From Methanomicrobiales archaeon (GTDB lineage: Archaea; Halobacteriota; Methanomicrobia; Methanomicrobiales; JACTUA01): 63,457 nt of DNA. Below the pieces are notes generated by a model, which did no database searches, was not told the DNA's origin, and saw nothing but the letters and a program-made list of their open reading frames with translations. The stretch lies in assembly GCA_030019205.1 (NCBI GenBank), contig JASEFH010000015.1:1-63457 (forward strand). Reading direction: 5' to 3'. Numbering within the stretch: the first letter of the stretch is position 1; each line of letters begins with the position of its first letter. Shown piece after piece: positions 1 to 63,457 of the stretch. A program made the position numbers and the translations under genes.

Positions 1-555
1 CCCCCCGTGCCCCCACCCCGCTGGTACGATAGCCCGGAAGGGAGGAAAATCCGGGAGCGCTACGTCACAGTGCCCTTCCAGCCGGTATGATAGCTTGGAA
101 GAAAGGTAGGCCCTTCTTCTGCACCTGTACACCGCTGTTTTGTCACCGAATCCACCATATCCAGGAGCTCATCCTATTGCACTTCAGCAGGATGTAGCCC
201 CGGATGGCTCAAAAGAGGAGAATACGCACCGCCCCCGCCGCGCCACGATCGACGACGAATTGGCATCCGCTGCCGTGTCGCGACAACAGCCCTCCCTGCG
301 CAGGTTCGGGGTGAGGTCTTCACTTTCCAAAAAGCGGGTCCGGATCCCCATCGAGGCTGATGCCGTTCTGGTATGCTCCGGGGAAGAGTCTCCGCCTGCC
401 CCTTCGCGCGATAGAGAGGCTTCTACCCGGATCTTTCATCTGATACGGGCATATTTCACTATTCCCCTCCCCTCAGAAAGGGGAGGAGCATCCGGATCAT
501 CGATGGGCTATCCGCGGGACGAAAAATCCCCCGGAAGGTTTCTCACCAATGGGAA
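1..555. other. Gene-free flank with dispersed repeat copies
   Basis: No convincing gene is visible. Open frames here are rich in Arg, Ser and Pro and match no family I recognise. The stretch lies downstream of pyrK, which is read on the minus strand. It holds two short related motifs near 10-40 and 63-98, both with GGTAYGATAG next to GGAAG, and a good copy of the dispersed stem-loop element near 372-428. Confidence 0.5.
399..427 (+). repeat. Dispersed intergenic stem-loop element, copy A
   Basis: This 29-base stretch (core GCGATAGAGAGGCTTCTACC) matches 62651-62679 at 28 of 29 positions. Similarity continues upstream over about 27 more bases to a CTCCGGGGAAG motif at about 374. Both copies lie outside genes on the plus strand. 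The upstream arm GAAGAG can pair imperfectly with CCCTTC, giving a small stem-loop before the conserved core. Confidence 0.6.
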
Positions 556-1320
556 TCAGATGTATACCTTCCGCCCGCTGCCATCTCTGGCGTACCGTCC
601 GAACTCGCTCTCGAGCAGGCGATCTCCGGGAAAGACCGGGCCGTCGCGGCAGACGCGCAGCCCGTCCGGGTCGATGCAGCAGGAGCCGCAGACGCCCACC
701 CCGCATTTCATGTACCGATGCAGGCTGAACTGGCCCCGATCGGCGATCCCCGCATCCTGGAGGCGTTTCAGCACCGTCCGCATCATCGCCTCGGGACCGC
801 AGACACAGACATGGTCGAACTCCCGGAATCGAACGGCATCCAGGAGATCGGTCACGAAACCGTGGTGCCCCAGCGTTCCATCGTCCGTCGCGATCCGGAG
901 ATCCGTGCAGCGGCGAAGCGCCTCGGTGAAGGGGACCTCCTTCCAGGTCTTCGCCCCGAGGAGGAACGTCTCCACCTTCCCTTCGGCAGCGAGAGGGACC
1001 AGGGGGGCTGCCCCGATCCCCCCGGCGACAGCGAGCGTCCGCCCGTGAACGGAGAAACCGTTCCCGAATGGCCCGCGGATTCCGATCCGGCCGCCCTCTG
1101 AGAGCCCGAACAGGGCTGCGGTGGCATCCCCCACCCTCTGCACCGAAATGGAGATCGCGGAGGAGAGCGCCATGGGGATCTCGTCCACACCCGGCACCCA
1201 GACCATCACGAACTGCCCGGGCGAGAACGGAAACGACTCTTCGAAGAAGAGACTCCGGATCGTGGGCGTCTCCTTCACGATTCCCCGGATGGTCACCGCC
1301 CGCGGCAACGCATCAGGCAT
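556..1320 (-). CDS. pyrK: Dihydroorotate dehydrogenase electron transfer subunit
   Basis: PyrK is the FAD and [2Fe-2S] subunit that passes electrons between NAD and the FMN of PyrD in the class 1B dihydroorotate dehydrogenase of pyrimidine synthesis. The 254-residue protein has the usual length. It shows a ferredoxin-reductase fold, with a flavin-site IPMALSS near residue 50 and a nucleotide-binding AGGIGAAPL near 100. The cluster motif CGVGVCGSCCIDPDGLRVC lies near 207-225. The gene overlaps the 3' end of pyrD by a few bases, so the two form an operon. I chose ATG at 1320, with CGGGTG just upstream; a GTG at 1326 is the alternative. Confidence 0.93.
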   Translation of the reverse strand: MPDALPRAVTIRGIVKETPTIRSLFFEESFPFSPGQFVMVWVPGVDEIPMALSSAISISVQRVGDATAALFGLSEGGRIGIRGPFGNGFSVHGRTLAVAGGIGAAPLVPLAAEGKVETFLLGAKTWKEVPFTEALRRCTDLRIATDDGTLGHHGFVTDLLDAVRFREFDHVCVCGPEAMMRTVLKRLQDAGIADRGQFSLHRYMKCGVGVCGSCCIDPDGLRVCRDGPVFPGDRLLESEFGRYARDGSGRKVYI

Positions 1321-2200
1321 GGGCACACCCGACGATCTCTTCCGGGGCCAGACCGTCCTCGCTGTACAGCCCCGATCCTATCCTCTCGAAGATGTCCGGC
1401 CCCTCGAGGACCGCGCTGCCGATCTGGACCGCGCTCGCTCCTGCCATCATCATCTCGATCACGTGGGCGGGCGTCGAGATCCCCCCGCACCCGACGATGG
1501 GGATGCAGCACGCCTCGTAGAGTTCGTAGACGCACCGCACCGCGATCGGGAAGATCGCGGGGCCGGAGAGTCCGCCGTAGCGATTTCCGAGGACGGGCCG
1601 CCGCAATTCCGTGCTGATTCGCATGGCCTTCACCGTATTGATGGCGACGAGGGCATCTGCTCCCCCCCGTTCCGCCGCAAGACCGATCGTCGCGATGCTA
1701 GCGACGTTCGGCGTAAGTTTCACCCAGGTGGGTATGCCGAACTCCCGCACCGCACGGGTGGAGGCTTCCACCACCGCGGGATCGCTCCCGATCGCCGCTC
1801 CATACCCCTCGGCATGCGGGCAGCTCAAGTTCAACTCGAATCCGGCAGCCGTATCGGCAAACCAGCCGGCAACGGTTCCAAACTCCTCCGGGCTTCCGCC
1901 GAATATGCTCACAAGGACCGGTTCGCCCTGGAGCGCGGAGAGCTCGTCCCGGAACTCCCTCGAGGGGTTCGGGAGCCCCATCGCGTTCAGGACGCCGCAG
2001 TCGAGCTGCACCACGCAGGGTCCCGGATGCCCGTCAGATGGACAGGGTCCGATCGATTTCGTCACCGCACCTCCCGCACCATGGGCGAGCACCCGTTTCA
2101 CCGACGAGCCCGTCGTCCCCAGGATGCCCGCTGCCAGTATCAGGTGGTTCCTCAGCGGCACGCCGCCCACGCGAACCGCACCGGGCCTGAGCTTCAGCAT
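1313..2200 (-). CDS. pyrD: Dihydroorotate dehydrogenase catalytic subunit
   Basis: PyrD oxidises dihydroorotate to orotate with FMN in the cytoplasm. At 295 residues it has class 1B length. Visible motifs are NAMGLPNPS near residue 72, the active-site cysteine in LNLSCPHAEGYG near 125, and the FMN phosphate site VGCGGISTPAHV and SAVQIGSAV near the C terminus. It is the first gene of a pyrD-pyrK operon. It is divergent from malate dehydrogenase across a 52-base AT-rich gap. The ATG lies about 25 bases from the shared TATA-like run and has no Shine-Dalgarno sequence, so the mRNA may be leaderless. Confidence 0.95.
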   Translation of the reverse strand: MLKLRPGAVRVGGVPLRNHLILAAGILGTTGSSVKRVLAHGAGGAVTKSIGPCPSDGHPGPCVVQLDCGVLNAMGLPNPSREFRDELSALQGEPVLVSIFGGSPEEFGTVAGWFADTAAGFELNLSCPHAEGYGAAIGSDPAVVEASTRAVREFGIPTWVKLTPNVASIATIGLAAERGGADALVAINTVKAMRISTELRRPVLGNRYGGLSGPAIFPIAVRCVYELYEACCIPIVGCGGISTPAHVIEMMMAGASAVQIGSAVLEGPDIFERIGSGLYSEDGLAPEEIVGCAHA

Positions 2201-2217
2201 ATTCAGAGTGATTGTAG

Positions 2218-2246
2218 TTTTTTTATTATTAGCATACCCATTATAG
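2218..2246. promoter_or_regulatory. Shared divergent promoter of pyrD and mdh
   Basis: The run TTTTTTTTATTATTA at 2218-2231 sits about 25 bases before the start codons of both pyrD (minus) and mdh (plus). Read either way it resembles an archaeal TATA box. A second TATA-like CATTATAG lies at about 2239-2246. Neither gene has a ribosome binding site, which fits leaderless transcripts from one central element. Confidence 0.6.
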
Positions 2247-2252
2247 TATCAT

Positions 2253-3119
2253 ATGACAAGCCTTGCGGTGATGGGGACGGGGAGGGTGGGAGGCGAGGTG
2301 GCATTCCTCGCCTCTGTGATGGGCATCGTGGACGAGCTCATCCTCCACGACATCTACTCGCCCCTCCTGCACGCGCAGGTTCTCGATCTTCAGCACGCCA
2401 TGCCATACCTGGACATCTCCACCGATCTATCCCGCATGCGGGATGCTGATATATGCATCTTTGCCGCCGGGTCGGGCCGAACCCCGCATGTCAAGACCCG
2501 TGCCGATCTCATCGGCGCCAACCTCCCCGTCGCCGCTGCCTGCACGAGATATCTGGAGCAATTCTCCGGCATTTTCATCACCGTGAGCAACCCCGTCGAC
2601 GTTCTCAACTACTATCTCTGCCGCCGTCTCGGGCTGGATCCGGCCCGCTGTATCGGGTTTGGGGGGCAGGTCGACAGCGCCCGCTTCCAGATCCAGCTGC
2701 TGGAGAACGGGATCGACGGGGAAGGCTATGTGATGGGGGAGCATGGGGAGCATCAGGTACCCCTATTCTCCCAGCTCCCCGTGCAGGTGGACCTCCCAAA
2801 GAAGGAGGAGATCCTTTCCGCTCTCCGCGGCATGAGCATGAAGATCATCGAGGGCAAGGGAGCCACGACCTTCGGTCCCTCCGCCCATATCGTCGATCTG
2901 GTGGATATGATAAGCGAGGATGCCGGATCCATCATCACCGCCTCTGCCGTGGTCGACGGTGAGTACGGTCTCTCCGGCTGCTCCATCGGGGTTCCCATCC
3001 GGATCGGGGGCGAAGGAATCGAAGGCATAGAGGAGTGGCAGCTGGACGAATGGGAGAGGGAGAGGTTTGAGGAGGCGGGGGCGTTCGTAAAAGCCCTCTG
3101 TGCATCGCTGGATGTCTGA
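2253..3119 (+). CDS. mdh: Malate dehydrogenase (LDH/MDH family)
   Basis: The enzyme interconverts malate and oxaloacetate with NAD(P), part of the incomplete TCA pathway of methanogens. The 288-residue protein carries the Rossmann motif MGTGRVGGE at residues 7-15, the ITVSNPVDVLNYY strand, GFGGQVDSARF, and the catalytic-histidine motif GEHGEHQVPLFS. Arginines in the mobile loop (GRTPHVKTR) fit a malate rather than lactate substrate, but the sequence alone does not settle this. It is divergent from pyrD and appears leaderless. The polymerase B gene starts at or across its stop codon. Confidence 0.88.
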   Translation: MTSLAVMGTGRVGGEVAFLASVMGIVDELILHDIYSPLLHAQVLDLQHAMPYLDISTDLSRMRDADICIFAAGSGRTPHVKTRADLIGANLPVAAACTRYLEQFSGIFITVSNPVDVLNYYLCRRLGLDPARCIGFGGQVDSARFQIQLLENGIDGEGYVMGEHGEHQVPLFSQLPVQVDLPKKEEILSALRGMSMKIIEGKGATTFGPSAHIVDLVDMISEDAGSIITASAVVDGEYGLSGCSIGVPIRIGGEGIEGIEEWQLDEWERERFEEAGAFVKALCASLDV

Positions 3120-5592
3120 CATGTCGGGGACCGTCGATGCGGTCAAAGAGTACCATGCGCCCGCCGCCTGCATCGATACCGGGAGCGGTGCGGTGCGGAT
3201 CGCCATCAACCAGGTGGAATACAGCAACACAGCCCAGGGTCCCGTTATCCACATATTCGGGAGGGACGAGAGCGGCTGCGCCGTTCACCTGGAGGTCACG
3301 GGATTCCGCCCCTACTTTTACGCCCCGGTAGGGGAGGCCGACCAGAACAACCTTCCGCCGACGGTCGAGGTGGAGCGGGGCTCCGTTTACCGCTCCATCC
3401 GCGGGGAGCCGCTGCGGAGGCTCTACACCCCGCGCCCCACCGATGTCCGCGACGTCCGCGAACGCTTCCAGCACTACGAGGCGGACATTCCCTTCGCCAC
3501 GCGTTTCATGATCGACTGCGGGTTGACGGGAGGGGTTGAGGCGCCCGCTCTGACGGTCGATTACCGTGAGATTACGCCTGCCGATGTAGAGGCACCGGCA
3601 CGGGTCTGCATGCTGGATATCGAGTGCGACGACTCCCGCGGATTTCCCGAGGCGGAGAACGACAGCATCCTCTGCATCACCTGCTGGGATTCGTTTGAAA
3701 ATGCCTATGCAACGTTTCTGTTCCAGCCCCCGGGGGGGTCTTCGGATCTGCCGTCGCTCGGTCGCGGGGCCACGCTCCCCGATGGATGCTTCTGCGAGGA
3801 GAAGCACGCCATCCGCTGCTATGCGACGGAGCATGCCATGCTGAAAGGATTCGTAGAGCACATCCGGGCTGTGGATCCCGATATCCTGAGCGGATGGAAC
3901 ATCGAGGAGTTCGATATCCCCTATCTGCTGCGGCGCATGGAAGTGCTGGGCCTCTCTCCGACTCTGCTCGCCCGCCTGCCCGGGCAGACCGAACGGAACG
4001 CGCTGCGGGGGAGAGCCATCTTCGATCTGCTCCAGGGCTACAAGAAGATCCACGGGGCCACTCAGAAGGAGTCCTACCGGCTGGACGCGATTGCGGAAGC
4101 GGAGCTCGGCGAGACGAAGGTGAGATACAACGGAACCGTCTCCGATCTCTGGAGAACGGACCTGAGGCGGCTGATCGAGTACAACTTCACAGACGTCGCC
4201 CTCTGCGTCGCTATCGATCGCGAAAACCTGATCATCGAATTCTACCGGGAGATTGCCCGCTACGTCGGCTGCCCCCTGGACCGCACCATCAACTCCTCCA
4301 GCGTGATCGATGTCTACGTCCTGCGGAAGGCGCACGGACGGTTCGTGCTTCCGTCCAAGGGTTTCGCCGCAGGCGACGAGTTCGAGGGGGCAACCGTCTT
4401 CGATCCCACGCTCGGCATCCGCGAGAACGTCGTGGTGCTGGACCTGAAATCCCTGTACCCCATGGCGATGATGACCATCAACGCGTCTCCGGAGACGAAG
4501 GATCCGGAAGGGGAGTACCGGGCTCCGAACGGGGTCCGTTTCCGGCGGGAGCCGGACGGGCTGACGCGGAGCATCCTCGCGGAGCTTCTGGAAGAGCGCG
4601 AGGAGAGGAAGCGGTTGCGGAACCAGCACCCCTTCGGCTCCCGCCAGTACCTGCTCTACGATCTCCAGCAGAACGTGATCAAGGTCATCATGAACTCCTA
4701 CTATGGCGTCAGTGGCTACGCCCGCTTCCGCCTGTACGACCGGGAGATCGGTTCGGCGATCACCTCGGTGGGAAGGGCGATCATCGAGCATACCCGCCGC
4801 GTGATCGAGGAGATGGGATACCACGTGCTCTACGGGGATACCGACTCGTGCATGGTGGAGCTCCCGCCCTCCGATATCGGGACGACGATCCGCACGGCGA
4901 GGGAGATCGAGGCGGCGCTCAACGCAAGCTATGCCGACTTCGCACGCAACACCCTGAATGCCGAGAAGCACTACTTCTCCATCAAGTTCGAGAAGATCTA
5001 CCGCCGTTTCTTCCAGGCGGGCAAGAAGAAGCGCTACGGCGGGCACCTGATCTGGAAGGAGGGCAGGGAAGTGGACGAGATCGACGTCGTGGGGTTCGAG
5101 ATCCGCAGGAGCGACTCGCCCCAGATCACCCGCATCGTCCAGAAGAAGGTCTTCGATATGCTCCTCCGGGGCGAGGGGTTCGAAGCGGTTCGGGCATATC
5201 TCAGCGGGATCATCAGGAAGTACCGGGCCGGGAAGTTCACTCTGGACGAGATTGGCATCCCGGGCGGCATCGGAAAGCAGCTGGACCAGTACGAGACGAA
5301 CGACGCCCACATCCGCGGAGCGAAGTACGCCAACCAACACCTGGGCGCCCAGTTCGGGCGGGGGAGCAAGCCCAAGCGGGTGTATATCAAGCACGTGCGG
5401 GCACGGTACCCCCAGACGGATGTGATCGCTTTCGAGTACGGCGATCAGGTCCCCCCCGAGTTCGTGGTCGACTACGAGACGATGCTGGATAAAACTATCA
5501 AGCAGCCGATCTCCCGCATCATCGAGGCGGTCGGGTGGAGCTGGGACGACGTGGACCCGACGCGGACCACCCTCGCACAGTTCGGGCTTTAG
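3112..5592 (+). CDS. polB: DNA polymerase family B (archaeal PolB)
   Basis: Replicative or repair family B DNA polymerase with 3'-5' exonuclease. Exonuclease motifs are complete: MLDIECDD near residue 168, NIEEFDIPYLLRRME near 264, and YNFTDVALCV near 362. Polymerase motifs A (DLKSLYPMAMM), B (KVIMNSYYGVSG) and C (YGDTDSC) are also intact. Length, about 826 residues, suits the family. No intein is present. Starts at GTG 3100, ATG 3112 or ATG 3121 are all possible; none has a clear ribosome binding site. ATG 3112 overlaps the mdh stop and suggests coupling. The codons before the first conserved segment are few either way. Confidence 0.95.
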   Translation: MSDMSGTVDAVKEYHAPAACIDTGSGAVRIAINQVEYSNTAQGPVIHIFGRDESGCAVHLEVTGFRPYFYAPVGEADQNNLPPTVEVERGSVYRSIRGEPLRRLYTPRPTDVRDVRERFQHYEADIPFATRFMIDCGLTGGVEAPALTVDYREITPADVEAPARVCMLDIECDDSRGFPEAENDSILCITCWDSFENAYATFLFQPPGGSSDLPSLGRGATLPDGCFCEEKHAIRCYATEHAMLKGFVEHIRAVDPDILSGWNIEEFDIPYLLRRMEVLGLSPTLLARLPGQTERNALRGRAIFDLLQGYKKIHGATQKESYRLDAIAEAELGETKVRYNGTVSDLWRTDLRRLIEYNFTDVALCVAIDRENLIIEFYREIARYVGCPLDRTINSSSVIDVYVLRKAHGRFVLPSKGFAAGDEFEGATVFDPTLGIRENVVVLDLKSLYPMAMMTINASPETKDPEGEYRAPNGVRFRREPDGLTRSILAELLEEREERKRLRNQHPFGSRQYLLYDLQQNVIKVIMNSYYGVSGYARFRLYDREIGSAITSVGRAIIEHTRRVIEEMGYHVLYGDTDSCMVELPPSDIGTTIRTAREIEAALNASYADFARNTLNAEKHYFSIKFEKIYRRFFQAGKKKRYGGHLIWKEGREVDEIDVVGFEIRRSDSPQITRIVQKKVFDMLLRGEGFEAVRAYLSGIIRKYRAGKFTLDEIGIPGGIGKQLDQYETNDAHIRGAKYANQHLGAQFGRGSKPKRVYIKHVRARYPQTDVIAFEYGDQVPPEFVVDYETMLDKTIKQPISRIIEAVGWSWDDVDPTRTTLAQFGL

Positions 5593-6555
5593 ATCCCTGT
5601 TCGGGAGCGGATCGCTCGAGCGAGCCCGCTCCATTCTACCGGGCAGGAACTACGGCGTCCAAGCGTATTCTCCGGAATACCGACACTGCCTGTCCAGGCA
5701 GGCTCTATCGGATCGGAGGAGTTACGGAAGGGGTTTGCGCCCCTCCCGCATCTGCCTCTCACCCCCGCAGACGATTCCTGGAGAGGGGAGCCACGCGGTC
5801 CAATCCCCTTGAGAATCCCTGCCATTCCGATTGTCGCCGGATGTGGCCGAATCTCCATGCCATGAGAGCATGCCGACTCGATCCGACCCAGAATCCAGCT
5901 CCGATCCTGTGTTCCTGTACAGGCCATATCGCACCAGGAGGGGGAGGCGTCCCCCCGCATGTCCCCCGTCCCCGCGTTGCGACGCCTCACTGCAACGGGG
6001 CGAGGATCCATACGGGATAACCCTTTGGGCGGGGAGGGGGATCGATACCCCCTCTCCCGCGACGAAAGCGGTCTCATCCCGCATCCACGTGCTTCGCGCC
6101 AGGACGAAGCGGGCGATCGCTCCAGGTTCGCCGATGCCAGATCACTGACCATCGGCACCATGCTCTCCGGCGTACGATCGCGGGAGAGCCGAGCTTCCCC
6201 GCCCATCGTCGCGGTAATGGGGTGCCGGTTGTCGGGATTTCGGATCCGGCATCCATCCCGATCCGAACCACGCATCACCCGGGATTGTGGAAGAACGAAC
6301 AGCCTGGATCGAGGCTGTCGTGCGGGTAGAGCGGGGTGATGGGAGGGAGAAGAACACCGTCGGGCCACCCGACCCGCGAATGCATTCAGTCCTTCCCCGG
6401 CGGATTCCAAACCGAAGATCTCTTGCTCGGGGGCGGCGGCTGTGCCCCGCTCCGGAACTCCGCTCCGACAGCATCGCGATGAACGGAGGCCCAGGGCAAC
6501 AAGGGCGATTAAGAATCGATCTGGCAGGAATGCCGTCCCGCCGTAAACCCTCTCG
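5593..6555. other. Gene-free GC-rich gap, 0.96 kb
   Basis: No gene is recognised between polB and the TPR gene, whose stop codons face each other. Frames open for more than 200 codons exist but are Arg/Ser/Pro/Gly-rich with no domain, the usual artefact of GC-rich DNA. The gap contains several inverted repeats, the best around ATCGAT at 6032-6058. Confidence 0.45.
6032..6058. repeat. Inverted repeat centred on ATCGAT
   Basis: GGGAGGGGG is followed by ATCGAT and then ACCCCCTCTCCC, forming a nearly perfect inverted repeat with one bulged base. It lies in the gap between convergent genes, so it could be a termination or processing hairpin. No T-run follows on either strand, so the role is open. 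Confidence 0.45.
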
Positions 6556-7050
6556 TCAGTCCTCCGCGCCTCTTTTTATCTCCGCGAGCAGCCGGTTCCT
6601 CCTCTCCTTTATCTCAAAGACAGTTCGGATCTTCAGGGCTTCCTCGTAGCTGTCCAGGGCGTCCCGATAGTTGCCGAGGGCCTCCAGACTGAGTCCGCGG
6701 CGGTACCAGACGTAAGGATCTTCCCGATCCGCCTTCAGGGTCTTGTCGAAGCAGAGGATCGCCTGCTCATGCCTCCCCAGAGCTGCCAGGGAGAGAGCCC
6801 GCTGGTACCACGCATCCGCGTCGTCGGGAGCAGCGACGATCGCCTTCTCGAAGCATTCCAGCGCCTCCGCATGCCGACCCAGGTGCGCAAACGCCCTGCC
6901 CTTGCCGCAGTGTGCCCTGCTGCTCCGCGGATCGATCTCGATAGCCCGTGAGAAGGCCTCCACCGCCTCCCCGAATTTGCCCACCTGCATGAGATCGAAC
7001 CCTTTCCTGATCCACACAGACGCATTCCCGCCATCGAACAGGGTCTTCAC
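6556..7050 (-). CDS. Tetratricopeptide repeat protein
   Basis: A 164-residue protein made almost entirely of about three and a half TPR units. The 34-residue pattern is clear: GKFGEAVEAFSRAIEIDPR near 24-42, then GRHAEALECFEKAIVAAPD, GRHEQAILCFDKTLKADRE and GNYRDALDSYEEALKI. TPRs form helical scaffolds for protein binding; no enzyme domain, signal peptide or membrane segment is present. The start is a GTG with purine-rich AAGGGA about 9 bases upstream. The partner is unknown. Free-standing TPR proteins of this type are common in Methanomicrobiales. Confidence 0.85.
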   Translation of the reverse strand: MKTLFDGGNASVWIRKGFDLMQVGKFGEAVEAFSRAIEIDPRSSRAHCGKGRAFAHLGRHAEALECFEKAIVAAPDDADAWYQRALSLAALGRHEQAILCFDKTLKADREDPYVWYRRGLSLEALGNYRDALDSYEEALKIRTVFEIKERRNRLLAEIKRGAED

Positions 7051-7209
7051 CTGCTACATCCCTTCCTTCCACAGAACGCGGAACCTTCCATCCCGATATA
7101 CCAGTGTGTCGGCGCAAAACTACATGAACTGTGCGCTTTTGTTCGTCGCAGGTGGCGGGAATCGTCCCGATTCTGCACGCAGATCCGGCGGGATGAAAGG
7201 AATCGCGAT

Positions 7210-8061
7210 TCAGAGTACACGGCGGTAGAATGCCATCTGCTGAACATACGGGCGGTAGCGATCCAGGAGCTCGTGCTGTTCTACCTCGGGGAGGGGTTTG
7301 AAGCCCCGTGCCGCAGCCGCAAGCGTCTTCACCTCGTCCGGATGCGAGCACCCAACGATAATCACGTCGATCTCCTGCGAGAGTGCATAGCGGATCAGAA
7401 GTTCCGGCGGTATCCCGGCGTTCCGGTCGATGTAGTAACCGGCGCCGAGCACCTTCATCCCGATAACCGCGATTCCCCGATCTCTTGCCGCCGGAAGCGT
7501 GGTATCCAGGAATCCGCCCAGAATCCCCTCGATTGGGTTCACCGGCAACAGCACCGTGTCCACGGGCCAGTGCTCCACAGCATACGTCAGCACCGAAGGA
7601 TCCTCGTGGCCGCTGACACCGATGAAGGTGCATCGCCCGTCGTCCCGAGCCCGCTCGAACGCCTCCAGAGCCCCTCCCGGACCCTCGATGCTCTGGAGGT
7701 CGTCGCGGGTCCTTACATCGTGGATCTGCCAGAGATCCAGGTGATCCACCTTCATCCGCTCGAGCGTCTGCTGGAGATCCACCTCTGCGCCGGCCCGGTC
7801 GCGGGCGGCGGACTTGCTGGCCTGGAAGATCCTGCTGCGGACATCCGCCCTCCGCGACCAGATACGCCCATAGTACTCCTCGCTGCCGGCATACGCGCGA
7901 GCCGAATCGAAATAGGTGATCCCCTGGCCGATCGCCTCCTCGACGACGGCGGCCGCCATCGCGGATCGCCCATAGGTTCGGAGGACTCCTTCGCCCCCGA
8001 GCCCGACCGCCGTGACCTCCCGCCCGCTCTTCCCCAGCGAATGTGTCAGCAACCTGTCCAT
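7210..8061 (-). CDS. Aldo/keto reductase
   Basis: A 283-residue NAD(P)H-dependent oxidoreductase of the aldo/keto reductase superfamily with a TIM-barrel fold. The catalytic tetrad is visible: Asp52 and Tyr57 in YFDSARAYAGSEEYYG, Lys83 in QASKSAA and His114 in LWQIHDV. The C-terminal IIVGCSHPDEV corresponds to the NADP phosphate-binding segment. There is no C-terminal ferredoxin domain, unlike many archaeal relatives. The gene stands alone on the minus strand. GGGGGATGC precedes the ATG, and a TATA-like TATTTAAC lies near 8087. The physiological substrate cannot be told from sequence. Confidence 0.9.
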   Translation of the reverse strand: MDRLLTHSLGKSGREVTAVGLGGEGVLRTYGRSAMAAAVVEEAIGQGITYFDSARAYAGSEEYYGRIWSRRADVRSRIFQASKSAARDRAGAEVDLQQTLERMKVDHLDLWQIHDVRTRDDLQSIEGPGGALEAFERARDDGRCTFIGVSGHEDPSVLTYAVEHWPVDTVLLPVNPIEGILGGFLDTTLPAARDRGIAVIGMKVLGAGYYIDRNAGIPPELLIRYALSQEIDVIIVGCSHPDEVKTLAAAARGFKPLPEVEQHELLDRYRPYVQQMAFYRRVL

Positions 8062-8294
8062 GCATCCCCCTATCCAGAACCCGTTAAATACCTATGCCCG
8101 CCGGACGGTCTCCGGGGAGCGGGGCGGGCGATGACCTGTCCCCCGTCCGCGTCGCGACAGGAGGTCATGCCCCGATCTCGTTCCGGCACACCGGGGAGGC
8201 AGAAACGGGTGCGAATACCGCCCGACACTCGATCGCGAACGAGAATGCTCTCTTTCACCGAACAGCACGTCAGGATCCGTTATTGCCAGATTAC

Positions 8295-8326
8295 GCCCCC
8301 GAAAGGGGGCAAAAAAATATATATAA
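8295..8326 (+). promoter_or_regulatory. TATA promoter with adjacent GAAA hairpin
   Basis: The AT run AAAAAAATATATATAAG at 8311-8327 is a strong archaeal BRE/TATA element. It predicts transcription from about 8346 and a 30-base leader containing GGAGG before the fasciclin lipoprotein. Directly upstream is a perfect 6-bp hairpin, GCCCCC-GAAA-GGGGGC at 8295-8310. In that position it could be a regulator site rather than part of the transcript. Confidence 0.65.
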
Positions 8327-8376
8327 GATTGCACGATAGGTTCGCGACCCCCTCATCATGAGGGAGGAGGGCAGAT

Positions 8377-9156
8377 ATGATCAAGAAGATGGGACTCGTG
8401 TTAGGGGTGCTTGTCTTGGTGCTTCTTCTCAGTGCAGGCTGCACTGTGGAGGACCTCACCAATATCAGCACGACTCCGACCCCCGGGGCGACCTTGACTC
8501 CGGGTGTAACAGCGACCCCTGGCGTAACGCAGACACCCGGTGCGAATCAAACGCCCGGAGCCGGGCAGTCGATCGTGGAGGTGCTGCAGGGCGAAGGGCA
8601 GTTCTCAACGCTCCTGTTCGCAGTCGATGCAGCGAACCTGACGGACACACTGACTGAAGGCGGTCCATACACGGTTTTTGCCCCGACAGACGATGCGTTC
8701 GATCAGGTGCCGAACGAGACGCTTAACGACATCCTTGCCGATGAAGAGAGTCTCAACACCTTACTGCTCAACCACGTCGTTGAGGGCGAGTATACCGAGG
8801 ACGAACTTGTCGGTATGGGGAACGTGACGACCCTCGCGGGGGAGACGATGAACGTCAGCAGAGGGCTCCTGGGCGGGATGACGCTGAACGATAATGTATC
8901 CATATCCGACACGTTCAGCGCGGACAACGGTATTATTTACGCCATCGACCGGGTGCTGATTCCGGAGGGTCTCCCAAGCGGCAATGCCACCTCTGCCGTG
9001 GCGACAACCTCGCCGACCGCAGCTCCGGGTATCGCCGCGGCGAACACCACGGACAATCGGACCGGTCTGACACCCGGGGGAGTCCCGGTCGTCGTGAACG
9101 TCACGAACACGACGCGGAACGAGTCGATTGCGCGTTCCCGTTCGGGATTCTTCTGA
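8377..9156 (+). CDS. Fasciclin (FAS1) domain lipoprotein
   Basis: A 259-residue surface protein. A hydrophobic signal ends in the lipobox LLSAGC, so Cys22 would be lipidated. A Thr/Pro linker follows, with repeated TPGA/TPGV units (residues 34-65). A single FAS1 domain spans about 68-195, recognised by TLLFAVDAANL, GPYTVFAPTDDAF, LLLNHVVEGEYT and NGIIYAIDRVLIP. A Thr/Asn-rich tail with several N-x-T/S sites ends the protein. FAS1 domains mediate adhesion. A strong TATA box and GGAGG six bases before ATG 8377 support the start. Neighbours suggest it is a single-gene unit. Confidence 0.9.
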   Translation: MIKKMGLVLGVLVLVLLLSAGCTVEDLTNISTTPTPGATLTPGVTATPGVTQTPGANQTPGAGQSIVEVLQGEGQFSTLLFAVDAANLTDTLTEGGPYTVFAPTDDAFDQVPNETLNDILADEESLNTLLLNHVVEGEYTEDELVGMGNVTTLAGETMNVSRGLLGGMTLNDNVSISDTFSADNGIIYAIDRVLIPEGLPSGNATSAVATTSPTAAPGIAAANTTDNRTGLTPGGVPVVVNVTNTTRNESIARSRSGFF

Positions 9157-9322
9157 CCCGCCAATATCTTTTTCCGGGAACGGGCAGGGGCGGGATCTCC
9201 GACCCTGACTCAATAATGATGGCCGCGGCGGGAGTGAGAGCGCGGCAGGAATCCCGGAACGGTTCGTCAGTATTCTGGAGCATCCTCTCTGAAGGAGAGC
9301 AGGAGGTCCCCTCGTGCCTGCA

Positions 9323-9787
9323 TCACCGCCCGTAGATCCCCATCACCTCTCCACGGGCCAGAACGTGCCCCTCCATCGCCCTCATAAAGCGAGCTCTCCC
9401 TTCGTTCCCCGCCAGATCCAGCAGCGTGTCCAGGGCATACACCCGGAAGTAGAAGCGATGCGGCTTGCCGGGCGGGGGGCAGGGTCCGCGATACCCTACT
9501 GTGCCGAAGTCGTTTCTCCCCTGGACGCTCCCGTCGGATAGCCTCTGTCTCCGCGGCACGTTCTCCTCCAGCCGCCGCGTATCCGGCGGCATATTGAAGA
9601 TCAGCCAGTGGGTGAAGATGCCGCGGGGAGCGTCCTCATCCTCGACGATGAGCAGGAGACTCCGAGCCCCATCGGGTACGTTGCTCCAGGCGATCGGCGG
9701 CGATAAATCCTGACCTTCGCAGGTATGTTCCCGGGGTATCCTGCCGCCGGGGACAAAGGCATCGGATGATACGCGGATATCCGCCAT
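9323..9787 (-). CDS. YbhB/YbcL-type PEBP family protein
   Basis: A 154-residue member of the phosphatidylethanolamine-binding protein (Raf kinase inhibitor-like) family. It shows the ligand-site motif VEDEDAPRGIFTHWLIFN and GPCPPPGKPHRFYFRVYALD. Prokaryotic members are small cytoplasmic or periplasmic proteins of unclear role. The open frame continues far upstream, but ATG 9787 fits best: GGAGGAG lies 3 bases upstream and the family begins about there. A start at 9799 would add four residues. It is downstream of the DUF362 gene, 107 bases apart on the same strand. Confidence 0.85.
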   Translation of the reverse strand: MADIRVSSDAFVPGGRIPREHTCEGQDLSPPIAWSNVPDGARSLLLIVEDEDAPRGIFTHWLIFNMPPDTRRLEENVPRRQRLSDGSVQGRNDFGTVGYRGPCPPPGKPHRFYFRVYALDTLLDLAGNEGRARFMRAMEGHVLARGEVMGIYGR

Positions 9788-9894
9788 GCACTCCTCCATG
9801 CTCCCGGTGAAGCGCTTGGCCGTTGGGATCGGCAGGCAATGCGCATGCACCGTACGGGTATAGCGACGGTGCGCATGAAAAGGGTTTCGCAAGC

Positions 9895-11037
9895 CTATCG
9901 GATGAACCGCCTGAGGAACGGGCGCGTGATCCCAATCGCATTCGCGGGGCAGATCTCCTGGCAGCAGAAGCAGCGGATGCATGATCGGCAATCTATGGCA
10001 GATCTCTCTCCCGCCCTCCAGCGGATGGCAGAAGCCGGGCAGTTCTCCGCGCAGGCGCCGCACCGGATGCAGGACTCCTCCCGCACGAACGGTCTGACGG
10101 CGAGAAACCAGCGGGCAACGCGGAGCATCTCCGGGGGAACCCGACCCAGGATCGGAGCCTCCGCCGGTTTGAAGTCGGGTACCGCAACGGTGGCGGGATC
10201 CTCCCCTGCGATCCGTATATCGGCAAGGGACGCGGGACCGATCCCCCGCAGGGCTGCCAGGCGAACCGTGGGAAGTGCGAGCGGATCGAAACCGACGATC
10301 GAAGCGGCGACGAAGTCGAGCGCCGGGCCGCTTCGGCTTGCCATGAGAAGCCCGATCCGGCGCGGGTTCCCGTTCGACGGACCATTCCCCTCCATGCCCA
10401 CGACCGCGTCCATGATATGGAGCGCCGGGGGCAGGGAGATATACAGATCGAGGAGGAGTTCGGCGAAGCGCTCGACGCTGTCGGCTGCGTGGAGGTGGTA
10501 TTCCGCTTTTGTCGCTCCTGGCAGGCATCCATAGAGGAGCTTTACGGCGCCCGTGAGAAGAGTGAGCTGATGTGTCTTCAGCTTGGGCAGTCCGATCACC
10601 ACATCGGCATTCAGCACCGCATCCGCTACCGGGAACCTCTTGAACGTTCTCGCCTGCTCCGAGGAGATAACGGTGGATGCGGCATCGAAGCAGGCAGACT
10701 CGCAGCCGGTCTCGTCGATTACGGCCTGAATCCCCGTCTTCTGCAGGAGATGCGCGTAGGAGGTCAGCGTTCCGCGTCCCCCCGGCGAGTCTCCCACGAT
10801 CGGGATGGCGCCAATCTCCTGCACCATCCGCACGACGACCCGCACCAGAGCCGGATGTGTGGTGACAGCTGCATCCGGAGGACGGGGGGACAGCAGGTTC
10901 GGCTTCACAAGGACGCGATCCCCCCTCTCCACGAATTGCTCCAACCCTCCCAGCGGTTCCAGAACCTGCATGACCGCTGCGCGGATTGCTTCGTCGCGGT
11001 ATTCCGGGCAGCGGGCAATGGAGACCCTGTACTCCAT
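9895..11037 (-). CDS. DUF362 protein with two 4Fe-4S clusters
   Basis: A 380-residue protein. Residues 1-300 form a DUF362 domain (KPNLLSPRPPDAAVTTHP, GDSPGG, GLPKLKTHQLTLLTGAVK, MEGNGPSNGNPR). A C-terminal dicluster ferredoxin carries CIRCGACAENCP and a second cysteine set, CRSCIRCFCCQEICP. The second set has an extra cysteine inside the usual spacing. DUF362 proteins are widespread in methanogens and presumed redox proteins; no reaction is established. A GGGGGG run lies before ATG 11037. Two perfect 13-base tandem repeats lie 60-86 bases upstream of the start. Confidence 0.87.
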   Translation of the reverse strand: MEYRVSIARCPEYRDEAIRAAVMQVLEPLGGLEQFVERGDRVLVKPNLLSPRPPDAAVTTHPALVRVVVRMVQEIGAIPIVGDSPGGRGTLTSYAHLLQKTGIQAVIDETGCESACFDAASTVISSEQARTFKRFPVADAVLNADVVIGLPKLKTHQLTLLTGAVKLLYGCLPGATKAEYHLHAADSVERFAELLLDLYISLPPALHIMDAVVGMEGNGPSNGNPRRIGLLMASRSGPALDFVAASIVGFDPLALPTVRLAALRGIGPASLADIRIAGEDPATVAVPDFKPAEAPILGRVPPEMLRVARWFLAVRPFVREESCIRCGACAENCPASAIRWRAGERSAIDCRSCIRCFCCQEICPANAIGITRPFLRRFIR

Positions 11038-11097
11038 CCTACGCTATCCCCCCGCCTGCATGAAGCCGACCAGGAACACCCTGAGCCCCTTCTTCCC

Positions 11098-11123
11098 CGG
11101 CCGCGCATACCGGCCGCGCATAC
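11098..11123. repeat. Tandem 13-bp duplication upstream of DUF362
   Basis: CGGCCGCGCATAC occurs twice in a row with no gap (11098-11110, 11111-11123). A related palindrome, CCGCGCGGGTAC, follows. It is in the 167-base gap upstream of the DUF362 gene. Adjacent direct repeats of this size can be regulator half-sites, but could also be simple slippage. Confidence 0.5.
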
Positions 11124-11204
11124 CCCGCGCGGGTACCTGCGACGTTCGGCACAGACACCACCTCGATGACTCCCGAGACCGCGTCGCCGCTCATCCTGCC
11201 GACA

Positions 11205-12005
11205 TCACCTCTGCTTCTCGGCGCGCTCCAGCTCATCCGTGAGGTTCGCGCCCGGATCAGCGACGTTGGCGCCCTCCCGGAAGACCACGTGGAGTTGCGG
11301 TGTCGCGTCCAGCTCTGCGGCGCCCTCAGGGGCAACGAACGCCAGAACGTGCCCCCCTGTCCTCCTGTCCTCGCTGATGAAGTGAAGATGGTAGCCGGGC
11401 ACGTTCAGCCCGCCTACGTTCTGGGGGGAGTACAATCCAACGAGCGACCCGGAGATGTTCCCGTACTCGTAGACCTTCTGGAACTCGAGCGCATCCGCAA
11501 GCCGGGGATAGGGCTCCTGCTGGGCATCCACGCTGCGCACCACCATGGCGGGGAAGAGTCCCTCCATCCGGATCGCGTAAAAGACGGACTTCGATGGAAG
11601 ATTGCGGTCCAGGGAAGCGGTGAATTCGCTATAGGTGGATCCTTCCGCCACCGGAATCTCGATATCGGCATCGAAGAATGTCACCGCGGCAAACGGAATG
11701 CCGACAGCCGGATCCGCGACGTGGGCCCTTCCGTCCCCCTTCACCTGGTAACAGGTGCCGTTGATTACGATCATCTCGCCGTCCAGGGATTCGAACGTAC
11801 CGATTCCAAAATCCCCGCGCCCGCTCAGCTCCCGCAGGGAGACAAGTCCGCCGTACTCTCCCTCCACAAGGGCATCGATTGTGGATACCTGATAGAGAAC
11901 CTCCCGATCCGGCGGGGGGGCTGCCTCTCCCGAACCCCAGCAGAGCAGAGCCAGCCCGATGAGCGCCAGCACCGCAATCCCTAGAGCGCCTGCCCACCGC
12001 CTCAA
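11205..12005 (-). CDS. Acetolactate decarboxylase, exported or membrane-anchored
   Basis: Acetolactate decarboxylase converts 2-acetolactate to acetoin and CO2. Family motifs are VSTIDALVEGEYGG, FGIGTFESLDGEMIVINGT and YQV. The zinc motif HLHF...GGH has the exact spacing known for the three histidine ligands (HxH then 11 residues to H). An N-terminal hydrophobic stretch (RRWAGALGIAVLALIGLALL) forms a signal or membrane anchor, so the enzyme should act outside the cytoplasm. I chose TTG 12005: AGGAGG lies 7 bases upstream and the signal then starts at once. An open frame extends to 12134 but adds an Arg/Pro-rich non-conserved region. Confident family call; export is an inference. Confidence 0.87.
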   Translation of the reverse strand: MRRWAGALGIAVLALIGLALLCWGSGEAAPPPDREVLYQVSTIDALVEGEYGGLVSLRELSGRGDFGIGTFESLDGEMIVINGTCYQVKGDGRAHVADPAVGIPFAAVTFFDADIEIPVAEGSTYSEFTASLDRNLPSKSVFYAIRMEGLFPAMVVRSVDAQQEPYPRLADALEFQKVYEYGNISGSLVGLYSPQNVGGLNVPGYHLHFISEDRRTGGHVLAFVAPEGAAELDATPQLHVVFREGANVADPGANLTDELERAEKQR

Positions 12006-13135
12006 CTCCCTGCCTCCTGCGGCGCCATTTTCAGCGATCGGGAGGAATCGCTCCCTCCCGCAGCCCGCAGGTAGACTGCAGGATGCGTGAGGGGATCCGG
12101 TTTCCAGCGGCCATTGCCGGTGCCGCCGCGGCAATCGGCGCGTTCGGTGGGAGCGTCAGCGTAGACCTCCCGATGCAGCATGCACCATGTTCCACGCTTC
12201 TCCAGGCTCCGAGTGCACGGGCTCGAGGTCGCATCGATCCTCCGCGGATTCGGTACGCTGCCTGCCGGCCCGAGCGGCATCCCCGCCTGCATCCGCACAC
12301 CGGCGGCGACGGCAACCGATCCCGGTCCCGCAAACCCCGCCGTGCTGCAGGGGATCCGCTCCTGCGAGGTTGATGCTTCAATCTTCTCCGCCGTTCCGCT
12401 CGCGGTTGCGGGCACCGTGCCATCCGCCTCTGTGCAGATGGCAATTCCGCAGGGATGCCGATCGCCGCGCTCCTCCGGAAATGATCCGGAGGCCCCGGGT
12501 GGCGGGATGCGGCAGGTATTCCTCTCGGGAACGGGGCGGCAGTACATGAATGATCCTCCGCGCTCGCAGGGGATGAACCTTATCGAAGCTGCCACTCTCC
12601 AGCGCACCGCCTCCGCGGCTGTCGCTGCCTCCCGGATCCAGAAGCGCGCGGGAGATCCCCCGTTCCTGCAGTGCAGCCCCGGAGCGAAGGGGCTCGACTC
12701 TCACGGCGCGTGCCTGGCAGCGGCAACCGGCTTCGCGGCTGCGATCTTTGAGGTCCGGGCTCGAATCCGTCAGTGCAGGAGAACGATACCGATCTTCGGT
12801 TCCGCTGCAAAGAATCCCAGCGCCGTGCAGCGGCATCCGAAGTGCGGGGATACCTCCGCATCCACGGCGCTGATCGCGGTCGTGACAGGATCGAACCAGC
12901 CTGAACTCTCCGACGCCAGTACCCCCTGGGGATGTGCGTCTGCCATCCGGGCCGCGGCAGGAGATGCGTTCTGCTACCGTGCAGGGAGAAGCATCCGATC
13001 GAAGGCGAAGCGGGGAAGGGGCTCCATGACGCTTGCGGCTCCCAACGAAAACAGGCAACGGTCTGCAGAGTGCGGCCGCAAGCGTTGAAATGGGCATAAG
13101 GGCTGCCGCCTCTGCCCGCGCCTGCGAAAAGAGTG
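12006..13135. other. Gene-free GC-rich gap, 1.1 kb
   Basis: No gene is recognised. Long frames on both strands lack domains. One minus-strand stretch at about 12780-12960 reads with normal amino-acid balance (ASESSGWFDPVTTAISAVD, then CRCTALGFFAAEPK). It ends at a stop and has no clear start, so a decayed gene is possible. Nothing in it matches a family I know. Confidence 0.4.
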
Positions 13136-13582
13136 TCACTTCGGCGGCTCTTTGAGCCCAACGTTATTGGTATTGATATCGCAGGCAGTGCACTTCTCCA
13201 CGTTGTCGATGATGCGGTATGCATTGGCCAGGATGGCCGCATTGGCCAGCAGACCCGCTATCAGGACCACCTCCAATATCTCCTCGCGGGTCGCCCCCTT
13301 CCGCATCGCCGCCTGCATGTGGTACTCCACGCAATGGGGGCACTTGAGAGCGGATCCGACGGCAAGGCTGATCAGCTCCACGTACTTCGGCTCGATGCTG
13401 CTCGTACGGGAGATCGCCCCCTTGTAGAGGAGATGCGAGATGAGCACCTCGGGCCGTTCGGCCATTCGCCGGAAGATCAGCGGAACCCGCCCGTACTCCT
13501 TCTCGATGTCGTCCATCCACTCCTTCGAGATGGTCTCAGCCCCCTCCTCGACGATCGTTGTAAGGATGTCTTCGAAAGCCAT
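13136..13582 (-). CDS. Carboxymuconolactone decarboxylase/AhpD-like protein
   Basis: A 148-residue all-helical protein of the AhpD-like superfamily. The redox motif CPHCVEYH near residues 81-88 matches the CxxC...H site of alkylhydroperoxidase D relatives. A second CTAC pair lies near the C terminus. Such proteins in anaerobes are thought to act in peroxide or disulfide reduction. Upstream codons in frame are Arg-rich; ATG 13582, with GGTGG close by, gives a normal family start (AFEDILTTIVEEG). It stands alone; the ribbon-helix-helix gene lies 184 bases upstream on the same strand. Confidence 0.87.
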   Translation of the reverse strand: MAFEDILTTIVEEGAETISKEWMDDIEKEYGRVPLIFRRMAERPEVLISHLLYKGAISRTSSIEPKYVELISLAVGSALKCPHCVEYHMQAAMRKGATREEILEVVLIAGLLANAAILANAYRIIDNVEKCTACDINTNNVGLKEPPK

Positions 13583-13766
13583 GTCCGTCCACCGGGCTGT
13601 CAATCCCTGAACAGGTCTCAAGAAGCGTATGCAGGAGAAGGTTTAGAATATATCGACAGCACTCCGCGCACAGCGGTGCCCCTTCGCTCGAGAGGGGGAC
13701 TCTCCCCCGGTCCGGGGAATCCCCCGCAGAATCCAGCGAACCGCCCCGCGCTCTGCCTCCCGCCCT

Positions 13767-13991
13767 TCACTCGAGGTGCTCCGGCCACCGCTCGGGAGGC
13801 CTGCCCGGCGGGGGCATCGGGGGCAGAGGGGCGGGTGGGATCCCCGGCCGCTCCGCTCCGCGCTGCATAGTGAGACCTCTCCTCACCAGGGATACAATCG
13901 CCTGCTCGGGGTCCCGGAAGATCCCCTCGGCGACCAGCGCTTGGATCTCCGACCAGACATCCTGCGGCAGATCGACTGTGACCACGGTCAT
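13767..13991 (-). CDS. Small ribbon-helix-helix-like DNA-binding protein
   Basis: A 74-residue protein. The first 42 residues fit a ribbon-helix-helix or antitoxin-type fold: a short strand MTVVTVDLP, helix DVWSEIQALVAEG, then DPEQAIVSLVRRGL. The rest is a proline-rich tail (IPPAPLPPMPPPGRPPE). Such proteins usually bind operators as dimers. No toxin gene is adjacent, so it need not be an antitoxin. No ribosome binding site is visible before ATG 13991, which lowers confidence. The amino-acid pattern of the first half looks real rather than a chance frame. Confidence 0.6.
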   Translation of the reverse strand: MTVVTVDLPQDVWSEIQALVAEGIFRDPEQAIVSLVRRGLTMQRGAERPGIPPAPLPPMPPPGRPPERWPEHLE

Positions 13992-14975
13992 GTGTGAGGA
14001 GGAGTCCCTCCCACACCTTCAAGGTTTCCCCTGGCAGGTAGACCGGAGTCTGCTCTCCCTCGGGATCCGGGCGCCGCATTCAACGCGACGGGATCGGCAC
14101 CGGACCGATACCGGTACCGATCTCCCCTGCAGTGGCTCTCTCAGTGTTCAGGGCCGGCGGTGCATTCGAACCTCCCGGCATCGCAGTATCACGGGGATGG
14201 GTGGTTGAAGTACGCAGGATTCCCGTGCCAGGGATGCGTGCGCGCACGACATCCGGGCCATGTGGAATCCCGATACGAGATCGGAACGCACTTGCCCGCT
14301 GTTGGACCCCGGTCTCTCCCGGCGTATCGCACTGCAGGGAGGGGATTCCTCCTCCCTGATTGCCCTCATCCCCGCCTGTAGCGGGATGCCATGACAGAAG
14401 AGGCTATCCATCCGTGATGATGACAGGTCATGGGACGCAGATCCGCACTGAACAGCACTCCGATCATCGCTTCTCCGGAAGAATCCGATCGCAGTTGAGG
14501 AGGATCCAGAAGGGATCGCACCCCCTCCTCCAGACCCTCATCCCGCCGGTACGACATGCATGAGAGGAATGTCCGCTGCAGAGACCCTGCGATGCATTCG
14601 GCTCCGGACTGCAGAACCGATTGGACTCGATCGCATGCGGCGATGACCGGCTCGATCGACCCGTTGACGGCGACCGGCCTGCCCCCTTCGCTTCCTATCG
14701 CAACGGTAATGAACGAGGCTCTGTGGAACAAGTCCTCTGACGTGCAGGATATTCTGTCGATTGTAGGATACCCACCTCCCCGCGGCCCGTTCCGGATCGC
14801 CCCCTACCCTCGGTGAGGGGAATCATGCGATAGGCCTGTTCGGGCTGGGGAAATCAGGAGTTTCTCCCCCCGGACGTGGGGGAGGGGCGAGACCCCCTCC
14901 ACGGAGAATGCCTCCGTCAACCTCGATGGGGGTATCGGCGGAGCCAGGAAGAGAACGACACCCGGCCATGACCGG
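13992..14975. other. Gene-free GC-rich gap, 0.98 kb
   Basis: No gene is recognised between the ribbon-helix-helix gene and mmp7. Frames are short or of poor composition. Inverted repeats occur, including CCCCGGACGTGGGGG near 14869-14883. The gap lies downstream of the methanogenesis-marker operon, so some of it may be 3' untranslated sequence. Confidence 0.45.
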
Positions 14976-15914
14976 TCAGACCATGATATTGGTCTCCGAG
15001 AAGGGGCGGATCTTCAGCAGGATGTAGTTCCGCATGCGGGAAGGGGAGATATCGGCCACGCTTCCGATCCGCAGATCGCCATCGATCGGGAGCTCGCGCA
15101 GCCGTTCGGCGAACCTGTCGTAGGGCAGCTTCACCCGCAGCCCGGCCATCTGGACCGTGATCGGTGTGGGCGAGGTGACCTCGTGCAGCTCGGGCAGCCT
15201 GTCGCTGATGATGTCCATCAGGTGGGCAGGGAGGATGGAGAGGGGATCTTTGGCGATCTCCTCACGAACCCTGTCCATCACCCGGGACACCTCGGAGACG
15301 ATCTCCTCCAGCTTCTCGATCTCCTCCGGGCGTTTGAAGCGGTGCATGACCCGTCCCACGCCGCCCACGTAGCCCTCCACGGGAGGATCGATCGCCCTCT
15401 CCAGCGCCTCCCGCGACGGTCCCCCGACGACCACGATCGGAACGTGGATCCCCCGCCGCAGAGCGGGGAACTTGCGGGCGATGCAGGTCTCGAAGTTCCC
15501 GAGCACGTAGACCGCCAGGTCGTGCTCGTTGATCACGTCCCGCTCTTCGACATTGAGCTGCGCTATCCGTTTGCCGAACCCCCGGGAGAGGCCAATCATG
15601 TTGGTCTTCGCCCCGTACTCCCGCAGGTACTCGGCAACGTCGCAGGAGGTGTGCGGGAGATGGTGGATCTCGAGACTCGGCGAGATTACGGCAATCTCCG
15701 TCCCCACAAGGGGGGAGAGGGTGACCTCGCCGGCCATCGGCTTCGCCATCGCCCGGATGGCGTCGATGTCGTCTCTCGGCACCATCAGCTGCAGGACCAC
15801 CTCCTGCGCCATCACCTGCTTCTGGATGACGTAACCGCCCAGATCCTCCACGAGCTCCAGTATCATGTCGTGCTGATACACGCCGCCCTTATACGTGATC
15901 GGGACGAGGATCAC
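14976..15914 (-). CDS. mmp7: Methanogenesis marker protein 7
   Basis: A 312-residue protein of the methanogenesis marker 7 family, found only in methanogens. Mmp7 is a reported subunit of the ATP-dependent complex (component A3a with McrC) that activates methyl-coenzyme M reductase by reducing F430 nickel. Recognition is by overall family pattern (start ILVPITYKGGVYQHDMI, SPSLEIHHLPHTSCDVAEYL, then KTNMIGLSRGFGK). No membrane segment is present. It is the last gene of the operon: its GTG start overlaps the mmp17 stop by 4 bases, so translation is coupled. Confidence 0.88.
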   Translation of the reverse strand: MILVPITYKGGVYQHDMILELVEDLGGYVIQKQVMAQEVVLQLMVPRDDIDAIRAMAKPMAGEVTLSPLVGTEIAVISPSLEIHHLPHTSCDVAEYLREYGAKTNMIGLSRGFGKRIAQLNVEERDVINEHDLAVYVLGNFETCIARKFPALRRGIHVPIVVVGGPSREALERAIDPPVEGYVGGVGRVMHRFKRPEEIEKLEEIVSEVSRVMDRVREEIAKDPLSILPAHLMDIISDRLPELHEVTSPTPITVQMAGLRVKLPYDRFAERLRELPIDGDLRIGSVADISPSRMRNYILLKIRPFSETNIMV

Positions 15915-16492
15915 AGCGTCACCCCCATCCTCCGGAACCGTTCGCGCACGATGCCATCCACCACGTCCTCCGGCAGTGTATCCTCGCTCGCTGCAAAGTA
16001 AAACTTGCCATCCACGAACTGCTGTCGCCGGACCTTGAAACCCTCCGGGGCGATGTGGAGGAAGGCGTAGATCAGGTCTTTATAGACCCCCTCGCTCGGA
16101 TTGGATACATGCATCCCATCGATCGCGTGCAGCTCCGGATTCGCTCCGTGGACGACCACCGTAAAACGATCCGGCTGATCCACGTTCTGCCGTCCGAAAC
16201 GCTCCCAGAGGACGGAGAGGAGCGGGGCCAGGTAGGCCTCGTTCCCGAGGGTGATCACCGCCCGGTCCTCCCGCACCGCCACCTCGGCAAAATCCGCCAC
16301 CGTGACGAAGGGAGGGAGCTTCCGCATGGTCCCCACCGCGACGAAGAGGGGGATGCCCGGGTCGATGAAGATGTGGAGCCGATCCACCACCCGCAGCAGG
16401 TTCTGATCCTGGAGGACGTCCGACGCGATCCTGCGGTAGTACTCTCCGCCGACGGGTTCGGGGCACTCCACTTCGAAGTAGTCGAGGGCCAT
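15911..16492 (-). CDS. mmp17: Methanogenesis marker protein 17
   Basis: A 193-residue cytoplasmic protein of the methanogenesis marker 17 family. Mmp17 was found with McrC, Mmp3, Mmp7 and AtwA in the methyl-coenzyme M reductase activation complex; its own task there is not settled. The family pattern is clear (LDYFEVECPEPVGGEYYRRI, DPGIPLFVAVGT, TVVVHGANPELHAIDGMHV). The ATG directly follows the mmp15 stop codon (TAA-ATG), and its stop overlaps the mmp7 start. Both features point to one polycistronic message. Confidence 0.88.
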   Translation of the reverse strand: MALDYFEVECPEPVGGEYYRRIASDVLQDQNLLRVVDRLHIFIDPGIPLFVAVGTMRKLPPFVTVADFAEVAVREDRAVITLGNEAYLAPLLSVLWERFGRQNVDQPDRFTVVVHGANPELHAIDGMHVSNPSEGVYKDLIYAFLHIAPEGFKVRRQQFVDGKFYFAASEDTLPEDVVDGIVRERFRRMGVTL

Positions 16493-17731
16493 TTACTCTC
16501 CCTTGATGAAGCCGGAGGCGAGCAGGCTGGACCCCACGGCGCCGATGAACTGCGAGTAGCGGGGCACCAGGATCTCCGTCTGGAGCAGCGTCCCCATCGC
16601 ATACACCAGCCCCTCGATGAGGGATGTGCCGCCGACCATGATCACCGGCTCCTTGATGTCGATCTCCTGGAGCTGCTGCTCGAAGACCTGCTCCGCGACG
16701 CTGTGGCAGGCGGCCGCGGCGACGTCCTGGGGGGAGCAGCCGCTGGAGAGGGCGTTCACCAGGCTCTGGGTGCCAAAGACGATGCAGTAGCTGTTCATGG
16801 GGACGTTTGCGCCCATCCCCTGCATGGCGAGCGGCCCGAGCTCCGTGATATCCACGCCGAGCCGTTTTGCCGTCATCTCCAGGAACCGCCCGGAGGCTCC
16901 GGCGCAGATGCCGCCCATGGTGAACGTGCCTGGTATGCCATCCTGAACCGAGATCGCCTTGTTGTCCATGCCGCCGATGTCGATCACCGTACACGGCCCG
17001 TGCTGGCGATCGGCAAGGAAGACGGCGCCCTTGGAGTTCACGGTAAGCTCCTCCTGGACGAGGTCGGCCTTTACATGCTCGCCTATCAGGAACCGCCCAT
17101 ACCCGGTGACGCCGATCGCCTCGAGTTCGGACCGCTTCACCCCAGCCTCGCCGAGCGCCAGGGCGATCGCCTCGTCCGCGCTCTTCAGCACGTCGGTGGT
17201 GGGCACCCACCCCTTGCCGACGATGGCGTTGTCCCGCATCACGATCGACTTCGTGGTGCTGGAACCGCTGTCCACGCCCAGCGTCAGGCCCACCTGCTCC
17301 TCGCGGGCGAGGAGCGCCCGGCGGCGGGCAATGGTGGTGAGGGCTTCCATGCGGGTGAGGAGCGTCCCCGCCGTCGTCCGCTCTGTGAACGAGTAGCTGA
17401 CGACGGGGAGTCTGGAGTTCTCGTGAATGTAGCGGCGGAGCTCGTTCCGCACGATCGCCGCCTCGGCGCAGCGGAAACAGGTCCCGATGAACACCGCATC
17501 AGCATCGATCCGACCTTCAACGAGCGCCTTGGCGCGGGCGATCGCCAGTTTGAGATCGGCGCTGCGGGCCTCGAGCCCGAAGAGAGCGGAGTCGCGCTCG
17601 ATATCGGCAAGCGATATGTCCGGGAAGAAGATCTCGGCGTTAACCGCTGCGGCAGCCTCGTTGATCTCCTTCTGCACCCCGCTGTACTCCGAGCCGCAGG
17701 AGAGCTGGGCGATCCGCACGGGGGCGGTCAT
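16493..17731 (-). CDS. mmp15: Methanogenesis marker 15, BadF/BcrD-type ATPase
   Basis: A 412-residue methanogenesis marker 15 protein. Residues 147-405 form an ASKHA ATPase like the activators of 2-hydroxyacyl-CoA dehydratases and benzoyl-CoA reductase ([10 protein letters not shown] near 150, [23 protein letters not shown]). Cysteines in [13 protein letters not shown] and [10 protein letters not shown] match the two ligands that dimers use to bridge one 4Fe-4S cluster. The N-terminal 145 residues hold two more Cys in GTCFRCAEA. It may drive low-potential electrons to a metalloprotein by ATP hydrolysis; this is inference from the fold. Overlaps mmp5 by ATGA. Confidence 0.9.
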
Positions 17732-18177
17732 CGCTTCTCACCCCCGAGCTCCTGGAGGAACCTCCGGATCGCAGCCACGAACGCGATCCCTTCCTCCTCG
17801 GTCTTCGGGTACATCAGCTCAAGGATAGGGATTTTCCGCCGCCGAACCAGATACTTGACCAGTTCGTTGGTGCGGGCGCACCCCATGCAGCCGAACGCCA
17901 GGTCCGCGTCGTTGATGATGATCGCCGCCTCCGCATGTTCGATCAGGGGGCCTATCACCGCCATCCGTCCCCGAACGCCCGACGGAACCTCGACCGCCGC
18001 GTAGCGAAGCCCCTTCTTGGGCTCCTCGGGGGTGATCTGCAGGGGCGGGGAGTCGATGCCCGCCGTCTGAATCCGCTCCCGGATTCCCAGCGGAGAGCCG
18101 AGGGGCTCGTGCCCGAACCGTGCCACCATGTCGGAGAGGATCAGGCTCGTTGTGGGGTAAATGAAGACCTTCGCCAT
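17728..18177 (-). CDS. mmp5: Methanogenesis marker protein 5
   Basis: A 149-residue methanogenesis marker 5 protein, restricted to methanogens and of unknown function. It begins [20 protein letters not shown] and has a conserved-looking cysteine pair in [16 protein letters not shown], which could bind a metal or an Fe-S cluster. The frame is open further upstream, but ATG 18177 lies two bases after the mmp6 stop, with GAGGAG upstream, so it is the likely start. Its stop overlaps the mmp15 start by 4 bases. Co-transcription with genes of the reductase activation complex suggests a part in maturing that complex. Confidence 0.86.
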
Positions 18178-18179
18178 TT

Positions 18180-18650
18180 TCAGGACTCCTCTGCCTCCAT
18201 CAGTTCGATCAGACGGCGGATGCCGAGCCGGGGCCTCTCCGGGATACAAACAGGCTCTCTCTCCTCCTCTTCCAGCTTCCCCTCTTCCCGCCGCTCCAGT
18301 TCTTCGAGGCCGGCGGAGACGTTCCGCAGGTGGCGGAACTCGTACTCCAGCCCGTGGAACCCGGGACGGGCCCCCCCCAGGTTCGCGCGGCAGCGCCGTG
18401 GATCGCCCGGCGGAAATGCCCGATCCTTGACGAAGATGTGACAGGGATCGAATGAGCGGACGTGAGCGATGATCCGCTCGACTTCCTCGGGTTCGCCGCT
18501 CACCTGAAGCCCGAAACAGGTCTCCTTGATCATCGCCCCGCGGGAGACCTCGTAGGCCCGGAGCGCCAGCTCTCCCGCTGTCAGCGTGGGGGATTCCACG
18601 AAGACGTACTTCGTTACGGTTCCGATATGCTCGGGAGTATACTCGGTCAC
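18180..18650 (-). CDS. mmp6: Methanogenesis marker protein 6
   Basis: A 156-residue methanogenesis marker 6 protein with no assigned activity. The N-terminal part (VTKYVFVESPTLTAGELALR, then IHVRS-like FDPCHIFVKDRAFPPGDPRR) carries the family pattern. The C-terminal third is strongly charged (LEELERREEGKLEEEERE) and probably helical or disordered. Its ATG overlaps the mmp3 stop by ATGA, and mmp5 begins two bases after its stop. The position between mmp3 and mmp5 implies the same expression unit as the reductase activation genes. Confidence 0.86.
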   Translation of the reverse strand: MTEYTPEHIGTVTKYVFVESPTLTAGELALRAYEVSRGAMIKETCFGLQVSGEPEEVERIIAHVRSFDPCHIFVKDRAFPPGDPRRCRANLGGARPGFHGLEYEFRHLRNVSAGLEELERREEGKLEEEEREPVCIPERPRLGIRRLIELMEAEES

Positions 18651-20170
18651 TCCCTCACCTCTCGGATGTATACCGTCTCCTTCTCTCTTACTCCTTTCAG
18701 TTTATCCATGTCTATTACAGTCCCGATGATGTTCGTGCCGTCGAATGGTTCGGAGGTCGGCCCGAACTCTGTGCTCGCCTCCGTTCTGACCCCGACCATT
18801 CCCGCTCCCCGCCGCGAGTCGTTGGTCATCGCGAGAACGGCGCGCTCGACGCGACCGACAGGAGTGTTCTCCGGGATGATCTTCATTCCCTCTCCCAGCC
18901 GTGGCTTGAATAGGTATACATCCTCGAAGTGGAAGAACAGGGGCATCGTTCCCACCCTGCGCCTGTCCAGCCCCGTGACGGAGCGGAATACTTTTACTGT
19001 CAGCGGAGCATGGCGATCGTCGAGTGCGACATCCACCACCTTACCGGCGGAGACGGACTTCAGGCGGACCCGTCCTGCCGCGAGCACCTCCAGCGTGGTC
19101 GGGGGGTCCTGGTCGACCACCACCCAGTCACCGGAGGGTGCGTCCACGTCGACGGCAATGTTGCGCGCCGCCCCGATGCGGCGGGCCTCCTGGACCGTAA
19201 GGCCGATCATGTCACACCGCTCCGGCGAGACCTGCAGGCAGAGGATATCCCCCTCCGTCGCGAGCTTCGCCAGCTCGATCCCGTGCGTCACCTGCCCGAC
19301 GACAGTGTGGGCTGGCGTCCCGGGCAGATCCGTGCGGTAGATGTAGAGCGCGCCCTGCGACCTTCCGCCCGCACGGGCGGTTATGGTGCCCTCCCTGCGG
19401 GCGGACGGATGCTCCGCGGGGACGCCGATTCCGGCCGGCGTCGGATCCATGATGTGCGTGCTGGTGGCCCGCCCGACGCGGAAGTGGCCGTCCTGCACGC
19501 TCCACAGGAGATGCTCGACGCTCGCAGCGCTGTGCGTATCGATCCGCCCGGGCTCGTAGCCCTCGGCGGCGGCGGCGACGTAGGATATGACCTGCATCCC
19601 CTCCTCCAGGAGGAGGCTTCCGTCCGTCGTCGTGAACGAGCGGCTGGTGTCGGCAACACTGACGATCCGCTCCATCCGCTCCAGGGCGGCTCCGGGAGAC
19701 CAGCGGTCGATCACTCCGCGTCCGCTGACCACCCTGCCGATGACGCCCCCGTCCGCGGCGGCGCCGTGATCGGCCACATGGCGCATCCGCGAGAAGACCA
19801 GGGCGGATCGGGCGGGATCGTAGCCGCTGCACCCCAGGATCACGTCCCCTCGCTCGTAGAGGTGCGGTGCGCGGTCGGGCCTGATGCCGGACGGGAACGG
19901 GCCGAACGCAGCCGCGTACCGATCCGCCCACTGGATCGGGAGGGGTCCCCCAATCGCGGAGATGATCGGGGATGCCTGCGCCGGGTCCAGGAGCTCGACC
20001 ACCACCTCGCCGCCGCTCGTGGCGACCTGCAGGGATCGGGTCTGCTCCGCCTCGGCAGCCCTCGGCACGATGACGGCGACGGCGCAGCGGGGATCCCGTC
20101 CGGGCAGGATATCCTGCAGGGTAGCCCCCGCATCCACTTCCACCCGCTTTCCATCGAGGTGGATCTCCAT
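18647..20170 (-). CDS. mmp3: Methanogenesis marker protein 3
   Basis: A 507-residue marker 3 (UPF0288) protein. It starts with a small ubiquitin-like domain (MEIHLDGKRVEVDAGATLQD) followed by a region related to cyclophilin-type folds (PLFFHFEDVYLFKPRLGEGM, GQVTHGIELAKLATEGD). Mmp3 is one of the proteins reported with McrC and AtwA in reductase activation. I chose ATG 20170 because GAGGTGAG lies just upstream; a GTG at 20179 adds three residues. The stop overlaps mmp6, and the start lies 10 bases after the atwA stop. Confidence 0.9.
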   Translation of the reverse strand: MEIHLDGKRVEVDAGATLQDILPGRDPRCAVAVIVPRAAEAEQTRSLQVATSGGEVVVELLDPAQASPIISAIGGPLPIQWADRYAAAFGPFPSGIRPDRAPHLYERGDVILGCSGYDPARSALVFSRMRHVADHGAAADGGVIGRVVSGRGVIDRWSPGAALERMERIVSVADTSRSFTTTDGSLLLEEGMQVISYVAAAAEGYEPGRIDTHSAASVEHLLWSVQDGHFRVGRATSTHIMDPTPAGIGVPAEHPSARREGTITARAGGRSQGALYIYRTDLPGTPAHTVVGQVTHGIELAKLATEGDILCLQVSPERCDMIGLTVQEARRIGAARNIAVDVDAPSGDWVVVDQDPPTTLEVLAAGRVRLKSVSAGKVVDVALDDRHAPLTVKVFRSVTGLDRRRVGTMPLFFHFEDVYLFKPRLGEGMKIIPENTPVGRVERAVLAMTNDSRRGAGMVGVRTEASTEFGPTSEPFDGTNIIGTVIDMDKLKGVREKETVYIREVRE

Positions 20171-20180
20171 CTGCCTCACC

Positions 20181-21791
20181 TCAGGGGGCAGCCTTTCCCA
20201 TGACCATGCGCTCCTCTTCGGTGAGACTCTCCAGCACCTCCGCCGTAGGCCCGATCTTGATGATCCGCCCCCCCCGCATCAGGGCGATCCGGTCACATAT
20301 GTCCTTTACGAACTCCATGTCGTGCGAGACGACGATGAACGTCTCGTCCGTCTCGTCCCGCGCGGTGATGATGGAGTGTTTCACGTCGATCTTGGTGATG
20401 GGGTCCATGGTGCCGGTCGGTTCGTCCAGGATCACCATGCGGGGTTCGCGGATCAGCACCTGGGCGAGGGCCACGCGGTGCCGCTCCCCCTCCGAGAGCT
20501 GGCCCGGGTAGCGGTCCAGGATCTCGCGGCTCTTCTCCTCGGAGAAGCCGGCCATGCGCAGCGTGAGCACGGCCTTGCGCACCGCCAGTTCCTTGGGGAA
20601 CTCGAGCCCGATCGCGTCGGTGAGGTTGTCGAGCACGGTGCGGTGGGGGTAGAGGTCGTACTCCTGGTGCAGCAGCCCGATATACTCCTTCGCCCGCCCC
20701 CGCTGGTCGATCCCCGGCTTGGTCATGTCGATCCAGGTGTCCCCGATGCGGATGTTCATCTCCCCGCTCGTCGGCTCGATGATCCCCGCCATGATCCGGG
20801 AGAGCGTCGTCTTGCCCGCACCGCTCTTCCCGATAATCCCGAAGATCTCCTTCTCCGCAACCTCGAAGCTGACCCCATTGACGGCTTTCACCACGCCACG
20901 GTCCACGGAAAGGTAACGCTTCACCACATCCCGTCCGATGAGGATCTTCGTGCCGAACTTCGCCGCGTCGTACTCCTCAACCTCCGGGAGTCCGGACATG
21001 AACTGCCCGATCACTTCTGCCGGCGGCCCGATCTCGATCATCTCCCCGTCCGCCAGGAGGAGCGCCCGGTCTGCGACCGTCTCGATCACCTGCGGGAAGT
21101 GGGACGTGATCACCATCCCCATATGGTTCTTGCTCGTCGCTTCGAGGAGAGTCTCGTGCACCAGACTCGCCGTCTCCGGATCGAGCGTTCCCGTGGGCTC
21201 GTCGGCGAAGAGCATGATCGGCTCTTTGGCGAGCTGGCGGGCGAGCACCACCCGCTGCTTCTCCCCGCCGGAGAGGTCCCGGGCGATGTGCATCATGCGG
21301 TGAGAGAGCCGGACCTCGTCCAGCAGGTCGGCAGCCCGATTGATCGCTTTCTCCTCCGGGTAGTTGACGTCGTCCAGCGCCCGCAGCACGTTCTCGATCA
21401 CCCGGTCGTTGCCGTAGAGGGCGAACGTCCGCTGGAACATGATGGCGGTGCGGCGCATGATCCGGCGCTTCATCGCCTCGCTCTTCCCGCCCCAGAAGTC
21501 CACGTCGACCGCCTTCAGCGTGCCGGGGCATTTCGGGCAGGGCTTCCCCGCCATACTCGGCATATCCAGGTAGCTGCAGGCATCGCATGCGGCGACATGG
21601 TAGATGATCCTCCCGCTGGTGGGAGGCTGGTCGACCCCCCGCATGAGGTGCATCAGCACCGTCTTTCCTGCACCGCTCCTGCCGATGACGCCAAATATTT
21701 CACCCTCCGCCACCTCAAAACTGATATTCTTTAGTGCCTTTTTTCCGTTAAAATGCATGGAGAGGTTCTCAACCGTAATGAAAGGGACCAT
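20181..21791 (-). CDS. atwA: Methyl-coenzyme M reductase system component A2
   Basis: AtwA is a 536-residue cytoplasmic protein with two ABC ATPase domains. It supplies ATP hydrolysis for reductive activation of methyl-coenzyme M reductase. Domain 1 has Walker A GRSGAGKT near residue 38 and signature LSGGEKQRVVLARQ. Domain 2 has GKSGAGKT near 325 and the variant signature LSEGERHRVALAQ. A cysteine insert (CDACSYLDMPSMAGKPCPKC, about 70-89) in domain 1 could bind zinc. No membrane domain is present. A clear TATA box and GAGGAAG before the ATG mark the head of the operon running through mmp7. Confidence 0.95.
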   Translation of the reverse strand: MVPFITVENLSMHFNGKKALKNISFEVAEGEIFGVIGRSGAGKTVLMHLMRGVDQPPTSGRIIYHVAACDACSYLDMPSMAGKPCPKCPGTLKAVDVDFWGGKSEAMKRRIMRRTAIMFQRTFALYGNDRVIENVLRALDDVNYPEEKAINRAADLLDEVRLSHRMMHIARDLSGGEKQRVVLARQLAKEPIMLFADEPTGTLDPETASLVHETLLEATSKNHMGMVITSHFPQVIETVADRALLLADGEMIEIGPPAEVIGQFMSGLPEVEEYDAAKFGTKILIGRDVVKRYLSVDRGVVKAVNGVSFEVAEKEIFGIIGKSGAGKTTLSRIMAGIIEPTSGEMNIRIGDTWIDMTKPGIDQRGRAKEYIGLLHQEYDLYPHRTVLDNLTDAIGLEFPKELAVRKAVLTLRMAGFSEEKSREILDRYPGQLSEGERHRVALAQVLIREPRMVILDEPTGTMDPITKIDVKHSIITARDETDETFIVVSHDMEFVKDICDRIALMRGGRIIKIGPTAEVLESLTEEERMVMGKAAP

Positions 21792-21796
21792 GGCTC

Positions 21797-21848
21797 TTCC
21801 TCGTTACCTATTGTCTCATATGTGTAATATTACCATTATATATTAAAA
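21797..21848 (-). promoter_or_regulatory. Promoter and ribosome binding site of the atwA-mmp operon
   Basis: On the minus strand GTTTTAATATATAAT at 21848-21834 is a strong TATA box in otherwise GC-rich DNA. Transcription should begin near 21815, giving a leader of about 25 bases. The leader contains GAGGAAG five bases before the atwA ATG. It is the only good promoter seen ahead of the seven-gene unit. Confidence 0.7.
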
Positions 21849-21862
21849 CGATACGAGCAGCA

Positions 21863-22678
21863 TCAACCGGGGCAGAGTTTTCTCACGATCTCGACCACGT
21901 CCGACACCCTCTGGATGATGTAGTCGGCAGATCGGTAGAGTTCATCCGGTTTTCTCCAGCACCGCTGCTGTTCGGACAGGATGGCGACATCCGCTTTCTC
22001 CATCGCAGGGAGATCGTTGATGCCATCCCCCACCATCACCACCGTATCGAACTCCCGTTTCAGATCCTCGACGATCTGCGCCTTGATCTGCGGCGTCGCG
22101 GTGCCGTAGACCCGGTCGATGGGAACTCCCAGATGCTCTGCAATCCGTTCCAGCTTCTCCCCCCGATCGCCGGAGGCGATGTAGGTCGCGACACCCAGCT
22201 TCTGCAGGGCATGAATGGTATCCATCGCCCCCCTGAATGGCCTCCCGCCGGAGGTGACGGTGAACTCGATACCCTTCAACTCAAAGTTGACGATGGCGCC
22301 GCTGTCCATCATCACGATGGCCTCCCGTTTGCACTGCGCCCAGACCGCACGGATGCAGTCCTGGATGTCTCGAACTGTCGCGTGGCGGTCGTTGTAGAGG
22401 ACATCGCCGACGTCTTCGGATACGACGACCCTGCGGGCACAGGCAATCCCGAAGCCGATCCGATTCTCGGTCAGATACTCCGAGAGGAGTTTCGCGGGCG
22501 GCGTTTCCATGATTTCGCGGGAGTGGACGTGGAGCACGACGAGCACCCGATGGATGGAACTGTAGGTGAGGATCGTCGTCTCGGCATCGAGATGGATCTT
22601 CTGGGATCTCACGTCTTTCACCGCACGGTACGTGCGGAGCAACGTTCCAGCGCTGTCGAACACCACCGCGATTGCCAT
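21863..22678 (-). CDS. HAD-superfamily phosphatase, soluble P-type ATPase-like
   Basis: A 271-residue HAD protein resembling the phosphatase part of P-type ATPases. Motif I is VVFDSAGTLL: the nucleophile Asp8 is present, but the usual acid two residues on is alanine, as in DxxGT variants. Motif II is VTSGG, motif III a lysine near TPQIKAQIV, and motif IV VGDGINDLPAMEKAD is typical of P-type ATPases. There are no membrane segments. GGGTGAG lies 7 bases before the ATG. It sits just upstream of the atwA operon on the same strand, separated by the atwA promoter. The substrate is unknown. Confidence 0.82.
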   Translation of the reverse strand: MAIAVVFDSAGTLLRTYRAVKDVRSQKIHLDAETTILTYSSIHRVLVVLHVHSREIMETPPAKLLSEYLTENRIGFGIACARRVVVSEDVGDVLYNDRHATVRDIQDCIRAVWAQCKREAIVMMDSGAIVNFELKGIEFTVTSGGRPFRGAMDTIHALQKLGVATYIASGDRGEKLERIAEHLGVPIDRVYGTATPQIKAQIVEDLKREFDTVVMVGDGINDLPAMEKADVAILSEQQRCWRKPDELYRSADYIIQRVSDVVEIVRKLCPG

Positions 22679-22963
22679 CGCATCTCACCCTCAAGCAGAC
22701 TGCGGCACGCCTCTCCGACCGCAGGTGTACTTCCGCCCCCACCTGTCGGCACAGTTGTACACTGCAGATAAAAATTGGTATGCCATCGTAATAAGTCATT
22801 TGCCCATCGGGAATTCGCTGGATGCGGCTGTTCTCGCGGTGGACCGGCATCCGCCGGAGAGCGGTAGCCGATCCAGCCCGGCCGCCCCGTGGACTCCGCC
22901 GAAGTTCACCGGGCGAGGGAAGGGCACTAGTATTATGGATGCCGCCGCTCCATTCCTGTTGGT

Positions 22964-23983
22964 ATGCGCAGGAGAGATACGGGGAACGCAGGAGGCACCC
23001 CCGCATCCGCGCGGGTCGGGAGCCCCCTGGAGGAGACGGCGGAGAAGATCCGGCGGATGGAGATCCGCGGGGCGGGACGGATTGCACGGGCAGCGGCGGA
23101 TGCGTTGCGGGTGCATGCGGAGACCGTCGATGCCCGCAGCCTGGAGGCGTTCCGGGAGGAGATGGAGGCGGCAGCCCAGAGGCTGGTCTCCACGCGGCCG
23201 ACGGCGGTCTCCCTGCCGAACGCGGTTCACATCGTGATGGCGCCCCTCGACCAGGCCGGAGACGTCGAGGAGGCCCGCCGCGGCATCATCGAGCGTTCGG
23301 TGCGGTTCGTCGAGTCCTCCCTCTCGGCGGTCGAGCGGATCGGGGAAATTGGAGCCCAGCACATCCAGGACGGCGACGTCCTCATGACCCACTGCAACTC
23401 CGAGGCGGCGCTCGCCTGCATCTGCGGAGCGCACCGCCAGGGAAAGGAGATCGAGGTCTATGCCACAGAGGTTCGGCCCGGGAACCAGGGGAGGATCACC
23501 ATCCAGTGGCTGAACGATGCCGGGATCCGGACCAACTACATCGTGGACTCGGCGGTCCGCTACTTCATCAACAAAGTCGACAAGGTCTTCGTGGGCGCGG
23601 ATGCCATCGCCGTCAACGGCGCCGTCGTCAACAAGATCGGAACCTCGCAGGTCGCGCTCGCCGCCCACGAGGCACGCACCAACTTCATCGTTGCCGCCGA
23701 GACTTTCAAGTTCGCCCCGCGAACCATCTTCGGGGAGCTCGTGGAGATCGAGGAAAGGAGCGGGGGCGAGATCCTGCCGCCGGAGGTTGCTGCCGCTCTC
23801 CCCCACGTGCGTGTTCGCAACCCGGTCTTCGATGTGACGCCGGCCGCCTACGTGGACTTCATCATCACCGAACAGGGGGCGATCCCGCCCACCCTGGCGT
23901 TCATCATCCTGCGGGAGTACCTGGGCTGGAGCGTCGAGGAATTCCATAAGGAATTTTTGATCGACCATCGAAACCCGGTATGA
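22964..23983 (+). CDS. Ribose 1,5-bisphosphate isomerase
   Basis: A 339-residue eIF2B-like sugar phosphate isomerase. Archaeal members convert ribose 1,5-bisphosphate to ribulose 1,5-bisphosphate, feeding form III RuBisCO in AMP salvage. Cys144 in MTHCNSEA and Asp213 in VGADAIAVNG match the two catalytic residues known in the Thermococcus enzyme, and NKIGTSQ follows as expected. This separates it from methylthioribose phosphate isomerase and eIF2B subunits, though not with full certainty. ATG 22964 lies about 30 bases after a TATA-like AGTATTAT; the first 20 residues are not conserved. RuBisCO itself is not in the window. Confidence 0.88.
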   Translation: MRRRDTGNAGGTPASARVGSPLEETAEKIRRMEIRGAGRIARAAADALRVHAETVDARSLEAFREEMEAAAQRLVSTRPTAVSLPNAVHIVMAPLDQAGDVEEARRGIIERSVRFVESSLSAVERIGEIGAQHIQDGDVLMTHCNSEAALACICGAHRQGKEIEVYATEVRPGNQGRITIQWLNDAGIRTNYIVDSAVRYFINKVDKVFVGADAIAVNGAVVNKIGTSQVALAAHEARTNFIVAAETFKFAPRTIFGELVEIEERSGGEILPPEVAAALPHVRVRNPVFDVTPAAYVDFIITEQGAIPPTLAFIILREYLGWSVEEFHKEFLIDHRNPV

Positions 23984-24100
23984 TGCGGCACTGTCCGGCC
24001 AGATCGTCCCCGCAGCCGGCTCATCAGCCGAGGGCAGTGAGTCGTCCGGGAGCCGGAGCGCCGCGGATAGACGTTCGAACTGTTCAAGGAGAAACGAGGC

Positions 24101-24922
24101 ATGGACATACAGTTCACCAAACTGCAGGGCAACGGCAATGACTTCATCCTGATCGACGAGCGCGAGGGAGAGGTGATCCCCGATGAGATGAAGGGAAAGT
24201 TCGCCCTGCTCTACTGCGACCGAAGATTCGGTGTGGGTGCCGATGGGGTGATCTATCTCCAGAAGTCCGAATCGGCGGACATCCGCATGCGCCTCTTCCA
24301 GCCGGACGAGAGCGAGGCGGAGATGTGCGGCAACGGAATCCGCTGCCTGGCGAAGTACGCCTTCGACAACGAGTACGTCAAAGAGAAGTGCACGGTCGAG
24401 ACGCCGGCCGGGCGGATTGGGGTGCAGATGTGGTACTCGGAGGAGGGGGAGTTCTGGGCGCGGGTGCAGCTGAACCGTCCCGCGTTCCAGCGGCCCGAGA
24501 TTCCCGCCACGGGCGAGGGGGAGTACCGGGAGGAGATCAACAACCTCACCGTGCATGCGGTCAATACCGGCGTTCCCCATGCCGTCGTCTTCGTGGACGA
24601 GATTGGGGCGGTGGACATCGGCGCGGTCGCGCCGCCCATCCGGAACCATCCCACGTTTCCCCGCGGCGCCAACGTGAACTTCGTCGAACGGGGTGAGGGG
24701 GATACGTTGCGGCTGCGTACGTTCGAGAGAGGTGTCGAGGCGGAGACCACCAGCTGCGGCACCGGCGCCGCCGCCGCGGCGGCGATCGCCCACAGGCTCG
24801 GCCTGGTTGGCGATACGGTCCCCGTGGAGACGACGGGAGGGCCGCTCGTGATCCGCATCGGGGATACTCTCGAACTGGAGGGGCCGGCCTATACGGTCTA
24901 CTCCGGATTCATACCCTGCTGA
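24101..24922 (+). CDS. dapF: Diaminopimelate epimerase
   Basis: DapF converts LL- to meso-diaminopimelate in lysine synthesis. The 273-residue protein has both catalytic cysteines: Cys76 in EAEMCGNGIRC and Cys219 in TTSCGTGAAAA. Other family signatures are KLQGNGNDFILID at residues 7-19 and NTGVPHAVVFVD. Length is normal. The ATG at 24101 has GGAG upstream. It is a single gene, with its 3' end overlapping that of radB by 14 bases (convergent). Confidence 0.95.
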   Translation: MDIQFTKLQGNGNDFILIDEREGEVIPDEMKGKFALLYCDRRFGVGADGVIYLQKSESADIRMRLFQPDESEAEMCGNGIRCLAKYAFDNEYVKEKCTVETPAGRIGVQMWYSEEGEFWARVQLNRPAFQRPEIPATGEGEYREEINNLTVHAVNTGVPHAVVFVDEIGAVDIGAVAPPIRNHPTFPRGANVNFVERGEGDTLRLRTFERGVEAETTSCGTGAAAAAAIAHRLGLVGDTVPVETTGGPLVIRIGDTLELEGPAYTVYSGFIPC

Positions 24923-25577
24923 TGCCCTCCCCCGTGATCACGAAGTCAAAATAGGTCCCTTCGGGCAGGGAGCGGTGCTTGACCAGCACCGCCCTCCGGA
25001 ACCCATCCCGCTTCTCGATGCGGACGATCGTCTTGGAAAGGTGGAGGAGCGCAGTCCCCCCGAGGCCGCGGAACTCTTCAGTGTCCACGTCTATGTACAC
25101 CTGGTTGGTGATCAGCACAGGCAGGTCGTACTTCTTTGCCAGCCCGAGGAGGTGGATCATCTGGCGAGCGAGCTTCCGCTGGGCGTCCCGGGTCTCTCCC
25201 AGCTCCGTGCGGTAGAGAGCTGTGGCCGAGTCGACGACGATCAGCCCCACAGTCCCCCGGCGGAGGAGCGTCTCGCTCTCGGCGATCATCAGACCCTGGC
25301 GGTCGAAGTCCGCAGGTTCGTAGATGAAGAGGTTCCCGGCGAGCTCTTCCGCATCCTCCCCGGCGATCTGCCGGAACCGTTCAACGGAGAACCCCTCGGT
25401 ATCGAAGAAGATCACTCCCTTTCCGCTCTTCAAGGCGGCGACCGCGGCGATGATGCAGATCGTGCTCTTCCCGGATCCCGGCTCCCCGTAGACCTGCGTC
25501 AGGGACCGCCGTTCGAGTCCCCCTCCCAGGAGATCATCCAGCGCCTCCACCCCCATCGGCATCCTCTCCGCGTTCAT
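24909..25577 (-). CDS. radB: DNA repair and recombination protein RadB
   Basis: RadB is the short archaeal RadA paralogue of euryarchaea, a recombination mediator. At 222 residues it is only the RecA core: Walker A GEPGSGKST at residues 31-39, and Walker B within GLIVVDSATALYR. It lacks the N-terminal DNA-binding domain of RadA, as expected. The ATG overlaps the larC stop (ATGA), so the two genes are coupled. The 3' end overlaps dapF on the other strand. Confidence 0.94.
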   Translation of the reverse strand: MNAERMPMGVEALDDLLGGGLERRSLTQVYGEPGSGKSTICIIAAVAALKSGKGVIFFDTEGFSVERFRQIAGEDAEELAGNLFIYEPADFDRQGLMIAESETLLRRGTVGLIVVDSATALYRTELGETRDAQRKLARQMIHLLGLAKKYDLPVLITNQVYIDVDTEEFRGLGGTALLHLSKTIVRIEKRDGFRRAVLVKHRSLPEGTYFDFVITGEGISRV

Positions 25578-26761
25578 CGAATCTGCTCCTCGCCCAGTTT
25601 CTCACGGGCAGCCGTTTCTGCTTCCCGCATCACGTCCCGGATGGGCAAGTGCAGCTCCTCTGCCCACCTCCGCACCTGTTCGAACTCCGGTTTGAGGCTG
25701 ACGAGCCGATCCCGCATGTAACTGCACTTCACGTCGACCGAAAAATCCCGCCCCTGCAGACGCAGGGCGACCGGTTCGATCGTCCTCCTCGTGATCAGGC
25801 GGTGGACAGCGGTGCTGCAGCGGATCCCGAGGGTGCCGAGCTCTTCTGCCAGGATCTCCGCCAGCCGCAGCGTGTCCGGGGGCAACGAGATCACCCGCAC
25901 CAGAAACCCGATCCGCCCCTTCTTCATCATCAGCGGCACCGCGCTCGCATCCCGCGCCCCCGCGTCCATCAGGCGGGAGAGGGTGTGGGAGAGCACCTCG
26001 CCGCTTACGTCGTCCACGTTGGTCTCCAGCACGTCCACGCAATCGCGTTCGAAGGCGCTGTCGGTATCCACGATCATCGCCCGGAGGACGTTGGGGATCC
26101 CCGGTGTATCCCGCCTTCCGGCTCCGTAACCGACCGCCCGGATGCGGAGGGGGCCGTGCGGTGGTTCCAGGCTGGAGAACTCCGAGAGAAGCGCTGCACC
26201 GGTGGGCGTGCAGAGCTCGCCGTCCGTGGATCTGCCCGCTCTCACCTGCAATCCCGACCGCTGCAGGATGGCAGCCGTCGCCGGAGCCGGCACGGGCACC
26301 GCCCCGTGGCTACCGGAGATCTCACCGCCTCCCAGCAGGATGGGAAGGACGGCGACCCCGTCGACCCGCAGTGAGTGGAGGGCAGTGCAGGCGCCCAGGA
26401 CGTCTGCGATCGCGTCGTCCGCGCCCACCTCGTGGAAGTGGGGCCGCTCCCCGTGAATGCTGGCTTCGGCCTCGTGCAGCCGCAGGAACACTCTCCGGGC
26501 CATGGCGACGGCGGGCGGCGGTGCCCTTGCCTCATTCACCCGGGCGAGCACCTCCGCAAGAGAGCGAGACGTCGCCGTGGCATGGGTGGAGATCAGTATA
26601 CTCCGGATGCCGCCCCGCTCCACCTCCTCCACGGTCGGCTCCGCCACTACCGACCGCATTGCCTCGATCACCAGGGATCGGTCCGCTCCGAGTGCGAGCA
26701 GCGCTGCGGTCACCATGTCGCCGGCGGCGCCGTGAAAGGGGTCGAACAGAAGAATCCGCAT
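25574..26761 (-). CDS. larC: LarC-type nickel insertion protein
   Basis: A 395-residue DUF111/LarC protein. In lactobacilli LarC is the CTP-dependent nickel chelatase that finishes the nickel-pincer nucleotide cofactor. It begins MRILLFDPFHGAAGDM and has the histidine-rich HFHEVGADDAIADVLG near residue 110. The CTP-binding C-terminal part is present (LETNVDDVSGE, MMKKGRIGFLVRV), without an obvious frameshift between halves. ATG 26761 matches the family start. LarB and LarE are not in the window, so the pathway is only suggested. It is divergent from cdc48 and coupled to radB. Confidence 0.9.
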   Translation of the reverse strand: MRILLFDPFHGAAGDMVTAALLALGADRSLVIEAMRSVVAEPTVEEVERGGIRSILISTHATATSRSLAEVLARVNEARAPPPAVAMARRVFLRLHEAEASIHGERPHFHEVGADDAIADVLGACTALHSLRVDGVAVLPILLGGGEISGSHGAVPVPAPATAAILQRSGLQVRAGRSTDGELCTPTGAALLSEFSSLEPPHGPLRIRAVGYGAGRRDTPGIPNVLRAMIVDTDSAFERDCVDVLETNVDDVSGEVLSHTLSRLMDAGARDASAVPLMMKKGRIGFLVRVISLPPDTLRLAEILAEELGTLGIRCSTAVHRLITRRTIEPVALRLQGRDFSVDVKCSYMRDRLVSLKPEFEQVRRWAEELHLPIRDVMREAETAAREKLGEEQIR

Positions 26762-26773
26762 ACCTGAACAGTA

Positions 26774-26783
26774 CCTATAAATC
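26774..26783. promoter_or_regulatory. Shared divergent TATA region of larC and cdc48
   Basis: CCTATAAATC lies between the two genes. For cdc48 it sits about 27 bases before ATG 26808, implying an almost leaderless mRNA. On the minus strand the same bases read GATTTATAGG, 13-20 bases before the larC ATG, closer than usual. One element may serve both directions. Confidence 0.5.
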
Positions 26784-26807
26784 CCTTCGTATATGACCAT
26801 TAGGGTA

Positions 26808-29225
26808 ATGCCTGAGACATACCTGAAAGTGGACAGCGCCTATCCCGAGGATCAGGGCGGTGGCAAGGCCCGCCTCGACCCGGACACCATGCTGCAGCTC
26901 CGCATCTCCCCCGGCAATATTGTCTTCATCGAGGGGAAGCGGAGGACGGTGGCCAAGGTCTGGCGATCCATGGTGAGCGACTGGCAGCAGGGGAAGGTGC
27001 GCATCGACAACTTTACGCGGGCGAACGCCGGGACCAGCATCGGGGACCGGGTGCGGGTCGCCCCCGTCGGGGAGGAGGTCGAGGCGAGACGGGTGGTCCT
27101 GGCCCCGCCCGAGGATCTGCCGCGTCAGCTCCCCATCAACTATAACACCGCGGTGAACCGCCTGATCGATTTCCCCATCATGAAGAACGACACCGTGCCC
27201 ATCCAGGCCGGCCTGCCCTTCATGCAGCCCCAGCTGGTCGCGTTCAAGGCGGTCGTCGTGGAGCCCGAGAATGCGGTGATCATCACGAAGAACACCCGGA
27301 TCGAGTTCTCCGAGAAGCCGGCCGTCGGGTTCGAGGGGGTGAAGAGGCTCTCCTACGAGGATATCGGTGGCTTGAAAGACGAACTCCAGCGGGTGCGGGA
27401 GACGATCGAACTTCCCATGCGCCACCCCGAACTCTTCCGGAAACTCGGGATCGATCCGCCGAAGGGCGTGCTCCTCTACGGCCCGCCGGGTACGGGCAAG
27501 ACTCTGATCGCGAAGGCGGTGGCGAGCGAGAGCGGCGCCCACTTCATCTCCATCGCCGGGCCCGAGGTGATATCCAAGTACTACGGCGAGAGCGAGCAGC
27601 GGCTCCGCGAGGTCTTCGAGGAGGCCCGCCAGAACGCTCCCTCCATCATCTTCATCGACGAGCTGGACAGCATCGCACCCCGCCGCGAGGAGGTGACGGG
27701 CGAGGTGGAGCGCCGCGTGGTCGCCCAGCTGCTGACGATGATGGACGGGCTGCAGGAGCGGGGGCAGGTGGTCGTGATCGGCGCCACGAACCGGGTGGAT
27801 GCCATCGACCCGGCGCTCCGCCGCCCGGGACGGTTCGATCGCGAGATCGAGATCACAGTCCCGAACGAGAACGACAGGAGAGAGATCCTGCGTATCCATA
27901 CCCGCGGCATGCCCCTGGCCGAAGACGTGGATCTGGAGAGGCTTGCCCAGCAGACCCACGGTTTCGTGGGCGCCGATCTTGCGGCTCTCGCCCGGGAGGG
28001 GGCGATCCGTGCCCTGCGCAGGTATCTCCCGGATATCGACCTCGACGAAGAGGAGATACCGCCCGAGATCCTGGAGGAGATGCAGGTGAAGAACAGCGAC
28101 TTCCGGGAGGCGCAACGGGACGTGGGGCCGAGCGCGATGCGGGAGGTCCTGCTCGAAGTGCCCCACACCTCCTGGGAGGAGGTCGGGGGGCTGGAATCTG
28201 CCAAGCAGGAGGTGCGGGAGGCGGTGGAGTATCCCCTCACCCAGCGCGAGCGGTTCGAGGACCTGGGGATCGATCCGCCGAAGGGCGTGCTCCTCTACGG
28301 CCCGCCGGGCACGGGCAAGACTCTGATCGCCCGGGCGGTGGCGACCGAGAGCGGGGCGAACTTCATCCCGGTGCGGGGGCCCCAGCTCCTGTCGAAGTGG
28401 GTGGGGGAGAGCGAACGTGCGGTGCGCGAGGTCTTCAAGCGGGCCCGGCAGGTCGCTCCGGCGATCATCTTCTTCGACGAGCTGGACGCCCTCGCACCCG
28501 CCCGCGGCACGGTGAGCGAGTCGCATGTGCTGGAGAGCGTCCTGAACCAGATCCTGACCGAGATGGACGGTCTGATGGAGCTCCGCTCGGTGGCGGTGAT
28601 GGGCGCGACAAACCGCCCGGATATCGTGGACCCGGCACTCCTCCGCCCCGGGCGGTTCGACCGCCTGGTCTACGTCGGCGAACCGGACGAGGAGGGGCGG
28701 CGGAGCATCCTGCGCATTCACATCCGCTACATGCCCATCGCGGGTTCTGCGATCGAGGCGATCGTCGATCGCACCGATGGCTGGGACGAGGGTCAGCTGG
28801 AGAGCCTCTTCGAACGTCTGGGGACCGACCGCCCGGTCACACCCGAAGAGATCGTGAAGGCAATCGAAGGCATACCCGCCGGATCCGGCGAGGGGATGCG
28901 GCGGGGTCAGCGCCGCCGGAAGATCGTCGACCAGCTCCATGCCCAGCGGCTGCAGCTCGAGGATCCCGTCCGCGACGCCCTGATCGCCTCGGTCGCCTCC
29001 CGAACGCCGGGGTATGTGGGTTCGGATCTGGAGACGCTGGCCCGGGAGGCCGGCATGTTCGCGATGCGGGACGGTTCTCCCGCCGTCGAAGCGCGGCACT
29101 TCGAGGAGGCGGCAAAGAAGGTGCATCCCACCATGAACGACCGCCTGCGGGAGAGCTACAGCCGCTTCCAGGAGTTCTTCAAGGGCGGTCTGCCGCAGAA
29201 GGACCAGCCGATCGAGTACCAGTAA
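26808..29225 (+). CDS. Cdc48/VCP-type AAA ATPase
   Basis: An archaeal Cdc48 (VAT) unfoldase of 805 residues. It has an N-terminal double-psi barrel domain (about 1-185: [19 protein letters not shown]) and two AAA modules. D1 shows Walker A GPPGTGKT near 225 and Walker [15 protein letters not shown]2 shows GPPGTGKT near 498 and [15 protein letters not shown]. Arginine-finger segments ([20 protein letters not shown]) are intact. It unfolds proteins for the proteasome. ATG 26808 is preferred over ATG 26793 from TATA spacing and the usual family start. The Walker A regions of D1 and D2 are almost identical at DNA level (64 of 65 bases). Confidence 0.95.
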
Positions 29226-29236
29226 AGGGGGCGAGA

Positions 29237-29267
29237 AGGGGGCGCTCCCTCCCTTCGTGCGATAGGG
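29237..29267 (+). repeat. Dispersed intergenic stem-loop element, copy D (short)
   Basis: GAAGGG, a short spacer with CTCCC, then CCCTTCGTGCGATAG matches the middle of the 62633-62679 copy. The outer GAAGGG and CCCTTC are perfect 6-base inverted repeats, as they are in that copy. The element starts 12 bases after the cdc48 stop. Confidence 0.5.
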
Positions 29268-29467
29268 GGGACAGAGGGAAAGCAGGATGCCGCCGGGATG
29301 CAGTCGTCCGGCAACGGCATTCGGATCGGTCCCGAGCTGCGATCCTCGTTCCCGATGGGAGGTGAGACAACGCCTCCGGATCCTGCTGGAGCTGTGCATG
29401 CGCGTGATGCTCTCTAACAGGCTCTGTCGAAATCCTCATCGAGAGCGTGGTGACGGCTCTCCGAAGC

Positions 29468-29524
29468 TCTCCGGGAACGGGCCTCGCCACCCCCCGCCCC
29501 ATCGTTCGATAGAGAGGCTCCTCC
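29468..29524 (+). repeat. Dispersed intergenic stem-loop element, copy C
   Basis: Shares CTCCGGG, GGGCC, CACCCC and the core CGATAGAGAGGCT with the copies at 372-428 and 62633-62679, in the same order and orientation, with a few inserted bases. The core matches about 18 of 23 positions. Confidence 0.5.
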
Positions 29525-30228
29525 ATGGTACTCTTCGCCCGGGCCTGTCGCACGATTTCTCTCCCGTCGGCGAGGGGAGGTGGCAGGATATCGATGGGTT
29601 CTCCGCGGAAGCGGTGCAGATGTTCACCGGAGAGCTTTGCAACGAGCCCTGTGTTATCGAATATCCCCGATGCGCGGGATCTGATGTCTGCCGGAGGAGA
29701 TAGACATGGCACAGGCCACGGTGTCCGTCCGATCGTGCCATTGCTGCCGCTCCGGCCGATCTCATCCTCCGGGCTTCGCACTGCAGAGGGGCAGGGGGAC
29801 GGAGGAAGGCGCCCTCCTTGGTGCGATTTGGCCTGAACGGTGACCGAAGGGTGGATAATCCTCCGGCGCGGCCGCTATCATCGTAAACTCCGGTGAACAT
29901 TCCAGAGCCGGGCCTGTCTTCACCGGCGGGACGGGGGAGAGGGGGAGTTGTGCGCCCCCTGTAACCCATCCCCCATCCGTGCTATACGTCCTCACCGGAG
30001 TCCTCTTCTCAGATTATCCTCCATACCCCGGGTTCGCCCAATCTCGTCGCAAGGGGGCATGACCGCCGGACGGCGACCGATATGGGCGGACCACCACACC
30101 GCCATCACCGAGCCCGATGTACATACCTGCTTCAGAGTGGAATGACCGAGACCTCAATCGGATCCGCGGCCCCCTGATCGCATCGCCTCCCCCCGGCCAG
30201 GTGAAGGCATTGTAGTGCAATAAGCAAT

Positions 30229-30283
30229 GAATTTATACACAAATGAACAATTAAATACATCACGGTGCACTAATAATCTGGAG
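30229..30283 (+). promoter_or_regulatory. Promoter and ribosome binding site of the ligase-ECF operon
   Basis: GAATTTATAC at 30229-30238 is a good TATA box, and CAATTAAATAC lies a little further on. Transcription from about 30260 would give a leader with CTGGAG at 30278-30283, seven bases before ATG 30291. The AT-rich DNA contrasts sharply with the GC-rich flank. Confidence 0.65.
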
Positions 30284-30290
30284 CCCTGAC

Positions 30291-31838
30291 ATGCCGAACA
30301 TCTCCACCTTCCTGGATGTCAATGCACGCTACACCAAGAGGCCCGTCCTCATTTATCCCGCCCGCAACGAGTCGTATACCTTCTCCGACCTGCTCTCCCG
30401 CACGAACGCGCTGGCAAACGCCCTTCTTGCCGCCGGTATCGGCAGGGGCGACCGCATCTGCATCTACCTGGACAACTGCCCCGAGCACCTCATCGCGTAC
30501 CTGGCCTCCTGGCGGATCGGCGCCGTGGCGGTCCCCGCGAACCGTGCCTACCGCGAGGCAGAGCTGCTGCACGCTGTCTCGGACTCCGCTGCACGGGCGG
30601 TCGTCACCGACGCGGCAGGGGAGCAGGCGATCCGGGAGATTCGCGAGAAGGTTCCCGCGCTCTCCGCCATCATCTCGAGCGGCTCCCCCTGCGCCGGCGC
30701 CCTCTCCCTCGCGGAGATCTTCGCCGGCCCGGACCGGCTCCCTGCCGCCGACTGCAGGTTCGATGACCTCTGCCAGCTGCAGTATACCGCCGGCACTACG
30801 GGGAAGCCCAAGGGTGCGATGCTCACCCACGGCAACTGGATGGCAGCGCTGGACGCCGAGCGGGAGGTCCTCTCCCTCACCGCGGAGGACACCTACCTGG
30901 GCATCTACCCCCTGGGCCATGTCGGGTTCTCCTGGGGGCTCGCCGCCCTGAAGAGCGGCGCCCGTTTCGTCATGATGGACCGCTACGAACCGGAGCGTTA
31001 CCTCTCCCTCGCGGAGGAGTACGGGGTGACCGTGCTCTCCGCCATGCCGCCCGTGCTCCACACCCTGCTCTCCAGCCCGCCCGGCACCGAAGAGCGCCTC
31101 GCGACGGTGCGGGTGGCGATCAGCGGCGGCGGCCCCCTCCTGCCGAGCATCTGGGAGGGCTTCGACCGCCGCTACCGCATCCGCATCGCGAACGCCTACG
31201 GCCTCTCCGAGACGATCGTGGTCGGGTCGGCAACCTGCGTCCTCCCGCAGCACTACGAGATGCACCGGGGGTACCGCAGCGTGGGCGCTCCCGTCGGCTA
31301 CGCGGAGATCCGTATCGTCGATGAGAGCGACCCGCAGCGGGAGCTGCCCCCGCATTCGGTAGGGGAGATCGCCGTGCGGGGGCCTGCCGTTGCGAAGGGC
31401 TACTGGAACCTGCCGGCAGCGACTGCCGAGGTCTTTCTCCCCGGCGGCTGGTTCCTGACGGGCGATCTCGGCTATCTCGACAGGGACGGCATCCTCTATG
31501 TCACAGATCGCAAGAAGGACATGATAAACATGTCCGGCTGGAAGATCTACCCTGCCGAGGTGGAGAACGTCCTGATCCAGCACCCGGCGATCCGGGATGC
31601 GGCGGTCTTCGGCCGACCGGACGTGCGGCGGGGTGAGAGCCCGGTGGCCGCCGTCGTGCTCAGGGAGGGTCGGAGTCTCGACTACGAGGAACTCGCCCGC
31701 TTCTGCCGCGAGAGGCTGGCCGGTTACAAGGTGCCCCGCGGGATGGTCGTCCTCCCCGAGCTGCCTCGGGTGAACGGCTGGAAGCTGCTCCGCAGGGAAC
31801 TGCGGGAGAAGTTCGATAACGGAGTTGAACGGGTATGA
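30291..31838 (+). CDS. AMP-forming acyl-CoA ligase (ANL superfamily)
   Basis: A 515-residue adenylate-forming ligase that activates a carboxylate to acyl-AMP and then acyl-CoA. The P-loop QYTAGTTGKPKGAMLTHGN lies near residue 164-182. The core motif NAYGLSETIV is near 300, the hinge VTDRKKDMINMSGWKIYP near 402, and the C-terminal catalytic lysine in RVNGWKLLRREL. It is closest in feel to medium/long-chain or aryl ligases rather than acetyl-CoA synthetase, which is about 130 residues longer. The stop overlaps the transporter S-component start by ATGA. The shared operon suggests its substrate is what the transporter imports. Confidence 0.9.
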   Translation: MPNISTFLDVNARYTKRPVLIYPARNESYTFSDLLSRTNALANALLAAGIGRGDRICIYLDNCPEHLIAYLASWRIGAVAVPANRAYREAELLHAVSDSAARAVVTDAAGEQAIREIREKVPALSAIISSGSPCAGALSLAEIFAGPDRLPAADCRFDDLCQLQYTAGTTGKPKGAMLTHGNWMAALDAEREVLSLTAEDTYLGIYPLGHVGFSWGLAALKSGARFVMMDRYEPERYLSLAEEYGVTVLSAMPPVLHTLLSSPPGTEERLATVRVAISGGGPLLPSIWEGFDRRYRIRIANAYGLSETIVVGSATCVLPQHYEMHRGYRSVGAPVGYAEIRIVDESDPQRELPPHSVGEIAVRGPAVAKGYWNLPAATAEVFLPGGWFLTGDLGYLDRDGILYVTDRKKDMINMSGWKIYPAEVENVLIQHPAIRDAAVFGRPDVRRGESPVAAVVLREGRSLDYEELARFCRERLAGYKVPRGMVVLPELPRVNGWKLLRRELREKFDNGVERV

Positions 31839-32383
31839 AGTCACGAGATATTGCTGTCATCGGAATTCTGCTGGGTGTTGGAGCGATACTGCGGTTCTTC
31901 CTGGCGATGCTGCACACGCCGCTCACCCCAAACATGGTGATCGCCTTCTACTGCCTGGCGATCATCCTGGTACAGCCGAAAGTCCACGAAGCGGTCGGGA
32001 TCGGCATCGTCGCCGGGCTGCTCTCCATGCTGATCTCCAGCTCGATTTTCCCGCCGGCGAACCTGATCAGCGAACCCATCGGCGCCCTGGTCTGCCTGGG
32101 TGTCTGCGCGGCCTTCCGGGGCCTGCCCCGTATCGCCCCGATGGCCACCACGTTCGTGGCCACGCTCGCCAGTGGGTTCTCCTTCGCTGCCATCGCGTTC
32201 ATCGCCGTTGCGGCCAGCATCTTCGCGAAGTTCGGAACCGTCAATGGTTTTGTCATGGTCTTCGTGCCGATCGTGGTGATCACCGCGGTTTTCAACGCGA
32301 TCGTCGTGGAGTTTCTCTACATCCCTTCGAGCCGCGCGCTCCAGCGGGCTCCAGCCGCGAAGAACATCGGAAAGGGAACCTGA
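31835..32383 (+). CDS. ECF transporter S component, TrpP-like
   Basis: A 182-residue integral membrane protein with five to six hydrophobic segments (IAVIGILLGVGAIL, MVIAFYCLAIILV, GIVAGLLSMLI, IGALVCLGVCAAF, ASGFSFAAIAFIAV, VFVPIVVITAVF). It resembles the putative tryptophan transporter TrpP group of substrate-binding (S) subunits. In an ECF importer it would bind substrate and dock on the A-T module. Its start overlaps the ligase stop (ATGA), and the A gene begins immediately after its stop. The substrate is not proven; with a CoA ligase in the operon, a carboxylate is as likely as tryptophan. Confidence 0.8.
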   Translation: MKSRDIAVIGILLGVGAILRFFLAMLHTPLTPNMVIAFYCLAIILVQPKVHEAVGIGIVAGLLSMLISSSIFPPANLISEPIGALVCLGVCAAFRGLPRIAPMATTFVATLASGFSFAAIAFIAVAASIFAKFGTVNGFVMVFVPIVVITAVFNAIVVEFLYIPSSRALQRAPAAKNIGKGT

Positions 32384-33823
32384 ATGATCCAGCTCGAAGG
32401 AGTCCACTATACCTATCCGCTCAAGACGGAGAAGGCGCTCCGAGATATCACCCTGACCTGCGAACCCGGTCGGTGCGTCATGGTCGCCGGGCCATCCGGA
32501 TCGGGCAAGACAACCCTCTGCCTGGCGGCGGGCGGTATCCTCCGCCACGAGTTCGGAGGCACGCTCGAAGGGACGGTATCGATCGCGGGCACAGACATCG
32601 CGACCTACCGCAGCCTCCCGGAGATAGCGGCCACTGTCGGGATCGCCTTCGACGATCCGGAGGCCCAGCTCATCTTCACCACCGTCGAGGAGGAGATTCT
32701 TTCGGCCCTGGAAGGGCGGGGGCTCGATCCCGCCGAGGCCGAGGAGCGGCTCGAGGCGATTCTCGCCATGACCGATCTCACACACCTCCGCGACCGCGCT
32801 CCGCACGCCCTTTCGGGCGGCCAGAAGCAGCGTGTGGTGCTCGCCGCCACCCTCGCCCTCGGCACGGATATCCTCATCCTGGACGAACCGACTACGGAGC
32901 TCGACGAGCAGGGAATCCGCTCGATTCTCGGGATTCTCAAATCCGCAAAGGCGCAGGGCAGGACGATTCTCCTGACCGATCACGGGATCGACGGGCTGCG
33001 GGAGGTCGTCGATACTCTCGTCGTCCTGGAGGGGGGGCGGATTACGGCAGCCGGCCCGCCGCACGCCGTGCTGCGGGAGGAACGGGCGAAGGATATCCTC
33101 TCCCGGGATTATTCCGGACTGAACTCCCGCGCCATTCCGAGACCTGCAGCGGATGGTGCACCCGTCATCGAGGTCCGCGGACTCGCCCACCGCTACGGCG
33201 GCATTCCCGCTCTCCGGGGTGTGGATCTCGCCATCCGCTCCGGGGAGTTCGTGGCGATCGTGGGCGAGAACGGCTCTGGAAAGACCACGCTTCTGAAGCA
33301 CTTCAACGGCCTTCTGAAGCCGGATTCGGGGCATGTGACCGTTCTTGGCAGAGACACCCGGTTTGCCGCGGTATCGGAACTTGCCCGTCACGTGGGGCTC
33401 GTCTTCCAGAACCCCGATCACATGTTCTTCCAGGAGACGGTCCGGGACGAGATCGCGTTCGGGTCGCTCAACCTGGGCATCCCGGACCCGGAATCGGTGG
33501 TCGACGAAGTGCTCCTGCAGATGCGGCTGCAGGACGTCCAGCACATCTACCCCCGCTGGCTCTCCCGCGGCGAGCGCCAGCGGCTGGCCATAGGCTGCAT
33601 ACTCGCCATGCAGCCGTCCATCATCGCCCTCGACGAACCCACCACGGGGCTGGACGGGCGGGAGACTCGGGGGATCCTGGAGATCCTGAAGGGGCTCCAG
33701 CGCGACGGCCGCACGATCGTCGCCGTCACCCACAACCGCAACATCGCGACGCAGTGCGCCGACCGCGTCGTCACCATGGAGCGGGGGATGGTGATATCCG
33801 ACGTCACCGTGCGGGGAGAGTGA
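32384..33823 (+). CDS. ecfA: ECF transporter ATPase, fused A1-A2
   Basis: Two ABC ATPase domains in one 479-residue chain, serving as the energising pair of an ECF importer. Domain 1 has Walker A GPSGSGKTT near 36, LSGGQKQRVVLAA and Walker B DILILDEPTTELD. Domain 2 has GENGSGKTT near 294, the variant signature LSRGERQRLAIG and IIALDEPTTGLD. Bacterial systems usually have separate EcfA and EcfA'; the fusion occurs in archaea. The ATG directly follows the S-component stop, and the T gene begins 3 bases after its stop. Confidence 0.92.
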   Translation: MIQLEGVHYTYPLKTEKALRDITLTCEPGRCVMVAGPSGSGKTTLCLAAGGILRHEFGGTLEGTVSIAGTDIATYRSLPEIAATVGIAFDDPEAQLIFTTVEEEILSALEGRGLDPAEAEERLEAILAMTDLTHLRDRAPHALSGGQKQRVVLAATLALGTDILILDEPTTELDEQGIRSILGILKSAKAQGRTILLTDHGIDGLREVVDTLVVLEGGRITAAGPPHAVLREERAKDILSRDYSGLNSRAIPRPAADGAPVIEVRGLAHRYGGIPALRGVDLAIRSGEFVAIVGENGSGKTTLLKHFNGLLKPDSGHVTVLGRDTRFAAVSELARHVGLVFQNPDHMFFQETVRDEIAFGSLNLGIPDPESVVDEVLLQMRLQDVQHIYPRWLSRGERQRLAIGCILAMQPSIIALDEPTTGLDGRETRGILEILKGLQRDGRTIVAVTHNRNIATQCADRVVTMERGMVISDVTVRGE

Positions 33824-33826
33824 CGT

Positions 33827-34609
33827 ATGGCGGAGATCCTGCAGTACGTCCATAGAGACGGTTTCCTGCACCGTCTCAATCCCCTGACGAAGATCCTCTG
33901 CATCCTGGCGATCGGCGCTTCTACCGTCCTGTCGGATCAGCCCCTCCTGCTCTCCGCCATCATCCTCGGCCTCATCCTTGTCGCCTGGAAAGGCCGCATC
34001 CTGAACGAGATCCTGCGGCAGACCGCCCTCATCGCGGCGATGAGCGCGATACTCATCGCGATCGCCATTCTCACGGTTCCCCACGGGACCGTGCTCGGCA
34101 CCCTGATCCCGCAGCCCGTTCCGCTGATCGGCGGTGCCATCCCGATCACCCTGGGGGCGCTCGGGATCGGCAGCCTCATCACTCTCCGCTTCATGGTCCT
34201 GATCACACTGTTCCAGCTCTTCGTCATCTCGACGCAGCCGCGGGATCTGGTGCACGCGCTGGAGTGGATGCGGGTGCCGCCGGAGTACACGCTCATGTTC
34301 GTGCTGGCCCTGCGGTTCATCCCCTCCCTCCAGCGGGAAGCCATCCGCATCCACGAGGCACAGCTTGCCCGGGGTTACAACCCGGGCGGGGGATTGTTCG
34401 GGCGGATCCGCAGCCTCGCTCCGCTGATGATCCCCCTCGTCGCCCACTCCCTCGGAAAGGCGACCGTGCTGGGGCTCACCATCGACCTCCGGGGCTATCG
34501 GAGATACCGGCCAGTGCGGAAGCTCCGATTCTCCGCTGCCGACATCGCTGCCGTCTCCGGAGTTGGCCTTGGCGGGATCGCTCTCTGCTGGTGCATATTC
34601 CCGATTTAA
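33827..34609 (+). CDS. ecfT: ECF transporter T component
   Basis: A 260-residue membrane protein, the scaffold that links the ATPases to the S subunit. Hydrophobic segments include KILCILAIGASTVL, LLLSAIILGLILV, LIAAMSAILIAIAIL and ITLGALGIGSLITL. The coupling motif is present: EAQLARGYNP corresponds to the conserved ARG coupling-helix signature near residue 180. GGGGAGAGTGA precedes the start. It closes the four-gene ligase-S-A-T operon. Confidence 0.92.
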   Translation: MAEILQYVHRDGFLHRLNPLTKILCILAIGASTVLSDQPLLLSAIILGLILVAWKGRILNEILRQTALIAAMSAILIAIAILTVPHGTVLGTLIPQPVPLIGGAIPITLGALGIGSLITLRFMVLITLFQLFVISTQPRDLVHALEWMRVPPEYTLMFVLALRFIPSLQREAIRIHEAQLARGYNPGGGLFGRIRSLAPLMIPLVAHSLGKATVLGLTIDLRGYRRYRPVRKLRFSAADIAAVSGVGLGGIALCWCIFPI

Positions 34610-34668
34610 AACCACAGAATCACAATCAGTTAAGATTATGTCTGGAAGAGAAGAGTACAAGGATTAGG

Positions 34669-35265
34669 ATGCTATCATCATCGAAGGATAACTCCAAACG
34701 GTCCACCGGCATCAGCGGTCTGGATTACACCCTGGATGGCGGTATTCTGAGTGGAACCTCCACGGTTGTCATTGGATCCCCCATATCGGGTCTGGATCTC
34801 CTGGCCCGGCAGTTCTGGAAGACGGAGGACGAACAGGGCTCCTATCTGATGCTGGATGCGGACGCCGAAGAGGGTATGGACCCCGTGCACGATCTTCCGC
34901 CGGACCGTCTGCCGGAGCGCATGAAAGGAGATAGGATCGTCGTCGATTCTCTCTCCTCCCTGGTCCTGACGTACGGGATCGATGCCGCGATCCGGTTCAT
35001 GTCTGACGGCATCCGCGATACGTTCGCCCGCAGGGCGAACGTCCTCTTCGTGGTCTACTCCGGCCTCCATGCCCCTGCAGAAGAGATACGAATCATTCGT
35101 GCTGCGGACAACGTGATCGAGCTTCGCCAGGAGGTCCGCGGGAACGAGGTGATTCGAACACTCGCCCTGTACAAGCTCAAGGGGGCGGCGGTTCCCGATC
35201 GCGTGGTTCCGTTCATCATCACGGAGAAGGGAATCGAGCTCTCGACAACGAGCCGGGTTGTGTGA
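34669..35265 (+). CDS. KaiC-like RecA-fold protein with degenerate P-loop
   Basis: A 198-residue protein related to archaeal KaiC/RecA-like ATPases. It begins STGISGLDYTLDGGILSGTS, the usual entry to this fold, and keeps the Walker B-like DRIVVDSLSSLVL near residue 88 and the C-terminal strands. The Walker A site reads IGSPISGLDLL where GxxGxGKT/S is expected, so the lysine is missing and ATP hydrolysis is doubtful. The middle is shortened relative to full KaiC domains. I set the start at ATG 34669, after TATA-like AGTTAAGATTA near 34628. It may be a signalling or scaffold paralogue. Confidence 0.75.
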   Translation: MLSSSKDNSKRSTGISGLDYTLDGGILSGTSTVVIGSPISGLDLLARQFWKTEDEQGSYLMLDADAEEGMDPVHDLPPDRLPERMKGDRIVVDSLSSLVLTYGIDAAIRFMSDGIRDTFARRANVLFVVYSGLHAPAEEIRIIRAADNVIELRQEVRGNEVIRTLALYKLKGAAVPDRVVPFIITEKGIELSTTSRVV

Positions 35266-35266
35266 G

Positions 35267-36166
35267 TCAGGCCAGTTCTATCCGCATCTGCCGGCTGGCA
35301 TCCACCATGTTCTTCAGTTTTTTGAAGGCCACATCCCGGGAGAGCATGCGCAGTCCGCAGTCGGGATCGATCAGCATCCTGCGGGGCTCGAAGATCTCCG
35401 CGCCGCGCTGAATCCGCTTCTCGATCTCGGCCACGCTCTCGACGCCGGGATCGCTGCTGTCCACGCACCCGAACCCGATCCATCTCCCCTTCACATCCCG
35501 CCGTGCGATGATGTCGAGGTTCCGGTCGCTGCCGGAGAACTCGAAGTCGAAGATGGTGACCGGCATCTTCAGGATCGCGTCGATCACGCCGACCAGCTCC
35601 CCGCAGACGTGCAGGCAGGTCGCGCAGCGTAGCCCGGAGGTGATGAGCGTGATCGATTCCAGAGCCGCCTGCATGTCCGCCATGCCCGTCGACAGGATCG
35701 GTTCGTCGATCTGCAGGATGGTCACCCCGGCCTCTTCCAGCCCCTTCGCCTCCACGAGAAGGCTCTTCGCCAGATCGAGGATCAGCTCCTCGCGGTTGCG
35801 GTAGATCGGCGTGGCGATCTGGAGGGCATGGGCGAGAGTGCTCGGCCCAGTTATGATCCCCTTCACGAGGGGGTGGCGGGAGAGCGCATACCGCGTATCC
35901 CCGAGAGTGATCGGCCGGGCCGGCGGCTCGACCTTCCCGACCACCCGCTGACCGTGGACGCCCGGCAGCCGGGAGGTGAACACGGACACCATGTCGCCCC
36001 GCACCTGCCCGTCGGAGATGATGTCGATTCCGGCCTGCATCTGATCCGAGACGGCCTGCACGACAGCGGAGTGGAGGGGATCGAGGAGACTCTTCAACCC
36101 CACGCTCTTCACCACGGGGTAGCTTCCGACGACCGTCGTCGGAAAGAGTTTCGAGATAAATTCCAT
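35267..36166 (-). CDS. Folate-independent core methionine synthase (MetE C-domain type)
   Basis: A 299-residue protein equal to the catalytic C-terminal domain of MetE, without the N-terminal half. Archaeal versions transfer methyl from a corrinoid protein or methylcobalamin to homocysteine. Zinc-ligand candidates are His and Cys in CLHVCGEL near 190 and Cys in LIDPDCGLRML near 273; QIDEPIL and FPTTVVGSYP are typical. ATG 36166 is chosen because GGGTGA lies 5-6 bases upstream and the family starts there; an open frame runs 29 codons further. The methyl donor cannot be read from the sequence. Its stop nearly abuts that of the KaiC-like gene. Confidence 0.86.
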   Translation of the reverse strand: MEFISKLFPTTVVGSYPVVKSVGLKSLLDPLHSAVVQAVSDQMQAGIDIISDGQVRGDMVSVFTSRLPGVHGQRVVGKVEPPARPITLGDTRYALSRHPLVKGIITGPSTLAHALQIATPIYRNREELILDLAKSLLVEAKGLEEAGVTILQIDEPILSTGMADMQAALESITLITSGLRCATCLHVCGELVGVIDAILKMPVTIFDFEFSGSDRNLDIIARRDVKGRWIGFGCVDSSDPGVESVAEIEKRIQRGAEIFEPRRMLIDPDCGLRMLSRDVAFKKLKNMVDASRQMRIELA

Positions 36167-36480
36167 CGTTTCACCCTGCAGAGGCTGCCTGCCCCCTCTT
36201 CTGCGAGGTTCATCGTCGCGGACGGGAGCCTCAAATCTGAAGAAGGTTATCATTCGCGGCTAAAATCGTTTCTGCTCCGATGTTTCGTGAGTGCGAGCCG
36301 GGGCCCTCCGATCGGGAGGCGACAGCGAGATCGCGGCTGCCCGTGGAGAGCACGTCCGCCACGCCGGACCGCCTGGCGGCAATCTGCGCTTTCCCCGGCA
36401 CCGCCGGATCCGTGGTACTTCGGCAGGGGCTTCATCTCCCGAAAGGCCGGACCGTGCGATCGATAGCGGTGCGATTCCCC

Positions 36481-37773
36481 TCAAGGAACCAGGCGGTGCC
36501 GATCCCGCGGGAAGAGCACCGCCTCGCGGATGTTGGGGAGGCCGAGCATGGTCATCACAAGCCGCTCGGCCCCCAGACCCCAGCCGGCGTGCGGGGGCAT
36601 GCCATACCGGAACGGCTTCAAGTAGAACTCGAAGTTCTCCGGCGTCAGCCCTTTTGCCCGGATCTGGTCCACGAGCAGATCGTGCTGGTGCACGCGCTGT
36701 GCACCGCTCGCGAGCTCCATCCTCGGATGCATCAGATCGAAGGCCTTGCAGAGTTCCGGTTTCTCCGGGTACGGCATGGCATAGTAGGGGCGGATCGTCG
36801 TGGGCCAGTCCACGATGAAATAGTGCTCGCCGATCTCCTCGCCCAGAGCCTTCTCCGCCGCCGTGCCGATATCGTCTCCAAAGGCGATCCTCTCACCGGT
36901 CCTCGTCGCCGCGATATCGATCGCGTCCCCGTAGGAGACGCGCGGAAACGGCGTTCTGGGCACCTCGAATCCGTCAAGGCCCAGCTCGGCGAGGGAATCG
37001 CCGTTCTTCTCCCGCACCCGGCGGTAGATGTGGACGATCAGGTCCTCCAGAATCTGCATCACGTCGCGGTGATCCGCAAAGGAGACCTCGATATCGATCG
37101 ATGTGGCCTCGTTCAGGTGCTTGGTGGTGTTGTGCTCCTCCGCCCGAAAGATGGGGCCGATCTCCAGCACCTTCTCGAATCCCGCTGCCATCATCATCTG
37201 CTTGTAGAGCTGCGGGCTCTGGTTGAGGAACGCCTCCTTCTCGAAGTAGGCGATCGGGAAGAGCTCCGTTCCCCCCTCGGTTGCAGCCGCAACAATCTTG
37301 GGGGTGGCGATATGAACGAACCCGCGGTCCGCGAAGAATCCGTTCACCGCCTGCATCGCCGTGCTGCGGATCAGGAATACGGCCGTTACCCGAGGTTTCC
37401 GCAGGTCCAGGAATCGGGCATCCAGGCGGGTGTCCAGTTCCGCCGGCACCTTCTCCACCACATCGAGGGGGAGCGGGGTGGCAGCGGTGCTGAGTATCTC
37501 CAGGCTCGCGGGGATCAGCTCCCGCCCCCCGGGCGCCTTGTCGATCGCCTTCACGACACCCGATACCCGAACCACGGACTCCCGATTGAGAGTGTTGATC
37601 GCGGCAAGAACACCTTCGGGAGCCTTTTTCTTGGCGATGGTAACCTGGATGATTCCGGTTCGGTCCCGCACGAGGCAGAAGAACAATCCGCCCAGATCGC
37701 GGATCTCATGCACCCAGCCCTGGATCTCTGCGGTGCTCGTATACGGAGTCACTTCACGGATTGGAACGCTCAT
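36481..37773 (-). CDS. aspS: Aspartyl-tRNA synthetase, archaeal type
   Basis: A 430-residue class II synthetase. The N-terminal OB-fold (about 1-100: [20 protein letters not shown]) binds the anticodon. Class II motif 2 is [17 protein letters not shown] near 208, and motif 3 [16 protein letters not shown] near 400. The length and lack of the bacterial GAD insert mark the archaeal type, which is often nondiscriminating and charges tRNA-Asn too; that is not decidable here. TATA-like GTATAAAAC at 37811-37819 on the minus strand suggests a leader of about 15 bases. No Shine-Dalgarno sequence is visible. Confidence 0.95.
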
Positions 37774-37923
37774 GTGAACTCTATACCGTTGGTGCCGGGG
37801 GGATATAGGGTTTTATACCCACGACCGCAGCCGGCATCGCACCGGCTCCGCAGGCAGGATCGGGAAGGGCCCCATGCCGCTGCCAGCGCGATCGTGCGCG
37901 GGAGCATCTCCAGCACGGCACCG

Positions 37924-38199
37924 TCAGGCTTTCTCTTCGACCGCCTTCAGGCGGAGGAGCGGTTCCAGGGAGCGGGCATCGCCGATGCGCCCCAGGAGGT
38001 CTTCGGCCTCCACAGATACCGCCATTCTGTCCTGGACCCGTGAAACCCATGCATCGGAACTTCTCGCCGCCTCCTCCGCCCCACGGGCTTCCCGATCCCC
38101 GATCTTCCTGCCATCGGCGAACGCCCGCATCAGCCCGCGGATGTCCCTGCGCTCCCGAATCCGCTCCCGCAGCGTCCGGTATAATCCTCCTCTCTCCAT
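37924..38199 (-). CDS. Small HEAT-repeat-like hypothetical protein
   Basis: A 91-residue charged helical protein. The C-terminal part (VEAEDLLGRIGDARSLEPLL) looks like one HEAT/PBS-lyase-type repeat; the N-terminal part is Arg-rich (LYRTLRERIRERRDIRGL). I set the start at ATG 38199, with GGTGAGGGG a few bases upstream. A TATA box on the minus strand (GCATATATAGAG, 38252-38242) predicts a start near 38222. Promoter, binding site and frame agree, so the gene is probably real. It may act as a small partner of larger HEAT proteins; no function is known. Confidence 0.65.
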   Translation of the reverse strand: MERGGLYRTLRERIRERRDIRGLMRAFADGRKIGDREARGAEEAARSSDAWVSRVQDRMAVSVEAEDLLGRIGDARSLEPLLRLKAVEEKA

Positions 38200-38241
38200 T
38201 CCGCCCCTCACCGCGCAGCTACTCATGAGTATTCCGGAACA

Positions 38242-38252
38242 CTCTATATATG
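38242..38252 (-). promoter_or_regulatory. TATA box of the small HEAT-like gene
   Basis: GCATATATAGA on the minus strand lies about 45-50 bases before ATG 38199. With the usual spacing it gives a leader of about 23 bases carrying GGTGAGGGG. Confidence 0.55.
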
Positions 38253-38349
38253 CTTCGCTTTTTGTCTCACGCACGTATCTGCGGCGCAGATTCCCGTGAC
38301 GATTCCCGCCTGCCCCTGCCCTTCGGTAAGCTTGATGGGGAAGTGCGGG

Positions 38350-38359
38350 ATATTAATAT
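38350..38359 (+). promoter_or_regulatory. TATA box of the zinc-ribbon membrane protein gene
   Basis: The palindrome ATATTAATAT lies 48-57 bases before ATG 38407, placing the transcript start near 38380. The surrounding DNA is GC-rich. Confidence 0.5.
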
Positions 38360-38406
38360 GCACTCTGCGGGGCGGCTCGATCAGGGCGGCCCCGCGATAC
38401 GTCATC

Positions 38407-38775
38407 ATGAAGATCAATCTCACGCGATACATGCTCTACCTGGTGCGGTGGCAGGCCAGCACACCGCTCCTCGCCGGCGTGCTGATCCTGCTCGCCGCCC
38501 TGGATACGCTGACGGCAACGATCGTCGCCAACCTGATCGGCGGCCTCATCTTCTTCTGGGTCGACCGCTTCATCTTCACATCGCGCCGATTTTCAGCCCA
38601 GTGGGAGGTGAAGGAGAACATCCGGTGCGTCGACTGCGGGAGGACGGCGCGGGGCTACCGTCTCGTGAAGACGGCAAACTACGACCGCACAGATGACAGG
38701 GCGCCTCAGTTCCGTTGCGAATCCTGCTCGCAGATCAAGACTGCGGAGTTGAAGAAGCGGGGGGTGCAGCTGTAG
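38407..38775 (+). CDS. Small membrane protein with C-terminal zinc ribbon
   Basis: A 122-residue protein. Two hydrophobic segments (residues about 18-30 LLAGVLILLAALDTL, and 36-50 IVANLIGGLIFFWV) are followed by a soluble domain with CVDCGRTARGY and CESCSQIK, a CxxC...CxxC pair about 34 residues apart that should bind zinc. The start is set at ATG 38407 from the TATA position; codons upstream of it are not protein-like. It is unclear whether the ribbon faces the cytoplasm. No family name is known to me. Confidence 0.75.
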   Translation: MKINLTRYMLYLVRWQASTPLLAGVLILLAALDTLTATIVANLIGGLIFFWVDRFIFTSRRFSAQWEVKENIRCVDCGRTARGYRLVKTANYDRTDDRAPQFRCESCSQIKTAELKKRGVQL

Positions 38776-38825
38776 CCGTCCCTGCCAAATCGTGCCTTGG
38801 ATGAACGAGGTTCCGCTATCGCCCC

Positions 38826-38852
38826 CGGATCCCTCCCGGAAGGGAGGATCCT
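38826..38852. terminator. Hairpin, possible 3' end of the zinc-ribbon gene
   Basis: GATCCCTCCC, loop GGAA, GGGAGGATC forms a stem of about ten pairs with one bulge, 50 bases after the stop at 38775. No T-run follows, so it is a weak candidate for termination. Read on the minus strand the area (CTCCCTTC, then GCGATAG) also recalls the dispersed stem-loop element. Confidence 0.35.
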
Positions 38853-38883
38853 GACGGATGCACCGCCCAATCCCCTCCGCAAC

Positions 38884-38892
38884 CTATATATG
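38884..38892 (+). promoter_or_regulatory. TATA box upstream of the TIGR04255 gene
   Basis: CTATATATG lies about 150 bases before ATG 39039. Transcription near 38915 would give a leader of about 120 bases, or a start codon between the two points. Confidence 0.5.
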
Positions 38893-39038
38893 TGAAAATG
38901 GCGACAGAACGCACAACCGGGAAGCGATATCCCCGGCGGCGGGTGCCCCCGGTGCGAAAGGCGCGGGCTGAACGCCGGCCGGGCACACCTGCTGCGCCAC
39001 GATCGTCCGTTGCTGCCCCGGCACCAGGAGAAAGCCGC

Positions 39039-39809
39039 ATGAGGAGAGAGTACATCAACTCCCCGATCGAGGAGGCAATCTGCGAATTCCGGATGTCACC
39101 GGAGACAGACTGGGATCTGGCGGTTCCCGGCCTGTACTACGACCGCATACGAGAGGAGCTCCCCACACGCGAGCAGCGGAGAGTGCGGAGCGTGGAACTC
39201 GTCATGGGAACCGAAGGGCTGATGGAGGAGCTGCTGGTCCAGGACAGGATGTTCTTCTTCACCCCCGACAGGAGCATCGGCATCCAGATCGGACCGAAGT
39301 TCCTGGGCGTCAACGTCCTGAAACCCTATCCGTCCTGGCAGCGTTTCCGCCCCCGGATCGAGCATGCCCTCCGTATACTGACCGAGACCGTTAATGTCAA
39401 GGGCATCTATGGCATGAGCCTGCGCTACATCAATCTCGTCCAGGCGCCGGGCCTCGACGTCGACCCGGAGGAGTACTTCGAGTTTCTCCCGCGGTTCGGC
39501 ACGGGATTTCCCGTCCATGCCGACAGTTTCATGGTCGGCGCGGAGCTGCCCTTCTTCGACGGCCAGGACGCCTGCCGCATCGAGGTGAGTGATGGCATCC
39601 CCAGCATGCCGGATTCGACCGCTTTCCTCCTGAACATCGAGTACTTCCTCGCCGAACCGGAGTCGGTCCCCATCGATTCGGCGATGGACTGGCTCGACCG
39701 GGCTCACGCAAAGACGATCGAACTATTCGAGGCCAGCATCACGGACAAAGCACGGGAGCTCTTCGGGATCGCCGCGGAGCCGGAGACTGCAGCGGGCGAG
39801 GCCGCCTGA
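39039..39809 (+). CDS. TIGR04255 family protein
   Basis: A 256-residue protein of the sporadically distributed TIGR04255 family, recognised by NSPIEEAICEFRM at the start and SLRYINLVQAPG with FLLNIEYFL in the second half. The function is unknown; members occur in scattered bacteria and archaea. ATG 39039 has AGGAG nine bases upstream, and the family pattern begins there. The frame is open back to 38892, but that stretch is Arg/Pro-rich and overlaps the probable TATA box region. The C terminus is acidic. The patchy distribution hints at transfer, though codon use looks like its neighbours. Confidence 0.75.
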   Translation: MRREYINSPIEEAICEFRMSPETDWDLAVPGLYYDRIREELPTREQRRVRSVELVMGTEGLMEELLVQDRMFFFTPDRSIGIQIGPKFLGVNVLKPYPSWQRFRPRIEHALRILTETVNVKGIYGMSLRYINLVQAPGLDVDPEEYFEFLPRFGTGFPVHADSFMVGAELPFFDGQDACRIEVSDGIPSMPDSTAFLLNIEYFLAEPESVPIDSAMDWLDRAHAKTIELFEASITDKARELFGIAAEPETAAGEAA

Positions 39810-39894
39810 GTGCGGTGAGCGGGAAACCTGACACTTTCCCGATCTCCTGCCGTCTGGTCAGCATCGCCCGGGATGATTGCCGCGGGGGAGGGCG

Positions 39895-40161
39895 TCATCC
39901 TCTCTCCCGCCGCAGCTGTTTCAGGAGATTCTCCACGGCAGCTGGATCGGCCATATCGCTAAAGCGGGCAGAGGCTCTCGGGTCCCCCTCCCGGGCGAGG
40001 GCCTGCAGCTCCGACCGGGGGTCCAGCAGCTCGCTCATCGCGAGCGCTGAACGGTCGGTAGCGGTGCCCTTCGGAAAGGCGGATCCCCGAACCATCGTCT
40101 CGAGCAGCTCAAGGTTGTCCGGCGCCTCCTTCCCGACCCTGAAAAATTTCAGCAGCCCCAA
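39895..40161 (-). CDS. Hypothetical 88-residue protein
   Basis: A short charged protein (starts GLLKFFRVGKEAPDNLELLE, ends NLLKQLRRERG) with no recognised domain, signal or membrane span. It is predicted mostly helical. A very AT-rich block directly upstream (40180-40262) supplies ample TATA-like sequence, for example around ATTAAAATAT. No good ribosome binding site precedes the ATG. The amino-acid pattern is unlike the nearby chance frames, so I think it is real. Confidence 0.55.
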   Translation of the reverse strand: MGLLKFFRVGKEAPDNLELLETMVRGSAFPKGTATDRSALAMSELLDPRSELQALAREGDPRASARFSDMADPAAVENLLKQLRRERG

Positions 40162-40179
40162 GGGATTCGCTCCGTTCGG

Positions 40180-40275
40180 ATCTCATCTAATATTTTAAAA
40201 TTCTAATATATTAAAATATCTATTTTCGATTAATTAAATTTTTTATAAATTATTATATTTCATCAAATTTTATTG
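40180..40275. other. AT-rich island between cofD and a hypothetical gene
   Basis: Nearly 100 bases are about 85% A+T inside GC-rich DNA, made of runs such as AATATATTAAAATATC and TTAATTAAATTTTTTATAAA. It covers the last codons of cofD (encoding LISNKI) and the promoter region of the downstream gene. On the minus strand it has no long pure T-tract but many short T-runs, so it could end the cofD transcript as well as start the next. Confidence 0.6.
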
Positions 40276-41168
40276 CTTATTAATCCGATCAAAGCCTCTG
40301 ACAGCGTTATGCTCTTCTCGACAGTCACCATCAGGGTATCCAGCCTCGCCGCCCCCTCGATGGATACGGGATCGCGGACGTCCTGGACGAAGAGGTCAAC
40401 GAACTCTTCGTACAGCCTGTACGTTCCCAGAGAACTGGCCTCGCATCCCCAGGCCCGCATCAGCTCGGCGGCCGGTCCGCTCACCGGGCGGTCACCGATG
40501 AACGGGCTGACCGCCACCACGAACGCATTGAGCAGCGCCGGGATCACGCCCTCGCACTCGAGGATGGGGGATATGGAAGTCACCGGGTTGCTGGGGCCGA
40601 TTACCACGGCATCGCTCTCCTCGATGGCGGCGAGCACCGCATCCGTCGCGGCAGGACGGTCCTTGCTCCTCCGCAGGACATCCTGCACCGCGAGCTGCCC
40701 CCGGTGCTTCACCCAGTACTCCTGGAAGTGGAGCAGACCCTGCTCCGTCTGGATGCAGGTGGTCACCGTATCGTCGGTCATGGGCAGGATCCGCGCCGCC
40801 ACGCCCAGCTTCTGCGCGAGCATGGCGGTGCACTCCGTGAGGGTCTTCCCCTCCCGGAGCAGATTGCCCCGCAGTATCTGCACGGCGCGGTCCCGGTCTC
40901 CGATGCGGATGAACTCGTCCCCGCCCAGTTCCCGCAGGACTTCGTGCGTGCGGAAGGTGTCATCGCGGATGCCCCACCAGGTCTCCGTGTTCAGGATGCC
41001 GCCGAAGAGGTAGAGAACGGTATCCACATCCGGGGAGATGTGGTTGCCCGAGATCCAAATGTCCTCGGCAGTGTTGACGATGACGCTGATCGCAGCGTCT
41101 CCCAGCACCTCCCGCATGCCGCGGAGGAGCTTGGGCGTACCGGTTCCCCCCGACAGGAATGTTATCAT
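40263..41168 (-). CDS. cofD: 2-phospho-L-lactate transferase
   Basis: CofD joins lactyl phosphate (or phosphoenolpyruvate)-guanosine diphosphate to Fo in coenzyme F420 synthesis. The 301-residue protein has the signature [18 protein letters not shown] at its start, [19 protein letters not shown] near 35 and [13 protein letters not shown] near 185. I chose ATG 41168: TATA-like ATTCTTTAAT lies about 27 bases upstream, so the mRNA is probably leaderless; a start at 41186 adds six residues. The last six residues fall in the AT-rich island. It is transcribed alone. Confidence 0.94.
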
Positions 41169-41325
41169 CAGCAGTACATGCGTCATTCCATTAAAGAATC
41201 TGCATCATTTCGTTTCCGCCGGCAGCGGCATCTGTTCTGCCGCAGCCGGCACTGCGGCATGACGTGCTGCCACGACCCCCTCTATCCCTTCAATGGGTTC
41301 CAATCGCTCCGCATACCCCCGGTAA

Positions 41326-41374
41326 CATTTATTATCCTCCATTGTCTGAATAATCCATGCCCATCTCAGGGTGA
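41326..41374 (+). promoter_or_regulatory. Promoter and ribosome binding site of the EF-Tu-like gene
   Basis: ACATTTATTATCC at 41326-41338 is a TATA box; GGGTGA at 41369-41374 is a good ribosome binding site 5 bases before ATG 41380. The leader would be about 22 bases. Confidence 0.55.
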
Positions 41375-41379
41375 GCGGA

Positions 41380-41628
41380 ATGGAGAGGTTGATCGGCGAA
41401 GTGACACACTACTTTCCCCGGATCGGGGTCGCTGCCGTGCGGCTCGACGACGATCTCAGCGCCGGGGATGCGGTGATCGTGCGGGGGGCCAGGACAAACT
41501 TCAGCCAGACGGTGAGTTCGCTGCAGCTGGAGCACCGGACCGTCTCCCGAGGCCTCAAAGGGCAGGAGATCGGCATGAAGGTGGATCAGCGGGTCCATAC
41601 CGGCGACAGGATCTACCGGCTGCTCTGA
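41380..41628 (+). CDS. Translation elongation factor-like (EF-Tu domain 2) small protein
   Basis: An 82-residue beta-barrel protein like domain 2 of EF-Tu (GEVTHYFPRIGVAAVRLDD, LSAGDAVIVRGARTNF, KGQEIGMKVDQRVHTGDRIY). Archaea often encode such stand-alone domains, sometimes next to peptidase U32 genes; none is adjacent here. It has no GTPase domain. ATG 41380 is favoured over GTG 41371 because GGGTGA would be part of the coding region for the latter. Its role is unknown and may involve RNA. Confidence 0.8.
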   Translation: MERLIGEVTHYFPRIGVAAVRLDDDLSAGDAVIVRGARTNFSQTVSSLQLEHRTVSRGLKGQEIGMKVDQRVHTGDRIYRLL

Positions 41629-42295
41629 AGCTCCCCCGTCGGGTGCATGCACCTTCCGGGCAGAGCAGCGGATGCACTCCCGCTTGATGATGCCCTGCCA
41701 AATGATGCGAGCGGTGTACGGGACGGCAGCGGAGACCGCGGGGGGAGCGCGGAGATACGGAAGCACAGCCTGCGGGGCCGTAGCGGCGCCCTCTCTTCGT
41801 GCCATCCCGAAGTCTTCGGGATGAAGGCTGGACTGCAGCGAGTGACCGGAGAGGCGCTTCCAGGATTCCGCCGGTCCCCTCGCGGCCATCGGAATTGCTG
41901 TGCGGAGGAGGGAGTGCATCAGCGGCAGCGATGGGTCGGGAGGTGCGAGGCGATGATCGAGTCGGTTTCGCGGTAGAACCCCTCCATCTCCCCCGAAACC
42001 CATGCCCCATGACTCCCTCCTGCGAGGATGCGGATCTCATCGCATGCGGGCATGCGAGATCCCTTCCCCGATGCGATACGTCCGCATCATTCATCCCTGT
42101 ACGATACACCCACGGGATCTGTCTTCTCCCGATCCGAGGCGCTTCCCTCCTGCGCGGGAGTGAGGCAGCAACCCGGGGACGCGGGAGAAGCATGCCGTAC
42201 CAGCATCCACGGCGCCGCACTGCCTCCGGGCAGCGGAACACCCGCACGCACGCGAAAGGAAAGAGTTAATAATCCGGGAACCGCGTGGTTCTCGT
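41629..42295. other. Gene-free gap, 0.67 kb
   Basis: No gene is recognised. There are short palindromes, for example TCATCGCATGCGGGCATGCGA near 42038-42058. The TATA box of the HNH gene closes the gap. Confidence 0.45.
42263..42273 (+). promoter_or_regulatory. TATA box of the HNH gene
   Basis: AGTTAATAATC lies 23-33 bases before ATG 42296, and no ribosome binding site is present. This geometry fits a leaderless transcript. Confidence 0.55.
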
Positions 42296-42676
42296 ATGCC
42301 GATGACGGAGCCCTACGGCATCACGCAGGAGATATCGAGGAAGATCAAGATCGCCGTGGAGGGGCGGTGCGAGGTATGCCAGGAGACCTGCAGCCTGCCA
42401 GACCTCCGGATCCACCCGATTCCCGGCGGGGACCATCCCGACCTTCAGCGGAACATCCTGATTCTCTGCCGCCTCTGCCACACCCACGTGCACGCTCTGC
42501 CGGTCCCTCCAGAGCAGCAGAGGGCATGGGTGGATCGCCGCCCCATCGTGACGCGGAAGGCGATCCGGCGGATCATGGGATACCGCCTGAAGCCCTACAT
42601 CCCCCCGGATTCCGGGGATCCGGCAGAGCTGTTCGCCGAGGCTGCGCGGAGCTGGGGGCTCAACGGCTCCGGCTGA
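42296..42676 (+). CDS. HNH-type zinc finger nuclease domain protein
   Basis: A 126-residue protein. Residues 24-68 form an HNH-like fold: CEVC, then IHPIPGGDHPDLQRN, ILILCRLCHTHVH. The two CxxC pairs would bind zinc; the usual HH at the first strand is HP here, with the N and final H kept, so nuclease activity is likely but not certain. HNH proteins act in repair, restriction and mobile elements; no such partner is adjacent. ATG 42296 agrees with the TATA spacing; ATG 42302 would also work. Confidence 0.75.
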   Translation: MPMTEPYGITQEISRKIKIAVEGRCEVCQETCSLPDLRIHPIPGGDHPDLQRNILILCRLCHTHVHALPVPPEQQRAWVDRRPIVTRKAIRRIMGYRLKPYIPPDSGDPAELFAEAARSWGLNGSG

Positions 42677-42731
42677 TGTTGCGGGTATTCGCGGGCATTT
42701 TAAGGGGTGCGGTGACCCCTCGCTGAAACCG

Positions 42732-42740
42732 TTTTTATAC
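42732..42740 (+). promoter_or_regulatory. TATA box of the HD hydrolase gene
   Basis: TTTTTATAC lies about 85 bases before ATG 42821, giving a leader near 58 bases. It follows the HNH gene stop by 55 bases, so the two genes are probably separate units. Confidence 0.5.
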
Positions 42741-42820
42741 TCCCGTGCCGATATACCTGTGCAGAACGGGGTGCCACCGACCCGGAGGAGTCGCCAGGGC
42801 GTCCCGCCCCAAGGATTGCC

Positions 42821-44026
42821 ATGAAGATCATCAAGGATCCGGTGCACGGATTTGTCGAGGTGGACGACACCGCTCTTCGGCTGCTCGACTCTCCTCCCCT
42901 GCAGAGGCTCCGCTACGTCAAACAGCTCGGGTTCACCTACCTGGTATACCCGGGAGCGATCCACACGCGGTTCGAGCATTCGCTCGGGACCATGCACCTC
43001 GCGGTCCTGATGTGCCGCAAGCTCTCCCTGTCCCCGGCTGAGACGCTCCTCGTTGCATCCAGCGCCCTGCTCCACGACATCGGGCACGGCCCCTTCTCCC
43101 ACGCCCTCGAACCGTTCATGCAGGAGTTCCTGGGCTGGGGGCACCTGGATGCCGGCGCCCGCCTCATACGGGAAGGGATCGTCGCCGACCTGCTCGAGCG
43201 CGCGGGGATCGAGCCGGCGGAGGCGGCGGAGATGGTGATCGGCCGTCACCCTCTCTCCGGCATCATCCACGGCGACCTGGACGTGGACCGGATGGACTAC
43301 CTGCTGCGGGACGCCCACTACACCGGCGTCCCCTACGGGACGGTGGACGCCCACCGCCTGATTCAGGGGACCATCCGCACCGATGCCGGTCTGATGCTGG
43401 ACGAGAGCGGGATCCACGCCGCCGAGTCCCTGCTGATCGCACGGACGCTGATGCGCCCGTCCGTCTATTTCCACCATGTCAGTCGCATCGCGGAGAGTAT
43501 GCTGGCGTATGCGCTCCACGAGCATCTGCGGGAGGGGGGTGATCTCCCCGCCCTGATGGCGATGGACGATGCCGAGTTCCTGCTCGAACTGCGCCGTTCC
43601 CGGAGTGCGGCAGCGCGGCGGATGGCAGAAGCCGTGTACCGGCGGCAGCTCTTCAAGCGGGCCCTCTATGTGGGGAGCGATCGGGTGAATGTCGCGGCAC
43701 TCCAGAGCGAGAGCGGTTATGCGTCTTCACGGCGGTTCGCGCAGGATATCGCCGAGCGGGCTTCCCTGGACGAGGGCGAGGTGCTCGTCGACATCCCGCC
43801 GATGCCCCGGGACATGGCGGTTCAGGTGCGGGTCCAGAACCGGCACACGGCAACGGTCCTGGAGGAGCTCTCCCCCCTGATCACCACCCTGAACGAGACG
43901 CGGAGGCAGCAGTGGCGCATGGGCGTCTATATGCCCGCACATCACCGTGATAAGGTCGAAGCGGCGGCGACCGAGGTCTTCCACGTGAAGAAGCCCACGC
44001 GGCAGGATAAACTACCGGTAGAGTGA
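42821..44026 (+). CDS. HD-domain phosphohydrolase (SAMHD1/dGTPase-like)
   Basis: A 401-residue metal-dependent phosphohydrolase of the HD superfamily. It begins KIIKDPVHGFVEVDD, the usual start of the SAMHD1-like archaeal group. Metal ligands are visible: H in RFEHSLGTMHLA near 50, HD in LLHDIGHGPFSHALEP near 86-87, and D in HGDLDVDRMDYLLRD near 155. The substrate may be a dNTP or another nucleotide. AAGGAT precedes the ATG. The 3' end runs to within 20 bases of ubiX, and the two may be co-transcribed. Confidence 0.88.
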   Translation: MKIIKDPVHGFVEVDDTALRLLDSPPLQRLRYVKQLGFTYLVYPGAIHTRFEHSLGTMHLAVLMCRKLSLSPAETLLVASSALLHDIGHGPFSHALEPFMQEFLGWGHLDAGARLIREGIVADLLERAGIEPAEAAEMVIGRHPLSGIIHGDLDVDRMDYLLRDAHYTGVPYGTVDAHRLIQGTIRTDAGLMLDESGIHAAESLLIARTLMRPSVYFHHVSRIAESMLAYALHEHLREGGDLPALMAMDDAEFLLELRRSRSAAARRMAEAVYRRQLFKRALYVGSDRVNVAALQSESGYASSRRFAQDIAERASLDEGEVLVDIPPMPRDMAVQVRVQNRHTATVLEELSPLITTLNETRRQQWRMGVYMPAHHRDKVEAAATEVFHVKKPTRQDKLPVE

Positions 44027-44043
44027 AGAGTACTGGAGAAGGC

Positions 44044-44598
44044 ATGGAGAGAGAGTTCGTCATCGGGGTGACGGGAGCGAGCGGAAGCATCTATGCCCGG
44101 CGTCTGCTGGAGGTCCTCTGCCGCTCCCACCGCGTCCACATCATCGTATCGGAAACCGCACGCGAGCTCGCGTCCCACGAAGGGGTGAACCTGGACGGGT
44201 TCGATGCGGCATACTACGACAACCGCGACCTGGCTGCACCCATCGCCAGCGGATCGTACCGCTTCGAGCGGATGGCCATCGTCCCCTGCAGCGCCAAGAC
44301 GCTCGCCGCCGTCAGCCACGGCATGGCGAACACCCTGATCGGGAGGGCGGCGGACGTCGCCCTGAAGGAGCGGAGGGGACTGGTCCTGCTGATGCGCGAG
44401 ATGCCGCTCTCCCGTGTCCACCTGCGGAATATGCTGCTTGCCGACGAGAGCGGGGCGACGGTGATGGTGGCGAGTCCGGGTTTCTACCACCATCCCAGGA
44501 CCATCGACGATCTGGTGGACATGGTGGTGGGGCGCGTCCTCGATCACCTCGGCGTGGAGCACGCACTGATGGCGCGGTGGAGAGGATACGATGCGTGA
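44044..44598 (+). CDS. ubiX: Flavin prenyltransferase UbiX
   Basis: UbiX joins dimethylallyl phosphate to FMN, making the prenyl-FMN cofactor of UbiD decarboxylases. The 184-residue protein has the FMN-site GVTGASGSIYARRLLE near residue 8, VPCSAKTLAAVSHG near 80 and MREMPLSRVHLRNM, all typical. ATG 44044 has GGAG upstream and matches family length; GTG 44023 would overlap the HD gene stop. It overlaps ubiD by 8 bases, showing tight coupling with its client enzyme. Confidence 0.95.
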   Translation: MEREFVIGVTGASGSIYARRLLEVLCRSHRVHIIVSETARELASHEGVNLDGFDAAYYDNRDLAAPIASGSYRFERMAIVPCSAKTLAAVSHGMANTLIGRAADVALKERRGLVLLMREMPLSRVHLRNMLLADESGATVMVASPGFYHHPRTIDDLVDMVVGRVLDHLGVEHALMARWRGYDA

Positions 44599-45826
44599 GT
44601 TTATCGAGAAGATGCGGCGGAAGGGGTGCGTCACGGAGATCGACGGCCCGTGCTCCTCCGCGTACGAGGCCCCGAAGATCGCCAGCCGGACGGACAGGAT
44701 CGTGTTCTTCCACGACATCGACGGATCCCGGGCCGTCATGAACCTGACCGCGAACCGGCACTCGCTCGCAGAGGCGCTCGGTATCGCGGAGTCGGAGCTC
44801 GTTCCCCGCCTCGCCGCAGCAGAGTACGCGGGGATGGTCGTGGAAGAGGGGCGGATCGCGATGGAAGAGCCCGATCTCTCCCGCTTTCCCGTAATGCGCC
44901 ACTACCCCGGGGATGCCGGACGGTACATCACGGGAGGGATCGTCTTCGCACGCTGGAACGGCGTGCAGAATGCATCCATTCACCGCATGCTGGTGCTGGA
45001 CGGGCGGCACGCGGCGGCGCGGCTGGTGGAAGGGCGGCACACCCACCTGATGCACCAGGCGGCGCTCGCCTCCGGAGAGCCCCTGCCGATCGCGGTCGCC
45101 ATCGGGGCACATCCGGCGGTCACATTTGCGAGCTGCACGCGGGTGCCGGAGGGGAAGGAGCTGCAGTTCGCCGCCGAACTCCTCGGCGGCGAGATCGGGG
45201 TGCGGAGATGCGCCAACGGCGTCCTCGTCCCGGACGCGGAGATCGTGCTCGAGGGGTATATCGGGCGGATGACCGCCCCGGAGGGTCCGTTCGTCGACAT
45301 CACCGGTACGTACGATTCCCAGCGGATCCAGCCGGTCATCGAGTTCACGGGCATGCACGCCAAGCCGGATCCCATCTACCATGGAATCCTGCCAGGAGGC
45401 GACGAGCACAGGATCCTGATGGGCGTGCCCTACGAGCCCCGAATCTACCGCGCGGTTGCGGGCGTGACCCGGGTGCGGAACGTCGCCCTAACCAAAGGGG
45501 GGTGTGGCTACTTCCACGCGGTGATCCAGATCGAGAAGAGCACGGAAGGGGATGCGAAGAACGCGATCATGGCGGCGTTCGCCGCCCACACTTCCCTCAA
45601 GCATGTCGTGGTGGTGGACACGGATATCGATCCCCTCGATCCCCACGAGGTGGAGTACGCCATCGCCACGCGGGTCAGGGGTGACGCGGATATCATGGTC
45701 ATCACGGGCGTTCGGGGGTCCTCCCTGGATCCGCGGCGGGCAGCGGACGGCACCAACGTGAAGGTCGGCGTGGACGCCACCATGGTGCTGGGCGAAGAGG
45801 CGGAATTCCGGCGCGCGGGGTGGTGA
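44591..45826 (+). CDS. UbiD family decarboxylase, probable anhydromevalonate phosphate decarboxylase
   Basis: A 411-residue prenyl-FMN-dependent decarboxylase. The Arg in QNASIHRMLVLDGRH near residue 137 and the glutamates in EIVLEGYIGRM and APEGPFVDITGTYD near 219-233 match the Arg-Glu-Glu catalytic set. The archaeal mevalonate pathway uses a UbiD homologue to turn anhydromevalonate phosphate into isopentenyl phosphate. Placement between ubiX and an AcnX dehydratase gene strongly suggests that job here. The family call is firm; the substrate is an inference from context. Other UbiD proteins act on aromatic acids. Confidence 0.88.
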   Translation: MREFIEKMRRKGCVTEIDGPCSSAYEAPKIASRTDRIVFFHDIDGSRAVMNLTANRHSLAEALGIAESELVPRLAAAEYAGMVVEEGRIAMEEPDLSRFPVMRHYPGDAGRYITGGIVFARWNGVQNASIHRMLVLDGRHAAARLVEGRHTHLMHQAALASGEPLPIAVAIGAHPAVTFASCTRVPEGKELQFAAELLGGEIGVRRCANGVLVPDAEIVLEGYIGRMTAPEGPFVDITGTYDSQRIQPVIEFTGMHAKPDPIYHGILPGGDEHRILMGVPYEPRIYRAVAGVTRVRNVALTKGGCGYFHAVIQIEKSTEGDAKNAIMAAFAAHTSLKHVVVVDTDIDPLDPHEVEYAIATRVRGDADIMVITGVRGSSLDPRRAADGTNVKVGVDATMVLGEEAEFRRAGW

Positions 45827-45829
45827 AAG

Positions 45830-46987
45830 GTGTTCCTGGATGCGGAGGAGGAGAAGATCCTGGAGGGCGAGTACGGGGAGACCCGCCGCCAGATGATGGA
45901 GATTCTGGTCGCGCTCGGCACGGTCTACGGTGCAGAGAGACTGATCCCCATCAGGAGCGCGCAGGTGAGCGGCGCCTCCTACAAGACCATCGGAGAGTGG
46001 GGCCTGAAGTGGCTGCAGAGCCTCGACGCCCGGGTGGTGGTGCCGACCGTGCTCAACCCGATCGGCATGCCGCGTGAGCAGTGGCAGGAGCTCGGGATCA
46101 GCGAGGCGTTCGCCTCCCGTCAGAACGACGTCCTGGAAGCCTATCGGAATCTTGGCGTGAAGCTCGCGTGCACCTGCACCCCCTATTACCTCCAGGAGAT
46201 GCGGTACGGCGACCACCTCGCGTGGGCGGAGTCTTCGGCCGTCGCCTATGCAAACTCCGTCATCGGAGCCCGCACGAACCGCGAGGGCGGTCCGGGCGCC
46301 CTGGCCGCGGCAATCGTGGGAAAGACGCCCTTCTACGGGCTTCATATCGTGGAGAACCGGAGGCCGCAGGTGGTCGTCGATCTCACGCGCCTGGAGATCC
46401 GGCCGGAGCAGTACGGGGCCCTCGGCTACGTCGTCGGCAGGAAGGTCGGAAACAGGATCCCCCTCTTTCTCGGCATCCGCCCCACCCGGGACCAGCTGAA
46501 GGCGCTCGGGGCCGCGATGGCGGCAACGGGTGCGGTCGCCCTCTTCCACGTGGACCGGATCACGCCCGAGGCCCGGGTGTTCCGCTACGCGCCGGATGGG
46601 CTCGATGCCCTCACCGTCGATACCGACGAGCTTGCCGCGCTCTATGCGGAGATCGAGGTGGATGCGGTGGCCGTCGGCTGCCCCCACTGCTCGGCGGAGG
46701 AGCTGCAGGCGGTCGCCCGCCTTCTCAGTGGCAGGCAGGTTAAAAAGCCCTTCTTCGTCTTCTCCTCCCGGGGCGTCATCCAGGCCAACCCGGAGGCGGT
46801 TATGGCGATCGAGCGGACGGGGGCGCGGGTGTACGCCGACACCTGCATGGTGGTCTCGCCGGGGTTGGAGAGGTATGCCGCCATCATGGTAAACAGCGGC
46901 AAGGCCCTCGCCTACGTGCCCGACATGTGCGGTGCGGTCGCGCGCCTCGGCACCCTGGAGGAGTGCGTGGAGGCGGCAACCACCTGA
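45830..46987 (+). CDS. AcnX-type dehydratase large subunit, probable phosphomevalonate dehydratase
   Basis: A 385-residue aconitase X (DUF521) protein. It has SGASYKTIGEWGLKWL near residue 45, NPIGM, and WAESSAVAYANSVIGARTNR near 125. Cysteines in CTCTPYYL, YADTCMVVSPG and VPDMCGAV can hold an Fe-S cluster. In archaea such a protein, with a DUF126 small subunit, dehydrates mevalonate 5-phosphate ahead of the UbiD decarboxylase. The small subunit is not seen in this window. A GTG start with GGTGA upstream lies 3 bases after the ubiD stop. Two direct repeats of GCGGGTATACG follow the gene (46993-47003, 47007-47017). Confidence 0.88.
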   Translation: MFLDAEEEKILEGEYGETRRQMMEILVALGTVYGAERLIPIRSAQVSGASYKTIGEWGLKWLQSLDARVVVPTVLNPIGMPREQWQELGISEAFASRQNDVLEAYRNLGVKLACTCTPYYLQEMRYGDHLAWAESSAVAYANSVIGARTNREGGPGALAAAIVGKTPFYGLHIVENRRPQVVVDLTRLEIRPEQYGALGYVVGRKVGNRIPLFLGIRPTRDQLKALGAAMAATGAVALFHVDRITPEARVFRYAPDGLDALTVDTDELAALYAEIEVDAVAVGCPHCSAEELQAVARLLSGRQVKKPFFVFSSRGVIQANPEAVMAIERTGARVYADTCMVVSPGLERYAAIMVNSGKALAYVPDMCGAVARLGTLEECVEAATT

Positions 46988-48231
46988 TCCCCGCGGGTAT
47001 ACGCGGGCGGGTATACGGGCTGACTCTCTTTGTCCGTTGCCGGGTATCCTCGTCCTGCTCGGGAGCGAGACGGCCGCGGATCTTGCGGGTGGCCCCGGGG
47101 CTCCACCCATCTTCCTCACCGTTCCGATCGGCCCGCCCCGGAGCCGAATCATCGGGCGGAACCGGGAGGCGGTTCTCTTCCCGAACAGACGCTTCGTCCC
47201 GGGAGACCCCGGGGTTCGGCGGGACCCCGGCGTGGAGGCGGAATGGAGCGGGGCGATCGCTCCCGAAGTCTTGGTCGACCTGCTGCGGATCGCTGACATC
47301 TAGGCGTATCGAGCTGGATCGTCACGATACGTATCTAGAATCGTCCCGTCGAGGGGATAGGGGCCCGGCGGCGGGAGGGTCAGGTGACAGCCGATATGCC
47401 GCCTGCTTCTCGACCGGGCGCGGGGGCGGTGCCGATCTCACCGACGACCCGTCCACCATCGTGGCCTTCAATCTCCCGGAGACCGGCGTGCTCCGCCTCA
47501 TTCTCCTGCCCCCGTAGTGTCGCTCGGGAAGGAGGTGCACGCCGATACATCGCCCAGATCCCCCTCCGCCGCGATCCCCCGGGCCAACACGGTCTCCCCC
47601 CATTCCGGACAGCGCCACCCTTGGCGGTGGCGGAGATGGGGGGAGCCCGCGGCCTGCGATGACGGTGGCGCAGTATCGGGGTGCCTTCAGGGGACTCCCG
47701 GTCGCCGGCGGCAAACGCCGATCGAGGGCAACATCCCCACCACGTCGCCGCCGGAGAATCGCGGATCGCCCGCCGGGAGCGGGTTGGGGTGGAGCTGATG
47801 GCGATTCCGGTCCGCTTGGGCGCGATCTTTCTTCCGGCCTGACCCGGGCGGCAGACAGGAGCGGGAGCCTCCGATGTTCCGGGATTCCATCCCGGACCAA
47901 GCTCTCGTGCAACGGAAGGAATGGCGGTTTGCCCCTCCCCGCAGCCCGAGAGGCCGCACCCTGCCCGAAACTGTGGTTTGCGGGAAACCCTGGCACCGAA
48001 GGGCGGCGCGAAGAATCCCCGTGATGGGCAGGCCTTTCAGACCTGTCGCACTGGGGGAGGATGGCGCCGTATTCGCTATCAACAGAGCCTTTGCCGCGAT
48101 CCCTCCCAAGGAGCCGTTCAAGGCACACTCCGCCATCGGATTCCGAGCAGGATGCGCTCCAATCACGCAACGGACCTCCGCCCATCCTGCAGGTGCTTGC
48201 TGGGAGAATTCCCCCGCCCGAGGCGGGCGGT
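46988..48231. other. Gene-poor gap, 1.2 kb, with a doubtful short frame
   Basis: One frame ending at 47303 has protein-like composition (GILVLLGSETAADLAG, then PPIFLTVPIGPP, ends LLRIADI), but its only late start is TTG 47037 without a binding site. I do not call it. A second stretch ending at 47517 reads TDDPSTIVAFNLPETGVLRL. These could be decayed genes. The rest has no gene-like content. A perfect hairpin CCGCCC-GAGGC-GGGCGG lies at 48215-48231, at the 3' end of the stress protein gene. Confidence 0.4.
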
Positions 48232-49092
48232 TCAATCCTGGTGGACAACCAGGATCGGCCTTTTTGTGCGTTTTGCCACCAGGTAGGTCGTGCTGCCCAG
48301 CACCAGCTCCCGCAGCCAGCCCTGACCATGCCGGCTCATCACGATGAGCGACACATCCTCCTCCTCGGCAAGGCGGATGATCTCGTCCGAGGGGCTGCCC
48401 AGCCGAACCCGGATGTCCGTTCCGATGCCCGCTGTATCGAAGGATTTTCGGGCCTCATCCAGTTTCTGCTCTGCAGCATGGACATACTCCTGAATCTCCT
48501 CCTGCGTCTCCCCCTGTGTGACGACATGCGCAAGCACCACCTTCTCCACCCCCTGCATACCCTTGAGCAGGGATGCCGTCTTCTGCGCAGGCTCCGAAAA
48601 GTCCGTTGGGTAGAGGAGCTTACTGAGTATGGACTGGCAGAACTTCTCGTACCGGGAATCGCCCATCTCCTCCGCCACGCGGTGGCGCATGATCAGCACG
48701 TGCTGTCTGGCATACCGCAGCACAGACCGCGAGACGCTTCCCAGAAGAATCCCCTGGACGATGCCCCGCCCCCGGGCACCCATGAAGATCAGGGTGACAT
48801 GCTCTTCTTCGGCCGTCTTCAGGATCGCTCCAGCGACATCACCAGCAGTGATGACCTCCACTTTTGCCCTGGTCCGGATCCCATGGCCTTCGAGCCGCTG
48901 CTTCTGCTCTTCGAGCTCGATCCGGGCACTGGCAATCGCCGGCCCATGGGTCCAGCCACGCTTGGAGGGGTATGTGGCATCGACGACGTGCAGGAGGATT
49001 ACCTCACGCACCCCGGGAATATCGCTCAGACAGTCCAGGGTTTTGCGGGCGTACTCGGAAAAGTCCGTGGCAAACAGTACCTTCTCAAACAT
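48232..49092 (-). CDS. Universal stress protein, tandem UspA domains
   Basis: A 286-residue cytoplasmic protein with two UspA folds (about 1-143 and 144-286), each beginning with a strand and FATDFSEYARK or YPTDFSEPAQK. Both keep the ATP-binding Gly motif: GARGRGIVQGILLGSVS in the first and SRHGQGWLRELVLGSTT in the second. Tandem Usp proteins bind ATP or cAMP and respond to stress; targets are unknown. GGAAGGG precedes ATG 49092. It lies 335 bases from the Ca-ATPase on the same strand and might belong to an ion-stress response, which is only context. Confidence 0.9.
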   Translation of the reverse strand: MFEKVLFATDFSEYARKTLDCLSDIPGVREVILLHVVDATYPSKRGWTHGPAIASARIELEEQKQRLEGHGIRTRAKVEVITAGDVAGAILKTAEEEHVTLIFMGARGRGIVQGILLGSVSRSVLRYARQHVLIMRHRVAEEMGDSRYEKFCQSILSKLLYPTDFSEPAQKTASLLKGMQGVEKVVLAHVVTQGETQEEIQEYVHAAEQKLDEARKSFDTAGIGTDIRVRLGSPSDEIIRLAEEEDVSLIVMSRHGQGWLRELVLGSTTYLVAKRTKRPILVVHQD

Positions 49093-49427
49093 GAGACCCT
49101 TCCATGTATTTTCTCGTTGATCCTAATTCAAAGTATGCGATAGAGGGCAGGCAGTTTCCAATTCACGGCGCTTTATCCTCAGGTACCCGATGCACGGGAT
49201 CTCCCCCGCGTGCCCGGCCAGGCCTCGATTCTTTTATCCCTGCAGCAACCTGGCTTGAGAATTCCACTCGTTCCCTCGCCACCAGGGTAGACGCGAGTGC
49301 AGAACGGGACGGCATCCCTGTGCAGGCCGTTGAACGAAGGAGGAAGTGCAGCGGCGGCAGGCTGGATCGCATGGAACGATGGCAGCAGAGGCATGGTGTG
49401 GGCATCACATCCGATCGGGGTTGGCCC
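49093..49427. other. Intergenic gap, 335 bases
   Basis: No gene is seen. The half near 49093-49140 is AT-richer and holds the promoter region of the stress protein; the other half is the 3' flank of the ATPase gene. Confidence 0.45.
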
Positions 49428-52178
49428 CTATCCTGCCGCGGCTGCACGGCTGCCCCGGTAGTACCGGATCGTCTTGTATGCCTCCCCGACGATCAGCAGG
49501 GGGAGCCCGAGGAGGAACAGCACCAGCCAGTCGGAGAGCGCCAGGGCAGTGGTGCCGAGGGCGGTCTGCAGCAGCGGGTTGTAGACCGCCAGCGCCTGGA
49601 GGATCAGGGTGGCGATCAGCGCAAGCACCAGCCAGCGGTTGGTCAGGATACCGGTCTGAAGGAGGGGCGTGCGGAACGAACGGAAGTTCAGGATATTCAC
49701 CATCTCGAAGACGACGATGCCGCTGAATGCCAGTGTGCGGGCCTGCTCCAGATCCATCGGCAGCCTCTGGCTGAAGAGGTAGATCATCACCCCGCCCATC
49801 CAGAGCCCGATCAGCAGGATGAGCAGGAGGGCCCGCCGGGAGAGGATGGGTTCGTTCGGGTCCCTCGGCGGCTGGGCCATGATGTCCCGCTCCGCCGGCT
49901 CCAAGCCGAGCGCCAGCGCCGTAACCCCATCGGTCACCAGATTCACCCAGAGGATCTGCACGGGCAGGAGGATCAGGGGGAGGTTCAGCAGGAGCGCCCC
50001 GCTGATGGCGACGATCTCGCCGATGTTGGACGAGAGCAGGTAGCGGGTGAACTTGGAGATATTGTCGTACTCCCGGCGCCCCTCCTCCACGCCGGAGACG
50101 ATGCTGGCAAAGTTGTCGTCCACGAGCACCGTGTCGCTGCTCTCTTTGGCGACATCGGTGCCCTTGATACCCATGGCGATGCCCACGTGCGCCCGTTTCA
50201 GCGCGGGGGCATCGTTCACGCCATCCCCGGTCATGGCGACGACCGCGCCCTGCCGGGAGAGCGCCTCCATCACGCGGAGTTTGTGCTCCGCGGAGACCCG
50301 GGCCAGGATCTTCACACTCTTCAGCGTCTCCGCCAGCTCCCGGTCGTCCATCCGGTCGATCTCCGAACCTCGAACCGCGCCCCGGCTCTCCAGGCCGATG
50401 GCGTCTGCCACCGCTTTGGCCGTCGCGGGGGAGTCCCCGGTGATCATGATCACGTCGATGCCGGCCCTTCGCGCCGTATCGAGCGCCTCCCGCACCTCCG
50501 GACGGGCGGGATCGAGGATGCCAAAGAGCCCCAGAAATACCATCTCGCGCTCGACAGCCCCCTCCTCCATCTCGATCCCGGCAGGAAGCGTCCGGCAGCC
50601 GACGGCCAGCACGCGGAGCCCGAGAGCGGCGAACCGCTCATAGGCGCTGCGGAACCTCTCGCGGGCGGCGCCGTCCAGATCCTGCACGGCCCCATCCTCC
50701 CGGTACCGGCTGCAGAGCGGGAGGATGACCTCGGGGGCGCCCTTCATGTAGGCGTTGATCCGGTCTCCTTCGTCGTAGACCGTGGTCATCCGCTTGCGGA
50801 GGGAGTTGAACGAGAACTCCCAAACGACGCGGGGAGGCGGGGATTCCAGGATCGGGAGCTGTGCCTTATGGGCGGCGACCACCAGCGCCCCCTCCGTCGG
50901 GGAACCGAGAATGCCCGGCGGATCCTGCGTGAGGGTGGCATGGCTGTTGAGGTATACCGCGCGGAGGAGCGCTGTGAGCCCCTCCGAGGATCGGGGATCG
51001 ACGGTCTGCCCGTCCTGCATGAACTCCCCCACGGGGCGGTAACCCACCCCGCTGACCTGGAACTCCTGCCCCGGGATGTAGATCCGCGTGACCGTCATCT
51101 CGTTGCGGGTCAGCGTTCCCGTCTTGTCGGTGGCGATGACCGAGACCGATCCGAGCGTCTCGGATGCGGCCAGGCGGCGGATCAGGACGTTCCTCTGCCG
51201 CATCGCCTGCACTCCCAGAGCCAGTGTCAGGGTCACGACGGCCGGCAGCCCCTCCGGGATGACCGCCACCGCCAGGGAGATGCCGATCAGGAACATCTCC
51301 AGCAGCTCCCGCTGCTGCAGAATCCCGAGCGCGATCACCAGGGATGCCACGGCAAGAGAGAGCTCCCCCATATTGCGTCCCAGGCGGTCGATCCTCCGCA
51401 CGAGGGGCGTGGCCTCGTCGGCGGTCGCCTGCGAGAGGTGGGCGATCTTCCCGAACTCCGTCGCCATGCCCGTACTGACCGCGACGCCCAGTCCTCTCCC
51501 GTTGGAGACCGTGGTGCCCATGAATGCCATGTTGGCCCGCTCCGCGAGGTTCAGGTCCGGTTCAAGGACCTGCGGGATCTTGTCCACGGGTGCGGACTCC
51601 CCGGTGAGAGAGGCCTCGTCGATCTGCAGCGTGGTCGCTTCCAGGAGATAGAGGTCCGCCGGTACCTTCCGCCCCAGCTCCAGCGCCACGATATCCCCCG
51701 GCACGATCGTGGTCGCATCGACCTCCTGCTCCTGGCCGTCGCGGATCACGACCGCACGCAGGGTGAGCATCTGCCGCAGCGACTCGATGGCCTGTCCGGC
51801 CCGCCACTCCTGTGTGAACCCCAGAACCGCGTTCAGCAGGACGATCCCCAGGATTGCCGCCGCATCGATCACCTCGCCGACGAGCAGGGAGATGGCAACG
51901 GCGATGAGAAGGATGAGGATCAGCACGCTCTTGAACTGGCGGACGAAGATCTGGAGTTTCGTCTCCCTCTTCTCACGGACGAACTCGTTTTTACCGTATC
52001 GTTCGAGCCGTCTTTCCGCCTCCTCCGCCGTCAGCCCGCTTCGCTGCGTCTGGAGACGCTGCAGCACCTCCGTATCCCCCAGCGCATGCCATGCGACAGC
52101 GCGGAGGGAGGGTTCCGCGCTCCGATCGGCCGGCCCCGCCCCGGCCTCGCAGTACTTCTCTTCCCTGCGGCTGTTCAT
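49428..52178 (-). CDS. P2-type cation (calcium) transporting ATPase
   Basis: A 916-residue P-type ATPase of the P2 group (SERCA/PMR1-like), pumping Ca2+ or a related cation across the membrane. Signatures: the cation-site PEGLP in VAVIPEGLPAVVTLT near 310, the phosphorylated Asp in ATDKTGTLTRNEMT near 348, KGAPEVILPL, and MTGDGVNDAPALKRAH near 640. About ten membrane spans flank these domains. The actuator motif TGES is present (SLTGESAPVDK). ATG 52178 has AGGAG 6 bases upstream; ATG 52217 adds 13 residues. Na+/K+ or H+ specificity cannot be excluded. Confidence 0.92.
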   Translation of the reverse strand: MNSRREEKYCEAGAGPADRSAEPSLRAVAWHALGDTEVLQRLQTQRSGLTAEEAERRLERYGKNEFVREKRETKLQIFVRQFKSVLILILLIAVAISLLVGEVIDAAAILGIVLLNAVLGFTQEWRAGQAIESLRQMLTLRAVVIRDGQEQEVDATTIVPGDIVALELGRKVPADLYLLEATTLQIDEASLTGESAPVDKIPQVLEPDLNLAERANMAFMGTTVSNGRGLGVAVSTGMATEFGKIAHLSQATADEATPLVRRIDRLGRNMGELSLAVASLVIALGILQQRELLEMFLIGISLAVAVIPEGLPAVVTLTLALGVQAMRQRNVLIRRLAASETLGSVSVIATDKTGTLTRNEMTVTRIYIPGQEFQVSGVGYRPVGEFMQDGQTVDPRSSEGLTALLRAVYLNSHATLTQDPPGILGSPTEGALVVAAHKAQLPILESPPPRVVWEFSFNSLRKRMTTVYDEGDRINAYMKGAPEVILPLCSRYREDGAVQDLDGAARERFRSAYERFAALGLRVLAVGCRTLPAGIEMEEGAVEREMVFLGLFGILDPARPEVREALDTARRAGIDVIMITGDSPATAKAVADAIGLESRGAVRGSEIDRMDDRELAETLKSVKILARVSAEHKLRVMEALSRQGAVVAMTGDGVNDAPALKRAHVGIAMGIKGTDVAKESSDTVLVDDNFASIVSGVEEGRREYDNISKFTRYLLSSNIGEIVAISGALLLNLPLILLPVQILWVNLVTDGVTALALGLEPAERDIMAQPPRDPNEPILSRRALLLILLIGLWMGGVMIYLFSQRLPMDLEQARTLAFSGIVVFEMVNILNFRSFRTPLLQTGILTNRWLVLALIATLILQALAVYNPLLQTALGTTALALSDWLVLFLLGLPLLIVGEAYKTIRYYRGSRAAAAG

Positions 52179-52355
52179 GCCGTCTCCTGCCGTGCGGGCC
52201 CCATGAATCCCCTCCACAGGGCAATAGGTTTCGCAGGGCGATAAGGTGTTGGATTCCCGCCGGGTACCCCCGGTCCGGTCAATCCCTCTCTACCCCCCGG
52301 CGCCGGTTCGCCGCCGTGCGGAGACCATGCATACAATAATGCTTCGGGACAACGG

Positions 52356-53663
52356 ATGATGAATACCGATAGCATGGCCGATCTCAGCGCGTACAAAATC
52401 CCCATTCTTGTCCTGGCGATTGCCGTCTCACTACTCCTCGAGGTCTTCGTGCACTACGGCCTGGGTATCAACATCATCTTCACGCACTTCTTCTACGTGG
52501 TCTTGGTGCTGGCGGGGCTCTGGTATTACCGCAGGGCGGTCTACCTCGCCATCGCCCTGGGCTCCATCCACATCCTGATCGAATACCTGACCAACGGCGC
52601 CATCAGCTCGGACGTGCTCATTCGCCCGGCCATGTTCATTGCCGTAGCCTTCGTGGTCGGGTATCTGGCAGAGAACATGGCAGAGGAGCAGAACACCCTG
52701 ATTCGAACGGTCGTCGACAAAACGCTGAAGTTCCGCCAATCAGCGGCGATCCGAAGCGGCGAGGAGGGAGATGTCCGCAACCACCCTGAGATCACAGCAC
52801 GGATCCGCTCCCTGCGCAGGGAGCGGAGTCATGCCGACCTGGTTCGCGGGCTGAAGAGCAGCAACCCCGACATCCGCAATACGGCTGCGGAACGGCTGGG
52901 GGAGCTGGGTGATCCGCAGGCCGTGAACCTCCTTGCCGAAGCCCTGGACGATCCCGATCCGGGGGTCCGCTGGAAGGCGGCTGAAGCCCTGGGAAAACTC
53001 GGAGCCCCGGCGGTGGATCCTCTCCTGATCGCCCTGAGGGGCGGCGACGTCGATGTGCGGTGGAAGGCGGCCGTCGCCCTGGGGGATATCGGAGATCCGC
53101 GGGCGATCGCCCCCCTTGCGGATCTGCTGGACGACGAGGACAGGTATGTGCGCACACGGGCCGCCGACGCCCTCGGGCGGATCGGCGGCCCGTCCGAACA
53201 GGTGCTGATCCACCTCCTCGCGAGGGGAGGGAAGCTGGAGCGTTGCGGGGCGGCGCTCGGCCTGGGGAAGATCGGCGATCCGGCAGCCGTCGAGGCCCTT
53301 CTCGCCGCTCTGGGGGATGCGGATCCCGATGTGCGGGACGCAGCGGTCCGCGCCTTCGGGGAGATCGGTGAACCGGCTGTTGCGCCCCTCATCGGACTGT
53401 TGAGAAGTGCGCCGGGGGACATCCGCAGGGAGGCGGTGCGGTCGCTCGTGCAGATCGGGGATCCGGCCGTGGATCGCCTGATCCAGGCTCTGAAAGAGAC
53501 CGATGCTGCGACACGGGAGGAGGCGTTCCGGGCGCTCGCCGAGATGGAGAACCGCAGGGCGATCGAGGCGCTCCTGTTCGCCCTCACCGAGGAGGACAGC
53601 GAGCTCCAGCGGGCAGCCCGCAATGCCCTGATCGGCATCAAGAGGAGCCGCAGGATCTCCTGA
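52356..53663 (+). CDS. Membrane-anchored HEAT-repeat protein
   Basis: A 435-residue protein. The first 110 residues hold three to four membrane segments (IPILVLAIAVSLLLEVFV, IIFTHFFYVVLVLAGLW, AVYLAIALGSIHILIEYL, PAMFIAVAFVVGYLAEN). The rest is a solenoid of about eight HEAT/PBS-lyase repeats of 31 residues, with the recurring unit VRWKAAEALGKLGAPAVDPL. It is probably a scaffold at the membrane; no enzyme domain is seen. TATA-like ATACAATAAT near 52331 is close to ATG 52356, so the start may be 52356, 52359 or 52374. Confidence 0.85.
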   Translation: MMNTDSMADLSAYKIPILVLAIAVSLLLEVFVHYGLGINIIFTHFFYVVLVLAGLWYYRRAVYLAIALGSIHILIEYLTNGAISSDVLIRPAMFIAVAFVVGYLAENMAEEQNTLIRTVVDKTLKFRQSAAIRSGEEGDVRNHPEITARIRSLRRERSHADLVRGLKSSNPDIRNTAAERLGELGDPQAVNLLAEALDDPDPGVRWKAAEALGKLGAPAVDPLLIALRGGDVDVRWKAAVALGDIGDPRAIAPLADLLDDEDRYVRTRAADALGRIGGPSEQVLIHLLARGGKLERCGAALGLGKIGDPAAVEALLAALGDADPDVRDAAVRAFGEIGEPAVAPLIGLLRSAPGDIRREAVRSLVQIGDPAVDRLIQALKETDAATREEAFRALAEMENRRAIEALLFALTEEDSELQRAARNALIGIKRSRRIS

Positions 53664-53762
53664 TCGGTCCCCGCCATCGCCCCGTGCCTCATCCGTGGGC
53701 GGCCGTGAACGAGCGATCTCCTCACCGTTTCTGCGATTTTATCCGCAGGAGTTCGTATACGT

Positions 53763-53771
53763 AGTTTTATT
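53763..53771 (+). promoter_or_regulatory. TATA box of the DUF432-mscS operon
   Basis: AGTTTTATT lies 19-27 bases before the GTG start at 53790. The mRNA would begin at or very near the start codon (leaderless). Confidence 0.5.
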
Positions 53772-53789
53772 CCGTTCCGATGCCCACCG

Positions 53790-54527
53790 GTGTACGTGTT
53801 CGGGGTCTACAACTCCACATTTTCCCATGAGAGCGGCGTCCTGAAGCTGAAGATCGAGCGGGATGGCGGCGTGATCCGCTACAGACGGGAGTCCCGCGAG
53901 GGTCAGGTGGAGAAACTGCTCGCCTCGCTCTCGGGGAGCGTGATTATCAGCCCCGTCGAACCCGTCAACCTCCCTACAGAGGTAGCGAAATATCTTCAGA
54001 TCGAGTTTCCTCCGCTGATCATCGGTCCGAAGGAGTCGCAGACTGTATACCTCACGTTCCCCCTGGAGATCGGGGTCTTCCTGGCAACCCGGGACTCCCA
54101 TGAGGTGATCGATGTCTTCTCCTACGAACGGGCCAAGTACACCCTCTACGGTTCGCCGAGATCGGGTGTCATCTGCCGCTGGCATGCGAGCCGGATCCAT
54201 ACGGAGGTGCCCAAGGCCGATCCGCTCCGTGAAGGCGTGCTGGAGCTGCACGTCTCCAACGAGGCGGAGACCTGGGCGGAAGTAGCCTGTGCGGTCTTCA
54301 CCGCCTTCGGTATCCGGCTCTACTACGACGGTCGGTTCGTCTCCATGGTCGCAAGGATGACGATTCTCTCGAGACTTGTCGCGGAGACGGTTTCTCTCGA
54401 CCGTCCGCTCTGTCCCGGCATGACCAAGGGGATCGAGCTCTACCGCGAGCGGACCATGCTGCCCGGCATGGAGCGGATCCCCGGCATGGAGAAGGACAAG
54501 TTCCTGATGGAGTGGGGCCTGAAATGA
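53790..54527 (+). CDS. DUF432 domain protein
   Basis: A 245-residue DUF432 protein, a euryarchaeal family without known activity (FGVYNSTFSHESGVLKLKI; EFPPLIIGPKESQTVYLTFP; SRIHTEVPKADPLREGVLEL). It is predicted beta-rich and soluble. It overlaps the downstream mscS gene by ATGA, and DUF432 genes are often found beside small mechanosensitive channel genes. A role as a cytoplasmic partner or regulator of the channel is a reasonable inference. The GTG start fits TATA spacing. Confidence 0.82.
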   Translation: MYVFGVYNSTFSHESGVLKLKIERDGGVIRYRRESREGQVEKLLASLSGSVIISPVEPVNLPTEVAKYLQIEFPPLIIGPKESQTVYLTFPLEIGVFLATRDSHEVIDVFSYERAKYTLYGSPRSGVICRWHASRIHTEVPKADPLREGVLELHVSNEAETWAEVACAVFTAFGIRLYYDGRFVSMVARMTILSRLVAETVSLDRPLCPGMTKGIELYRERTMLPGMERIPGMEKDKFLMEWGLK

Positions 54528-55381
54528 TCCTGGATGCCGTTGTGTACGGCGATATCACCGTCGGGGATGTCCTGTATGTGGCCGCGATCATCGTCGCCGC
54601 ACTGATCGTCTCCCGGATCATCACGCTGAACCTGCGGCGGGCGTTGAGCCCCCGGCTGCGAAAGGCTGAGCTGGATATCCTCCTCCGGGCGATCTACTAC
54701 GGCATCCTCGTCCTTGCCGTGATTGTCGCACTCCCCGCCCTCAATATCGAGCTCTCGGGGCTGCTGGTCGCCGGGGGTATCGTCGGTCTGGTCATCGGTT
54801 TTGCCAGCCAGAGCGTGGTCGGCAACCTGGTCTCGGGCATCTTCCTCCTCGTGGAGCACCCGATCGTGATCGGGGACGAGATCGGGATCGGGGATGTACA
54901 GGGGACGGTCGAGGATATCCGTTTCCTCTCCACCATCGTGCGCACCTACGACGGCGTTAACGTGCGGATGCCGAACGAGAAGGTCTTCACCTCGAATATC
55001 ACCAACCTTGTGGCGAATCCTGCGCGGCGGATCGAGTACACTGTCAGGATCAGCTACGCCAGCGACATCCAGAGGGCAGTGCAGGTGATTGCAGGCGTTC
55101 TGGAGGAGTATCCGCTGGTGCTGAAGCGCCCATCGCCGGACGTCTTCGTCCAGAAACTCGGGGACAGCTCCGTGGAGATCGTGGTGCGGTTCTGGGCACC
55201 GACCCGGGTGTTCTTCGGGGTCCGCAAAGAGATGCTCCAGAGAATCAAGTTCGCGCTGGATGCAAACGGAATCGAGATCCCGTTCCCGCAGCGGGTGGTC
55301 TGGTTCCGCAACTCCCCGAATCCCGCCGCTTCAGGGCCGCAGGAGCCGGATCTCACGGGCAGAACCGGGGATTATAAATGA
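54524..55381 (+). CDS. mscS: Small-conductance mechanosensitive channel MscS
   Basis: A 285-residue MscS-type channel that opens under membrane tension. Three hydrophobic segments lie in the first 100 residues, including the pore helix LSGLLVAGGIVGLVIGFASQ near 75-95. The beta domain follows (VIGDEIGIGDVQGTVEDI, STIVRTYDGVNVRMPNEKVF) with the C-terminal alpha/beta domain. It is coupled to DUF432 by an ATGA overlap; a GTG at 54512 would lie inside that gene. The last codons contain the TATA-like ATTATAAAT that may drive the next gene. Confidence 0.92.
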   Translation: MILDAVVYGDITVGDVLYVAAIIVAALIVSRIITLNLRRALSPRLRKAELDILLRAIYYGILVLAVIVALPALNIELSGLLVAGGIVGLVIGFASQSVVGNLVSGIFLLVEHPIVIGDEIGIGDVQGTVEDIRFLSTIVRTYDGVNVRMPNEKVFTSNITNLVANPARRIEYTVRISYASDIQRAVQVIAGVLEEYPLVLKRPSPDVFVQKLGDSSVEIVVRFWAPTRVFFGVRKEMLQRIKFALDANGIEIPFPQRVVWFRNSPNPAASGPQEPDLTGRTGDYK

Positions 55382-55403
55382 TTGCGCGGTTACAGATCGG
55401 AGG

Positions 55404-55988
55404 ATGAACGAGATGAAGGAGAGGCCACGCCCCACTGCCGTTGACCTCGCGGCAAGCCCGGACCCGCAGGAGCTGATCGACGCGTTGCAGAGGGACGACC
55501 TGGACGTGCGGAGGACCTCCGAGCGGAGGCTCGCCGAGCTGGGAGCGGCGGCGATCCCGCCTCTCATCGAGGCGCTCAGGCGCGAGCGGAACCGGGAGGT
55601 TCTCTGGTACCTCGCCCGCGCGCTGGCCCGCATCGGGGAGCCCGCGGTGAAGCCTCTCATGGATGTGCTGTCAGCCGAGAGAGATGTCACGGTGCGCAGG
55701 TATGCCGCCGCTTCCCTGGCCACTATCGGGCGGGTAGCGGTCCCGCCCCTGGTCGGTGCGCTCACCTCCCCCGACAGGGAGGTGCGGCGGTTCGCCAGTA
55801 CAGCCCTCATCACCATGGGCGAGCCGGCAGTGGAGCCGATCATCGAGATGATCAAGGAGAGCGATCCCGAAGTGCAGAGGATCCTGGAGCTGATCCTGAT
55901 GCGGATCGACGATGCCGGACAGAGGGCGCTCGAGTCCCTGTACAGCATGGACTTCAGCCGGCGGCAGGAGGAGAGGAGAGGCGGCTAG
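55404..55988 (+). CDS. Soluble HEAT-repeat protein
   Basis: A 194-residue solenoid of about five HEAT/PBS-lyase repeats (VRRTSERRLAELGAAAIPPL; VLWYLARALARIGEPAVKPL; VRRYAAASLATIGRVAVPPL; VRRFASTALITMGEPAVEP). There is no membrane segment. ATG 55404 would suit transcription from a TATA-like ATTATAAAT at 55372-55380, inside the end of mscS; ATG 55413 would suit GGAGG at 55399-55403. Its position after DUF432-mscS and its likeness to the repeats of the membrane HEAT protein upstream suggest a linked role. Confidence 0.85.
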   Translation: MNEMKERPRPTAVDLAASPDPQELIDALQRDDLDVRRTSERRLAELGAAAIPPLIEALRRERNREVLWYLARALARIGEPAVKPLMDVLSAERDVTVRRYAAASLATIGRVAVPPLVGALTSPDREVRRFASTALITMGEPAVEPIIEMIKESDPEVQRILELILMRIDDAGQRALESLYSMDFSRRQEERRGG

Positions 55989-56967
55989 GCGAGCGCCGCC
56001 CGCGTAAGGCCTCTCGAGAATGCCATTTTATGCCTGCTGCCCGACGGGCAGCAAGCCCCTCCGATCCGGAGAGCGATACCCGAGGTCAGCGTCGCAGGGG
56101 ACCCGGCCCCGTTTCCTGCATCCCGCCCCTCCATCGCGATTCGATCGCTTCCGACAGGCAGACGTCCCCGCACCATCGCCGCCAGAGGGGGAATTTCACC
56201 TCCGGGAATGCAGATTCCCGTGCCGTATGCGATGGCGATAGCATCGCATGATACACCGAGGGGGTCACCCGCGGAATTGTTCCAATCCCGCGGCAGGACA
56301 GACTATCAGGGTCTCCTGATCCGGCTCCTGCGGGGCACGACCACGGTTGGAACGGAATGTGCTCTATTCTGGAGGACTGCAGATTCGTTGATCGATCCAT
56401 CGACCACTGCCCGATCTACCGCATCGGAGGGGGCGCAATCCCCGTTCCCCCACCCCTGCTGGTACGTCATATTCCGGCAGGGAAGTGACTATCCTGTGTC
56501 CAACGATAAATGAACAAATCCCATCTCCGTGTCGGCCGGCAACGGTCCCACCTGTCCTTCCGCCCATCCAGCATCCGCTCCCGCTGGCGATGCGATCGCA
56601 ATCGTAGGGAGAAGGGGATGAGCTTTATATTCATCACCTTGCCCGTGTCGTCCCATGAGAGAAGATGCCATGGGGGCAGTGCCATCCCCAGCGCAGGTTG
56701 CGCCACGGTCTCTCCTGCGATGCGGCGATCCGTTCCCCTCGTCTCCTGTGCGCGGGACGAGCTCGGCAACAGGATGGGGAGCTTCTCCCCCTCCCTGGTG
56801 CCATCCGCCGGGATGCATCCCCCTCGCCGTTAGATTCGAGCCGGAATTCGGCATGCACCTGTCACCCCCCGCAACTCTTATCCCCTCCCTCTGCCATCCC
56901 CACTTCAGTCAAACCGGCTGCATGGCATCGTCCGCGCTGCCTCGAACCAGCAGGCACAAATCCCGCC
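55989..56967. other. Gene-free gap, 0.98 kb
   Basis: No gene is recognised upstream of the PolD gene. A divergent relative of the dispersed element (CCCACCCCTGCTGGTACG) lies near 56450-56467. Long open frames overlap the gap because it is GC-rich but have no domain. Confidence 0.45.
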
Positions 56968-59900
56968 ATGACCATTGTGATCCGTATGGAGGTCTCACCC
57001 GCTGCCCGCATGTACTTCGAGAGGCTGGAGTCTGCCCTGAACGCCGCCATTGCCGTGGCAAAGGAGGCCCGCACCCGCGGACTCGATCCCCGGACGGAGG
57101 TCGAGGTGCCCGTCGCCAACGATATCGCGGACCGGGTGGAGGCGCTGCTGGGCATCCCGGGCGTGGCAGAGAGCATCCGCCAGCGCGAACGGCAGGGGCT
57201 CTCCCGCGAGGAGGTGGCGCTCGCCGCGAGCGACGACTTCATCCAGCGGAAGTACGGGGAGCGGAGCCGGGAGGAGATCCTGGAGCACGCCATCCGCACC
57301 GCGATGGCGCTTCTGACAGAAGGTGTGGTCGCGGCGCCCACCGAGGGGATCGCCAAGGTGGGCATCGGCAAGAACGACGACGGTTCGGAGTACCTGAAGA
57401 TCTACTACGCCGGGCCGATCAGAAGCGCCGGCGGGACTGCCCAGGCGCTCTCGGTGCTGGTGGGCGACTACGTCCGCCGCGCCATCGGGATCGACCGCTA
57501 CAAGCCTCACCCGGACGAGGTGGAGCGCTACATCGAGGAGATCCGTCAGTACAATTCCCGTCAGAGCCTCCAGTACATGCCGAACGACGACGAGATCCGT
57601 CTCATCGTCAACAACTGCCCGGTCTGCATCGACGGCGAGGCCACGGAGGACGAGGAGGTGAGCGGCTACCGCAACCTGCCCCGGGTCGAGACCAATGCGA
57701 TCCGGGGAGGCATGGCGCTCGTCCTGGCCGAAGGGCTCGCTCTCAAGGCCCCCAAGGTGCAGAAGTACACAAGGAAGCTGAACATGGACGGCTGGGACTG
57801 GCTGGACAGGCTGGCGGGCGCCGGTAAGAAGGGCGGCGACGAGGGCGGCGGCATCAAGCCCCGTGACAAGTACCTCCGCGATCTCATCGGCGGACGCCCG
57901 GTCTTCGCCCACCCCATGCGCAGGGGCGGATTCCGCCTCCGCTACGGACGCTCCCGCAACAGCGGTTTCGCGGCCGCGGGGCTGAACCCCGCCACGATGA
58001 TCCTCCTGGGGCGGTTCCTCGCCGTGGGAACCCAGATGAAGGTGGAGCGGCCGGGGAAGGCGGCCGGCATCGTCCCGGTGGACTCGATCCAGGGGCCGAC
58101 AGTGCGGCTCAAGGGCGGCAGCGTGCTGCGGATCGATCACGCGGCCCTCGCCGAGGAGCTCTACGATCAGGTGGAGTCGATCCTGGACGTGGGCGAGATC
58201 CTGATCAGCTACGGGGAGTTCCTGGAGAACAACCATCCCCTCGTGCCCTCCGCCTACTGCGAGGAGTGGTGGCAGCAGGAAGGGGGTGCCGGGCATCCTG
58301 CCGACGAGCTGGAGGCGATCGAGCTCGCCCTCGGCGGCGCATACCTGCACCCGGACTATACCTACCTCTGGGACGATGTGGCGCCGGAGGCGATCCTCCG
58401 CCTGTCCGAGTTCGTATCGCAGCGGGGAGCGATCCGCGACGGGGCGCTCGTCCTCCCGTTGGACCCGGAGCAGAAACGGGTGCTCGAGGACCTGCTCGTC
58501 CCGCATGCGGTGCAGGGGGATACGATCGTGCTGCGGGAGCACCTGGTCCTCCTCGCCTGCCTGGGGCTCACCCTGCAACTCACACGGCGGGACACCGGCG
58601 AGGCGCCGCCGGGAGACGGTCTCGCCCTGGCGATGCACCTCTCCGGCCTGCGGATGCGGTCGCGGGCCGGCACACGGATCGGCGGGAGGATGGGGCGGCC
58701 GGGGAAGTCCAAGCCCCGCGAGATGAGTCCGCCGCCGCACTCTCTCTTCCCGCTGGGAGATGCCGGGGGGTCCCGCCGGTCGTTCCAGGAGGCGTCCTCG
58801 AAGAAGATCCGCACCCGCAAGGACGCCGGATTCGCCGAGATCAACGGGATGATCGAGATCGAGGTGGGCGAACGGCGCTGTACTGCCTGCGGAAAGACGA
58901 CCTTCAAGAACCGCTGCGACTGCGGAGGCCACACGCTCCCGGTCTTCCGCTGCACCCGCTGCAGCCAGGAGACGAGCCAGCCCCTCTGCCCCCGCTGCAG
59001 TGTGCCGACGGTCTGCGCGCAGAAAGAGAGAGGCGGCAGCAAGGTTCAGATAAACGTGAAAGAGGAGTACGCCGCGGCGCTGGAGAGGCTCGGCATGCGG
59101 GACGGGGATATCGCGCTCCTGAAGGGTGTCAGGGGCGTGATCTCCCGCGAGAAGGCGGTGGAGCCGATCGAGAAGGGGATCCTGCGGGCGAAGAGTGAAC
59201 TCTTCGTCTTCAAGGACGGCACCATCCGCTACGACATGATCGATCTCCCGCTCACCCATTTCCGCCCGGCGGAGGTGGGCGTGACCGTGGAGAGGCTGCG
59301 GGAGCTCGGCTACGAGCGGGACTGCAAGGGGCAGGAGCTCGTGGACGACCGGCAGGTGCTCGAGCTCCGCACCCAGGACATCCTCATCTCCGAGAAGTGC
59401 GCCGAGTACCTGGTGAAGGTCGCCCGGTTCATGGACGAGCTACTGGAGAAGGTATACGGTCTGCCGCCCTTCTACAACGTCCGCACGAGAGACGACCTCG
59501 TCGGGCATCTCCTGGTGGGGCTCGCCCCCCATACCAGCGCCGGCGTGCTCGCGCGGCTGGTGGGCTTCTCGCGGGCGAACGTCGGCTACGCCCACCCCTT
59601 CTTCCACGCGGCGAAGCGCCGCAACTGCTTCTTCGGCGATACGGTGGTCCCGGTCTTCGACGGCAAGCAGTGGATCGACCTGCCGATCCGCCAGCTGGTC
59701 CTGGAGAACTTCGATGTAAGCCGCCCGGAACTCGACCGCCTGGGCACCTACGCCTCCCCGCCGCATCGCCTGATGTACGTGCGGGCGGTCGACTCCCAGG
59801 GGACCATGCACCTGCGCCGCATCACATCGGTCTCCATCCACAAGGCCCCTCGCGACCTGATCCGCTTCCGTACGGCGCGGGGTAACGAGCTCGTCGTCAC

Positions 59901-60873
59901 CCCGGACCACACGATGCTGGTCTGGGACGTGAACTACCTCCGCAGGGCGATGGCGATGGAGGTGAAGGCGGGCGACAGCGTCCCGGCCTTCAGCGGGGGC
60001 GGGGTGATCTCGGACCGCATCGTGGAGAGGGAGATCGTCCCCACCGCCGACCTTTCCGTCTACTGCGTGACGGTGGACAAAGACCACACCCTGGTCGCCA
60101 ACGGCATCTTCTGCGGGCAGTGCGACGGGGACGAGGACTGCGTGATGCTCCTCCTTGACTGCCTGATCAACTTCTCCCGCTCCTACCTCCCCGAGAACCG
60201 CGGCGGCACGATGGATGCCCCGCTGATGATTGCCAGCCGGATCGACCCCTCCGAGATCGACAAGGAGAGCCACAACGTGGACGTCTGCGCCCGCTACCCC
60301 CTGGAGCTCTACACGGCGGCGCTGACCTACACCCATCCCCGCGAACTGGAGAAGGAGATCGACCGCGTCGAACGCCGCCTGGGCACGCCGGCTGCCATCG
60401 AGGGGTTCCTCTTCACGCACGACACGAGCGACATCTCCGCGGGACCGCTCGAGTCCACCTACACCACGCTCACCACCATGCAGGAGAAGCTCGACGCCGA
60501 ACTGGCGCTGGCGGAGAAGATCCGGGCCGTGGACGTGGACGACGTCGCGGAGCGGGTTCTGCACACCCATTTCCTCCGCGACCTCGTCGGCAACCTGCGG
60601 GCCTTCACCGCCCAGTCCGTCCGCTGCACCAAGTGCAACAGCAAGTACCGCCGCGTGCCCCTGGCGGGCAAGTGCATCCGCTGCGGAGGGAACATCATCC
60701 CCACGGTCCACGAGGCCTCGGTGAAGAAGTACCTGGAGGTCTCCCGCCGCCTCTGCGATACCTACAACGTTTCGAACTACACCAAACAGAGGATCGACCT
60801 GCTGGAGCGGGCCATCCTCTCCACCTTCGGCATCCCCAGGGAGCAGCAGCTGGGGCTCGCGGACTTCCTGTGA
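56968..60873 (+). CDS. polC: DNA polymerase D large subunit (DP2), intein-containing
   Basis: The catalytic subunit of the euryarchaeal replicative polymerase PolD: 1301 residues encoded, 1136 after splicing. Recognised parts are [20 protein letters not shown] near 150, [20 protein letters not shown], a zinc cluster [17 protein letters not shown] near 635, and the C-terminal CTKC...CIRCGGNI module that contacts partners. The catalytic motif is rebuilt by splicing as [19 protein letters not shown] 56968 is chosen; ATG 56986 ([14 protein letters not shown]) agrees with other DP2 starts and is also possible. No ribosome binding site helps the choice. The small subunit is elsewhere. Confidence 0.94.
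59626..60120 (+). mobile_element. Mini-intein in the PolD catalytic motif
   Basis: A 165-residue in-frame insertion between RRN and CDGDED. Block A is [16 protein letters not shown] with the first-residue Cys. Block B is [14 protein letters not shown] with its TxxH. Block F is [17 protein letters not shown]. The end is GIFCGQ followed by extein Cys. It ends in Gly-Gln where most inteins have His-Asn, so splicing would use a terminal Gln. There is no LAGLIDADG or other homing nuclease; it is a minimal splicing domain that can no longer move by itself. Boundaries are exact if the Cys positions are right. Confidence 0.88.
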
Positions 60874-61115
60874 CCGCGGAGATCGGCAGCACGCCGGTTC
60901 GGCTCATGAGAGCAAAAATGAATCATGACACCAGAACGCCGGCTCTCCCTGACAGCAGCCCGCGTTTTTAAAGGGCGATATGCCCCTGCCGAACGGGCCA
61001 ATACATTCTTGATGCTGCAGTACATAATTAGCTACCGCATCCGTTGCCGGGGATCCAGGGGCGAGAGGCACTCTGGTACCGGTGTCCGGATGACGGCATG
61101 TGTTCTATCTCCTGT

Positions 61116-61200
61116 GCGAGGGTATCTAAGCCAGGCCAACAGAGACGGACTCAAGATCCGTTCCCGAAGGGGTTCGCGGGTTCAAATCCCTCCCCTCGCA
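61116..61200 (+). tRNA. tRNA-Leu (anticodon CAA)
   Basis: The 85-base gene folds with acceptor GCGAGGG/CCCTCGC and discriminator A. The anticodon stem ACGGA/TCCGT encloses loop CTCAAGA (anticodon CAA, reading UUG). A long variable arm with CCC/GGG marks a class II leucine tRNA, and the T loop is TTCAAAT. One C-T mismatch lies in the T stem. CCA is not encoded, and no intron is present. Confidence 0.9.
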
Positions 61201-61602
61201 TCTCTTGTAAGGATTATTGGAGGATTATTGGCAAGAAGAATGGCATCCCAATATCGCCTGCGAGGAGGGTAGATCTGTCAAGTTCGCAGATGCCCATAAG
61301 GATTCGAATGGTCAGAATCCATCGATGCCGAACATCTCACACTGATGCGGCCGAACCATGAAAGGATCGCGAACATCCTGTAGCGCGAACGGGTGCGGGA
61401 TGCTACGGATGTGATGTACCAATATGTACAGGCATCAGAAGGCGAAGATGCCGGAATGGCAGAAAAACAAACGGGTACCCTCTACACCGTGAAGATGGCC
61501 AGAGGATCCGTTTCTCCCAGGAAGACCGTGCTTGGATGAAGACCGTCGGTCGAGTGAATGGAGAATAGAAGCGGGCTGATCTGACGGGAGCGGTGAGAGT
61601 GG
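61201..61602. other. Gap between tRNA-Leu and a small membrane protein
   Basis: About 400 bases less GC-rich than the rest, with no gene found. A short tandem repeat GGATTATTGGA/GGATTATTGG lies at 61211-61231. Downstream of a tRNA this is a usual site for integrated elements, but no integrase is present. Confidence 0.4.
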
Positions 61603-61839
61603 ATGATCGATTGGCTCTGGCTGGTAACCCTGGCGTCCCTGATCGGGACGGTTGCCAACATCTACAAGAAGGCCTGGGGATTTCTTCTCTGGCTGTTCAC
61701 GAGCGCCACCTGGACGGTGGTCGATTACAGGATGGGTAACTACCCGCAGGCGGCCCTCTTCTTCGTCTACATGCTGCTGTCCGTATGGGGGTTGTGGAAG
61801 TGGCGTACGGAGACGCAGGATGGAGAGGCGGGGATGTAG
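61603..61839 (+). CDS. Small PnuC-like or PQ-loop-like membrane protein
   Basis: A 78-residue protein with three hydrophobic segments (WLWLVTLASLIGTVANIY, AWGFLLWLFTSATWTVVDY, ALFFVYMLLSVWGLWKW). The spacing and the N...W...W pattern recall half of a PnuC nicotinamide riboside transporter or a SWEET-like three-helix unit, which can work as oligomers. GGTGAG lies 7-8 bases before ATG 61603. Function is unproven. Such short proteins are also found on viruses and plasmids, in keeping with its place in a gene-poor zone downstream of a tRNA. Confidence 0.7.
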   Translation: MIDWLWLVTLASLIGTVANIYKKAWGFLLWLFTSATWTVVDYRMGNYPQAALFFVYMLLSVWGLWKWRTETQDGEAGM

Positions 61840-62650
61840 GCAAGGCGAAACAATGCCCCATATATCGTCTGCGACGTCGCCTGATAGCGGTCAGGTGAAG
61901 TCGAGTGTCGGGCCCCTCCCGACCTGCGACTCCAGCCTGATGTATAATGGATGGGAGAGGATGGAAGCGAAATCCCCTGCGGGCAACGCTCCCATCGATG
62001 TCGTTACAGTCAGGGATAGCCGAAGAATGGGTAATAGTCTATGCTTATTGTAATGGCCCCGTTACACCTCATATCCCTTCCCCAATAGGCAATTATCGAA
62101 GCGGGTAATTGTTCCATAGGGACTAAAGATTTCAGGATTATTGTTAACGATGTACTCAACCTGTCAGCTGCCTGGCAATTCTCAGCCGAGCAAATCCATG
62201 GAAGAAACGGGGCCAACTGAAAACAGTTCCCTGGTATTCCTGTCATACTCCTTTCAGGGGTGAACGTGTTCGAGATTCAATCTCGGTTCAATCGATATCA
62301 GGATGCAGTTGCTCCAGGCACACCGCAAAGGCAGGATCGCCCACCTGATGGTCGAGGGGGGTGAAGCGACTGCATGACGATAACGAGCCGTCAGACTGCA
62401 GGGTACACGAGATGGATATACTGGTGAATGGACATCTGAATAGATGATCTTGAGCGAAAAGGATAGCGGAGCGTTGTGAAATTCAAATCTCTCGCATGCT
62501 CGTTTCACAGCGAACTGTTCGGGCATTCGTTTTGAGAACAATTCAGGATCCCTTTCGAGAACCCCCACCTTCTTCCGCCCTGCATGAGAACTATTCCTGT
62601 CGAGCTCCTCATCGCGCTCTCTCGTATTCTCCGGGGAAGGGCCACTCCCA

Positions 62651-62679
62651 CCCCTTCGTGCGATAGAGAGGCTTCTACC
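62651..62679 (+). repeat. Dispersed intergenic stem-loop element, copy B
   Basis: Matches 399-427 at 28 of 29 bases. Upstream, from 62632, CTCCGGGGAAGGG and CCACTCCCAC continue the likeness. GAAGGG (62638-62643) and CCCTTC (62652-62657) are perfect inverted repeats around a ten-nucleotide-scale loop, placing the conserved CGATAGAGAGGC core just after the stem. Confidence 0.6.
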
Positions 62680-62701
62680 TGATATTCACTGTCCGGCATG
62701 G

Positions 62702-62896
62702 GTCGATGGCGCCATCTCCATCTCCGAGGGGGAGGGGGCGGACCTGCAGGGGCTGCGGGGAGGAAAGGAGCATTCCGATCGTCGAGAGGTATCCGCGGGA
62801 GATGTGCAAAAATACGCCGAAGAGCTTCTCTACAGAGCCGATATTCTGGGTCTTCGCATACCTTCGGAGACCGCTCAATTTCGTATTCAGGTTTGA
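62702..62896 (+). pseudogene. Possible 3' remnant of a gene next to the repeat
   Basis: Sixty-four codons with normal composition end at TGA 62894-62896 (pieces: VDGAISISEGEGADLQGL, SAGDVQKYAEELLYRADIL, IPSETAQFRIQV). The frame stays open upstream through the dispersed element but has no ATG, GTG or ribosome binding site after it. I read it as the tail of a gene whose front was lost or replaced near the repeat. No family is recognised; it may be chance. Confidence 0.3.
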
Positions 62897-63247
62897 GGAG
62901 ATCCAGGATATCCTTTCCCCAGCGAAGGCAATGCGCCAGCTCTTGTGTCTATTAGATGACTGTGCTCCACGTATTCTCCTCTTCTTGCCACCCCACGATG
63001 CAGTGCAGCCTTGTATTGACCGCCCTCGTCGTCTTCCGTTCTCCCGGAGGCTGGCTGAAGCGTGCAGATCTCCGTACGGATGCAGCTCATCTCCGCCACC
63101 GCATCCGTTGCGACGGGCTGGACCATGGTCCGGTCCACAAGAAACAGGAACTGTCCAGGAGAGAGCGGTTGCACCGCTGGCTCCCTCTGTCCCGCACGAT
63201 ATCTCCGGTTCTGGATCGGGCAATCCCTTTTGCAAAAGTTTATCATC

Positions 63248-63256
63248 GTATATAAA
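63248..63256 (+). promoter_or_regulatory. TATA box of the HTH regulator gene
   Basis: GTATATAAA lies 15-23 bases before ATG 63271, so the transcript starts at or near the start codon. Confidence 0.55.
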
Positions 63257-63270
63257 GTTGAATACCTGTC

Positions 63271-63457
63271 ATGCAGCACGAGCCGGAGACCGCCGCCCGG
63301 ATCCTCAAAGCCCTCAAGTACCGCTCCCGCGGGATGACGATTGCCGACATCGCCAAGACAACCGGGATCAGCCGCAATACCGCTGCCCGCCAGCTGGAGC
63401 TCTTGCGGGTGAACGGCCAGGTGGAGTTGAAAGCGTTCGGCTCCGCGAAAGTCTACT
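63271..63457 (+). CDS. Winged-helix regulator or PAS sensor, N-terminal part (cut by window end)
   Basis: The first 62 residues are seen. They form a helix-turn-helix: AARILKALKYRSRGMTIADI, then TTGISRNTAARQLELL, then VELKAFGSAKVY, the usual wing. In Methanomicrobiales this module often opens large PAS-domain sensor proteins, so the full product may be a one-component sensor-regulator. That is inference; the rest lies outside the window. The start is supported by a TATA box just upstream and by the regular codon pattern. Confidence 0.75.
   Translation, partial: MQHEPETAARILKALKYRSRGMTIADIAKTTGISRNTAARQLELLRVNGQVELKAFGSAKVY

Follow-up and report, generated by a model that had tools for sequence, protein, structure and literature searches.

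A ubiX-ubiD-acnX cassette in a Methanomicrobiales genome that very probably codes for both archaea-specific steps of the modified mevalonate pathway

The modified mevalonate pathway of A. pernix and M. mazei (Hayakawa 2018; Yoshida 2020, as cited in PMC10040528 and PMC11816158) is described as the dominant route in archaea (PMC11052028). Its AcnX-type phosphomevalonate dehydratase is split into two subunits, the genes of which are, according to PMC10040528, usually tandem or neighbouring. In the A. pernix enzyme (ApPMDh), Cys122, Cys297 and Cys356 are reported to hold a [4Fe-4S] cluster and Glu145 to be the catalytic glutamate (PMC10040528). For the type IIb AcnX of T. kodakarensis (TkAcnX), ten large-subunit residues have been named at the site for mevalonate 5-phosphate, MVA5P (PMC8184944). 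UbiX enzymes, as reported, accept DMAP or DMAPP (PMC6541611), and the ubiX and ubiD genes of A. pernix are given at distant loci (APE_RS06980 and APE_RS05555; PMC8184944), whereas they are adjacent in the stretch of DNA considered here.

This stretch (63,457 nucleotides in all, hereafter the window) is part of a 2.73 Mb draft genome of the Methanomicrobiales with 73 contigs and 99.6% completeness. Three genes follow one another on its forward strand: ubiX for a flavin prenyltransferase (44044..44598, 184 amino acids from ATG 44044), ubiD for a putative anhydromevalonate phosphate decarboxylase, AMPD (44591..45826, 411 amino acids), and acnX for the putative large subunit of a type IIb AcnX phosphomevalonate dehydratase (45830..46987, 385 amino acids). 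A check of the open reading frames confirmed the gene boundaries given in the preliminary description, namely an overlap of 8 bases between ubiX and ubiD (44591-44598) and a GTG start of acnX 3 bases past the ubiD stop. The ubiX frame, which ends at 44598, has a second possible start at GTG 44023 (191 amino acids), and this alternative start is overlapped by 4 bases by the 3' end of a gene for a SAMHD1-like HD-domain phosphohydrolase with an HD_assoc_2 region (42821..44026, forward strand). The run of genes begins one gene upstream of ubiX, and it is probably transcribed from the HD gene to acnX as a single unit. The divergent neighbour cofD of F420 biosynthesis (40263..41186, reverse strand; TIGR01819, 362 bits, above cut-off) is no member of the mevalonate pathway, and several relatives likewise have it in divergent orientation close to the HD gene. 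Of 14 Methanomicrobiales loci that were compared, the window included, 12 have ubiX, ubiD and acnX contiguous, which argues that the arrangement is beyond chance; in the other two (L071 and L072) ubiX lies on another contig. Among the 80 best loci kept for relatives of the window UbiD, 78 belong to Methanomicrobiales-named genomes or euryarchaeal MAGs and the last two to Methanolobus.

The two steps of the modified mevalonate pathway that are specific to archaea are very probably encoded by this cassette. The preliminary description had read it in the same way, and this reading is supported by the gene complement of the genome, by conserved catalytic and substrate sites, by the phylogenetic placement of UbiD and by the lack of a rival-route match in the genome. 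By analogy with the work on A. pernix and M. mazei, the AcnX large subunit would combine with a DUF126 small subunit encoded at another locus, presumably as a heterodimer, to form phosphomevalonate dehydratase. A [4Fe-4S] cluster on C116, C284 and C339 of this enzyme would serve the conversion of (R)-mevalonate 5-phosphate into trans-anhydromevalonate phosphate. UbiX would prenylate FMN with a dimethylallyl (pyro)phosphate, and the resulting prenyl-FMN (prFMN) would be taken up by UbiD, which would decarboxylate trans-anhydromevalonate phosphate to isopentenyl phosphate. Finally, an isopentenyl phosphate kinase encoded on contig C1 would convert isopentenyl phosphate into IPP, from which a type 2 isomerase would form DMAPP.

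UbiD scores 378 bits against TIGR00148 (cut-off 245) and 190 bits against PF01977, and it is the only PF01977 match, so that no second UbiD was found in the genome. TIGR00148 describes UbiD proteins in general rather than AMPD specifically. R132, E231 and D236 are invariant in an alignment of 26 rows, and from this alignment and Fdc numbering we take them to be the Glu-Arg-Asp network. A Glu-Arg-Glu/Asp network has been described for UbiD enzymes (PMC5818171). An aspartate at the second acidic position (in the motif EGPFVD) was considered as a mark of AMPD and dropped, because E. coli UbiD also has Asp there. It might be argued that UbiX and UbiD serve decarboxylation of aromatic or quinone acids and that acnX is adjacent by chance, since the nearest solved relatives of the window UbiD are HmfF (6h6v) and AnInD. 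HmfF acts on heteroaromatic acids. AnInD is reported to do so as well (PMC8988006). In a tree built from 59 rows, of which 58 differ, however, the window UbiD belongs to a clade (support 100/97) of 34 archaeal UbiDs, a set gathered by similarity to the window UbiD and made up of proteins other than the AMPDs assayed from A. pernix and M. mazei. Twenty-eight of the 34 are encoded next to acnX. Outside this AcnX-linked clade are 22 further archaeal UbiD rows, E. coli UbiD (represented by one stretch) and, as its nearest outgroups, HmfF and AnInD; from the 30 high-scoring loci of families f9 and f28 (L009-L038), the 10 best were taken into the tree. The clustering with aromatic acid decarboxylases that had been named as evidence against the pathway is thus not what the tree gives. 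The adjacency of ubiD and acnX recurs in several families of the phylum, and the lipid route needs a UbiD, for which the genome offers this single candidate. Dedication of the pair to aromatic acids is accordingly very improbable.

UbiX scores 199 bits against TIGR00421 (cut-off 109) and 139 bits against the Flavoprotein family PF02441, matches PDB 6m8v at 7e-48 and is present in one copy; a second PF02441 protein of the genome is, judged from its sequence, presumably CoaBC. In an ungapped match of residues 58-180 to residues 79-201 of PaUbiX, E119, Y148 and W179 fall at E140, Y169 and W200, and M160 falls at F181. Position 181 was considered as a guide to the preferred prenyl donor. It is M, F, H, I, N, T, S or A in 41 aligned rows (40 loci with the window counted twice and L084 left out), and the residue at this position is reported not to be the sole determinant of donor preference (PMC6541611), so that no conclusion on the donor is drawn from the methionine of the window and this approach was dropped. 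The donor, which would be DMAP or DMAPP, is made downstream of UbiD, and the prFMN cofactor would therefore depend on the product of its own pathway. The feedback loop proposed earlier is in this sense probably better described as an autocatalytic dependence via DMAP/DMAPP than as regulation.

The remaining steps are encoded elsewhere in the genome. Mevalonate kinase (TIGR00549), isopentenyl phosphate kinase (NF040647) and type 2 IPP isomerase (IDI2, TIGR02151) all score above their cut-offs and are clustered on contig C1, and a prenyl diphosphate synthase in the same cluster scores below the cut-offs of its models. The gene order there is enolase, rpsB, Memo-like, mevalonate kinase, isopentenyl phosphate kinase, type 2 IPP isomerase, RNase-J-like and prenyl diphosphate synthase, where the enolase, rpsB, Memo-like and RNase-J-like neighbours are our assignments from sequence. 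HMG-CoA reductase is encoded on contig C2 and scores above cut-off. Each step of the archaeal route from mevalonate to DMAPP thus has a gene. The earlier statement that all components except the small subunit lie together holds for the two archaea-specific steps, but not for the others, which are on C1 and C2. GHMP kinases are present in the genome, and one could suppose from them that the mevalonate route to IPP is of the classical, haloarchaeal or Thermoplasma type and that the cassette does something else. All four GHMP proteins are accounted for, however, as mevalonate kinase, pantoate kinase and two proteins of the RFAP-synthase type (one under cut-off). Neither phosphomevalonate kinase nor diphosphomevalonate or phosphomevalonate decarboxylase was found in the 73 contigs of the draft genome. 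The MVD-like_N model (PF22700) has no match above its cut-off there, its best hit (15.6 bits against 27) being mevalonate kinase itself, and in 6 of the 14 genomes used as controls the same search does give a match above this value. Since no classical decarboxylase passes the cut-off, the complete classical pathway that had been proposed as counter-evidence is missing from the assembled sequence, and IPP synthesis by one of these other routes is hardly to be expected.

AcnX, present in one copy, scores 499 bits against PF04412 (cut-off 31.5), and its closest solved relative is TkAcnX (PDB 7cnr, 5e-96). C116, C284, C339 and E134 correspond to Cys122, Cys297, Cys356 and Glu145 of ApPMDh, and none of the four varies among 25 aligned archaeal sequences, the window included. 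The family, the three cysteines and the glutamate are shared with the T. kodakarensis enzyme (7cnr/7cns), and among the ten residues named for its MVA5P site eight are identical in the window AcnX (G48, S50, N76, E134, S135, S136, K358 and Y362). Of the two others, V49, a backbone contact, is replaced by Ala, and N53, a side-chain contact to the phosphate, by Thr, which is the commonest residue at this position (21 of 25 aligned AcnX rows). That AcnX is instead a hydroxyproline dehydratase of type I or IIa, the only NCBIfam model it matches, has a negligible probability, given a score of 276 bits against a cut-off of 700, the split subunits, the PMDh pattern of ligands with the site-1 cysteine C284 and with C339 followed by M-V-V in place of a type I site C cysteine, and the lower similarity of hydroxyproline enzymes (3.5e-58) than of TkAcnX.

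The DUF126 (PF01989) small subunit, expected elsewhere in the genome, was found on contig C25 (31579-31815, 123 bits) in a single copy, so that both subunits are present. Among solved structures it is most similar to the small subunit of TkAcnX (1e-35), and in the alignment it retains S-T-V where TkAcnX has Ser62-Thr63-Val64. The two subunit genes are on different contigs, neither tandem nor neighbouring, which separates this genome from the A. pernix and M. mazei pathway as reported. Because the source describes tandem genes as usual (PMC10040528), such an arrangement is not strictly defining for type IIb AcnX. The small subunit was missing from all 14 compared Methanomicrobiales acnX loci within flanks of some kb, and it is present in 58 of 60 genomes of the order. 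In 39 of the 40 Methanomicrobiales genomes with both places read, acnX and the small-subunit gene are apart, either more than 10 kb from each other on the same contig (16 genomes) or on another contig (23 genomes); the exception is G162. An order of HD, ubiX, ubiD, acnX and small subunit in one direction was found at five loci (L085, L086, L087, L104 and L105) from three other families, about 780 bases separating ubiD from acnX in L104. In 22 of 26 loci, the fetched ones and that of the window's genome out of 58 genomes with a small subunit, the small-subunit gene adjoins an ATPase gene that we take to be PAN-like; the four loci without this neighbour are from one genus of family f4. The simplest reading is a single relocation of the small-subunit gene in the ancestor of Methanomicrobiales.

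Apart from this separation and the adjacency of ubiX and ubiD, the pathway agrees with that of A. pernix and M. mazei, as far as these have been described, in having the same split AcnX, UbiD, UbiX, isopentenyl phosphate kinase, isomerase, mevalonate kinase and cluster ligands. An AcnX match was found in 160 of 196 genomes of the phylum (158 above cut-off) and a UbiD of any kind in 166. This distribution agrees with the reported status of the route as the commonest in archaea (PMC11052028). As the route is already published and dominant, the window cassette is an ordinary instance of it. Less ordinary, and newly noticed, are the separation of the small subunit, the association of the HD gene with ubiX and, in other genomes, an LpdD-like gene upstream of ubiX.

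The HD protein scores 242 bits against PF19276 and 45 bits against PF01966 and matches PDB 2hek at 8e-52, SAMHD1 entries being matched as well. H53, H85, D86 and D159 are invariant in 18 rows and are presumably metal ligands, as judged from what is known of SAMHD1. The HD residues and the HD_assoc_2 region are common to the SAMHD1-like phosphohydrolases (2hek, 2q14, 2o6i and SAMHD1), from which the window gene is set apart by its linkage to ubiX; we know of no tested substrate for the archaeal HD group. Among the matches listed, 93 genomes show both HD and ubiX, and in 52 of these the two genes are within 1.6 kb of each other on the same strand. This count used one HD copy per genome in at least 134 genomes (leaving aside 16 second copies from genomes without a UbiX match), at least 149 UbiX genomes (leaving aside a second match in G191) and AcnX matches down to genome G035 with G005 and G088 left out. 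By family, again among the matches listed, the pair is linked in f2 (9/9), f5 (3/3), f6 (1/1), f8 (31/31), f14 (2/2), f16 (4/4), f19 (1/1) and f24 (1/1), and unlinked in f3 (0/2), f9 (0/28), f12 (0/2), f21 (0/7), f27 (0/1) and f28 (0/1); HD and ubiX are also neighbours at loci of f1, f4 and f15. Family f8 keeps the HD gene near ubiX even though ubiX has left acnX there. In 34 of the 52 linked genomes among the matches listed, ubiX and acnX are on different contigs or separated by more than 5 kb, which indicates that the HD-ubiX pair can persist when the cassette splits. On the other hand, the separation of the pair in f9, f12, f21 and f27 speaks against a special role. The HD family occurs in 191 of 196 genomes of the phylum and a UbiX match (E up to 1e-25) in 156, so that at least 35 genomes carry HD without UbiX, and an HD tree of 41 rows intermixes linked and unlinked copies, a pattern suggestive of vertical descent. 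The proposal of a prFMN-specific gene is weakened by both observations, and since the HD gene also occurs without UbiX, the link is only a lead. A search of PMC found no paper tying an HD phosphohydrolase or SAMHD1 to UbiX, flavin prenyltransferase or mevalonate in archaea.

LpdD is reported to bind reduced prenyl-FMN (prFMNH2) and to aid activation of UbiD (PMC10865409); the word 'archaea' does not occur in the text of this source. Papers returned from PMC for LpdD and archaea concern, judged by their titles, other subjects. Of 196 genomes of the phylum, 36, all from families f7, f8 and f14, have a PF21758 protein, and in each of the 36 its gene lies 6-184 bases upstream of ubiX (between domain edges) on the same strand; one of these archaeal proteins matches the solved LpdD chains at 6e-5. 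A homologue of the chaperone thus stands beside ubiX in other methanogens, but PF21758 has no match in the window's genome (G000) or in the other 42 Methanomicrobiales of the sample. That the HD phosphohydrolase takes an active part in prenyl-FMN supply for the lipid pathway, forming an archaeal module with the LpdD-like chaperone, is a doubtful though conceivable idea; it might, for example, trim DMAPP to DMAP for UbiX or clear dead-end flavin or isoprenoid phosphates.

With this genome, Methanomicrobiales have a case of the archaeal mevalonate route to building blocks of membrane lipids that has been checked genome-wide. Two genes beside ubiX, the HD gene and the LpdD-like gene with its patchy occurrence, are leads concrete enough to be tested. 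If the doubtful idea of a common module should prove true, the two would constitute an archaeal module for oxygen-independent synthesis and delivery of prFMN, which in Methanomicrobiales would work with no chaperone.

In the window, ubiX is adjoined by a gene for a SAMHD1-like HD phosphohydrolase (42821-44026), and in several families of the phylum the HD gene still adjoins ubiX although ubiX has been separated from ubiD and acnX. The F420 biosynthesis gene cofD (40263-41186) lies divergent to the HD gene, an arrangement also found in several relatives, with a spacing of less than 50 bases at three compared loci (L069, L076 and L077). Two small ORFs lie between cofD and the HD gene in the window (41371-41628 and 42296-42676), and they gave only weak matches below the cut-off (EF-Tu domain 2; FpoO/HNH).

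The dehydratase small subunit of the same genome is encoded on another contig, C25 (L001:1399-1815). Of 26 Methanomicrobiales loci inspected for this gene (L001 and L253-L277), 22 have it next to a gene for a PAN-like ATPase. At L084 (5814-9274) and L091 (5566-9252), which belong to families f13 and f17, ubiD, acnX, the small subunit gene and ubiX form a single run, in that order. AcnX was matched in just 2/9 (f13) and 1/4 (f17) of the sampled genomes, and the UbiDs of the two loci are the earliest branches within the AMPD-type clade of the UbiD tree. Their source organisms may, as a guess, be anaerobic haloarchaea using the archaeal route.

A gene for an LpdD-like protein (PF21758) is located directly upstream of ubiX at L191 (4536-4916) and in 35 further genomes (families f7, f8 and f14); PF21758 had no match in any of the 43 Methanomicrobiales sampled. 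The LpdD-like product is possibly a prFMN chaperone serving the archaeal lipid pathway.
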